Source of the DNA: Mycoplasmataceae bacterium
Lineage (GTDB): Bacteria > Bacillota_I > Bacilli_A > Mycoplasmatales > Mycoplasmoidaceae
Assembly: GCA_031281575.1 (NCBI GenBank)
Contig: JAITFD010000016.1
Coordinates: forward strand, 1-52,357
Length of the DNA: 52,357 bases
Direction of reading: 5' to 3'
Shown: in pieces, positions 1-52,357 of the stretch
Numbering within the stretch: position 1 is the first letter of the stretch
Layout: every line of letters begins with the position of its first letter
Notes under the pieces: generated by a model
Told to the model about the DNA's origin: nothing
Database searches by the model: none
Seen by the model: the letters and a program-made list of their open reading frames with translations, nothing else
Program-made: the position numbers and the translations under genes

Positions 1-2797
1 GGTATGCAAGAACGTATTGGGCGCCATCTGGAACGTTTCGATCAATTGTAACTCTTCCAATATATTGGTCTTCAAGTCGGATGAAATTTGCTAAATTTGG
101 ATCGATGAAAATTAATTGAAAATATCCTAGTGCAACAGAGCTATAAGAATATTCGTGAACAATCGTTGGTGAAAATAAGTTTGCTAAATTTGGATCAGTA
201 AACTCAAAGATCGTATTATTATTTAATGGACTAGCAGTAATCACTGGGTTTCACCCTTCAACACGATCAAAAGAACAAAAACGTAATTCTGAATCGATAT
301 ATTGGGTGTAATTTTTTCCGGTTACTTTTAATTTATAATAATAAGTTTCCGGTACAATTGGATAAGCACGCGGAACAAATAATTTACCGGTGTTATCAAT
401 TGTGAAATTAGTTCATAAATTATGAGCAAATACCGTTCATGTTAAATTACCAAGTTCAGCAAGTTGGGTTGAAGTTAAACCATTGATTGAATGTTGAATT
501 GTTTTACCGCCAGTAACAGCAACAGCTTCATCAGCAGTTATAGTGGTAATAACATGTGGTGCTACTTGTAAGTAACAAGTTTTATATATTGTTAGATAGT
601 TTTCCGAAACAAATTGAACAACAATTGTATAATTACCGCCTTCTTGAACAGTAAAGCCAAAACTAGTGAAATCTAATTTAGCATGTAGTTCATCAACTGC
701 CGAAATGCTAACGGCGTTACTATAATCAGCGACTATTTCATTTCCTAAAGAAACACTGACAATTGATCATTCTGGATTAAGGAAATTCAACGGCACATCA
801 TCAGATGGAGTGATCGTTAATAATTCACTATGTGCTTGTGCATATGGTTTAACAAATAGATCCGATGTGGTTTCAATTGTTGCACCAGAAACTAGTTCAT
901 GGATATTAACTTGAATTGACAATGTTGCAGTTACATATCCGGTTCTTGCGCATTCAACAACAAACGAATAAGTACCAGCTGATAATGCATTAGGTAAGGT
1001 TAAAGTTCTTGTTGCTTGTTCAAAATATGTATTTGGATCTGCGACTTTTCCATCGCTTGAAGTAATTGATCAATTACCGTTTAAAATATTAGCACCGATA
1101 AATCTAATTGGTTGAATTTGACCATAATCGAAATCAAAGATTCCATCGGCATCAACACCATCAACAACAATTGAGCCGATTGTATTAATAACAACATTTA
1201 ATTTACCTTCAATTGTTGCTGAATAATACAAATTACCAGGAATTTCATATTTCAATTTATATCCATAATTTTCCCCAATCGGAATATCTGAACCAAATGT
1301 TATAATTCCGTTTGCGGCATCAGTTAATGCAATACTAGCGTGATCAGCACTAACAATTGATCAAGTACCACCTGGATGTGAAGCAATATAACGTTTTGAA
1401 TTAACGATACCAAAGTACTTTTGGGTAACATCACTACCATCACTTGATAATAAAGTTACAGCGATTTTATCAACTGATATTGAATCTTCATACCCATTAA
1501 TTTGAGCTTGAATTGGTTGATAATTTGCTTTTTCAAAATATACAGTATAGTTATAAACAGTTGTGTTAATACCAGGACTGAATGTAATTAATCCAGTATC
1601 TTGATTAATTATTGCCGTTGGGAAAGAAGGCGACATTGATCATTTACCGCCGCTGATCTTTTCACCATTAACCGTCGCATAATATTGACGTGAAGCAACT
1701 TTTTCTTTTTCCACAATTGCCGGATTATTTCCGTCTGGAATAATTGTTACTTGAGCGTGATTAACGTTAAATGAAATTACTTGTGGTTGTGGGTCAGCAT
1801 AACCGTTTGGCGAATGATATTGCGCTGCAATTTTGTAAACATTTGGATAAGTATTGACTGGAATTGTATTACCAATTTGAACTTGATAAACTGAACCAAC
1901 TTTAACTGGCGTTAAATATTGCGAGCAATTCGTATTTTCACCCAACGATCATGTTCCTCCGGGAACTGATGCACTAAAACTAATTGTATGACTATCGCCA
2001 TATATTAATGATGAAATTGCATTGGTTGGAGTGATTGATACTGGCGCGGGTATAACTGTCAGCGAATAAGTACGTTCAGCTTTTGCAAAATTTTTCTTCG
2101 TCGCAGCAAGTTTAAATTTATAAGTTCCCGGAAATAAATTTTTAAAGAAAAGTGTTGCAGTTCCATTTTCATTAATAAATGGCTTGCCACCAACTAAATT
2201 GCTTGTTGTTAATGACGAATCAGCAGGAATATAGACATCGTCTCATGTTGCTGATGGAATTGGCGATGGATTCGTTGAATTTTTTACATCATTTAAAGAA
2301 AAAGTAAATGCATGTTCTGGCGCATATTCATAGCCGATATTTCCATCGGTTGGAAAAATTGAGGCATTAGTTGATTCATTTACTTTTAATGTACAATTAA
2401 TTGGAGCAGATGCAACGTCATCAAGAATATAAGTTACACCAAAAATATATTTTGAGTTTTTTGCGTCTAATCCACCCGAAAAGAATGTAGCGATACCAGT
2501 TAGTTCATCAATCGTAGCATTTTTAACTAATGCTGAATTGGCCAATGTCGCATTGGAAAAAGCAAACTTACCACCTTCATGAGAACTTAAAAACTGAATT
2601 TTTGCTTCTTCATCATAAGCCTTGATAAAATCCGTTTTGTTCGTAAGTGAACTTACAACTGGAACAGCTTTATCAATTACTTGTGATGTTTCTTTTATTG
2701 TTTGGTTGTTAACAACGCCCGAAACAAAATAAACGCTAACGCCAAAAGTTACGACTAAGCCGAGATATATGGATAATGACACTTTTGTTGACGCCAT
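1..2797 (-). CDS. Large Ig-like-repeat surface protein, C-terminus beyond the window
   Basis: At least 932 codons are open on the minus strand when TGA is read as Trp; the end lies beyond base 1. Residues about 5-25 form one hydrophobic segment, so the N-terminus is probably a signal anchor with the rest outside the cell. The rest looks like tandem beta-sandwich repeats of about 93-103 residues. Each repeat boundary carries a Trp in a G-G-[TK]-W-S or N-G-N-W-S motif, with Trp codons near 2243, 1949, 1640, 1361 and 1070. Repeats contain alternating hydrophobic strands and TY.F / NY-type turns like bacterial Ig-like or cadherin-like domains. No catalytic motif or lipobox is seen. A TATAAT (minus strand, 2813-2808) lies 10 bases before the ATG, so the mRNA is probably nearly leaderless. 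The same repeat type recurs in the 792-residue protein at 40028-42406. Likely adhesin or surface coat; the ligand is unknown. Confidence 0.8.
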
Positions 2798-3208
2798 AGA
2801 TATATATATTATATGTAGGTGAGTTAAAGAAAATAAAAAAAAGACTCGATCGCTTAATTATTGGAAATTATTTGCCAATAAAATCACACGTTTTTTTGTG
2901 TAGAAAGATAATATAGTATTTAGCAAAATAAAATTTTTAAACACAAAATAATTAACTAAAAAAAATCTGATAATATTGAACAAATAATCAAAAATTATGG
3001 TCGTAAAATTTTCAAAATGGATCTAGTAGTTTGACAAATTATCTAAAAATAACAATATATTTATTATTAATATTTATAAATATTAATAATAAATATATAA
3101 AAATAATTATTTGCAATGAATCATAAATTTAGGCAAAAAAATAAGGACCGATGAAATCAATATAATTGATTACTTTAGCAATAAAAACTATAATATAGTA
3201 AAGGTGTT
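2798..3208. other. Divergent intergenic region with no gene seen
   Basis: These 411 bases separate the Ig-repeat surface gene (-) from the amidohydrolase (+). They are about 80 percent A+T. No open frame with coding character was found. They hold the promoter of each flanking gene, a small inverted repeat (TTATTGG 2858-2864 with CCAATAA 2875-2881) and a 44-bp perfect palindrome listed separately. Confidence 0.7.
3055..3098. repeat. 44-bp perfect palindrome
   Basis: Bases 3055-3076 are the exact reverse complement of 3077-3098, with no spacer, made only of A and T. It could extrude as a cruciform, or fold as a hairpin if transcribed. It sits midway between two divergent genes, so it is not an obvious terminator for either. 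A TTGACA-like sequence lies about 20 bases upstream (near 3031). Function unknown. Confidence 0.85.
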
Positions 3209-4534
3209 ATGGCAATTAATAACAAAGAACCTGCCAAGTACGATATTATCATTCGCAACGCTAATATCATTTCGATGAGCGATAAACGTCCGCAAATTGA
3301 AGAATTGATTGATTTAGCAATTAGAGATGGAAAAATTATTGCCATCGAACGAAACATTATCGGTCATGCCGAAAAAATTATTGATGCAACTGATAAATTT
3401 GTCATTCCTGGGTTCATCAATTGCCACTCACATGTTGCCATGGGCTTATTTCGCGAAACTGACCGAGGAGTGCATTTGCGCGAATGATTAGAAGATTTCA
3501 TTTGACCAATTGAACATAAACTAACTAAAGCGGATATTTATAATTTAGCGGAGTTTGGAGCTGGAGAAATGATTGATAATGGCATTACAACATTTAACGA
3601 TATGTATTTCTTTAGCAACGAAATTTATCATGCAACTAAATTTTTAGGACTAGAAGCGTTGCATTGCAAAGGTGTAATGGATATTGCTGGGGAAAAAAGC
3701 GGAATCGCGAATATGAAAGAATCCGATGAATTACGGGCAAGTATCCCACAATACAATTATGTTTATGGAATTCACGGTTTATACACCAGTTCCCCAGCAT
3801 ATGTTGAAAAAGCTGCTGCAATTATTAAAAAAAATAATTTCCGTTTGCATATGCACTTTTGTGAAGATGATACCGAAGTTAAAATCATTAAAGAGAAGCA
3901 CAATGTTCGACATGCAAGTGATGCACTAACAAAATATTTTAAAGATTTAAAAAATAAAATCATTCTTGCTCACGGTGTTGTTTTAGATGAATATGACATT
4001 AATCTAATTAGTAAAATGAAAAATGTTTCAATTGTTCATTGTCCAATTTCTAATGGCCGATTAGCGTGTGGTGTTGCACCAGTAAAAAAACTAATTGATC
4101 ACGGCGTTAATGTATGTCTTGGTACTGATGGACAAGGAACTGGTAGTTCGTTTAGTATGTTAACATTAATGCGTTTTGCATTATTATGTCAACGAAACGA
4201 AACAAAAGATCCAAAATGCTTATCACCATACGATGTATTAAAAATGGCTACCATCAATGGTGCAAAAGCATTAGGAATTGATAATAATACTGGCTCAATT
4301 GATGCTGGTAAAGATGCTGATTTACAAATTTATTCATTTAAATCATTTGAATTATTTCCGATTAATGACTCAATTTCTGATATTGTTTTTAATGCATCTA
4401 GTCATGACATTTACGGTGTTATTTCCAAAGGTAAAATATTAGTTGAAAATTACGAACTAGTTCACGTTGATCAAGATATGTTATCAAATAAAATTAAAAC
4501 TGTCCGTAAACAATTCTTTGGCCGTAAACAATAA
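3209..4534 (+). CDS. Amidohydrolase-family deaminase (MTA/SAH deaminase or chlorohydrolase type)
   Basis: 441 residues with two internal UGA-Trp codons. The metal-dependent hydrolase fold is clear: an HxH motif in NCHSHVAMG near residue 73, the third His in HMHFCED, the fourth His in LAHGVV, and the metal Asp in LGTDGQG. The HPG-like FVIPGFINCHSH and the closing SIDAGKDADLQIY are typical of the ATZ/TRZ and MtaD subgroup, which deaminates 5-methylthioadenosine, S-adenosylhomocysteine, guanine or related ring amines. The substrate cannot be fixed from motifs. A TATAAT at 3189-3194 lies 14 bases before ATG, with a weak AAAGG at 3200. valS starts six bases after the stop, so the two are probably cotranscribed. 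Confidence 0.85.
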
Positions 4535-4539
4535 CAATT

Positions 4540-7113
4540 ATGGCAACCGAAAAAATATATAATAGTAAAAACATCGAAAACGATATCTATGAATTCTGAT
4601 TAAAGAATCAACTCTTTGAACCGATCAAACAAAACAAAAAATTAAAAAATTTTTCCATTATTTTACCACCGCCAAATGTCACTGGTAATTTACACATTGG
4701 TCACGCCTGAGATACAACCATTCAAGATACAATTATTCGTTATAAAAAATTAAGGGGTTATCGAACGATTTTTATTCCGGGAACTGATCATGCGGGAATT
4801 TCTGCCCAAACTAAATTTGAAAAAGTATTAGCGGCAAATGGGGTTGATCGGAGCAAATTATCCGATGTAACTTTTTTAAAACAATTACGAGCATGGGTTG
4901 AAACCCAAAAAAATACAATTCATCGGCAATGAGCAAAAATTGGTTTAGCATTAGCATATAACTATGAAGTATTTACACTCGATCCTTGTGCAAATAAATT
5001 AGTAAACGATGCTTTTATTAAACTTTATCGTGATGGATTAATTTATCGTGCCAACCGTTTAACCAATTGAGATGTTAAACTTAAAACGGCAATTAGCGAT
5101 ATTGAAGTAATTACAAAACCAACACCGCAAAAATTATATTATTTCCGTTATCAAATTAAGGATAACGACGATTATTTAGTGATTGCCACAACACGTCCTG
5201 AAACAATGTTTGTTGATACAACTGTTTTTGTTCATCCGAATGATCAGCGTTACAAAAAGTACATCGGAAAATATGCAATTAATCCGATTAATAATCAACC
5301 ATTACCGATTATGGCCGATGCATATATTGATCAAAAGTTCGGTACGGGAGTCATGAAATGTACACCGGCGCATGATTTTAACGATTATGCATTAGCAAAA
5401 AAATATCAAATTACGAATTTTGCAAGTGTCATTGATGAAGATGGAAAATTAAATCAATTGGCAAAAACACCAGATGGTAATTTTACTGGTATCGATCGAT
5501 TAAAAGCGCGAAACAAAATTGTTGAATATTTAACGAAGATTGGCAAAGTTGAAAAAATTGAAGATTACACTTCAAACGTTGGCTATAGCGAACGTAGTAA
5601 CGAAGTAATCGAACCGTTATTATCAAAACAATGATTCATTAAAATGAAACCGGTTGTTAAAAAAATGAAAGCGATTGAAAAATCCGCAAAAGTTTTTACG
5701 AATTTTTTACCGCCGCGTTTTCAAAAAACAATGAATCAATGATTAAATAACATCGATGATTGATGCATTTCCCGTCAACTATTATGAGGACATCAAATTC
5801 CCGTATGATACAAAAAAAATAGTACCGAAATTTATGTTGGTGATAAACCACCACGTGATCCAAGTAAATACGTTAAAGATCGGGATGTGCTTGATACATG
5901 ATTTAGTTCTGGTCTATGACCATTAACACTAACAAAATTTGCTGATCATAAAAAGATTCTTAAAGATTTTTATCCGATTTCCATTCTTGTTACTGGTTAT
6001 GATATTTTGTTCTTTTGGGTTGCCCGTATGTTGTTTCAATGTTCCTATCTTGACGATTCTATTTCATTGCAAAACGTTTTATTACATGGTTTAATTCGTG
6101 ATGAACAAAACCGCAAGATGTCTAAATCGCTTGGCAACGGAATTGATCCGATGGATGTGATTGCCCAATATGGCGCTGATGCGATGCGTTGTTTTTTTAT
6201 GTCATCAACAACCAGCGGCGAAGATTTACGTTTCAGTAAACAAAAAATTGAATACATGTGAGCATTCATCAATAAACTATGAAATTGTGCAAATTTAATT
6301 AGTCCGAAACCGCTGGGAAATAGTTCGAAAAACTTTCATCATTTGCACCGCTGAATTTTGCAAGCATTAAATCAAACTATTGTTAATTTCACTAAACAAA
6401 TGGATCAATATAATTTCGTCGTTGCCTTTAAATATTTGATTGACTTTGCCTGAGAAACTTTTTGTAATAAATTTGTTGAATTAAAAAATATTTTACCACC
6501 AGCCCAAACTGCCAGTGTATTACGTTTAGTTTATCGACAAATTTTAATTATGCTTCATCCATTTGCGCCTTTTGTGACCGAACAAATATACCAACGTTTA
6601 TACCGTGAACAAAAAAGTATTATGCTTGAAAAAATCGTTGTGCCAAAATCAAATAAATACGTAATGCCAATTGAAACAAAATTATTATTAACGATTTATA
6701 GTGTAATCAAAGATTGACGAATTAAACACGGAATTAAAAAAGATGTTAAAATTAATATTTATATTAAAACAAAAGCCCGTTATAATCAAAAACAAATTAA
6801 TGCTGATCTTACGCAATTAAATGTTGTCTTAGTTAACGATCTTAAAAATGCCAAAACTACTAATCATGTTTTTGATCAATTTGCGATTTGTATTATTAAT
6901 CAAGCTGTCGATCACACCCAAGAAATCGCCCGATTAAATAAATTAATTGCAACACTTACTGATGAATTAAAACGGAGTAATGGAATTTTAAGTAATCAAG
7001 CATTTTTGAAAAATGCATCAGCCGAAAAAGTCCAAACCGAAAAAGCCAAACGGCAAAAGTATCAAGCCCAATACGATGAAGCAGTTACCATGTTAAAAAA
7101 AATTAAAGCATAG
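4540..7113 (+). CDS. valS: Valyl-tRNA synthetase
   Basis: 857 residues, class I synthetase that charges tRNA-Val in the cytoplasm. The start at 4540 puts [14 protein letters not shown] with the HIGH motif at residues 52-55. The KMSKS motif is at about residue 526 ([13 protein letters not shown]). The CP1 editing domain keeps its signature motifs ATTRPETM and TPAHDFNDY, so post-transfer editing of Thr-tRNA-Val looks intact, in contrast to the ThrRS at 49471. The C-terminal anticodon-binding region and a short Val-RS coiled-coil arm (Lys/Gln-rich, ending near residue 855) follow. More than ten TGA codons fall at conserved Trp positions. The gene follows the amidohydrolase by 5 bases and its TAG is one base before the next start. 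Confidence 0.97.
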
Positions 7114-7114
7114 T

Positions 7115-7861
7115 ATGAAATTTGTAATGAAAAATAGCGGGAGTGAATATATCCGCAAAAAAATCTGAAATAAAAAAGGTAACGTTATTTTCATCCATGG
7201 TTTTAATTCAACATGACGACACCATCAGCCACTATTAGATCGTTTATATGATGATGGATATAATGTTTACAGTTTTGATTTACCAAATCATGGCGAAAAT
7301 TTACGCTATGATCGCCAATTTACTTTTGATGAATACTGTCGTTATGTAATTGATTGAATTAAACAACACCGCATCACAAAAAATTTAATTATCATTGGCC
7401 ATTCAATGGGCGGAGGAATCAATTCCGCAATCGCCTCAAGCATTAAGAATGTGAAAAATATTGTTTTAATTTCACCATTTCAACGGGGCGTAAAAGCTCA
7501 TGCTGTATCCCGAACGTTATCCTTAGTTTTTACTGGTACTGGTCACCACAAAATGCACGAATTTATTAAACCAAAAAACCCGACATTCAATGGTGTTACA
7601 TTGTTGAATGATATTATTTCAAGTAGTGTCCTTGATACAATTGATCGGGGACTAGCCAACATCGATACAAGCACTTTTTTAATTTTTGGTACACAGGATG
7701 AGGTCATTCCGGCCGATCCTTCGATTGAACATATTAAAAGCAAGGTGCATTCCCAATTCTTAGAAGTTTCAACTGTCCAAGATTCTGGTCATAGCCCGTT
7801 CATTGATAATTTTCATACTAGTTATTCCTTAATTATTAATTTTTTAAACAAAAATCAATAA
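7115..7861 (+). CDS. Alpha/beta hydrolase (serine lipase/esterase-like)
   Basis: 248 residues. The start at 7115, one base after the valS stop, gives a full alpha/beta-hydrolase N-terminus: strand then FIHGFNSTW (oxyanion region), DLPNHGEN, and the nucleophile elbow GHSMGG. The acid is likely the Asp in FGTQDEVIP and the catalytic His the one in DSGHSPFID, so the Ser-Asp-His triad is complete. There is no signal peptide, so it should be cytoplasmic. Mollicutes commonly encode several such esterases or triacylglycerol-lipase-like proteins. The substrate is unknown. It is in line with valS upstream and the phosphoesterase downstream, which has its own promoter. Confidence 0.85.
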
Positions 7862-7883
7862 CTCACAACTATAATATAATATT

Positions 7884-8858
7884 ATGCCAAATAACACTTC
7901 CATCATTGATTCCATTATTAGCGAAATTAAGCAAAATCGTTTTATCAGTATCTTCTTTCATGAATTACCGGATGGTGATGCATTAGGTGCGGCATTTGGT
8001 TTTAGCGCTTATATTAAATTTATGTTTCCGGACAAAGATATCCGCATTGTCGGAATTGAACAAGTCGATCGTTCAAATTTAAAAGATATTTTTACTAATT
8101 TAAGTGAGCGCTTGCCAACTGATGATGATTTTATTTCAAGTAGTTTAGCGATTGTGCTTGATACAGCGAATAAAGATCGGATCTTTAGCAAAAAAGCACA
8201 TTTAGCCAAAAAAGTCATTAAAATTGACCATCATGCGAATAGTGAAGCATATGGAGCAATTAATTGAATTGAACCGACTGCGTCATCGACATGTGAAATG
8301 ATCATTGATTTAATTTGTCATTACAACCTTGACGGTTTAACGCGTAAAGTTGCCTTTTATTTATATACCGGTTTAATCACTGATTCTGGGCGTTATTTGC
8401 ATCCAAGTACCACTGCTCACACCTTTGAAGCGGCTCGAATTTTAATGGACACCGGTTTTAATTGAACATTATTACACGAAAACTTATATACCAAAAGTTT
8501 AAATGAAAAGAAACTCGAGATCTACTTATCAAAAAAAATTGTTTATGATACAAATAATCAAATTGCCCATTTAATTATTCCCAAGGGAATTCATAAACGT
8601 TTTAATGTACCAAATGCTTGCTCAATGATTTATTTACTTAGTGATGTCAAAGAAATGAATGCTTGAATCTCCATCTATTATGATGAAGAATTGAAAGTTT
8701 GAAAAGGATCAATTCGTTCACGTCGTTTTGATGTCGCAACTGTTGCAAGCAAATATAACGGCGGTGGGCATAAATTAGCCGCCGGATTTAAATTAACAAA
8801 AATTAGCGATTTCCATAAAATCATTACCGATTTAATTTTAGCAGTAAAAACAAAATAG
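7884..8858 (+). CDS. nrnA: DHH/DHHA1 phosphoesterase, NrnA-like (oligoribonuclease / pAp phosphatase)
   Basis: 324 residues. The DHH domain shows HELPDGDALGAAFG near residue 27 (motif I), the Asp in VLDTANKDR, the name-giving DHH in IKIDHHANS, and a later Asp in GLITDSGR. The C-terminal DHHA1 domain ends with the substrate-binding GGGHKLAAGF. NrnA enzymes degrade 2-5-nt RNA to mononucleotides and dephosphorylate pAp in many Firmicutes and mollicutes. Overlapping TATAAT boxes at 7870-7880 end 3-8 bases before ATG, so translation is probably leaderless. Its stop is two bases from the convergent udk stop. Confidence 0.9.
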
Positions 8859-8880
8859 CTTTATTTTGCTTTTTTATTTT
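8845..8880. terminator. Bidirectional intrinsic terminator
   Basis: CAAAATA (8851-8857) pairs with TATTTTG (8862-8868) around a GCTT loop, flanked by A-run on the left and T-run on the right. It can therefore serve nrnA (+) and udk (-). It overlaps both stop codons. Confidence 0.65.
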
Positions 8881-9532
8881 TTTCTAAAAATTTAAATTCG
8901 ATTGCTCCTGCTGATGCTTCAATGGCAACTTCATTTGGTTTCAATCCACCTCAAAATAAAATTAAATCCGAATAATAACGGCACGGTTCAACATATTTAT
9001 GATGGGCTTCAATCACGGTGCTTCTTCACATTTCAATCGTCTTTTTTGTATCGGTATCACGTTCAGCAATATCCCGTAATAAACGCCGAATTAATCGTTC
9101 ATCATCAGGTACCTCAACATAAATTTTAATATCAGCCATTTCTCGTAAACGTTGATCATTTAATGATAAAATACCTTCCACAATAACAATATCACAAGGT
9201 TTAATCGGTTTAAATTCCACATAATCACGTTTAACAAATGAATAAATTGGACATTTAACCGCATGACCATCTAATAGTGGTGTTAATGTTTTATTCACTA
9301 AATCTCAATCTAACGCTTCGGGAATATCAAAATTGTCGGTTTTAATTCGATAAGATGGAATATAAAAGTTATCTAGTGAAATAATGCATGAACTAAAATC
9401 TGGTCGCAATTTATCCGTAATTAATTTGGCAACGGTTGTTTTCCCAGATCCACTACCACCACAAATAACAACTAGGACTGAATTCTTTTTCGATTTCTTT
9501 TCTGCTGGAATAATTTTCTTCGTATCGCTCAT
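8861..9532 (-). CDS. udk: Uridine kinase
   Basis: 223 residues. The P-loop GGSGSGKTTVAK is near residues 25-36. It is followed by the LDNFYIP segment that holds the nucleoside phosphate acceptor Asp, DWDLVNKTL, and VEGILSL, all typical of uridine/cytidine kinase of the P-loop nucleoside-kinase family. It phosphorylates uridine or cytidine with ATP or GTP for pyrimidine salvage. A Lys-rich N-terminus of about 18 residues precedes the core. The ATG overlaps the stop of the upstream 37-residue ORF, which implies translational coupling. It ends in the shared terminator opposite nrnA. Confidence 0.93.
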
Positions 9533-9645
9533 TAATTATCAATACCAATTAATTTCATTAATTCACCAATCAAGTCAATGTCACACATGCGAACAATAAC
9601 GATCACAGCAACTGCAATAATGATACCTAAAAGAAATTTTAGCAT
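9532..9645 (-). CDS. 37-residue single-pass membrane microprotein upstream of udk
   Basis: The sequence begins MLKFLLGIIIAVAVIVIV, one predicted membrane helix (residues about 3-18). It continues through R-M-C-D to an amphipathic acidic/hydrophobic tail ending IGIDN. Its stop TAA overlaps the udk ATG by one base. A TATAAT (minus strand 9660-9655) sits 9 bases upstream of its ATG, so it is the first, probably leaderless, gene of the udk operon. The position, the stop-start overlap and the clean helix support a real gene. It could tether something to the membrane or act as a translational lead-in for udk. I do not recognise the family. Confidence 0.6.
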   Translation of the reverse strand: MLKFLLGIIIAVAVIVIVRMCDIDLIGELMKLIGIDN

Positions 9646-9686
9646 GCCATATATATTATATATCAGGGTACTGCCGACCCCGTCGT

Positions 9687-9704
9687 TATAATCTAATTGA
9701 GGAG
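9687..9704 (+). promoter_or_regulatory. -10 box and Shine-Dalgarno of the ABC transporter operon
   Basis: TATAAT occupies 9687-9692 and GAGGAG 9699-9704, eight bases before the ATG at 9713. This is one of few promoter-proximal genes here with a clear Shine-Dalgarno. Confidence 0.7.
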
Positions 9705-9712
9705 TCACGCAA

Positions 9713-10450
9713 ATGGGTGTAATTCTAAAGATTACTGGGTACTCAAAAAGCTACGATGGTGGTAAATCGTACTCCGTTAATAATTTAAGTTTAGAGTTAA
9801 AGCCAGGCGATTGTTTTGGGATGATTGGGCACAACGGTGCGGGAAAAACAACCACATTAAAAGCCGTTGTTGGATTACTTGATTTTCAAATTGGTGAAAT
9901 CTTAATTGATGGACATGATATTCGCACCGAACCAATTGCTTGTAAAACAAAATTAGCATATTTACCAGATGACCCACGATTACCAGAATATATGACTGGT
10001 ATCCAATATTTAAATTTTATTGCCGATGTTTATAATATTGATTTAAATGAACGAAATCAGTTAATTAATTATTACGCAAAATTATTTGAAATTGATCAAA
10101 AATTAAATTTAATGATTGGCTCATATTCACATGGAATGAAGCAAAAAATTGCGGTAATTGGTGCCCTAATTCATCGTCCAAAGTTAATGATTATGGATGA
10201 ACCTTTTGTCGGTTTAGATCCAATTGCTTCCATGACATTAAAAAAATGTATTAGCGAATTTTGTAAAAATGGTGGTGCCGTTCTCTTTAGTTCCCACGTT
10301 TTAGAAGTCGTTGAAAAAATTTGTAATCTGATCATTATCATTAGCAAGGGTAAAACATTACAAATGGGGAAGATGGATGACATTACAAAAACTGAATCAT
10401 TAGAAAAAACTTATGCAAAATTAATCCAACACCATGAAAAGAGCAAGTAG
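9713..10450 (+). CDS. ABC transporter ATP-binding subunit
   Basis: 245 residues, one nucleotide-binding domain. Walker A is GHNGAGKTTT near residues 37-46. The signature is a divergent YSHGMKQK near residue 143 in place of LSGGQ. Walker B is LMIMDEP, followed by a D-loop and the switch His in SSHVLE. The arrangement matches CcmA/NatA-like exporters (multidrug, lipid or peptide efflux), where a separate permease supplies the membrane domain. That permease gene overlaps its 3' end by 17 bases. The substrate is not predictable. Confidence 0.92.
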   Translation: MGVILKITGYSKSYDGGKSYSVNNLSLELKPGDCFGMIGHNGAGKTTTLKAVVGLLDFQIGEILIDGHDIRTEPIACKTKLAYLPDDPRLPEYMTGIQYLNFIADVYNIDLNERNQLINYYAKLFEIDQKLNLMIGSYSHGMKQKIAVIGALIHRPKLMIMDEPFVGLDPIASMTLKKCISEFCKNGGAVLFSSHVLEVVEKICNLIIIISKGKTLQMGKMDDITKTESLEKTYAKLIQHHEKSK

Positions 10451-12005
10451 TGAATTAACCTTTGGAAAACTATTAAAATTTGAATTAAGTAATGTGCTTT
10501 CACTTAATCGTTTTCGCAAAAAATCAAATCCAAACTTTCACGCTGTCCGTTTTTGATTAGTTGCGATTGCGATCTTTGCGATCGTTTTATTAATCAATGC
10601 GGTGGTTTGTTTTTTATTTGACCACGAAAAGATGTCCGCATTGATTCCAACCCTTGTTCTCAATGCTAATTTAATTGTTGGGTTCATGATGATCTTAACC
10701 CGCATCCGTGATGTTTTATTTCATCCCGACACATTAACGTTATTCGGATACATGCCGATTAATCAAAAGCGGCTAATGGTTGCGCGAATTGTCACTATCT
10801 ATCTCACAATTGTTGTAATTAACTATTTATGTACTTTCATTATTTTAGGTTATTATGCCACCTGCCCAATCACACCGATGTATGGTTTTGAGCGAACAAC
10901 TTATTTAACTATATTCACTCTTTTACTACCATTCTTCACATCTTTTGTTGTCCTTGTTGCAGCAATTATCTTATCATTATTCTATAGTTTCCTTAGCTCA
11001 TTGTTACCAGGTAAAAATGGCTGATATTACGGTTTAGTCATTACCACTGTCGTCTTATGATGAATTTTACTATCAAATAGCATGTCTGTTGACGAAAAAG
11101 CATGAGTTGTTTTCCGCAATACAAGTTGATTCTTTTATAACGTAATGCTTTATTATCAATATCCAGTTACAATCGCCAGTATTGGTATTATTATTTTATT
11201 TTTAATTATTGCATTGTTCGGTAATCAATACTACGATCTATGCGGAATATCAATCAAGAAAAGCCGTGTTGAAAAAATTCACCGATACCGCCAAAAACGT
11301 CATTCGCAATTTCGCGCTTTGTTAAATACGGAAGTGAAACGAACAGCTAATCCGGTTGTTTTACTTAACGCTTGCTTCGGGGGAATTATCTTAATTGTTT
11401 TTGCCATTAGCCAAGTGATCATTAGTGTGACAAATAATCATCAAGCCTTAATATCATTCCCGATTAATTTCTTTGTGATTGGATTATTAGCCGGATTTTC
11501 TTCCCCTTGTTATACCGCAATCTCCCTCGAAGGTCGTCAACATCACATTATCGGTACTGCCCCAGTGCCTGATCGCAAAATTCTAACGGTTAAATTTTTT
11601 CCACAATTATTCTTTGTTACAATTCCATGTATCATTGGTGCAGGCATCATCGGTATCTATTATGCATCGCTTGGCATTTGAACAGTACGAAATGCGTTGG
11701 ATTTAATTAGCATGAGTATTTTTGTCACTTTGGTTAATGGTTTATTAGGGCTGATTATTAATGCCCGAATTAACAAATTTGATTGAACACGAACAATTAA
11801 ATGTGTGAAAAATTCATTACCCGTATTACTTGGTCTACTAATTAATGTTGTTGTTTGGGGCGGAGCTTTAGCGTTGGTAATGAATGTCAAAATGGAAACC
11901 AAATGAATTGTTCTAACCACCTTTCTTCTATTAACTGCAGCAATCATCGGATTAGTCTGATTGTTCCGCAGAACAAAAATTCGTTGAGGTACAACTAATG
12001 CTTAG
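10434..12005 (+). CDS. ABC transporter permease subunit
   Basis: 523 residues beginning 17 bases inside the ATPase gene. Roughly ten to twelve hydrophobic segments are visible, for example residues about 40-62, 75-95, 118-145 and 155-185, with the last at the C-terminus. A basic cytoplasmic loop rich in Arg, Lys and His lies near residues 275-305 (VEKIHRYRQKRHSQFR). The pattern fits an ABC-2-like exporter permease. No sequence motif identifies a substrate. The gene converges with serS and overlaps its end by 11 bases. Confidence 0.8.
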
Positions 12006-13278
12006 GTTTACGAATTACTTTTTGTCCATCCATATATTTTTGTAAAGCTAAAGGAATATTGATTGTTCCGCTTTTGGTTTGATAATTTTCAACAACCGCA
12101 ATTCATAAACGATTTAATGATGTACCAGTACCATTTAATGTATGCACAAAGTCGGCCTGTTTCGTTTTCGTATTAAGATATTTAATATGACTACCACGGG
12201 CTTGATATTCGCGACAATTTGAACATGATGAGATTTCCCGATATTTGTTATTGCATGGAAATCAAACTTCCACATCATAAGTTTTAACGGCGGCTGAACC
12301 CATATCGCCAGTACATAAAGCAATAACCCGATACGGTAATTTTAATGCTTTTAATACCGCTTCACATTCAGCGGTCATTAACTCTAATTGTTTTTCACTA
12401 TCTTTTGGTAAACAATAGATCACCATTTCGGTATTATAGAATTGGTGTTGACGAATCACACCGCGCATATCTTTTCCGGCGGTGCCAGCTTCACTGCGAA
12501 AACTAACTGTACTACTAGTTAATTTTAATGGTAATGTTTTTTCGTCAAGTTTTTCATTTGCATAAGCACCAACTAATGGAACTTCTTCGGTTGGGGATAG
12601 GAATTGACCGTTGGTCAATTCAAACATATCTTCCCGGGATTTTGGTAAATGTCCAGTACCATATAAAACATCAGCATTAATTAAAATTGGTGGTAATAAT
12701 TCAAGGTACCCAGCTTTGCGATGCATATCTAAAGTAAAATCACGTAAAGCTCGCATTAACCGTGCGCCATCACCCACAAATACTGTATGACGTGATCCAC
12801 CAATTTTAACACCCCGAACAAAATCCGCAATTTCTAATTTTTCCGCTAACTCTCAATGTGGTAATGGTTTAAATGTTAATTGCTTTGGTTTATTAACTTT
12901 TCGCAATTCCACATTATCATTTTCATCCGCCCCAATTGGTACATCAGGATCAGGTATATTGGGAATTGCACAAAGTGTTTCATATCAACGTTGATGAACT
13001 ACGGTTTCATTTTTAGTTAAATCTTCAAGCTCATGTTTAATTTTAACCACATCATTTTTTAACTGTTCAGCTTGCTTTGGATTAGTTTTAATCAATTGTG
13101 TAATTTGTGCACTTAATGCATTACGTTTAGTGTTTAATGCTTGGATTTGACTAACTAATGTTCTTCATTCTTGATCAACTTTAGCAAAATCATCTAATTG
13201 TTGATAAGGACGGTTGCGAGTACGGATGCGTTTCGCAACATCATTAAAATCTTTCCGTAATAGTTCTGGATCTATCAT
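11995..13278 (-). CDS. serS: Seryl-tRNA synthetase
   Basis: 427 residues. It begins [14 protein letters not shown] and has an N-terminal long coiled-coil arm (about 30-105), which binds the long variable arm of tRNA-Ser. The class II core has motif 2 [14 protein letters not shown] followed by RQHQF, and motif 3 [18 protein letters not shown]. The usual N-G-S-G-L-A of motif 3 is here N-G-T-G-T-S, a mild change. A TATAAT (minus 13293-13288) lies 9 bases before ATG, so translation is probably leaderless. It is convergent with the ABC permease. Confidence 0.97.
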
Positions 13279-13342
13279 GGTATAAGTATTATATTTGATA
13301 GGCGAAGATTAATATATAATTAAAATTGTTTATTTTAATGTA

Positions 13343-14266
13343 TTATTCATCATTATCGCTTTGCAATTCGTCAAAAAAATCATCCGAAATATCTAGTATC
13401 TCTATTGTTTTTTTAACCCTTACTCCGATTTTATTTTCAATCATTAAATTAATTAATTTATCATCGTCAATTAAAATTATATTGTATTCAGAGCGTTCAG
13501 CAGTAATGCGGGCGGCATTATTAAATTTTGATGTTGTTATAATTACGCCGCCATCTGCTTTTTTGCCATCTAATGCTCCGGCAAAATCTCGAACAATCCT
13601 ATCGGTTACATTTGCTCCATCATATCTTTTCGCTTGTATATAAATTTTTTTAAAGCCTAAAGGATCTAAACTAACTATTCCGTCAATTCCTCCGTCATGG
13701 GATTTTTTTGTTAACTCTGATAGTTCTTCTTCGTTAACTTGATAAACATTACATATAATTTTTATGCATAACTTTTCAAAATCATATGGGGTAAGATCTT
13801 TAACTTTATTCAATAAATTAATTTTCAAAATTTCCGGATTATCGTCGTATTCTTTCAAATCTTTTGATGAATCATTTGAATCTATATTGTTATTTTCGTC
13901 AGGAATAATTTTTGGATTCTTTTCCAGAGCATTAATGGCATTTTCTTTTACCATTTTTCCAAGATTAGATGAAGAAATTTTTTTGTTATGATATTCTTCG
14001 TAAATTTTTATTCCTAATTCAGAAATTTTATATTGCGCAAAGGCCGTTTGATAAATGTATCCTGCTAAATTTAAATGTCATATAGCTCAACTGATTCTAT
14101 TTTTATATCGTAACTCACCACTTCCTAATTTTTCTTGCTTGTCTAATTCAGATAATTTAGCAATGTTTGCCACATCCTCGATTAATATTTTTCGCTTCAC
14201 AGAATCTTCTTTATAATCGAAACAATATTGCAAAATCGGGACAATAAAATCTTGCCAAACTTTCAT
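13343..14266 (-). CDS. mrr: Mrr-like restriction endonuclease (type IV, modification-dependent)
   Basis: 307 residues. The start at 14266 is fixed by an AAGGAGGA Shine-Dalgarno six bases upstream; starting at an earlier ATG would place that site inside the gene. Residues 1-95 resemble the Mrr N-terminal winged-helix domain (VPILQYCF then ISELG). After an acidic Asn/Asp-rich linker comes the PD-(D/E)XK nuclease: LTPYDFEKLC, then GGIDGIV, then YIQAKRYD, and GGVIITTSKFNNAA. Mrr enzymes cleave DNA carrying foreign methylation. No methyltransferase is adjacent, as expected for a type IV system. The strong Shine-Dalgarno and an upstream inverted repeat set it apart from most first genes here. Confidence 0.88.
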
Positions 14267-14272
14267 TATTCG

Positions 14273-14280
14273 TCCTCCTT
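14273..14280 (-). promoter_or_regulatory. Strong Shine-Dalgarno of the Mrr-like gene
   Basis: The minus strand reads AAGGAGGA six bases before the ATG at 14266. This is the best ribosome-binding site seen in the window and it decides the start. Confidence 0.85.
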
Positions 14281-14309
14281 TATCGAACACGAAAATAATT
14301 TGCGCAAAA

Positions 14310-14325
14310 AAGTATTAAGATACTT
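14310..14325. repeat. Inverted repeat upstream of the Mrr-like gene
   Basis: AAGTAT and ATACTT flank a TAAG centre. It lies about 45 bases upstream of the mrr start, next to a TA-repeat promoter region, and could be an operator. The half-site AAGTATT also occurs in the palindrome at 42418-42433. The repeat is short, so chance is possible. Confidence 0.35.
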
Positions 14326-14439
14326 ATATCCTAATATATATATATATAGGGTTTGACAAATTTAGGGTACTTTTATTTGCAAATTTAGCATGCATTATGC
14401 TTATATTATAAAATAAATTCCATTTTTTTTAAAAAAACA

Positions 14440-14504
14440 TATAATAAATATGCATAGGCTCGTTCGATCCTGCCTTTTCCAGAATGATGGATGAAAGATC
14501 GAAC
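14440..14504 (+). promoter_or_regulatory. Promoter and 8-bp stem-loop leader of the 145-residue gene
   Basis: TATAAT is at 14440-14445. GTTCGATC (14462-14469) pairs perfectly with GATCGAAC (14497-14504) around a 27-base loop, within the likely 5' leader of the gene at 14537. GC content is higher than the surroundings. It could be a structured leader or part of a small RNA. It does not match SRP RNA, T-box or other consensus sequences I know. Confidence 0.4.
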
Positions 14505-14536
14505 AATTAATAATTCCCATCTTAAATAAAATCTCA

Positions 14537-14974
14537 ATGCTTTATAAATACTATCAAATTAAAAAAGAATATCTATTACAAATTTACACCAAAAAACAAC
14601 TAATACTTAAAAAATCCGGCCGTCCATTTATCAATTTTGGCGATGGAATATATATTCCAGAATGTACAATTCACAAGAATAAACAACATAAACATCATAA
14701 CAAAAACTGATATGAATATTGCTTTTTTAAACATACACATCGTTTAAATATTTCTGAATTAATATATGTACCGGATAACATGTGTGTTCCGATGAAAAAT
14801 TACAATAACCCAAATAACATCGAACATGCTGAACGTTTAAATGAAGTTCAAGCAAATATAAAATACATTCAGAAGAAAATAATTAATAGTTTACATATTT
14901 CAAAAAAAATTAAATCATGTTGAGCGATTAGAAAATCAAGAAAAATCTATAAGCAAATAACCGCTAATGTTTAA
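14537..14974 (+). CDS. Unrecognised basic protein, 145 residues
   Basis: The open frame needs two UGA-Trp codons. It starts MLYKYYQIKKEYLLQIYTKK and ends RKIYKQITANV. It is very rich in Lys, Tyr, Asn and His, including a cluster N-K-Q-H-K-H-H-N-K-N near residues 48-57 followed by WYEYCFFKHTH, which might bind metal. A second half runs ERLNEVQANIKYIQKKI, a likely amphipathic helix. No signal peptide, membrane segment or known domain is visible. It is preceded by a TATAAT and a stem-loop and ends with a 4-base overlap with the convergent phosphodiesterase. The precise fit between neighbours and the uninterrupted frame support a real gene. Function unknown. Confidence 0.6.
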
Positions 14975-15567
14975 TCCACAAAATTAATTTTTAAATCATG
15001 GATCTTATGATTCTTGATTAAAAACGTTGCATAACTACCAGTAAATTGGTCATGCTTTGGTGCAACCAATGAACCAGGATTTAATGCTGGTAGATTAAAC
15101 ATATTTCAATATTTAGCAACATGAGTATGGCCAGTAATAATAAAATCAATATGCTCGCATTTAATTATTTTTTTTAATCAATTAACAAACTTTTTATTTT
15201 TAATATATCATTGTTGATCGCCAAAACCAATTTCATTCCGCGAATTATCCACAAAATGGGAAAGAAAAAAAGTAATGCCATCAATTTTGAAAATACGATA
15301 AGCTTTAAAAATAAAGTTCTCAAAATCTTTTTGTGTTTTTGCTGGGCCATACTTAACAGTAAAATCATGATTACCTTTTGTTCAATAACTGAAATATTTT
15401 TTTAAAATATTGCGATTTAGTTTATGATATGGATGATTTTTATCATTAATATTAACGTCATCATAATCACCAGCATGAATTACATAATCAGCATGTTCTT
15501 GCTTGATAATTTTTAACATCTTTTTAATATTACCGTGTGTATCACCAATGACTAAAACTTTTTTCAT
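14971..15567 (-). CDS. YfcE/MJ0936-type metallophosphodiesterase
   Basis: 198 residues, single calcineurin-like phosphoesterase domain. Metal-binding motifs run in order: GDTHGN (residues 8-13), HAGDYDD near 31-37, KGNHD near 64-68, LSHF, and TGHTHVAKYW near the C-terminus, followed by NPGSLVAPK. These proteins hydrolyse phosphodiesters with Mn or Ni in vitro; the physiological substrate is usually not known. It stands as a single gene between the unrecognised basic protein and thrC, in the same direction as the Thr genes but separated by about 60 bases. Confidence 0.9.
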
Positions 15568-15629
15568 AATTCGTGTTTCTAATAGTCTTATTTAACTATA
15601 TTATAGAACAACTTTAGTGAATTGGGTTG

Positions 15630-16850
15630 TTAACGGAATTTAATCGGGTTAGCTGTGGCAATGATTACTTGGTTGATATCTTTTTGCTTGTCTTGTTTAT
15701 ATCCACCATAAGCAACAGCAGTATGGGGACAAATGTCAATATGATAACGTTGTTTAAATTCCTTTTGATTAATTTTAATTGCTTTTTGTTTACATACAAA
15801 TGTTTTAAAACAGGCGTTATATTTTTTTAAAAACGCTTTTGGTACTTGATATTGACCTTTGGTTTTTAAATCACGCATACATTTTTGGACAAAACGATCA
15901 TTGCCTGATAAATATCATAAGATTCGTTCAAAATTACTTGGATTGGCAATATCCATGGCACTGGCATCGGTCATAATCGTTTTACTTGGTTTAAAAATTC
16001 CGGTTTTGGCAAATCGCGCTAATGTATCATTATCATTAACGACGATTGCTAATTCAATGTTAAAACCAAGACATTTAGCCATATATCCAGCAAGGATATT
16101 GCCAAAGTTTCCACTTGGTACATAAAAACACGTTTTGGTATTATTAAATTGCAATACTGCATAAATATAATAAACCATTTGGGCAATAATGCGGCCAATA
16201 TTAATCGAATTAACCGCCATTAACTTATCTTGCTTATCCACAAGAAATAGTTTTTTAACTAATGCTTGTGCATCATCAAATGATCCTTTCATCGGGATCG
16301 CATGGACATTACTTTTCTTCACCCCCATCATTTGTTGACGTTGTAATTTGCTGACATTTTTATCCGGGAAATAAACAGTAATGTCAATGTTATCGCAATT
16401 TTTAAATCCATGGATTGCTGCTGGTCCAGTATCGCCGGATGTTGCACAAAAAATTTGTTTCTTTAACTTTCCTTTTTTTAAAATATAGTCACAAACTTGG
16501 CCCAGCAATGATAGTGCGTAATCTTTAAATGCTAATGTTGGACCTTGGAATAATTGTTCAATATATAATTGATTTGCTAATTTACGAACTGGACAAATTG
16601 GTGTTTTAAATTCTTGGTATGCTTTTTTAATTAATTTGCGCAAAACTGGTTTACGAATATTGGAAAATAAATAAATTACTTCAACCGCTAAATCAATGTA
16701 ATCAAGTTTGGCTCAACGTTTAATTGTTTTTTGATCAACATGTGGTAGGTTTTCAGGAACAAATAAGCCACCATCTTTTGCGGTTGATTTAATTAACACT
16801 TGATCAAAGTGATATATTTCTTTTTTGTTTCGTGTACTAAAAAACTTCAT
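15630..16850 (-). CDS. thrC: Threonine synthase
   Basis: 406 residues. A PLP-dependent fold II enzyme that converts O-phosphohomoserine to threonine and phosphate. It begins MKFFSTRNKK, as in the long-type thrC family, with DGGLFVPENLP early. The Schiff-base Lys is in GPTLAFKDYAL near residue 104. The phosphate cup is ATSGDTGPA, then PSGNFGNILAGYMAK. It is slightly shorter than the usual 430-490 residues. The start ATG is one base after the thrB stop, so the two are cotranscribed. The pair gives homoserine to threonine; no homoserine dehydrogenase or aspartokinase is in the window. Confidence 0.95.
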
Positions 16851-16851
16851 C

Positions 16852-17796
16852 TTAATAAATTACCCCTTTCGCATTAATTGAAAAAACATATTGTTTAACA
16901 TTTAAATGATGCTTTTGATAAATCTTTTTCACCGCTTGACAAATGTTCTTACTATCTTTATTGTTACAAAAGGCTGCTGTTGTTGCCCCACTTCCGCTTA
17001 AAAATGCCGCATAACTACCATGTTGATAACTTGCTTTAACAATTTCATTAAAACCCGGAATTAATTTGGCTCGATATGGTTGGTGGATTTTATCAATTAC
17101 TGATTCTTTCAATCAATGACGATGATCATTATTTAGAGCATTAATAAATAATGTTACGCGTTCAATGCTATGAACGAGATCAGCCCGCGAATATGATTGG
17201 GGTAAAATGGCACGAGCTTTAGCGGTTTTTAATTGAAAATTAATTGGACAATTAATCACGATCTTTAAATTCTTTTTATAATTTAATGGTAAATATTGAA
17301 AAGTGTTTTTTGCATCTTTAAAACACGAACAAATGCCACCATAAATACATGGAGCAACATTATCGGGATGACCTTCTAACTTTGATGCTAAATTAAATAG
17401 TTGGTCTTTGGTAATTTGCTTATTTCCCAATTTGCATGCTAAAATAATTCCACCCACAACCGCAGTCGATGATGAACCAAGGCCGCCACATAATGGAATG
17501 GCATATGATAAATCAAGGACAATTTGTTTTAAATTGATTTTTAATTTTAAATATTTCGCGGCCGTTTTAATACTTTGATAAACTAAATTTACCTCATTGG
17601 TTTCAATGATGCCTTTACCTAAACCACGAACAATAATTGTTGGTTTTTTAAGTTCAGGATTAATATATGCGACATATTTATTGTATAGCGGTAATGATAA
17701 ACCAAAAATATCAAATCCACTCCCTAAGTTAGCCGAAGTGGCTGGTACTTTACAGCATACTTTTTTAATGTCCTTTAATGCAATTAAACGGCCCAT
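16852..17796 (-). CDS. thrB: Homoserine kinase
   Basis: 314 residues, GHMP kinase fold. It phosphorylates homoserine with ATP, supplying the ThrC substrate. The N-terminus has VPATSANLGSGFDIFGLSL, the ATP-binding GHMP loop is PLCGGLGSSSTAVVGGI near residues 95-111, and the C-terminal third motif is LSGSGATTAAF. There is one UGA-Trp, near 17112. A TATAAT (minus strand 17818-17813) lies 16 bases before ATG. It is the first gene of thrB-thrC. No leader peptide was found in front of it, unlike the aromatic operons and thrS. Confidence 0.95.
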
Positions 17797-18044
17797 AATC
17801 TTGTATATGTATATTATATCTTTGAAGCTACTAAATTAAAGTTTGACAAATAATTGGCAAAATCGCATGAATTAGAATTATTCCTGAGCTTTGAAATTGG
17901 CGATTAGTGTCAAATGTTTCATTAACCGCAATTCGGTTTGCTTGTGTACTATGGATTCATCGATAAATAATTAGTAGTACTTTCGCGAACCTAAATTTAC
18001 AATAAATACATGGTAAAACATATAATAAAAGTATAATTCAGATA

Positions 18045-19043
18045 ATGGAAAAAAATAAATTACAAAGACGCACTTATACATACATCGGTTTAATCACTGG
18101 ATTAATTTTAAGTTTGATTATTTTTTTTACATTTGTTAAACAACAACCTAACACGAATAATATACAGCCGATTGTTAATTCATCGAATTATATTGGTAAT
18201 GCTGATGGTTCTGATTGAGCTGGATATACTAGTGGTAGTTTAAAAATTGAGATAATTAAGCAATCAAACGATGCAAATCACGGTACTTGCGCAATTGTCG
18301 ATGCAAGAACCAATAAATATAGTGCCAACAACTTAGCGATTCCGAATATCGTACAAATTAATACAAATTTATATGATGTTGTGCGAATTAATGCATATGC
18401 CTTTTCTGGTGTTAACAACAGCTTACTAATTGGTACATTAACGTTTCCAAGTGCATTAACAGAAATTCAAAATTATGCATTTAACGAATGCAATAAATTG
18501 ATTGGGGATTTAATTATTCCGAATAGTGTAACGACAATTGGTGATGGAGCGTTTTCTGGTTGCGATGGATTTAACGGTAGTTTAATTATTCCGAATAGTG
18601 TAACAGCAATCGGCGAACTTGCATTTGCAAATTGTGCCGGTTTCACTGGTGATTTAATCATCCCAAACCGTTTAACAAAAATTAATGAAAGCACTTTTAC
18701 TCGTTGTTCAGGTTTTACTGGTAGGTTAGTTATTCCTAGCACAGTGACAGCCATTGCTAGCAACGCATTTAGTTATGCGAAAAAAATCAGCCGAATAACA
18801 TTTACAAATAGTGCATACACAATCAATACAAATGCTTTTTATGGGCTTGATAAATTATCTAATATTGTTTTTGATGGATGAAATTCATTACCTGGCAATA
18901 AATGAGTTAACAACATTTTCAATGGTTCAAAAAATCGGAGCGGAATCGTTGAATCAATTAACGGTAGTTTAGCATCTTCTGCTATTTTAGAATATTTAAC
19001 TAGTCATAATAATTCTGACTTTCAAACTTGAACTGCTGTATAA
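18045..19043 (+). CDS. BspA-like leucine-rich-repeat surface protein
   Basis: 332 residues. One N-terminal membrane segment (residues about 13-31, YIGLITGLILSLIIFFTF) follows a short basic tail, so the body is probably outside the cell. The middle holds LRR_5 (BspA/TpLRR) repeats of 23-24 residues with consensus L-x-x-x-L-I-I-P-N-S-V-T-x-I-G-x-x-A-F-x-x-C-x-G-F-x-G. At least six units are visible between residues about 115 and 290. Two units share the 24-base identical DNA at 18509-18532 and 18581-18604, suggesting recent repeat duplication. BspA proteins in other bacteria and protists mediate host attachment. TATAAT at 18032-18037 is 7 bases from ATG, so translation is leaderless. Confidence 0.88.
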
Positions 19044-19104
19044 AATATTTTATCATCAGAAAATTTAATTTCATTTAGATAAACACAATACATGTGTGTT
19101 ATAA

Positions 19105-19206
19105 CTAAATGTTTAAAATTTCATCGGCTTCAGTAAATTCATTAATAAATTTGAATTGGTTGATGCGCGGCTTAAATTCTTTTATAAAATTGGGTATGTG
19201 CAGGCA
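19105..19206 (-). other. Open 33-codon extension in frame after the AroK-PheA stop
   Basis: After the TAA at 19207-19209 the same frame stays open for 33 codons before TAG. It includes residues such as FIKEFKPRINQFKF and EFTEADEILNI, which look like a normal helical protein tail. There is no start codon in it. It may be a remnant of a once longer C-terminus, or chance. Confidence 0.25.
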
Positions 19207-20238
19207 TTATTTCTTAATTCCAACCAAAAAACGGGTAATATTATTTTTTACATTTGCAATATTTTTTGCTAAAATGATTCGGTAATATTCTTTTGCAGCA
19301 ATTGGTGAAGCGATGACGGCTTGTTTCGGCGAATTTAAATCCCGAGCTGAAAGTGCAGTATTTAAGGATGGAAGTGTTTTTCATTGATTTTTTTTAATAT
19401 AGTTTTTGCATTGGTCTAGTGCGCTTGGATGTGATATTACCGTTTTAATCTGTGATAATTTTGTGCCTTTTAATGCACACAAAATATGATCAATTGGTTG
19501 ATTAAAGTAAAATATTGTTTTAATTTTATTCAAACAATGTTGAACTTGTTTAACTGGACCAGCAATAATATTTTCATAAGGCATAACGGCATAATCAATC
19601 CGGTTATTACGTAATGCATTGACTAATTGATCAAACGTATCATAATTTACATATTGTTGATGGGGAAAAATATGATTAGCGACAATTCATCCATATGCAC
19701 CAATTGTTCCTTGATAACCAATTTTAAATTTTTCTTGTTGTTGAATAATTAAATAAATATTCTTAACCGTGACACTTGGATCAAAACAATTATTATCCAT
19801 AATATAATTTGCGGTATTTAAATAGCATAATTTACGGGTGGCAAAGATTTTAAACAGCTTTGTTTTGCCGTTTTTTAATAGTGGCCGTTTACTGCTGTCT
19901 AGTGTTTTAATAATATTGGCACATGTTCGTTGCAAATAAAAAATTTGGCCAGAAGCTTGCATCATTTTAATATTCACGTCTTTTAAAATAATTCCGCCAC
20001 CAGTTGCCACAACTAAACCTTTTGCTTTTTTTAATTTACTTAAGATTTTTGTTTCTAAATTCCGAAAATAAGCTTCACCGTATTTGGCAAAAATTTCATT
20101 AATGCTGATTTGCGTTTTTTGGACAATTAAAGCATCAGTATCAACAAATTGATATCGCAATTTCTTCGCCAATAATTTGCCAATGGTTGTTTTACCAGCT
20201 CCCATCATTCCGGTTAAATAAATGTTAGGCTTTTTCAT
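19207..20238 (-). CDS. Fused shikimate kinase - prephenate dehydratase
   Basis: 343 residues, one uninterrupted frame with two UGA-Trp codons (19687 and 19381). Residues 1-170 are a complete AroK: P-loop GMMGAGKTT (10-18), FVDTDALI, substrate Arg in YFRNLE, VVATGGGII, and the lid DSSKRPLL. Residues about 171-343 are a complete prephenate dehydratase catalytic domain: IGYQGTIGAYG, then DYAVMPYENIIAGPV, then ASPIAAKEYY, and the catalytic ITRFLVG in the last ten residues. The ACT domain that normally follows and mediates Phe feedback is absent. The protein would thus do step 5 of the shikimate pathway and prephenate to phenylpyruvate. Its ATG lies 14 bases inside aroC. I know of no widespread AroK-PheA fusion. 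Confidence 0.93.
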
Positions 20239-21223
20239 TGGCTAAAATTAATTCATAAATTGCAATCGCTAAATATGCTTCAGCAACCACTTGTGCGCGT
20301 AATACGATGCAAGGATCGTGCCGGCCAGTAGTTGCCAATATTGTTGGCTGCATTGTTTGATAATTAACACTATGCTGCGGCTGACCAATTGATGGTGTTG
20401 GTTTAATTGCAATTTTGCAAACTAAATCCATCCCATTACTAATTCCGCCAAGGATCCCGCCCATATGATTAGTTTTAGTATAAAACTTTTTTTGTTTAAT
20501 ATAAATTGCATCATTAGTTTGTGATCCATAATGCTCAACTAATTTAAATCCATCGCCAAATTCCACACCCTTTACACCAGGAATGGCAAATAAATATTCA
20601 CTAACCTTCGCTTCAATACCACCAAAAAAATCCGAACCTAATCCCGCGATCATATGCTGGGCTTGTAAGGTAATTGTTCCGCCTAATGAATCTTTTTGCA
20701 TCTGCGCTTTTTTAATTAATTGGGCAATTTGTTTTGGCGAAGGATTAGTTGTATGATAAATTTGACTGATCTTTGAATTTATTTCAATCCCGTATTCTTG
20801 TTTTAAAACTTGTTTAATGATTGCTCCAACAAAAACAATTGGTGCAGTTAAACGTCCCGAAAACTGACCACCACCAGTTGCGACATGATGATATTTAATT
20901 AATGCTGTTCAATCAGCATGTCCTGGTCGCAAAATTGGCAGATAATCATGGGGACGAATATTTGTATTTTTAATGATCATTTTTAATGGTTTACCAGTTG
21001 TGATTAAATTATTCTTTAAACCAGTTAATACACAAACTTCATCTGCTTCTTTCCGCGGCGTTGTTAAAGGGTTTTGCCCGGGTTTACGGCGATCCATTTC
21101 CACTTTAATTGATGATCAATCTAATTTAATTCCTTTTTTTAAACCAGTAATCGTAATCCCGATTGAAGGACCATGCGATGTACCAAAAATTGTTAATTTT
21201 AAATATTTACCAATTTTATTCAT
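20225..21223 (-). CDS. aroC: Chorismate synthase
   Basis: 332 residues, somewhat shorter than the usual 350-390. It converts EPSP to chorismate with reduced FMN. Family motifs are clear: LKLTIFGTSHGPSIG at the N-terminus, MDRRKPGQN followed by TPRKEAD, LRPGHADWT, ATGGGQFSGR, GSDFFGGIEAKVSEYLFAIP and the C-terminal TTGRHDPC with ARQ-like residues. The FMN and substrate His residues in SHG and GRHDPC are present. It overlaps aroA upstream by 8 bases and the aroK-pheA start by 14 bases. The sequence style is that of clostridial-type AroC. Third gene of the minus-strand aromatic operon. Confidence 0.96.
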
Positions 21224-22355
21224 TGGGCTTGATTTTGGCAAATTCCTTTCAAAAATCAGGATAGGACTTGTTCACACATTCAGGTTTGGTAATAATGACT
21301 TTACCATTAGCTTTAAGTGATGCGATCGCTAAGGACATGGCAATCCGATGATCATTCCATGAGTCAACTGTGCCGCCAATTAAATGATCAACATGCTCAA
21401 TAACTAATCCATCTGGTAATAAGGTAATTTTTGCCCCCAATTTATTTAGTTCTTGACTAATCGCTAATAAACGATCAGATTCTTTAATTCGGACACGTGC
21501 CGCATTAATAATCTTACTTGTACCGTTAACACATAATGATAAATATACAGCTAGGATCGGCACAAGGTCCGGAATATCTTTTGTATCAATTGTTAAATTA
21601 CTTGGTGGTAAGGCTAAAATATCCACAATTTTTCGATCGCCTTGCTGGGATTTTTCCGATAAACCTTCAACAACTAAATCAACACCCATTTTTTTAGCAA
21701 CTAGTCAAAAAGCCGCTTGTGAATAATCACCTTCAACAACAAAGGGAGGATGCGGTGAAACATATTTTTGATTACCATTAATATTTAATGTTAAAACTTC
21801 AGCTTTTGCGGGGATAAAAAAACCAGTGTATATCGATATTAATCAAGTTGTCAAATCAACATATGGTTTTGATTCAAGCGGTGTCACTACCACAATCGAC
21901 GAATAGTTATCTAACAAACTCAAGCCAAATAATAATCCAGTGATAAATTGTGAGCTAATATCACCACGCACTTCAAACCGGTCAGGTTTTAACTTTCCTT
22001 TAATGACTATTTGACCGTGCTTTTGTTTAAATAAGCATTTTTGGCGTTTAAAAATTTCTTGATAAACATCCATTGGTCGCTCCATTAATCGCCCATGACC
22101 GATAAATTTTCACTTTTTTTTACTTAAACAAGCAGCAATGGGGATTAAAAATCTTAATGTTGATCCTGATTCACCACAATCAATTGTGCGATCAGTGTCA
22201 TTCATAATTTTTTTCATTCCATTAATCGTTGCTGTAATATCATCGGAGCTACCGAGATTAATGATGTTGGTTTCATCATGACCAGCTAAATATTCACAGA
22301 TTACAGCCCGATGAGAAATTGATTTTGATGGCGGAACAGTGATTTTAATACTCAT
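21216..22355 (-). CDS. aroA: 5-enolpyruvylshikimate-3-phosphate synthase
   Basis: 379 residues (family usually 420-440). It joins shikimate-3-phosphate and PEP. The N-terminus VPPSKSISHRAVI carries the PEP/S3P Lys-Ser-Arg. CGESGSTLRFLIP replaces the class I N-A-G-T-A-x-R-P motif and resembles clostridial enzymes. Later come GRLMERPMDVY, GDISSQFITGLL, GDYSQAAFW, ARVRIKESDRL and SWNDHRIAMSLAIA, all with catalytic residues present. The protein ends soon after PECVNKSYPDFW. It starts 5 bases after the chorismate mutase stop and overlaps aroC by 8 bases. Confidence 0.96.
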
Positions 22356-22360
22356 TTTAT

Positions 22361-22621
22361 TTATTCGATTTTTTTCGCTTCATCCATAATCACTTGCATA
22401 ATATTTTCGATGGCATTTTCTGGTAATTGTTGGCCAATATAAGCCCGTAATTGTGCTTTAACCGCTTGTTCACGTTGGGGAACAAAAATCGGCAAATTGT
22501 TAGCTTTTTTATATTCACCAACTAATTTAACGATGCCAAAACGTTGAATAATTAATTGGGCAATTTTACGATCAATTTTATCAATTTTTTTTCGGGATTT
22601 AATTAAGGTGTTTTTTGCCAT
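22361..22621 (-). CDS. Chorismate mutase, AroQ type, stand-alone
   Basis: 86 residues, an all-helical AroQ-fold monomer unit that rearranges chorismate to prephenate. Residues fit the family: the N-terminal helix KSRKKIDKIDRKIAQLI, the central RFGIVKLVGEYKK with its active-site Arg and Lys, and PIFVPQREQAVKAQLR with another Arg, then the C-terminal helix AIENIMQVIMDEAKKI. It is not fused to the dehydratase, unlike the enteric P-protein; the dehydratase is instead fused to AroK. It is the first enzyme gene of the minus operon, and its start codon lies inside the upstream leader ORF. Confidence 0.9.
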   Translation of the reverse strand: MAKNTLIKSRKKIDKIDRKIAQLIIQRFGIVKLVGEYKKANNLPIFVPQREQAVKAQLRAYIGQQLPENAIENIMQVIMDEAKKIE

Positions 22622-22674
22622 ATAAAATTAGTTTGCCAAATAATCTGATTCAATACTGCGCATAAGTAAATCAT
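22603..22674 (-). CDS. Candidate leader peptide of the CM-aroA-aroC-aroK/pheA operon
   Basis: A 23-residue ORF beginning MIYLCAVLNQIIW, with aromatic residues Y3, W13, F17 and W19. Its ATG is 8 bases after a TATAAT, so the transcript would be leaderless with this ORF first. Its stop lies 16 bases past the chorismate mutase ATG in another frame, so translation of the two would be coupled. Its position mirrors the aromatic-rich ORF on the other side of the divergent promoter. The length is short and it could be chance. Confidence 0.45.
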   Translation of the reverse strand: MIYLCAVLNQIIWQTNFIWQKTP

Positions 22675-22682
22675 TATTTATC

Positions 22683-22710
22683 ATTATATAGCATGATGAT
22701 TAACAATCAA
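22683..22710 (-). promoter_or_regulatory. Promoter of the minus-strand aromatic operon
   Basis: On the minus strand TTGATT (22710-22705) and TATAAT (22688-22683) are 16 bases apart. The expected transcript start is at or within a few bases of the leader ORF ATG (22674). Confidence 0.6.
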
Positions 22711-22737
22711 AAAAATAAACAAAACAAATAATTACTA

Positions 22738-22743
22738 TATAAT
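22738..22743 (+). promoter_or_regulatory. -10 box of the aroB operon
   Basis: TATAAT, 9 bases before the ATG of the aromatic-rich leader ORF and about 120 bases before aroB. No good -35 is seen. Confidence 0.6.
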
Positions 22744-22752
22744 ATTATTAAT

Positions 22753-22845
22753 ATGATTTATTATAAATCATCAAACATCAAAATTAATTATTATTGTTCG
22801 CTATTTTTTTCGCGGTTTAGTTCAACTTGGTCACTAATAAACTAA
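22753..22845 (+). CDS. Aromatic-rich candidate leader peptide of the aroB operon
   Basis: A 30-residue ORF beginning MIYYKSSNIKINYYC. Eight of 30 residues are aromatic: Y3, Y4, Y13, Y14, F18, F19, F22 and W26. Its ATG is 9 bases after TATAAT and its stop 17 bases before the aroB ATG. The composition is like that of pheL/trpL leader peptides, whose ribosome stalling reports amino acid shortage. Its last ten codons overlap a 9-bp stem. No U-run follows that stem, so control may act on aroB translation rather than by transcription termination. Confidence 0.55.
   Translation: MIYYKSSNIKINYYCSLFFSRFSSTWSLIN
22754..22770. repeat. 17-bp palindrome, candidate operator
   Basis: TGATTTAT and ATAAATCA around a single T, at the expected transcript start of the aroB operon. 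It overlaps the first codons of the leader ORF. It may be a repressor site for the divergent operons or a chance AT palindrome. Confidence 0.35.
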
Positions 22846-22848
22846 CCG
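22813..22848 (+). promoter_or_regulatory. Stem-loop across the leader ORF end, before aroB
   Basis: CGGTT(T)AGTT pairs with AACTAACCG: nine base pairs with one bulged T and a 17-base loop. The right arm contains the leader stop codon. The stem ends 14 bases before the aroB ATG. It could link leader translation to aroB initiation. Confidence 0.45.
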
Positions 22849-22862
22849 AGTTAAATTTAAAA

Positions 22863-23987
22863 ATGCCGATTCAAAATTTCATCATAAATAAACAACCCAT
22901 CGTCATTCAAAACCATCTTTTGAAACATTGTGGGAACTATTTAAATAAATATTTTAATCCACAAATCCATCAAAAAGTTGTGATTATTACCGATCAAAAT
23001 ATTGCAATTGAAACACCCTGATTGCGACAATTATTACCAAATCTTGAAGGATATACAATTAAAATTATCGTTTTACATCCAGGCGAAAAAACAAAAAATT
23101 TAAAAACATATACCCAAATTGCCGAACGCATTTTGCGTTTTAAAATTACACGTAATGATTTTTTAATTGCATTAGGTGGGGGTGTAATTGGCGATTTAAC
23201 TGGTTTTCTTGCCGGAACATTATTACGTGGCATTGATTTTGTTCAGATTCCCACAACATTACTTGCCCAAATTGACAGTTCGGTTGGAGGAAAAACGGCA
23301 ATTAATAGCCAATATGGCAAAAATTTAATTGGTACTTTTAAACGTCCATCATTAGTCTTAATTGACCCAAATTCTTTATCAACACTTGATCAAAGAAATA
23401 TTAAAAACGGTTATATTGAAGCAATTAAAATCGCTTTAATTAGTGATCGAAAATTATTTGATTGATGTGATCAAAATTATCAAAAAATTATTCACCTTGA
23501 ACCAAAAACGATTACATATTTAATCGCCGCATGCATTAAGCACAAATTAAAAATCGTTAAACACGATCCGGAAGAAAAGAAAGGGATTCGTCAAGTCTTA
23601 AATCTCGGCCATACATTTGGTCATGTTTATGAAGTATTGGCTGATTATAATCCACGGTTAATTCTTCACGGCGAAGCCGTTGGAATCGGAATTATCCAAG
23701 CAATGATTCTCAGCAATCAACTGGGTTATTTAAACGATGAAGAATTAAAACTTGTTCTTGCCCATTTTAATCGCTTAAAAATGATTAATTTTTCAACAAT
23801 AAAACATTGAAAAAATTATCGCAAAATTAAAAATTTCTCATCGTATTTAATTCGTTTAATGCGCACTGATAAAAAAGCGACAAACAGCATTAACTTAGTT
23901 TTAAATAAAGCGATTGGTAAAAGTATTTTTGTTAAGGATGTTAAACCAAACGCAATTAAAAAAATGATTAAAAAAAATAATGTCTAA
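22863..23987 (+). CDS. aroB: 3-dehydroquinate synthase
   Basis: 374 residues, converts DAHP to 3-dehydroquinate with NAD and a divalent metal. The ATG at 22863 is chosen over an in-frame TTG at 22827. NAD-binding motifs are VVIITDQNI, LHPGEKTKN and ALGGGVIGDLTGFLAGT. Next come PTTLLAQIDSSVGGKTAIN, GYIEAIKIALI (metal Glu), NLGHTFGH and LHGEAVGIG (metal His residues), all intact. It is the first enzyme gene of the plus operon. The next gene starts eight bases before its end. Confidence 0.96.
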
Positions 23988-25167
23988 TTGAGATAAAAAC
24001 AGTTGAACCAAGGCAGGAGTGATTATGCAACTGCCAAAATATGAAGACGAAAAATTACTCAACAAGATTCAAACACAATTAGCAAACTCACCAGAACTAA
24101 TTGATTATGAAAGCATTGTTGAATTAAAAAAGCACCTCGCAGCATTAAATCAAAATGAATCTTTTTTAATTATTGGCGGACCATGTGCTGAGGACATCGT
24201 TTTTAATTCTGATTACATCAAAAAAACGATCGAAACAATTATTACGTTAAGTAAAAATATCAGTCAACAAACACAACACGAAGTGATCTATGGGGGAAGA
24301 ATCGGTGGCCAATTTGCCAAACCACGTACCGAACAATATGAAACAATTGGCAATCAAACATTACCGGTTTATAAAGGCGATATGATTAATCATATTGATT
24401 TTACCGTTACGGCACGAACACCAAAACCAGAATTGATGATCGATGGTTATACAACATCGTCAAAAACAATCAAATTAGGAAAAAAGCTTGATCCGAAATT
24501 TTATTTTACACACGAAGCACTTTTAATTCACTATGAAGAGCCGCAAATTAAAACTAAAGGCAGTGAACATTATTTATCATCAACACATATTCCGTGAATT
24601 GGCGAACGCACCCGCAATGCTGATTCAGCACACGTTGAATTCTTACGCGGCATTATTAACCCAGTGGGGATTAAATGTAGCGAAACGACAAAAGTTGAAG
24701 AATTAATTAACATTATTCGCAAACTTAATCCGGATAATTTACCAGGAAAAATCCTATTAATTATTCGGATGGGTAAAAAAATTGCTGAGCATTTGCCCAA
24801 GATGATTGATGGAATTAAACAGGCAAATTTAAATGTTATCTATATCTGTGATCCATGCCACGCAAACATTCAAAAACTATTAGACGGAACCAAAATTCGT
24901 TATTTCACTGATATTGAACAAGAAGTGAAAGCTTTTCTTCAGATTTGTTTAGAACATCATGTTCACCCGGGCGGAATTCATGCGGAATTATGTGGAATTG
25001 AAACTACCGAATGCATTGGTTTAAATGTTGAAATTGATCATGTTAAAAATAAATATTTAACTAAATGCGATCCGAATATGAATAAAACTCAAGCATTAGC
25101 GTTAGCAAAAATTTGAGCAGATACATATAATGAAGAAAGGAAAAAATATGAAAATATTAATTCTTAA
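23980..25167 (+). CDS. DAHP synthase, class II (plant-like)
   Basis: 395 residues; catalyses the first shikimate step, PEP plus erythrose-4-phosphate to DAHP. The true start is the ATG at 23980 overlapping the aroB stop: it gives [21 protein letters not shown], which matches the W..-S-W and Q-x-P-x-Y-x-D start of class II enzymes and needs two UGA-Trp codons. Later motifs are GGPCAED (metal Cys), [53 protein letters not shown] and [12 protein letters not shown]. It is shorter than the typical 440-470 residues. The overlap with aroQ is 20 bases. Class II enzymes in mollicutes are unexpected. Confidence 0.95.
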
Positions 25168-25576
25168 TGGACCAAATTTAAACCTCCTTGGTGTTCGCGA
25201 ACCAGCGGTTTATGGTAACGAAACATTGCATGATATTGAAGAAAAATGTTTAGCAAAAGCCCAATCATTAAATTGAACAATTACCTGAAAACAGTCCAAT
25301 CATGAAGGTGAACTTGTTGAATTAATTCAACAAGCATTAAATAATTACGATGCAATCATTATCAATCCAGCTGCTTTTACCCATACTTCGGTCGCGATTC
25401 TTGATGCATTAAAAACTGTCAACATTCCCACGGTTGAAGTGCATTTATCGAATGTTTTTAAACGCGAAGAATTTCGTCATCATTCATATGTTAGTCTTGT
25501 CGCAATTGGCGTAATTTCTGGTTTTGGATCCGCGGGATATTTGCTGGCACTAGAATATTTAAATTTAAAAAAATAA
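25148..25576 (+). CDS. aroQ: 3-dehydroquinate dehydratase, type II
   Basis: 142 residues, the normal size for the dodecameric type II enzyme that dehydrates 3-dehydroquinate. It shows [20 protein letters not shown] with the catalytic Tyr and lid Arg, [26 protein letters not shown] with the catalytic His, and [25 protein letters not shown] lies upstream. The start lies 20 bases inside the DAHP synthase gene and the stop overlaps the aroE ATG by one base. Confidence 0.96.
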
Positions 25577-26394
25577 TGGCTAAACTTTGCGTCATTGGAC
25601 CACTGGATATTGGCCAATATAGTAAATCGCCACTAATCCACACATTTTTATTAAAACAAGCAAAAATTAAAGGCAAATATTTAGCGATCGGCTCCACAAA
25701 TTTGCCAACAACAATCAAGCAATTAATTCACCAAAAATATCATGGTTTTAATTTAACGATTCCTCATAAAATCGCCATTCTTCCGTGCTTAAATAAAATT
25801 GATCATGCTGCACAAAAAATCGGTGCGGTAAATACAGTTAAAATAATTGATGGAAAATTATTTGGTTACAATACTGATGCATCAGGAGCGGTGGCATATT
25901 TGGCTGATAAAATAAATATTAAAAAGATTAAACATCCATTAATTATCGGCGCAGGTGGTGCTGCACGAGCATTAATTTATGGATTAAAATATATCCAAAA
26001 AATTAATGATATAACCATCCTTAATCGTACCGATAAAAAAGCCCAATTATTAGCCAAAGAATTTAAAATTAAGTGTTGCAAATGAGCAAAGCGAAATGCA
26101 TTAAATAAATACGATCTAATTATTAATGCAACTGCTGCCGGTATGCACAATCGTGAACCGCTAGATATTAATTTAGCAAACGCCGACAAAAAAGCCGTTA
26201 TTTATGATGTTGTTTATGCACCTTTACTTACGCCTTTTTTGCAACAAGCAAAAAAATATCATTTACAAACTGTTGATGGCTTAGGGATGTTAATTTATCA
26301 GGCAATTACCGCTTTTAACATTTGGTTTGATACGAACCTAAAAATGTCAAAAAAACTATATATCACTGTCAAAAACGCGAAAAACAAGGCATAG
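25576..26394 (+). CDS. aroE: Shikimate dehydrogenase
   Basis: 272 residues, NADPH-dependent reduction of 3-dehydroshikimate. Substrate residues are seen in QYSKSPLIH, NLTIPHK (catalytic Lys), GAVNTV and GYNTDASG (catalytic Asp). The nucleotide-binding domain has IIGAGGAARAL near residue 120, ILNRT (NADP-type Arg) and INATAAGM. The C-terminus has DGLGMLIYQA with the conserved Gln. It is the last gene of the aroB operon; surface-protein genes follow after 57 bases. Confidence 0.95.
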
Positions 26395-26424
26395 GAAGTC
26401 GGCAAGTGAGAAAATAAATCCATT

Positions 26425-26445
26425 GACATATATAATATATATGTC
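26425..26445. repeat. 21-bp palindrome at the promoter of the surface operon
   Basis: GACATATATA and TATATATGTC around one A, spanning a TATAAT at 26431-26436. It lies 6 bases before the ATG at 26452. It may be an operator for the surface-protein operon, or a terminator of the aroE transcript. Confidence 0.45.
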
Positions 26446-26451
26446 CGTATT

Positions 26452-28317
26452 ATGAGTTTCAAATCACACGTCACAATCATTACATCGGTCTTAACAGGAA
26501 TTTTCTTAGTTTGTGGTGCGGGATTCTTTTTTATCAATTCTAACAAGAGTGTCTGAACGGAAGCAATTAGTTTATCAGAGATTGATCCAGAAGGATTAGA
26601 ACCAAATTTTTCACTATATGCGAATGTTCAAAATAAACGCAATGTTAAGTTTGAAGAAATCAGTACTTTGTCATATGAAAAAAATACTTATCAATTAGTC
26701 GTTGATTTTCTGAAACCAATTGTGCCAATTGTTGAAGAAAAAAATATTACGATCTGGGTAACACCGGCCGATAATAATCCTGACTATACAACATTAGATC
26801 CCCATGAAGTAAATATCGCCGTAACTGGTTGTGATTTTTCCGATGCAGAAAATAATCGTTTAAAATATAAAATCTTACCGGGATCATCACTTAATTTTAA
26901 TGTGCCAATTATCGTTAATGATGAATTAAAAGATATTAATGCATTAGCAGGTACGCCATTAATTGACGAAATTACTAATCAACATTTTCAATATATTAAA
27001 TCCGAAAACAACCCGGATTTAATTTGAAATAACGAAGAAGGAGACGCAGGGATCATTACCAGTGATGACGAATTCCGTTATAAAGTTCTAAATTTATTGC
27101 GGAAAAATATTGATCAAAATATTGGCTTTGATGATTATACAATCGCGATCGCATATGATCAAATTGATCGTGCTAGTAATAGTCAACCAGTAACAATTCA
27201 AGGACCAAACGGTGTATTAAACTATTTTGATAAGTATGACATTCCGGTTAACATTATCGCCAATCCTGAATCAACATTAATTACCGGCGAAGTCGCTTTT
27301 AGTATTCCGGTTAATATTGAATGACAAAAATTTGACGTCAAAAATATTACTAATGCCATTATTGCCGATCAAACAATTGATGCACTGGTTAATGATGTAA
27401 ATAATGTCACAGCAAATGAAATTACCGCAGCACATGAAAGTTCCGAATTCAAAAAAAACATTTTAGCATCATTACGGAAAGTTTCTTCTAACGTGATGTT
27501 AACTGATTTCTATATTACATCAACTGCTGCTGCTGGAAATTTTAATGTTTCTGGTTTTTATAAAAATGTCGTTGCAACAGTTCATGCTGCGCAAAACAAT
27601 ACAACAATTCAAGGTCAATGTACATTCAATCTCCGTTTTAAAGTCCACGAACAAACAATCACTTATGATTATTCAGCACAATATCCAATTAATTACAATT
27701 TAGGCAATGGCGAAACATTTAATATTCAAGGTCATGCATCAGTTCGGGTAACACTAACTAATTTAGAAGTTAAATTTAAATGAAGCGTGCCAAAAAACTT
27801 TGTCAGCAATAATCATCAGTATAAACTGATGGATTTATATAACGATAATTACATTAGTGATTTTAGCATTAAATTTGGCGCAAATTCCCGTGTTTATACT
27901 GACGTTGATGGAATGGCGGAAATGGCTGGGCAAAAAGATGAAACAACACCATTAGCATCATTCGGTGAAGTTTCACCGATTGACAAAAAGAATAATAAAT
28001 ATTATTTTGGTTACAACCGAAACGGATCAATGATCGTTAGTACACGTGAATTCCAATCAGTGACACCAGCATCAGCACCACTTGCGACACAACCATCAAT
28101 TTGATTTACGGCAGCTGATTCTGGAACCATTACTTGAAACACTTTTTGAGAAAGTATTATCGTTACCATTGATGCAAACAACATTTTAACTTCAGCAATT
28201 CCAACAACTAAAGCAATTAAATTTTATGTTTCATCAACCGATAATAACAAAAACTTCTACTTTAGTAATGTAACTACCCAAACAAAATTTAATGTAAAAA
28301 CAGGAGGCGCAGCATAA
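26452..28317 (+). CDS. Surface protein, 621 residues, N-terminal anchor
   Basis: Residues about 7-29 form one hydrophobic segment (VTIITSVLTGIFLVCGAGFFF); the rest is hydrophilic, so most should be extracellular. No lipobox Cys is well placed. The body contains recurring units in which a helix (DDEFRYKVLNLLRKN near 205; SSEFKKNILASLRKV near 335) is followed by alternating strands (DFYITSTAA, DDYTIAIAY). This resembles units in the neighbouring gene and the opposite-strand operon. No known domain is recognised. TATAAT lies 15 bases before ATG. The next gene starts one base after the stop. Likely a structural or adhesive surface component. Confidence 0.75.
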
Positions 28318-28318
28318 G

Positions 28319-30265
28319 ATGGAACAAATGCAAATTAATCAACTTAATAAACCACGGATCGGTGTCATTGCGTGAATTTTTATTGTAATCAAATGAATGA
28401 TTTTAATCGTTTGTGCCTTAGGATCATTTGGTTTATGTTTTGCAACATGATTATTAAATTCAATTCAATTTCAAACTTCCCAACAAATCGATAGCCGTTA
28501 TGTGCTTGATGAATGAACATACGAACACACAAGCGATGATTTAAACTTTAATGTTGATGTTTATCAAAATGAAAATAAACGCTATGCATTAATCGAAAAT
28601 AATCCAATTGAAATTATTGAACAAAATCGTTTCTTATTCGAGCAATACTTCAATACCCGAATTCAACAAAACTATCAAACATTTGATTACATCAACGGAA
28701 TCTTAATTGAAAATAGTGGTGTCGGATTTAATACCCAAATTTTTGATATCAAATATCAATTTGATGCATTAAAATTATTTGATGAAGAACCATACGTTAT
28801 TAATGTTGTTGCCAACGAAAACAATCTTTTTGTCGAAACAAGTAATATTAGTTTATATTTTTATGGATTTGTTAATGTGGTAAAAAAAGATTTAGTTGAT
28901 TTGAATATTTTAAATTACCAATTATTTGATTTGACTTTTTATTTTAAAACCGAAACACCAAGCCTGGTTTCAATGACCGATATTAAAAACTATGTAAATT
29001 ACGAATATCCAAATGCTGGTAATTCACCTTTTGTTGTGTTAAAGGAAAAGATCGTTACCCAAATTAATCTCGCAACTGGTATTATTGTTACGCCTGATGA
29101 AATTAATTTTAGCATTAATACTGATGGAATCCGGAACTTTGATTTTTCTTATAAACATTTAGTTAGTGCAACCGTATCACCAAACAACAATATCCTTACG
29201 AATAAAGTAATTAATAGTGCAACGATTTTGTTTTATGCCCAAGCAATTTTTGCGCTACCAGACTTAGGTTTTTTAACTTATGAACCAGAACAAATTAGTT
29301 TTCTAACCCTTGATAATAAAGCGATTTCTGTCCAAGAATATCAATCAATTATTGCCAACAATTCAAAGATTAAAAACAGCGTGTTAGCGTTAATTCAAAA
29401 TGAGTTGCGACCAAATTTTACTAGCAGTGATTTCACAATTCAAGTGCGATCATTAACTGGTGGTGATTATGTTGAAAATTATAACTTAAGCAATGTTAAA
29501 CGTTACCGTTATCGGGTTAATCCAACAACAACTGGAGCAGCAAAAGTTGGAGGGTCTTTTGATTTTTACTGCGATTTCATCGGTATTCAACCATTAATTG
29601 AAGTTGTAACAAATTTTAATTACGGAATGAGTTGAAGCGGCAAATTATGACACGAAGGATATGATACATTTGTTGGTGTTTTCCCAAGTTATGGTAGTTG
29701 AGATATTGGTTTAGAAGGACTCGACTTAATTTTCCGCTATAACGAAATGAAGTTATATTTATTGGATTATGAGGTTGAATATACACCATTCCAATTACGT
29801 GATCTTGGGATTTGCGATAATACTGACGGTAGCACCGTTCCTTATTTCCAAGCATACGGTAACTCATATATTGCCTTGGGACAAAATGATTATTTAAACA
29901 ATGATTTTTCAATGTTTACTTGATTCGGTGCACCTGGTCCAACCGTTACATTAGCCGAACGTGATAAAATTTATTTGGGGGAAGATTTGGAAAATAAAAA
30001 TTGGATTGTTGACGGATCACGTAGTCATGATTTTCACTTGCGTTTAGAAAATCTTTGGAATACATTCAAAATTAAAAAGGTATTTAATACCGCAAATAAA
30101 AAAGACGAATTGCAAGTCTTCAAAACCGATCAAACTGTGCGTTGAACATTTGCCCAAAATTCACGATGAGGAACAAAATATTATCATTATGGATTTACGA
30201 CAAGTTGTCCCCAAGGATCATGACCATTTAAAAGCGCGAAATGCGAGCTTAATTATTTATACTAA
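28319..30265 (+). CDS. Surface protein, 648 residues, N-terminal anchor
   Basis: One membrane segment at about residues 14-46 (VIAWIFIVIKWMILIVCALGS and following) precedes a long hydrophilic region. It contains helix-strand units like those in the preceding gene, e.g. ENNPIEIIEQNRFLFEQYF and NSKIKNSVLALIQNEL followed by SSDFTIQVRS. The last third is rich in Trp, Tyr and Gly (YGMSWSGKLWHEGYD, SYGSWDIGLEG, GTKYYHYGF) and may be a separate carbohydrate-binding-like or beta-rich domain. No enzyme motif is seen. Its stop overlaps the ATG of the small polytopic protein by one base, so the three genes form one operon. Confidence 0.75.
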
Positions 30266-30861
30266 TGGAAAAAACTAAAAAACTAACCAGTCGAAGTGAA
30301 TATCACTTAATATGCATCAGAATCGGTTTTGCTTGGGCATTTTTTATTTTAGCTTTATTGTGACGAAACACTACCCCTTGATTACACTTTAGCTTTGTCA
30401 TATCACAAATTGAAATTTTGCCGTTTGCCTTTGCATTAATCCAAATTGGATTAGAAATTGGTTGGTTGTTTAGTTTGATTTTTTTATATCGATCAGTGAT
30501 AATTAAAAACTACGAGATTCAATTTAAACGAATAAAATTAGTTACGATCATGTTAACCCTTATGATTGTCTTTGGTTTTATCTTATTCATTTATACCATT
30601 ACCGAGGCCGGCTTATCGGTTGTGGCAAATTATACGGAATTAATTCCCCCAACCGTTAATGTTATTTTAGCTAATACGCCATTCGCTTACGTTATGGCAA
30701 TCTTTTATTGGGGTGTATTTTCATTCTTCGTTGTTTCGACTTATTATATTCATAATACCGCTAAAAAAGCCAACTTCTGATTGGCGGTTAATCGCTATCA
30801 TGCCAAAATCCAAAAGAAATACCGCAAAGCAAAAAAGATCGTAATTCGCGGGCAATATTAA
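30265..30861 (+). CDS. Small polytopic membrane protein, 198 residues
   Basis: Four hydrophobic segments are visible (about residues 18-36, 48-73, 91-115 and 146-168), with a basic C-terminal tail (KIQKKYRKAKKIV) that should be cytoplasmic. No family is recognised. It is translationally coupled to the 648-residue surface protein and ends the plus-strand surface operon, three bases from the end of the convergent minus-strand operon. It may help export or anchor the two surface proteins; that is inferred from position only. Confidence 0.7.
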
Positions 30862-30863
30862 GC

Positions 30864-31952
30864 TTATACCGCAACTGTATATTTAAAATCAACGTAATCA
30901 ATATTCGCATTGGTAAATGTTAATAAAGAATTAAAACGGGGGATTCGTGCACGAATTAATTTATTCGTAAGATCAATGCTAACAACTTCAATTTGATTTG
31001 CGACATAACCAATAATGGCATCTTGCGCAGCGACCGAGATTGCTGTCATATTTGGGTTAATTGTTGCGGCAAAATTATTTGCCTTTAATAATGTTTTGGC
31101 ATTATTAACATTAATAATTGATCCCGCCGGAAAAGTCAAAAATGCCGTTGTCGTAACATTTTGACGGAAAAATGCTTTTGCATCAGTTGGGCCAGTCGCA
31201 CTATTAAAGTTATGACGGGCAGCAGTTACAGTAATATTTTTTGCTCCAGTATATTTTAATGAATTTGGTTGAGCCGATACAGTTGTCGTAAATACTTGAG
31301 CGATTTGATCTCATTGTAACGGTGAAAAAGCAACTTCATTTACATCTAATCCACCGGTAATTGATGAAGTATCGTTACCAAATTTGTTATAAAATTTGAT
31401 CGCAAAATCTAATCCATTATATTCATATAATAATTGATAATTTCAATAAACGTTATCAAGGTTAAAACTGGTTTTAAGAAAGATTTGATCTAAAATGGTT
31501 AAATTGGGATTAACATAATAAGACAATGTAACTGAACCAGTAAAGGTAATTCCACTCGCTCATGGTTTAGTTGTTAGAACAAAAAAGTTCAATCCTGGTA
31601 ATGGGGCAGAAATTCCATTTAAATTCGCCGCCCCAGTACCGATTGCTGCTGTTGCATCCAACAATTCAATTTCGTTAATGTAATTAGTACTTGGTGATGT
31701 TTTTAATTTGTTGGCAATCAAACGCGGCAACATGCCTTGAATCACATCCGCGGATGGTAAATATTTATAATAATTTATTTTATTTAAGCAATTTGTGTTA
31801 TCGTCTTCAAAATTAAATAAACCTGGACTTAAGGGACTAGCAAATTGACGCGTTTGGACAACACTACTCCAAGGAATTATCGCCACAAAAATTGATGTTG
31901 CCCCACCCATAACTAATATTCATTTGGATCATTTAACTCATCACTTATTCAT
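30864..31952 (-). CDS. Surface protein, 362 residues
   Basis: The start at 31952 reads MNKWWVKWSKWILVMGGATSIFVAIIPW; five of the Trp are UGA codons, then comes one membrane helix. The extracellular part contains the PSADVIQGMLPRLIANKL unit, also seen as PSADAIL and PSAEVIL in the upstream protein. Later strands include TVTAARHNF-type segments and an unusual C-terminus FKYTVAV. The start codon is 2 bases after the stop of the 1161-residue gene. Last gene of the minus-strand surface operon. Function unknown. Confidence 0.75.
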
Positions 31953-31954
31953 CG

Positions 31955-34900
31955 TTAGCTACTATATATAGTATATGTGAATATAACGCTGCCAATATAA
32001 CGAATTGATGATTCGTTAGCAACAATTTGCACTTGGGTTTCGGTGATTATAAAATTAACTTCATTGACAAGCGTTTCTCAATCAATCGCTGGTGAAGCGG
32101 CATTTTCAATGTTATATTGACGAATAAAATCATTTGGTGTAAGAATTTGATTCATTTGCGTTAAAATTTGGTACGATGCATTAGCAAAAACAGTGGTTAA
32201 TGCTTGACGAATAATGCCGGTGTTATAAGTAACATCAAAATAATGTTGATCTGGGATACTTGAATCAAAGTGCGAAATTAAACTAAAATAAATCCGTGCT
32301 GTATTCGAACTAATATTAATCTCGCTAATGTTGAAATCGGCCGCACTATAATATGCATTTTCATATCCCGATAAATTATTTAAATTAATTAATTTTGCTA
32401 AGATTACTTCGGCGCTTGGTAAAATATCAAAACTACCAAGATTCGTAGTGGTAATTTTTGTTGTGTAAATAATTTTTGGACTATAACGGATTGCCAATGA
32501 TCCAGTGATCCAAGGTTGGCCAACAGCATCAAGCAAATTAACACTAACATTGATTTCACCAACGCTATCACCGCTTGGTAACACGGAGTAGACAAAATTA
32601 AAATCATTAACGGACGTGATGCCAATTTTCGAAAATGCCAATGCATTAAGATTAGCTAATTTATCATAAACAACTTGTTGTGAAGGTGGAGTCCCAGAAG
32701 TGAAATTTAATCAACCAATGAATCCTTGATAATTGTTACCTAATAAATATTCAATTGATGGTTTATTGGAATTATCTCAATAAATGCGAATTGTCGATCC
32801 ATTAACTACTGGTGATAATTCAGGAACACTATTAAATTTTTGGGTAACAACAATGTCCGCATAACCAATCAATTTGTTTCGGTTCCAATCAATATAATCA
32901 ATTTGAATATCGGCTTCGATAATCGATCCCAAAGCATCATATAGCTCGTCCGCTGTTTTGTTTGGACAATATGTGGCATGAATTGCTGCTCACATTCGCC
33001 CAGTTTGTGTCGTTGGTTCACCAAATAAAGTTTGAAAATCTGGAAAAACAGCGCCTAAACTAATTAGTACATCATCGTCATATGCATCCATATTTAAATA
33101 TTCACGAATGCTTAAACGCGGGTTGATCGTTAATGTATATTGCGAATTAATAAATTTAGTTGATACTGGTAAGCTTGGATCAATTTGCACAACAAAACGG
33201 TCGGGTGTCCCAGTTGATGGCGAAACTCTTAGATCAACTGGTCGGATGCTATTTTCATCAAAGACATTTTGGTTTTCTTTGTACAAATAATTAAATAGTT
33301 CGGTTTCGTTAAATCAAATTAATTCGTTGCTTGTTTTCGTTAAAAAAATCGGTGCATCAACAACTCGGTCGCTAATTAATTTTGTCGCAACTGATTGGCC
33401 CCAATAAATTTCAATTCCATTATCATCGTTAAAACGATCAGGCACGGCTGGTGGAGTAACGGAACGACTATTGTATGTTCCAGCTTGGGTACATACACGT
33501 AAACGAGCGATCCCTTCCTCAACCCGATCAAAGTAAATGTTATTTTTGCCAATTAAATTGATCGGGTTGTTATTAGAGATATAAAGCATATCGATTAATT
33601 CGTTGAAGTTGTTAACGGTCGATGGTATCGCAAAACTCATATAGCCAATAAAATTATTCGCAAAAATATTCTTGAAATGTTCTTTAATCCCGAATCGAAT
33701 TTCAACTGAACCGATTAATTTATAAGCAAAAATATTACCGTTAACAGTTACCGTAGCCCGATATTTAATACTTGGATCAGCTGGGGAAAGAATTTCTTCA
33801 ATATTGCTGACAGTATAGCCGTTAACGTCATTGACTGAATTTGCCGTCAATACCGTTAAATTTTTTTCCACAAATAAACAAGCGAGATTATAAGGACTTG
33901 GATATGTCGCACTGCTATAGGTATCAACATAGCCTAAATCTAATGTTAACGATAAATTATTTAATGCCGAAGGAATCAAACAAGTGAATGTTAATTTTTC
34001 CGTTGCTCCACCATGTTGAATAACATAGAATGGTGCAAGATTACCATTTGGTAATGTTAACGTAATAATATTACTACTGTCAAAATTCAACGCAATACTT
34101 CCGGCATTGATTGCGGCGACGAATTGTTGTTTACTAATTGATGATTCAGCATTGGGATTATTTGCATACAATTGATTGATAAATGAATTTTTTCGCGATT
34201 GAATTGATGTATCAACTAAGTCAAGTAATGGAAATTCACGTTGAGGAAAAATGGTAACAAGTTTGCGCGCAATTTCATATGTAACATTTAAATCGCGAAC
34301 TGTTGATCCACTACCAAGCCGAATTGTTGCTGAATTATTGGTAATATTTGTAACTGATGTTAAAGCAGTCGGAATTACATTAGGATTAATAATTTGTTTG
34401 TTAACGGCACGGAAATTACTTAAAATCGCATCCGCTGAAGGTACGGCATTAGTTTCTGAACTTACTGTTGTAATTAAACCAATTCCCGTCACGAATGTAT
34501 ATTTATCAGGTGTTAAATTTGTTGGGTATAAATAATTTAAATTAGCCCCAACTGGTAATGTATAAACTGCCTGGTCAACTGATCCGATATGAACTAAAAC
34601 ACCGCCAGTTTTACTATCGACACTATCCACGGTAAATGTTAATGCATCGATCGAACATTTAGCATCAGCTAATTTCAAATCATTTTGTAATTGTGTCTTG
34701 ATTGTATTTAACAATTGTGGTTGAAAATCATCACCAAGCGGCGGAAGCGAGATAATTGATGACATTTTCACATATGTTGCTGGAGAAATCGCCGTTGGAA
34801 AAAAATCAGTTAATGCTGTGGTTTTACTCAATAATCAAAATGAATTATCAACATCATTAAAATGGATCTTATTATTTAATTCAGCATCGTCGCCGGTAAA

Positions 34901-35440
34901 TTGCAATTTAATATCAAAGAGAATGGGCACAAAATTTTGTGTCGTGTATGCTGAATAAATCAATTCAATTTTTCAAGCATATGCCAAAGTATAACGAGTC
35001 GTAAAAGGAAAGTCACTTAAAGGAATTTGTGTTGTTGAGATATAAGTGCTTGGATTATTGACATTGACCCCATTTTGTGTTGCCGTAACTACCAATGATG
35101 GATTGTGATCTTCGGCACGGAAAAAGTCAGCTTCTGATTCAACATAAAAATATGAGTATCGTTCGTCAGGATCCGTTGGTACATCAAATGAATGAATGTA
35201 ATCCTTATTTTTACCAAATCCAGTTCGTAAATATCGATCAAAATGTGCATGCTGAACAAAAAGCAAATAAAACATTCAAACGATAAATGCAACCAAAACA
35301 GCAATGGCTAATAAACTATAAATTTGCTTAGTATGTTTTTTATAATGATTAAATTTACGTTGTAAAGCTTCAGTTCGTGCATCAAGATCATCTTTTTCTA
35401 ATCCGTAATTGTAGGTGTTATCAATTTTTGCTAATTCCAT
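31955..35440 (-). CDS. Giant surface protein, 1161 residues, repeat-bearing
   Basis: The largest complete gene here. The start at 35440 follows AGGAGG by four bases. The first 35 residues are charged and probably cytoplasmic (KDDLDARTEALQRKF), followed by one membrane helix near 38-60 (YSLLAIAVLVAFIVWMFYLLF) and about 1100 extracellular residues. It carries several copies of a unit of about 110-150 residues. Each starts with a helix such as VPSADAILSNFRAV or LPSAEVILAKLINLNNL, continues with strands, and often ends Y-x-G-x-V-x-I-x-Y-type. Related units occur in the two flanking genes. No catalytic motif, lipobox or LPxTG was seen. The many UGA-Trp codons make it look broken under the standard code. 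Confidence 0.8.
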
Positions 35441-35444
35441 TTTT

Positions 35445-35451
35445 TCCTCCT
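35445..35451 (-). promoter_or_regulatory. Shine-Dalgarno of the 1161-residue surface protein
   Basis: AGGAGGA on the minus strand, four bases before the ATG and overlapping the stop codon of the preceding gene. It fixes the start at 35440. Confidence 0.75.
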
Positions 35452-36715
35452 ATGGCATTGTATTAAACAAACAGTATAAAACAACTGGCGTGCTATCGTA
35501 GTAGTAACTACCAGCAATTGGTGTAAAAGTGATTCGGTATGGGTATGGATTAATTATGATTGTCATGGTAACATTTAACTCATCTCAAGCAATGCTGTGA
35601 ACAGGGGTGTTCGTGTGCAATTCAAGTAAACGAATTAATGATGGGCCATGAACGGATCATCATGCGGCTTCGGTTGCATAAGTAAAAAATGTCTGATCGT
35701 TCGTAAAATCATAATTCCCACCAGCTAATTCTGATCCTAATGATTTTTTTGGTAAAAGTGTGTAACCAAAATCACAATCACCACCAGCAACTTGTCATAG
35801 CGAATCTCCCAAAGAATAACGAATCGTTAATGTACTTGGTAAAATCGTCACTAGTAATGATTGTTGAAGATCCGGTCACAATGCTTTATTTTGCAGGATT
35901 GAATCATAAAATAATGCGGTTGCTTGATTAGCACTTGGTGTGGCATAAAAATTAAATTCGGAAAGATTAGCAATTAGAATTCCGTTAACTCCGTCAGCAA
36001 AATCATAACGTTTTATTGTAAATGCCACATCGATATAGTCGTCAACTGGGTAATAATTGAATCCCGGTTTTGGAACAATTTCAACAATGAATTTTTGGTG
36101 TGATGGTTTTCATGCCGCAGTTGAAATAACTCCGGAATAGATAATTTCTGATGAACCTTCAATTTTTAAACCAACCGCATTACTATTAAAAGTTGAATTA
36201 TGTTTTTTAATTTCGGTAAAAAGTTGTTGAACAGTTGGTAAATCATATGAATTAGGGAATGAAAAATCAGTTATGCGAATGTCAGCTGCAAATGTCGAAG
36301 TACCAAAAACATAATCAAGTTGGGTAATCTTTAAACCTTGTGATGAACCAAAATAATTTGGCGATCACGGATAAGGATAGACTAAAAATCCAGTTGCGTA
36401 ATTTTCCATTGTAATTTCCGAGAAATCAATTTGATTGATATCAATTTTTGCGTTATATGCACGAATACAAGATTTTACTTTTTGTAAAACATCAGCAATT
36501 CCCGAAACACTACCGTAAAAATTTGAGGCATCACTCGCATTAAAATCATTTTGTGGTAATAACGTGGTTAAATCAACCCGACTTTGTGCGGAACTTTTTT
36601 GTGACATAGCAATATCGCTTTGAACTTTTTGAATGGCAAAAGGTAAACTTATCCCTAACGGAATTAGGACAATTAATAGCCATTTTACGGAACGCGAAAA
36701 CCTAAAAGTTCCCAT
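35450..36715 (-). CDS. Surface protein, 421 residues, N-terminal anchor
   Basis: Residues about 11-28 form a signal anchor (VKWLLIVLIPLGISLPFAI). The body has the same helix-plus-strand units as the operon partners: ADVLQKVKSCIRAYNAKIDINQIDF, and ATPSANQATALFYDSIL near residue 265. The C-terminal part is rich in Tyr, Trp and Pro. TATAAT (minus strand 36731-36726) lies 10 bases before ATG within a TA tract, so leaderless initiation is likely. First gene of the three-gene minus-strand surface operon. Function unknown. Confidence 0.75.
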
Positions 36716-36765
36716 ATATATATATATTATATATAATTTAAGTGTAGATAATCGTAAGTTCTAAT

Positions 36766-37038
36766 ATGCATAAATTAAAAGCAAAAGTCAATAAAACAAT
36801 CGAAAAATTAGTCACATGGATCCGCGCCGATGGTGGCGATATTGAACTTTTAGACATTAATCCAGAGACAAAAGAAGTCGTTATTAAGGTTTCTGGTGGA
36901 TGTGTTGATTGCGACTTTTTTGACCAAACATTCCATCACGGTGTGCGTGATACAATTCTAAAAAATCATCCAGAAGTATCGGCGGTAAATTTTAAAGTGC
37001 ATCGTGATGAAGCTAAACGCGAACTTGCGGATGAATAG
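36766..37038 (+). CDS. NifU C-terminal-domain (Nfu-like) Fe-S protein
   Basis: 90 residues, a single Nfu domain. It shows TWIRADGGDIELLDI then VSGGCVDCDFFDQTFHHGV, carrying the C-x-x-C pair of the family, with the P-x-V-x-x-V-like end HPEVSAVNF. Nfu proteins carry and deliver Fe-S clusters. No other cluster-assembly gene is nearby. The promoter TATAAT at 36732-36737 is back-to-back with that of the surface operon on the other strand. Confidence 0.85.
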   Translation: MHKLKAKVNKTIEKLVTWIRADGGDIELLDINPETKEVVIKVSGGCVDCDFFDQTFHHGVRDTILKNHPEVSAVNFKVHRDEAKRELADE

Positions 37039-37044
37039 TATAAT

Positions 37045-37066
37045 ATAGTTATTTATAAATAACTAT
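37045..37066. terminator. 22-bp palindrome after the Nfu-like gene
   Basis: ATAGTTATTTA is followed directly by its reverse complement, starting 7 bases after the stop of the Nfu-like gene, with a T-rich stretch downstream. It is probably an AT-rich terminator hairpin. Confidence 0.45.
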
Positions 37067-37150
37067 AATTTGATTTTTAGCGCATTTGTTTTTTATCATT
37101 CGTCGCGAGTTTAATATAGTATTGCCTGCGATATGTTATAATTAGTATAT

Positions 37151-37441
37151 ATGGCAAATATTAAGTCCAATATTAAAAATATTCGGAAAATCAAAAGACA
37201 AACATTACGTAATAAGTTTGTTTTGACAAATTTAAAAACTGTAACCAAAAATGTTCGTAGTAGTAAAGATGCAGCGAGTTTACCCTATGCATATAAGAAA
37301 ATTGATTCAGCGTTCGCTAAAGGAAAAATTCACAAAAACAAAGCGAATCGTTTAAAATCACGATTAGCATTAGCTATTAATAAAGCAAAAAATCCGGCTG
37401 TTAATCCGTCAGCAGTTGCTAATGAACAAAAAAATAGTTAA
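37151..37441 (+). CDS. rpsT: Ribosomal protein bS20
   Basis: 96 residues, normal S20 length, almost entirely basic helices. It opens MANIKSNIKNIRKIKRQTLRN and ends with the family motif GKIHKNKANRLKSRLALAIN. It binds 16S rRNA in the 30S body. TATAAT at 37137-37142 is 8 bases before ATG, so it is a leaderless housekeeping gene. The final 20 bases also encode the start of the following lipoprotein in another frame. Confidence 0.97.
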   Translation: MANIKSNIKNIRKIKRQTLRNKFVLTNLKTVTKNVRSSKDAASLPYAYKKIDSAFAKGKIHKNKANRLKSRLALAINKAKNPAVNPSAVANEQKNS

Positions 37442-38042
37442 TTTTTTCTACACTTGTGGATTTTTTATTATTATCGCTTGCGCGACACTTTTTGCCGTTA
37501 GTTGTGGCGATAACGGTCCGTCAATTACAAAATATAACAATTTAAAAATTGGTGATGAATATACGATTAATAATCGCGATGAAGCAAATTGATTATTAAA
37601 AAATTATTTAAAAAGCAATTTAAGTGATTGTTATACGCAAACAACAATTAGTACCACACCAAGTACTAACTTAATTTATACCGCGCTATCACCAATCGTG
37701 CCGAATCCACCATTATTAAAGCGTGCCACTACCGTGTGATTTGAGATCATTCATGCATTAGCGGCATATAATGCTGATACAAATCATGCACCAATTGCTT
37801 TTAACTTTCATTACACAGTTGCAATTACTGATGCGGAATGAACGGGATATGTTTGAAATTCATATAGTCAAACCGCCGGGGCCGATGGCGCTGGGGCAAT
37901 TTTGACAAACAATCTGCTCATTAGTGGAATTAGTGGGCAATTACAAAGTTTTTATACGCATGATCAAAGCGGAACAATTTTCTTTAACATTGCCACAATC
38001 CGCGAACCGTCATTATATTATCACGGTGTAAAAGCAATTTAA
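37422..38042 (+). CDS. Lipoprotein, 206 residues
   Basis: MNKKIVNFFYTCG opens a typical signal peptide. The hydrophobic core IIIACATLFAVSC ends in a lipobox (F-A-V-S-C) with the lipidated Cys near residue 28, followed by GDNGPS. The mature part has no domain I recognise. Its start lies 20 bases inside rpsT, so expression is probably coupled to S20. It converges with dnaG, overlapping 4 bases. It is the only clear lipobox protein in the window; the other surface proteins use uncleaved anchors. Confidence 0.8.
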
Positions 38043-39991
38043 TCTTGCTTACGATAATTAGCAATTAATGATTTAATCTCATTATGAATTTTTGTTTTTA
38101 ATTCATGGTTATTATTTTCTTCGGCATTAACTAATGCAATCCGTTTATTGTTGATTTGAATTTGGAGAAATTTTTCGCGAATTCGTTCCACTAATTTAAC
38201 AACGATTGGATTTAAATCTTTTTGATGTTTAATCACAATTGGGATATGCTGAGCAAGAATTGCTTTAATTTCATCGATTGTTGTTGATGAATATCCATTA
38301 GTTTGAAAATAATCGATAATCGATAATGGATTAATTACTAATTTCTTTTGGGCAAAAATTTGTAAGAGTTTTAAAATATCAATTGCAATAAAAAATGATT
38401 CAAGCTCAGGATAATCTTTACTAAAGATTAAGGTGATCGTCGTAATTGCATCAGGATATTTTATCCCTAAATTAACAAGCTCAGATAAAGCGGTAACAAC
38501 AATCGCGTTCGCTTGATTAATTTCGCGTTGTCATTTAATAATTTGCGGATTCGTTGATGTTTTTGTGTGGGAATTGATTGCGGTTCGTGGAACAGCAATT
38601 TTAATATTACTTTTCCGGGCATAACTTGGCGCAATTTTTTGATCAGATAATTCCCGATATTTTAAATTAATATCAGCTAAGTTAATTTTGCTTAATTTTG
38701 CTAATAGTTCTAAATGTGTGGTTTTTAATAATAAATCATCGTGCTCAACAAGATATGATAGCAATTCGTTGGTTAATTGCAAAATACTAGTTTGATCAGT
38801 TACATTGGTAAACTGATGGGTAATTAAATAGGAAATAAAATCAATTGGCTGATCAATTAATGCTTTAACGTATGCTGCATCTTTTGCCCGTAATAATTCA
38901 TCAAGATCTTTAAATTTTTGGTCATACGATTTAATCACAAATAAATTGGTTGCACCAAAGCGGCTATCACTTAAAATTTTTTGACCGATAGCAATGTTTG
39001 CATTTATTCCTGCTTGATCATTGTCAAATGCTAAAACAATTGTTTTAATTGATGGAACATTACTGATCATGTTAATTTGTGAATCAGAACAATTAACACC
39101 CATTGTCCCAACAACACTTTTAATCCCAGCACGATGGATCGCGATAACATCCATTGGTCCTTCGGCGAGGACTAAAATTGTCGGGTGATTTAAAAAAGCG
39201 TTTTGGGCATTAAAAAATACCCGACTTTTATTGAATATTAATGTTTCTTTTGAATTTAAATATTTTGGTTCTTGTTTTCCTGTTGCACGCGCCGTAAAAC
39301 CAAGAATCATGCCGTCGCGATCATAAATTGGAAAAGTAATTCGATCAATAAAAAAATCATAAATTTCACCTTTACTCGTGATCGTTACGGTACTGCTATC
39401 AATCAATTGTTGTTCGTTTCAAATGAGATTCGGATCGTGGTCTTGACCAAACATCCCTTGATCATTCGTACAAATTCGATAAATGATTTTAAAATCATTT
39501 GGCGCATAGCCCAAATGAAAATAACGAATCAGGTCATCAGTTAAACCCCGTTGATGCAAATAGGTTAATTGTTGCTGATTCTTCGGATCAAACAAAAAAC
39601 CTTCATAATAATTATTAACATACTGATTAATATCATAAATATATTTGATTTTTGGATCAGCTAATTTTTGCTTTTGACTTGCTAAAAACTGATCAATATT
39701 TAAATTTAGCATTTGGGCAATTTTCTTTGCCGCTTCAAAATAACTTATTTTTTCATATTTTTGGACAAAACTAATCACATTACCGCTGGCATCAGCACAA
39801 ACGAAACATTTCCAAATTTTCTTTTGTGGTGAAACCGATAATGATGCATTTGTATCACTATGAAACGGACATAATCCGACATAGTTTGCCCCTTTGCGTT
39901 TTAAGGGGATGTATTTACCGATCACATCAACAATATCGGCTTTATTAACAATTTCATCGTATAAAGTAAAACTTTGTTTTTCGTTAAGCAT
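38039..39991 (-). CDS. dnaG: DNA primase
   Basis: 650 residues; makes RNA primers at the replication fork. The N-terminal CHC2 zinc finger has C41, H44, C62 and C65 (LCPFH, WKCFVC). The catalytic TOPRIM region shows GFTARATGKQEPKYLNSKET, VLAEGPMDVIA and AFDNDQAGINAN with the metal-binding acidic residues. The C-terminal third is a helical, DnaB-interacting-type region, less conserved. TATAAT on the minus strand (40008-40003) lies 11 bases from ATG. No rpoD or other macromolecular-synthesis genes are adjacent. Confidence 0.95.
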
Positions 39992-40027
39992 TGTGTATCT
40001 TAATTATATGTTTTAGAAAAATAACTT

Positions 40028-42406
40028 TTATCAAAAGGAAGATAACACTGCCACCGTGAATGTAATTGAAGTCTGTCCGGCTAACGGATGTGAACATTTA
40101 AGCGTTACCACATGTGTAACTCCGCCTAATCCGGTTGGTGCATTATCAAAATGAATTCGTGTCACATTACCAACTTCAAAACCAGATTCAATATAAATCG
40201 ATCCAGGATTGTTCAGTTGTGAAGATACTGATCAGGTTAGTTGACCAGTAACGAATGGTACATAATCAATACGGAAACTAATATATTCACCAGTTCACAA
40301 GAAATATCCGCCATCTTCACTAATCCCAGGTACAGGAGTTCCGACTGATAGTCCAACATAGAAGGTTGGCGGTGTAAAGATATGTAAATTAATCTTTTTA
40401 ATTGCCACACACCCAACCAAGTTATTGTAACGGAAATTGATTCCAGCCCCAAGATATGAAGCAGCATATAAAACAATATAACGTTCATATGGTGTGGCTG
40501 ACGGATCGTATTGTTGGTTAAAACTTAAATTAAAGGAAACGGTACAACTTTGATCAGGATTGGTTACCATATTGAAGTAATCATCACCATAATAGACAGT
40601 TCGATATGCTTCTTCAACCCGCGTTGCCGTATATCATTTGCAACTATCACTCAGTAATTTCATTCCACCTAATGTTGCTTGATAATGGTGTTCAAACGGA
40701 ATTAAATGGTTCGCAAAACGATAAATATCAGTGCCATCCGTATCATCGACGCCTAAATTCCCATCGTCATATGATATTTTTACCCATTCCGTAGCCGAAA
40801 ATATCCCGATCGTTAATGCAAATGGTTGAATGCTAAAATTACCAAGATATTGATTTAAAGCCACGATTTGGAATTGGTGAATACCATAGGTATTTTTTGG
40901 GACCGATGTTGGTTTAAATGTAATTTGCACTTTCGTTGCTTTCGTATTTAAATTAACAATTGAATAATTACCTTGTCATATTTCACCATCATAAAGCACG
41001 TTTCAGTTGTTATAACCTAATCCAGTATTAATTTGGTATTCTAATGTTTGCGAAGTTGAATAATGCATTGGAAATTCGCTTTTACCAGTAATTGTTGCGA
41101 CTGCCGGTTTAACATTAATTGTGATCGTTAATTCGCCAAAATTTGTTCATGCATTTTCCGCACTAATTGTAATTGTATATCGACCAACTTCAAGCAATGG
41201 TTCAGTACACAAATGCACAAGCGTATTGTCCACTTTTTGCAATTGAATTAAATCACCAACATTTGGTGTAACCGATAAGACATTAAACACCGATGTTCCA
41301 GTGTGGTATTCGGCTAAGTAATAATCAAATTGATTACGCACACCGAATGTTGCATCAACGGATGCTGGACCATCAATGTGTGGACCAGTAATTACGACTG
41401 GTCCTTCAGCAGCTCGCACAATATATGTCACTTCATATGTGCTTGAATAGTAATTTGGGTTCATACACAAAATCGTAAATTTATATGTTTTGGGCAAAAT
41501 ATAGCGATCGTTTGGCAATGAAACAACGCCATTATCACTAATTGATATCCCCGATAAATTACTTTGAAAAATTGATCATTTGTTTTCGGTATTAATCGTA
41601 TTCGCGCTATAAATTTGATTGGGGGTTTTCTCATCGGATACACCATTAATAACCGCTGGACCACTGATTTCTAATGGCGCCGGATTAACATGTAGATTAA
41701 CGAATAATTCGTGTTGATTTTGATAAATCGTATTGGAAACACCGATGCGATAAAAATAATGATCACCGATTAATAAATTACGGGGAATTGTTACTTCACC
41801 AGTTGCGCAGTCGAGCGATAAATTTGCAATATTGCTTTCTTTAATTATTCAAATATTATCACTACCATCAGGATATAACAAACGATACGGAACAACCAGG
41901 TCTTCCGTTAACGATGCAAATGTATAATTCACATTTGCATCACCATAAATTTCTTGCTCCGCATCCGTTAAACTATAAACCGTTGGATAAACAATTTTAC
42001 CATATTCGGTCGACTGATACACAACGTTGTAATGATAATCACCCAACGGAATCGCTGCACTTTTTTTAAAGTTAAGCACTAAACGTTGATCAACGATATC
42101 AGCAATATACCAGTCGGGATTTAATTCGCTTGACTCAATTGTTCACGAACCGGCAATTTCATCATTATTTAATCAGTATTCATTACTTACAGCATGATTA
42201 GCGAGATAATGTTGCACAGTTTTATCGGTATTACTGTAAATCTTTAAATGCTCGCTTGACTTACGCGTATAAGCCGAAGAAAAAAAATAAATAAAAACAA
42301 TCGCAGTCGCACATAAACAAATAAGCATTAAAATAGTTCCTACGGTATACCAAAAACGATTGCTGGATTTTAGGTGAGGGAATTGAATAAGATTTTGAAC
42401 GTCCAT
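40028..42406 (-). CDS. Ig-like-repeat surface protein, 792 residues
   Basis: A cytoplasmic head of about 20 residues, one membrane helix (about 22-44, VGTILMLICLCATAIVFIYFF), then about 740 extracellular residues in repeats of roughly 90-110. Repeat boundaries show W-[ST]-I motifs (GSWTIESS, NKWSIFQS, LTWSVSS), and inner strands like LPKTYKFTILCMNPNYYSS closely resemble units of the 1-2797 protein. No C-terminal anchor. The promoter region contains a 16-bp palindrome and a TATAAT. Single gene between dnaG and ppa. Likely an adhesin-type protein. Confidence 0.78.
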
Positions 42407-42417
42407 ATTAAACGCCT

Positions 42418-42433
42418 AATACTTATAAGTATT
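42418..42433. repeat. 16-bp palindrome upstream of the 792-residue surface protein
   Basis: AATACTTATAAGTATT is self-complementary and lies between the -10 (minus 42436-42431, partly overlapping) and the start codon. A candidate operator. Confidence 0.4.
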
Positions 42434-42486
42434 ATAACCGATTAAGCAAAAAGCTGAATCAATTGAGAATATTGTATAATTAAAGT

Positions 42487-43077
42487 ATGGCTAAACAACC
42501 CATAAAACAAAATAAAGTAAATGCCGATGAAAAGATCGTTTTAGAAGTAACGATTGAGATTCCTAAGGATTCAAAAATTAAATACGAATTTGACCGCAAA
42601 TCTGGCAAAATAAAGATTGATCGAATTTTGTATGGTCCAAATTCATATCCCCAAAATTATGGTTTTATTCCTGAAGCTTTAGATTGAGATGGTGATGAAT
42701 TAGATATTCTGGTCTTTGCCGATCAATCGATTCAACCAGGTGTTGTTGTTCCAGCCCGTATTCTTGGTGCATTAGAAATGGTTGATGGTGGTGAAACTGA
42801 TACAAAATTAATCGGAGTAATTGATTGTGATCCACGTTGAGCACACGTTAATGAAATTGAAGATTTAAGTCCGCACGAATTAGATATTATTAAAGAATTT
42901 TTTGAAACATATAAACGTTTACAAAAGAAAAATGTATTAGTGCGTAAATTCCAAAGTAAAGCATGAGCGATTCACGAATATAACGAATGCTGTGAATTGA
43001 TGAAAAAATACGGTTCACTACCAAAAGAAGAATTTTTAAAAACAATGAAAAAAGTTCATCCCGACAAATATCGGTAG
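42487..43077 (+). CDS. ppa: Inorganic pyrophosphatase, family I
   Basis: 196 residues. It hydrolyses PPi and pulls forward biosynthetic reactions, tRNA charging among them. Motifs: [28 protein letters not shown], the metal site [12 protein letters not shown], and [16 protein letters not shown] short C-terminal helix follows [21 protein letters not shown] at 42475-42480 lies six bases before ATG, the shortest gap seen, so the mRNA must be leaderless or nearly so. The downstream membrane gene follows after 14 bases. Confidence 0.96.
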
Positions 43078-43091
43078 TTTAAACATTTATT

Positions 43092-44651
43092 ATGGCTCAC
43101 AAAAAGCAGCGAAGAATAAAATTCAAACCGAAAAATGTTGTCGCGTTTAGTTTTTGAGATAACTTTGACGGCAAAGCTTTTATTAAGTTAATCTTTTGAA
43201 TTGTTTTTGTTGCGGCCATTACTGTTTTTGCCATCATCATTATGAATGAGCGGAGTGGCGTATTATCATACCGCCACGAAATCCCATTTGGTTGCCAGGA
43301 TACGACGAAGGTGTATTATACCATTACCGAATTGCGGTATGCCATCAAATATGGGGAAATTTATTCACCGTTAGGACTGGCCCAAACATACAACCAAATG
43401 GTGGCATGGTCCGATTTTAAAATTATTAATTTTTCATTAATGATTTTCACTAATGATATGTATATGCCAGCATGAAGTCCCCAAGAAGTTTGGTTAGCAC
43501 GTTGAAATAATATTTCCTTAGCTTATTCATATGTATTTATTACTTTAGGCATTGCCTATGTTGCATTGTTGTTCGTGATCATCATTAATCTTTATAAATT
43601 ACATGAAAATCATAAAATTAAAATTTATGCTTTATCGGTTGAATTTACCACAACCCGAGTTAGTTACAATTCCTATTTGATTAAAACAATTACCGACTTT
43701 GCGATTACATTAACAACTGTTCTAGCGCTATTTAATTTTACGACAACAATCATTGTTGTTTCGTATTGATTAATCTTGTATTTATTTTTATTCATTGCGT
43801 CATTTTTTGGTGAAAATGTTAAAACCCACCGGAAAAATGCTTTCTATCGTTCCGTTCATGATCTCGTGCCAGAAAAATGTTATTTGCATTTATTAATTGG
43901 TGTTCTTGCATTCCAAAATATTTATACCATCGCCCGGGTTTATTTCATTAATTCTTTTGCGGTAAATCTTGATTTATTTATTAGTGTGATTTTACCGATT
44001 ACCTCAACAACCATTGTGATCGTGCTATTTGTTAAAAAATTAATTGATGTAAAACTTGGTTGGTTGTTAAAAGATATGAAAAATATTACCGCTCGAGCTG
44101 GACTATTCAAAAGCTTTTTAAATATGCGAAAAGAATATGCATTAAATGATCTTAATTTCTTGGAAATTATTCCTTTGTTTTTAGCCAAGAAGTTAGCGGA
44201 TAATGTCATTTCGATGGAAGAAGCGAAACCGATTTTATGAAAAACATATCGGGCAACAACGGGGATCTATCGCGAATTCGATGATCAAAATCGTTATCGA
44301 GATTATTTACTTTATATTTTATTTTTCCGCATTCGTGAAGAACGTGAACTTGACGAATTATTATTTAACATCGGTCAAATTCACGGCTACAACGCCAAAC
44401 AACGTGATCTATTAGAGGAACAACAACGCCAAAAAGTTTTAGAAAAAGAAAAGAAAAAAGAAGAAAAAAGCAATCCCGATCAAACGAATCAAAAAGAAAA
44501 TGTCCAAGAAACAACTGGTAATGAATCACCTACGCCAATACCAATTCCACCAGCACCAATAATTCCCACATCAAAAATTTACAATAAAAAAGATGCAGGC
44601 AAAGATGCAGCAAAAGCAAATGAAGATCCGCTAAAAAAAGATCACGAATAA
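43092..44651 (+). CDS. Polytopic membrane protein, 519 residues, with charged C-terminal tail
   Basis: Hydrophobic segments occur near residues 32-52, 140-165, 190-245 (two helices), 255-275 and 290-320. An extracytoplasmic region with YRHEIPFGC and NDMYMPAWSPQ lies between the first two. The last 80 residues are Lys/Glu/Gln-rich, then Pro-rich (TPIPIPPAPIIP), and should be cytoplasmic. I do not recognise a family. It follows ppa and precedes tRNA-Leu. It could belong to the surface-protein machinery given the loci around it, but nothing in the sequence proves that. Confidence 0.7.
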
Positions 44652-44667
44652 AGAATTAACGAGCAGA

Positions 44668-44673
44668 TATAAT
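44668..44673 (+). promoter_or_regulatory. -10 box of tRNA-Leu
   Basis: TATAAT, 9 bases before the first base of the tRNA. Confidence 0.6.
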
Positions 44674-44682
44674 ATTATTAAT

Positions 44683-44767
44683 GCACGCGTGGCGGAACTG
44701 GCAGACGCGCTAGACTTAGGATCTAGTTCTTCACGGAGTGGGGGTTCAAGTCCCTTCGCGTGCACCA
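44683..44767 (+). tRNA. tRNA-Leu (anticodon UAG)
   Basis: 85 bases with CCA encoded. The acceptor GCACGCG pairs with CGCGTGC. Anticodon stem CTAGA/TCTAG carries the loop CTTAGGA, giving TAG. The D region TGGCGGAACTGGCAGACGCGC and a long variable arm are class II tRNA-Leu features. The T arm pairs through two G-U pairs. Confidence 0.95.
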
Positions 44768-44806
44768 ATTTTATTAATATTGTATAATATATTTGTATTT
44801 CAAATT

Positions 44807-46318
44807 ATGCAATCTCGAATGCGTTGATGATGAATATTGTGCCTTCCAATCTTCGTATTTGGCATCTATTCAGTATCTAACACTAAATCGACCAATCATG
44901 TGTTGAATGCTAATTCAAGCGAATTTCCGGATGTTGGTTATCAATTTACCATTGATAATACCAATGGTGCAATGTATAAACTTGGTTTAACGAAAGATTC
45001 AACATTAATTGCAACCGTAGTTACCAAATTGGCACGCAATAGTAAAGATCATTCCGTAAAAAGGGGCGAAGTTGTTATTCGTGGTGGATTAATCGTTAAA
45101 ACATTACCAACCACTGATCCAGCTTTTACTGCATCTGGTGCTGATGCACCATTTTTCCAAATTCCGTCGGTTGTTGGTGATTATGCCAATTTACCTTTTG
45201 CTTATAATGTTGTAGGGATTAATGATGCTGGTTTTGCAAGCAAAGCGACAATCGCCGGAAAATTAATTGTTCCAGCAACGATTACCAAAATGAATTATGT
45301 CGAAGAACCACCAGTTGATTTTATCCCCGCTGGTGCATTTAACGGTTGTACCGGAATTACTGGTTATGATATTTATAGTACAATTGATGCGAGTTATGCA
45401 AAAGCCTTTCCAATTAATAATAACTCATCAGCACCTGTTCCCATTCGTTTCTTTGGTGGTGTTACCGGACCAGCAGCTGGTTTTGCCGTTGGCCAAAGTC
45501 CGTTTACATTAATCGGGAACAACCCAATTAATATTGCACTAGAGCTTAATAATAATTTAACCAATTCATTTAACTTGTTTAGCAATTCAACAAACACCGT
45601 AATTAAGACAATAAAATTAAATGAATGTTGCAAAAAATTAGGTGAAAATGAATTTTAATATGCTACTAATGCAACGTCATATTATTTAAATAATAATTTT
45701 GATCGATCAATTACTAATTTCATTGAACCAACGACAAATAGTTATCTTTATGTTGATGATTATAATTACAATAAAATCAAATCATTTTATCCCACTAGTC
45801 CCGATGCTTTTATTGTTAATAAAGGTCTATTTACTGGTGCGACAGAATTGCCAAAATATAATCAATATGTTTCTAACTATGAATTTTCCGAACCATATCA
45901 TATTACATTTAACGCCAAATTTGTTGAACCTTCAATCGTTGCTGCTTATCAATTATCCGGAATTTACTATTCGTTAAATGGCGCTCCAACATGAATGCAT
46001 TTAAATACGAATTACAATAATGAGTATAATGGTCCGTATATTGTTTGAGATAGTGCGAATAGTGCCGGAACCTTTATCGTGCATGTTTCCGCATATTATT
46101 ACGGTGCAACCTATAATACTACTACCGGTGAATACGATTATACTTTCTTTGATCAATATCGAGCAAACAAGCAAGTTATTATTAAAATTACCCCCACTTA
46201 TACTAATCCAAGTGAATACACGATTACTGTTGCAACAATGGCATTAGGATTTGTTACAATTACCATCGGTGTATTAGTCGCATCATATGTAACCAAAAAG
46301 AAAGGACTACGTAAATAA
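44807..46318 (+). pseudogene. Surface protein gene split by one in-frame TAA
   Basis: One frame encodes 283 residues, then TAA (45656-45658), then 219 more residues in the same frame to a normal stop. Without the TAA it would be a 503-residue surface protein: N-terminal anchor (WWWILCLPIFVFGIYSV, Trp as UGA), BspA-like repeat features (FIPAGAFNGCTGITGYDIYS), and a C-terminal membrane helix (ITVATMALGFVTITIGVLVASYV) with a basic tail KKKGLRK. The part after the stop is well preserved and holds the C-terminal anchor. Either a recent nonsense mutation (or sequencing error), or regulated readthrough. The downstream gene starts at the final stop (TAATG), consistent with a once intact operon. Confidence 0.75.
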
Positions 46319-47124
46319 TGTGAACTAGAGGTGAATTAATTATTATTTTACCAATTGTTGTTTTAACAATTATTAGTTTTCTAGCAATTAAAGTTTATTA
46401 TGATCGTCATCCCGAAAAAAATAAGATTGTGCCTTTTATGTATGTTACAATCATTTTATTAACTTGTGAAATCGTTAAACAATTATGATCATTTTTCGCT
46501 ATTCATCCTTATGATACATTCTATTTGCCATTTACTGTTTGTGCATCAAATTTAATTTGATACTCATTAATTTCATTCAGTAAAAAAGATTCAAAAAAAT
46601 ATCAATTAGGTTGTTGTGGAGCATACATTATTAATATTCTTGTTACTTTATTGATTTTCTTTCAACCATCATCGGTTGCGTTAGTTAAAGACGACGGAAA
46701 CTTTATGTTTTCGATCCAATATTTTAACGGAATCATTTTCCATTATTTGGAAATGTTCGCATGTTTATGATTACTATATTGAATGCCTTATAAAATTCGA
46801 TGAAAAGATATTTTCAAAACAACTGGATTAGCCGCAGTATTATTAACATTCTTTGCCTTGATGGGATTTGCTTTTGATCAAAATTATGGTGGTATGCGTG
46901 GTGGATTTGTCCTATCATTATTTGGTGCGCGAGATTTAGATGGCACAGTAATTGGTAGTGTGCTCACGGTTGGTTTTTGTATATTTGGTTGCGCATTCTT
47001 TTTCAGTCTCCTACGCTTACTACAATTAAAAATCTACCGTTTCCTAAATCGTCCGATTCCGAAAATTAAATGAAAATTTAAGGCTCAAAAATCGCACACC
47101 CATTCAGGCAAAAAACCAGAATAG
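46318..47124 (+). CDS. Polytopic membrane protein, YwaF/TMEM164-like
   Basis: 268 residues with about seven hydrophobic segments: residues 7-24, 40-58, 66-88, 100-116, 139-155, 169-186 and 214-235. A basic C-terminal tail follows (KWKFKAQKSHTHSGKK). The pattern, with an F-H-Y-L-E motif before a central helix and the A-F-D-Q-N-Y-G-G segment, resembles the YwaF-type integral membrane family common in Firmicutes and mollicutes; the match is from memory and moderate. It overlaps the preceding surface gene stop by one base. Confidence 0.6.
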
Positions 47125-47150
47125 TATAAAAATACTATAATAATATAAAC

Positions 47151-47975
47151 ATGGGAGTAACAAAGGCCGAAAACGGATTCTATCTGTTTTTATCCGTTGA
47201 TTTAATTAATTCAACTTTATATAAAACCAAGGATCCCGATTGAAGTGAGTTATTTATTAATATCTATAATCACACAATTAAAATTATTACGACAGTTTGA
47301 TCGCGGGCAAAAGTCTGAAAAATTCTCGGTGATGAATTATTGTTTTATGCAAAAATTACCAATGAACAACAATTAGTTGATGCCTTAGAATCAACCACAA
47401 CGATTACGAAAGAATTATCGGATTATTTAAATAAAAATTCACCAAAAGATATTCCGATCAAATTAGCATTTAAAACGACATTGTGATCGGGACTTGTTGC
47501 TTCATCATTAGGAAAAGATAGTTCGAAATGAAAATATTTAAATTTAGTTGTTGGTGATTTTGTCCCGACCAACCGTTCATTAGATTTTATTGGTCCAGAT
47601 ATTGATACGGGATTTCGAATTGCAAAATCCGCATTTCGCAATGTAATTTTAATTGATGCTAAATTGGCCTTAATTTTTCATATCGTTATTCCCCAATTTA
47701 ATTTAAATGCAAAGATTGTTTATTTCGATCAATTTAAAGGTGTTTGGGATAATCAACATTACCCAATCGTTTGGTATACGAAAGATTGAACGCGGTTAAT
47801 TGAAGGCTTTGATTACGAAGATAAATTTAAAAATAAAGTAATTATGTGAATTGAAGATGACAATAATACTAAATTGCGAAATGTTGCTGAATTATTAAAA
47901 ATTTTTAATCAATTGCATAAAACTGATGAAATCAACGACATCTTTAAAATTCTAAAAATTAAATCACGAATTTAA
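47151..47975 (+). CDS. Class III nucleotidyl cyclase-like protein
   Basis: 274 residues. The first 160 look like a class III cyclase catalytic fold: FLSVDLINST near residues 12-21 (first metal Asp and ST), WKILGDELLFY near 53-63 (second Asp), and GPDIDTGFRIAKSA near 143-156, where the cyclase N-x-x-x-R is D-x-x-x-R. There are no membrane helices. The second half is unrecognised. Such genes are rare in mollicutes; with the Asn changed, it may bind nucleotides without cyclising them. TATAAT at 47136-47141 lies 9 bases before ATG. It converges with thiI, overlapping 4 bases. Confidence 0.45.
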
Positions 47976-49132
47976 TCTTCAATCGTTAAATACGTTGTTA
48001 AGATCTTTTGGTAGATGGCATCCGCCAGTCCTAGCGATTTTTCCAATTCTAATGCCGTATGGATGGTCGGTTTAGTTGCGGGATTTTGGGGTACAAACAA
48101 TGCACAGCAATCCGCATATGGTTCGATTGATACATCGTATGTTCCATATTTTTTTGCCAAATTAATGATTTCACTTTTATCATATGTTAACAATGGCCGC
48201 AAAATTAAAAAGTCGTTCACTGCTTGTTGAATTGTTTGCATCGATTGAATTGTTTGACTTGCCACTTGTCCCAACGATTCACCAGTCGCAATTGCTTGAT
48301 AGTGATCTTTTTGAGCAAGGTCACGAGCAATCCGAAAAAAGTAACGCCGCATGATTGTAATTTGATAAGCGGGAATTGCTAAATGCGCAAGTTCGTGTTG
48401 CAAGTTGGTAAAGTTAACAATAAATAATTTGCTTTTACATAGTTGATCATTCCGATTCACAATTTTAACTAATCGACGAACTTTATCAAGTGCTTTAGGA
48501 CTGGTATGGGGCGGAGTGATAAAAGTCAGAAAATCAACTTGATAACCTTTTTTTAATAATAATGCTGCCGCAACCGGACTATCAATTCCCCCACTAATTA
48601 ACATTAAGACTTTGCCATTAATACCAATCGGAAAGCCACCAATGCCTGGAATCCGATCAAAATAAAAATAAGAAACCTTTGGTTTAATTTCCACCTTAAT
48701 TAATAAATCCGGTTGCTCCATGATCACCTTGTATTGTTTAAAAGCAGCCAAAATATCTCCCCCGAGTTTTTTACTAAAATCCATTGAATTGATGGGAAAA
48801 CGTTTATCATTTCGTTTGGTTTCAACTTTAAATGTACATTTTTGTTCTGGTAATTTTTTTAATACTGCTGTTTTAATTGCTGCATATGTACTTTTTGTTG
48901 GATAAGCTTTAATGATATATAAGATACCTGGAATGTAACGCAAAATATTAATAATCGCATTCACTTGTGATGCCAACACATGGTTAATTACCATATTATC
49001 AAATTGCTTAACGATCATACATTTCGGATATTTTTGTAACGCTTTGCGAACATTACGATATAAACAATTAATAAAATCTTTTTTGTTTTTGCCTTTTAAA
49101 ACTAATTCTCCGTATTTGATATAGATTACCAT
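47972..49132 (-). CDS. thiI: tRNA 4-thiouridine synthase ThiI, without rhodanese domain
   Basis: 386 residues. It opens VIYIKYGELVLKGKNKKDF, the ferredoxin-like N-terminus. A THUMP domain (to about residue 165) and the PP-loop LISGGIDSPVAAALLLKKGY near residue 180 follow. Then PPHTSPKALDKV, ATGESLGQVASQT and NLRPL-like ILRPL. It adenylates U8 of tRNA for thiolation; the sulfur would come from a cysteine desulfurase elsewhere. The Enterobacterial C-terminal rhodanese domain is absent, as in most Firmicutes. TATAAT on the minus strand lies 7 bases before ATG. Confidence 0.94.
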   Translation of the reverse strand: MVIYIKYGELVLKGKNKKDFINCLYRNVRKALQKYPKCMIVKQFDNMVINHVLASQVNAIINILRYIPGILYIIKAYPTKSTYAAIKTAVLKKLPEQKCTFKVETKRNDKRFPINSMDFSKKLGGDILAAFKQYKVIMEQPDLLIKVEIKPKVSYFYFDRIPGIGGFPIGINGKVLMLISGGIDSPVAAALLLKKGYQVDFLTFITPPHTSPKALDKVRRLVKIVNRNDQLCKSKLFIVNFTNLQHELAHLAIPAYQITIMRRYFFRIARDLAQKDHYQAIATGESLGQVASQTIQSMQTIQQAVNDFLILRPLLTYDKSEIINLAKKYGTYDVSIEPYADCCALFVPQNPATKPTIHTALELEKSLGLADAIYQKILTTYLTIED

Positions 49133-49139
49133 TAAATTA

Positions 49140-49149
49140 ATTATATAAT
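49140..49149. promoter_or_regulatory. Overlapping divergent -10 boxes of thiI and tRNA-Trp
   Basis: On the minus strand TATAAT occupies 49145-49140, on the plus strand 49144-49149. The two promoters share bases, so polymerase can serve only one at a time. Confidence 0.6.
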
Positions 49150-49160
49150 TAATAATAAGT

Positions 49161-49235
49161 AGGGGTGTAGTTCAGTGGTAGAACTTCGGTCTTCAAAACC
49201 GCGTGTCGTGGGTTCAAATCCTGCCACCCCTGCCA
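49161..49235 (+). tRNA. tRNA-Trp (anticodon UCA), reads UGA as Trp
   Basis: 75 bases with CCA encoded. Acceptor AGGGGTG pairs with CACCCCT, discriminator G; A1-U72 and G73 are bacterial tRNA-Trp identity features. The anticodon loop CTTCAAA gives TCA. The size and D arm rule out selenocysteine tRNA. It explains the abundant in-frame TGA codons in this window. Confidence 0.93.
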
Positions 49236-49299
49236 TTTTAATAACTATAAATCAATTGGCAATTTAACTACTGTTTTTCACTAAAATCGAAGAAAAAGT

Positions 49300-49305
49300 T
49301 ATAAT
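49300..49305 (+). promoter_or_regulatory. -10 box of the thrS leader
   Basis: TATAAT, 9 bases before the leader ORF ATG at 49315. Confidence 0.55.
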
Positions 49306-49314
49306 AATATTAAG

Positions 49315-49377
49315 ATGAACAAAAAACAATCGTTCTACATTACAAAAATTATTGACTTATCCACAGCTACGGTTTAG
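49315..49377 (+). CDS. Candidate leader peptide of thrS
   Basis: 20 residues ending D-L-S-T-A-T-V, with Thr at 10, 17 and 19. The two last Thr codons and the stop lie on the left arm and loop of a terminator hairpin. A ribosome stalled at those codons would prevent the hairpin from forming and let transcription reach thrS. A chance ORF of this length is possible; the position after a TATAAT and over a terminator is the evidence. Confidence 0.5.
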   Translation: MNKKQSFYITKIIDLSTATV

Positions 49378-49400
49378 CCGTTAGTTTTTATATTTTTTTG
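49365..49400 (+). terminator. Intrinsic terminator between the leader ORF and thrS
   Basis: AGCTACGG pairs with CCG(T)TAGT (about eight pairs, one bulged T and one G-U), loop TTTAG, followed at once by TTTTTATATTTTTTT. It lies about 75 bases before thrS, so it is an attenuator rather than the end of a gene. Confidence 0.55.
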
Positions 49401-49470
49401 TGTTCCCAAATTCACTAAAATTGGCATGTTCCGATCCATTGCATGCTCATAACGGATCAAAATAAAAACA

Positions 49471-51219
49471 ATGAAAATAAATAAAGATTTAAATAAAGTC
49501 GCATCAATCCTTCTCGCAAAATCAATTAAAGACCTTTATCCTAACGCCATCCTTGCGGATGTTGAAGTTGGTGATCAAATGGCAAATGAAAGCGGTTTTA
49601 GCTGTTCATTTAGTTGTCCTGAACGTGTTTCAATCAACGATTTACCAAAAATTATGAAACAAATGAAAAAAAATATTGATAGTAATTTTTTGATTAAATA
49701 TGTTGCTGTTAGTCAAAACGAAGCACTAAATATTTTTAAAAACAATAAATATAAAAGTGAATTAATCAATGATGGTAAACAAAATAAAGTTGATTTAATT
49801 TATTTTGGTGACCAATATGTTGACTTATGTGAAAAAAATTCCATCGCTAAATTATCCGCCATCAAAGCTTATGAATTAAATAATGTCGGTGGTGTATATT
49901 GAAAACACTCAGCAAAAAATGAACAACTCCAATCAATTGGTGGTGTTGCGTTTGATCAATTGGCGGAACTTGCAGCCTATCGCGATGAATTAAAAGATCG
50001 TCAAGAACGTGATCACCGTTACATTAATAAAAATTTAGAACTATTTGATTTTGATTTATTAGCTGGTCAAGGGTTACCGTTCTATTTACCAAAAGGGGCA
50101 TCGGTTAAATACGAAATTGATGATTATATTCATAAATTATTAGTTCGTAACGGTTATGCTTATGTCCAAACTCCAGTGCTTGGATCAAAAGAATTATATG
50201 AAACTTCTGGTCACTGATTTCATTATCGTGAAAACATGTTTCCGGCTTTTCAAATTGATGAAGTTGTTCAAGTCTTACGACCAATGACTTGTCCGCACCA
50301 CTTGGTTGTTTATAAAATGAAACCACGTTCATACCGGGAATTACCATTCCGGGTATTTGAAGATGCCATTTTACACCGTTATGAATCATCTGGTAGTTTA
50401 ACTGGATTAGAACGTGTGCGTCAAATGCGTTTAATTGATTGTCATATGGTTTGTAGCGAAGAACAAATTAAGGATGTCGTTTCGCAACACTATGCCATCA
50501 TTAAAGAAGCTGCTGCAACATTTGGCATTACCGAATATCATTCAATCGATTTATCATTACATGATAAGAATAATAAAGAAAAATTCTTTGATGGTGAAGA
50601 AATGTGACAACGTGCCGAAAATGGTTTACGAAAAGTTTTAAAAGAAATGAACGTTAAATATCATGAAGCAGTTGGTGAAGCCGCATTCTATGGACCAAAG
50701 ATTGACATTCAAATTAAAACAGCACTTGGTCATATCATTACCGCTTTTACCATTCAATTAGATTTCTTGCTCCCTGACAAATTTAAATTAGAATATAAGG
50801 ATAAAGGTGGAGCCATTAAACGTCCAGTCTTAATTCATGCATCAGTGATTGGAACAATTGAACGATTCATGTCGATTTTGCTTGAACAAAACAAGGGCGT
50901 ATTCCCATTATGAATTGCGCCGGTTCATGTTGCCATTATTCCGGTTGATATTGAACGCCACGGTAAATTTTGTCAAACCTTAAAAAATAAATTATTAAAT
51001 GAATTGATCCGGGTTGAATACTATGATAATAATAATCGTTTAAGCCAAAACATTCGTGATGCGCAAATTTCCAAAATTCCTTATCAACTAGTTATTGGTG
51101 ATCAAGAAATTAAATCAAAGAAGTTGTCATACCGTAAATATGGCCAAAAACAAACTAAACAAACTAGTTTATCCGAATTCATTAAATTATTGCAAAAACA
51201 AATTGCGAAACGTAAATAA
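49471..51219 (+). CDS. thrS: Threonyl-tRNA synthetase with missing TGS and degenerate editing domain
   Basis: 582 residues, about 60 shorter than typical. The class II core is complete: zinc ligands in RPMTCPHH, a His in LIDCHMVC and a His in LIHASVIGTIERF, motif 2 FRVFEDAILHRYESSGS, then an anticodon-binding domain from about 475. The TGS domain is absent: the protein begins directly in the N2 editing domain. There the family H-x-x-x-H motif reads NKVASILL (both His lost), and C-R-G-P-H is C-E-K-N-S (Cys kept, His lost). Removal of mischarged Ser-tRNA-Thr is probably lost. Experimental work has shown editing-defective synthetases in several Mycoplasma species. It is preceded by a leader ORF and attenuator. 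Confidence 0.95.
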
Positions 51220-51735
51220 TTAATTCGTTGTTGATTCTGGTGTTACTTCGGTTGGTTGATCGTTGTTGCTTTGCTTTGGTAATTCCGTAACGGTGATTGC
51301 GGGGCCGTATTGGGGAGTAATCGCAACTGGCTGGTCGATAACTGGTGGGGTTGGTGCTTGTTTAACATTCGATTCAGACCGCGCAACATTAATCGCATCT
51401 TTGATTGCTGTTGCATTGTCGCCGGTTAAAAAAATATATTTATTTGCATTGGCTTTATAAAAACCCGCAAAGCGGAATGGTTTAATTGCTTCCTGGGTAA
51501 TTTCCACTGGATTAGCCAATACTACCGTTAAGGATGTGATTGTTGCATTAACATCTTGCAAATTGCTAACTCCACCTAATAATTTTAATAAGTCATCTAA
51601 ATTGATTCGATGGGTAGCAGTAACCGTTAATGTATCATGATTAACTTTTGCTAATCGACGAGCTCGGCGATTAAGGACTAATGGTAAAATGCCGAATGTG
51701 ATTACACACAATAAATAATATTTAATTTTTATCAT
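51220..51735 (-). CDS. Membrane-anchored PTS EIIB-like domain lacking its active Cys
   Basis: 171 residues. The ATG at 51735 gives MIKIKYYLLCVITFGILPLVL, an N-terminal anchor, then RRARR and an EIIB (glucose-family) domain: LLKLLGGVSNLQDVNATITSLTVVL, where the phosphorylated Cys-x-T-R-L is T-I-T-S-L. Next is a strand-helix pattern and FLTGDNATAIKDAIN. The tail is Pro/Gln/Thr-rich. Without Cys and Arg it cannot be phosphorylated as EIIB; a sensor or structural role is possible. Similar anchored EIIB-like proteins exist in mycoplasmas. The start lies inside the spx-like gene by 14 bases. Confidence 0.7.
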   Translation of the reverse strand: MIKIKYYLLCVITFGILPLVLNRRARRLAKVNHDTLTVTATHRINLDDLLKLLGGVSNLQDVNATITSLTVVLANPVEITQEAIKPFRFAGFYKANANKYIFLTGDNATAIKDAINVARSESNVKQAPTPPVIDQPVAITPQYGPAITVTELPKQSNNDQPTEVTPESTTN

Positions 51736-52192
51736 GTAAACAATTATCTTCAATTTCTTTTTCGACAATTGAATGACAATAATCGTTGTGGAAACCACAA
51801 GGATGATGGGAAAAGAATTTTTCATCATCTTTTCGCAATAAAATTAAAATATCCGAATTATTATACCCAATCAATAAACGCAATGGTTTATCCTCGAGAT
51901 ATTGCACAGTAATTGGGCGGTGCAATATTTCGGGATGATCGATAATTAATTGAATTGCATCATTAAATAAAATTTCATCAAATTTAATGTTTAATTTCTT
52001 ATAAGAAGATGTCTTTGTTGAAACTAAATCATCAAATCCATTGTTCGTTAATGAAAGAATGTCTTCGATCTCTTCTTTGGTCATTTTTTCATTAACTAAA
52101 TTCTTAAAAACATAAGGAATATTGTGTTCCTTGAGAAAATTCTCCACCTTACGGCAGCGAATACAGCTTCGAATCCCGTACAGCTTGATCAT
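51722..52192 (-). CDS. Spx/ArsC-family redox regulator
   Basis: 156 residues. The thioredoxin-like fold carries C-I-R-C (residues 10-13) in MIKLYGIRSCIRCRKV, then FLKEHNIPYVFKNL. The second signature is RPITVQYLEDKPLRLLIGYN. Spx binds the RNA polymerase alpha C-terminal domain and senses disulfide stress; Spx-like proteins are present in most mollicutes. A C-terminal extension of about 30 residues contains several His and Cys (FSHHPCGFHNDYC), which may bind a metal. It is encoded with the EIIB-like gene. Confidence 0.85.
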   Translation of the reverse strand: MIKLYGIRSCIRCRKVENFLKEHNIPYVFKNLVNEKMTKEEIEDILSLTNNGFDDLVSTKTSSYKKLNIKFDEILFNDAIQLIIDHPEILHRPITVQYLEDKPLRLLIGYNNSDILILLRKDDEKFFSHHPCGFHNDYCHSIVEKEIEDNCLHDKN

Positions 52193-52291
52193 ATGCTAAT
52201 TTAATTATATACGATCGCTATTTTAGGATTTTAATTATGAAATAATTAGGTAATTAGCGGATATGTTATAATTTAATAAAGCAATCAGCAC

Positions 52292-52357
52292 ATGAATAAC
52301 AAGAAAAATGATGGCAGAAAAGACATCGATTTAGCAAATAACATCAAATATGTTAAA
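52292..52357 (+). CDS. Start of an unidentified gene, cut by the window end
   Basis: 22 codons from ATG, beginning MNNKKNDGRKDIDLANNIKY. TATAAT at 52267-52272 lies 19 bases upstream. Too short to name. Confidence 0.45.
   Translation, partial: MNNKKNDGRKDIDLANNIKYVK

Follow-up and report, generated by a model that had tools for sequence, protein, structure and literature searches.

Mollicutes are usually regarded as almost unregulated, and amino-acid-specific leaders bear on that view. We asked whether a short threonine-containing ORF in front of thrS, the threonyl-tRNA synthetase gene of a mollicute that reads TGA as Trp (genome G000; 776 kb, 52 contigs), could serve as an attenuator of this gene. 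The locus lies within a stretch of 52,357 nucleotides, which we call the window. The original prediction had read it as a Thr leader peptide over a terminator, replacing the T-box by which Firmicutes usually regulate thrS. This organism is a mollicute and not an ordinary Firmicute; no T-box was found at the locus.

Anatomy of the thrS leader

As predicted, a 20-codon ORF ending Ser-Thr-Ala-Thr-Val-stop (TCC ACA GCT ACG GTT TAG) begins 9 nt after a TATAAT, with its ATG at 49315 and its TAG at 49375-49377 (Table 1). The last two Thr codons had been said to form the left arm of the hairpin; this is true of ACG (49369-49371), whereas ACA (49363-49365) only abuts the arm. A third Thr codon, Thr10 (ACA, 49342-49344), lies 21 nt upstream of the Thr17 ACA. 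By folding, the hairpin had an energy of -6.1 kcal alone and -7.3 kcal with its flanks. No promoter was detected between the hairpin and thrS, which has no nearby TATAAT of its own. Within the window, thrB, which adjoins thrC, is without a leader.

Table 1. Coordinates of the thrS leader, its gene and two related leader systems in the same genome
Feature	Position	Strand	Basis or remark
Sigma-70-like promoter TTCACT-17-TATAAT	49277..49305	+	10/12; TATAAT at 49300-49305
Leader ORF, 20 codons, peptide MNKKQSFYITKIIDLSTATV, then stop	49315..49377	+	direct reading of sequence
Candidate regulatory codons ACA (Thr17) GCT ACG (Thr19)	49363..49371	+	sequence
Hairpin GCTACGG-TTTA-GCCGTTAGT, leader stop codon in its top	49366..49385	+	RNA folding
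U-rich tract TTTTTATATTTTTTT, candidate termination point	49385..49399	+	sequence
Possible second hairpin GATCC...GGATC, 12 nt before the thrS ATG	49433..49458	+	sequence only; weak
thrS, threonyl-tRNA synthetase, 582 aa	49471..51219	+	code 4
his biosynthesis operon	G000:C25 about 15425-21134	-	others: L218, L219
Ile/Phe leader attenuator before ilvE	G000:C27 15695-15842		outside the window, same genome

We then considered how the leader ORF might be started. TATAAT-like hexamers cluster 6-12 nt ahead of the ATGs of first genes with a free upstream region, both in G000 and in G008, a genome of the same genus. In both, Shine-Dalgarno sequences occur mainly at operon-internal genes (in G000, 58 of 244, against 8 of 255 first-type genes). 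Given this position of TATAAT before first-gene ATGs, the leader ATG looks like a normal leaderless start, or one with a very short 5'UTR.

Searches for other regulatory elements agreed with the original prediction that there is no T-box consensus here. The T-box model (RF00230) had no match in the window or in any of 36 genus genomes, in a search of limited sensitivity (2 of 14 controls above the cut-off). Rho was not found in the 36 genomes; it was found in 9 of 14 controls. Comparison of the window with all 4227 Rfam families returned two tRNAs only, and no Thr leader RF00506, the enterobacterial thrABC type. An E. coli-type thrS operator, in which ThrRS binds tRNA-Thr-like hairpins ahead of the Shine-Dalgarno site, is unlikely, as judged solely by the 3-5 nt loop.

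Conservation in the genus

A second thrS locus with the same module was found in G008, whose ThrRS is 64% identical. The module there comprises TATAAT-7-ATG, the leader MVLAGKNIVKLYTTTV ending Thr-Thr-Thr-Val-stop, the block CTACGGTTTAGCCGT and a U8 tract, with C+TTTTTTTT at the U-tract position. The 15-nt block is exactly shared by the two leaders. Among the upstream regions of 30 genes orthologous between G000 and G008 it was the longest shared word, the next being 8 nt when AT-rich words were ignored and with ~370 kb of G008 covered. The Thr codons at the hairpin are retained in both species, while other leader residues differ.

We next assessed whether the leader exceeds chance. The strength of the hairpin is unexceptional (rank 28 of 116 among hairpin+U sites between genes, genome-wide), and a 900-base stretch held 1 terminator-like site, compared with 0.4 +/- 0.7 in shuffles. 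Whole-leader fold stability showed no excess over shuffles (z about 0), for the thrS and his leaders alike. At least two Thr in the last four codons were found in 5 of 291 promoter-linked short ORFs, and two of these five are thrS leaders. The thrS leader is a real feature, and conservation in G008 and codon content are what carry it beyond chance.

In a maximum-likelihood tree of ThrRS, a clade of six species (support 100/100) had G000 on one side and G008 on the other. Because of this placement, the module was probably ancestral to the clade and later lost in G002 and G043, whose thrS has its own TATAAT adjoining the ATG and no module. In G001 the contig ends 170 nt upstream of thrS. The module was present in two orthologs only; the genus's other thrS genes of this type are without it, and it is thus dispensable. 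A ThrRS search of the genome contigs returned only distant Firmicutes, Chlamydiae and others.

The palindrome might instead act as an operator in the DNA, or as a site in the RNA where a regulatory protein such as ThrRS binds, with the ORF incidental. The inverted repeat ACGG-TTTAG-CCGT is indeed identical to the base in the two genomes, loop included, and conservation runs on past the U tract into GTGTT. We nevertheless judge this reading distinctly improbable: the palindrome occurs once each in G000 and G008, at thrS, the ORF, its leaderless-type start and the Thr codons are all retained, and the palindrome has no Rfam match at the gathering threshold. We also tried ACGGTTTAGCCGT as a wider genus element and rejected it, its sole two other matches lying inside GAPDH coding sequence.

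The locus in G008 bears equally on whether the hairpin is simply the terminator of tRNA-Trp(UCA), encoded upstream at 49161-49235, and the ORF lies over it by chance. This tRNA gene is on the same strand, 80 nt upstream of the leader; however, the G008 locus has the module with no tRNA. A promoter and a leaderless-type start also separate the tRNA from the hairpin in G000, and with no thrS promoter detected after the hairpin this explanation is highly improbable.

Two further observations concern these loci. Beyond the leader stop (window 49378-49420 and L005) the frame continues open and reads much alike in the two species (FFCV...TK), apart from a 6-nt indel at the U tract, possibly through nucleotide conservation alone. 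In G013 (L003), a 15-codon ORF, MSIVFTTSKLYIFKK, followed by a stop, lies between an ssb-like gene and thrS, within 100 nt before thrS. Its Thr-Thr falls in a small -4.9 kcal hairpin followed by TTTATATTTTT. It is a possible intercistronic form of the thrS leader; being weak, it was excluded from the count.

Proposed mechanism and competing readings

The anatomy, the conservation, the match between codons and gene, and the searches in which no T-box or Rho was found all speak for a ribosome-mediated, threonine-sensing attenuator of thrS, with a leader peptide over a terminator. From the sequence, we consider this the probable function. A short translatable ORF lies between promoter and gene and has an ortholog in G008, and Thr codons stand near the hairpin before thrS in two species. 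The core of the original prediction is thereby supported, by the G008 ortholog, by the 36 genomes in which no T-box was found and by the matched his and ilvE leaders described below. The hairpin with its U tract is present and conserved, but the hairpin is weak. In neither G000 nor G008 were hairpin+U signals enriched where genes end, so there is no evident genome-wide use of intrinsic termination. Short AT-rich stems do occur in terminators described for Mycoplasma gallisepticum (PMC4245973) and M. hyopneumoniae (PMC4411717).

For this attenuator we infer where transcription starts, that the leader is translated, that termination occurs and in which direction the switch responds. Transcription would begin a few bases ahead of the leader ATG, so that ribosomes would load at the extreme 5' end. 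With plentiful threonine, the leader would be finished and its last codons left free of ribosomes; the hairpin would then form, and RNA polymerase would stop within the U tract and leave a transcript of ~80 nt. Under a shortage of Thr-tRNA, a ribosome would pause at ACA17 or ACG19. Its front edge, ~12 nt beyond the start of the A-site codon, would lie over the hairpin arm and block the hairpin, and transcription would continue into thrS. Direct occlusion of this kind is the likeliest switch, and such a design would need no antiterminator.

The claim in the original prediction that a stalled ribosome covers the arm was an inferred step, and it meets a difficulty, since the arm would be hidden just as well by a ribosome standing at the stop codon in the loop. 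Since the stop codon lies in the loop, a ribosome finishing the peptide would also cover the hairpin, and the contrast between on and off would hinge on timing, that is, on whether the ribosome exits before the polymerase passes. Can a ribosome that occludes a terminator with an in-loop stop codon tell starvation from plenty? This is the question that the minimal one-hairpin form poses. The E. coli pyrBI attenuator senses UTP through polymerase pausing, and not an amino acid. A coupling sensor of that type at thrS, in which any close-following ribosome blocks the hairpin, a lag leads to termination and the Thr codons are minor, has the geometry in its favor: the stop codon lies in the hairpin, and in E. 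coli normal translation largely suppresses terminators this near a stop codon (PMC4824070). In pyrBI, likewise, the leader ORF overlaps the terminator, which a ribosome translating that ORF blocks directly (discussed in PMC4824070). Such a sensor is nonetheless improbable at thrS, given that the Thr codons at the hairpin were retained in two species despite changes in other residues, and that the his and ilvE leaders also match their amino acids.

The region between the U tract and thrS suggested a further alternative, in which the leader peptide controls translation and the position of the ribosome decides whether the hairpin at the thrS start (49433-49458) forms. In G000, CCGTTA (49378-49383) can pair with TAACGG (49450-49455) over 6 bp, exclusively with this hairpin; the same pairing is a candidate antiterminator of the classical trp/his type. 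In the his leader of G008, too, a hairpin ends 12 nt ahead of hisG and a good U tract is missing, and the lack of evident intrinsic terminators where genes end points the same way. In G008, however, neither the second hairpin nor the 6-bp pairing is conserved, and thrS has its own Shine-Dalgarno of operon-internal type 160 nt downstream. Conservation does extend to the U tract behind the first hairpin, and fold stability does not rise above shuffles. Translational control of this kind is therefore unlikely.

Other amino-acid leaders and known systems

We found his operons in three genus genomes, and each has a promoter-linked leader ORF with a His run: MTKTIILNLSKHHHP in G000, MKIVFTVVLSNVALHHSLHHITK in G008 and MKLITLTINSIHHHR in G044, all closed by a stop codon. 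Only 1 of 291 promoter-linked short ORFs carried at least three His in its last four codons, and this was the G000 his leader itself. There, a CCCG-TAAATT-CGGG hairpin made of the final His-Pro codons and the stop is followed by CTCTTTTTC, the same layout as in the thrS leader. Directly before hisG of G008, GGCTC:GAGCC is exclusive with GCCAT:ATGGC.

Leader ORFs with Ile runs precede ilvE, namely MRKLCNFSPSFFNIIFSCSAHNFVTKIS in G000 and MKRYLSSNIIIINLACLHVIVFARNLIK in G044 (L233; four consecutive Ile), each followed by a stop. Within the G000 leader, the candidate antiterminator strand AGCTCACAAC pairs 10/10 with GTTGTGAGCT and sits just past the reach of a ribosome stalled on two Ile codons; a match that long was seen in 10 of 2000 shuffles. 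Alternatively, GTTGTGAGCT forms a -10.3 kcal terminator hairpin, followed by TCTTTTTC, immediately before ilvE. Judged by its sequence, the G000 ilvE leader is a textbook attenuator.

The His and Ile leaders, together with Thr, indicate that this genus makes repeated use of leader peptides matched to an amino acid. More tentatively, a genus with no detectable T-box or Rho may run a set of leaderless leader-peptide attenuators in which Thr serves thrS, His the his operons and Ile ilvE; some would have a minimal one-hairpin form whose terminator arm and loop are made of the regulatory and stop codons. We hold this wider reading possible, at somewhat less than even likelihood. The general style proposed in the original prediction thus finds support in the His and Ile leaders, but its parallel with aromatic leaders does not. 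No aromatic leaders were found before the aroB orthologs of the sister species G013 and G044; aromatic-rich short ORFs are common in these genomes, and the composition of the aro ORFs is ordinary. The ORFs themselves do exist: at window 22753 (+) and 22674 (-), two divergent aro operons have a short ORF with aromatic residues at their head, overlapping or abutting the first gene in each.

A Thr leader before thrS is a kind already known. Streptomyces lividans TK24 has a leaderless thrL-thrS leader with the Thr-containing peptide MKRVRPFLETTPGFVPAR and a stop, identified from RNA-seq (Table 4 of PMC8079986). The two are alike in their leaderless transcript and short Thr-containing peptide before thrS. 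S. lividans is an actinobacterium, however, and its leader has one hairpin and no U-rich stretch, whereas here Thr codons and stop overlap with the hairpin and a U tract follows. The leader described here is a member of this kind in a new lineage and in a minimal form. In the literature searched, which took in few subscription journals, no amino-acid leader-peptide attenuator was described for Mollicutes.

In actinobacterial ilvB leaders, Ile/Val/Leu codons overlap the terminator hairpin and no antiterminator has been described; in the S. coelicolor leader of this type, codon substitutions were without effect on regulation (PMC1262725). These differ from the thrS leader in serving a biosynthetic operon and other amino acids. 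In several Firmicutes, including Erysipelotrichales, his operons carry His leader-peptide attenuators in place of T-boxes (PMC9413887), as do hisS/hisZ of bacilli (PMC2965389). With their runs of the regulatory residue, they are of the same kind as the his leaders of this genus. The his-operon leaders differ from the thrS leader in having separate terminator and antiterminator hairpins, and in gene and amino acid.

In a relative of the same order (L025), a T-box was found before thrS (72.9 bits, E 1e-14, below the gathering score). It shares with our leader the gene, the presumed signal of uncharged tRNA-Thr and the outcome, but it is a tRNA-binding RNA with no leader peptide, of a type not found in this genus. 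That amino-acid-specific leaders occur where the genus shows no detectable T-box suggests replacement of a T-box by a leader peptide at the same gene within one order.

Other short ORFs were noted along the way. The short Arg/Lys-rich ORF MMSKTLITINRKRKSRK, closed by a stop, overlies a weak hairpin+U ahead of an operon for oligopeptide permease (G000:C23 41793, -). It was rejected as an opp leader, not being conserved in other species. Short ORFs with (TA)n repeats directly after TATAAT were seen at window 14395 to about 14320 (-) and at G000 C4 6698, C15 2981 and C9 10155. They precede surface-protein genes and a restriction-like gene, and look like phase-variable 5' ends. In G008, GT, C or CT repeats (C5 16488, C1 18515, C29 1186, C20 8937, C7 152) lie in the N-terminal parts of surface-protein ORFs, where they likely reflect phase variation.
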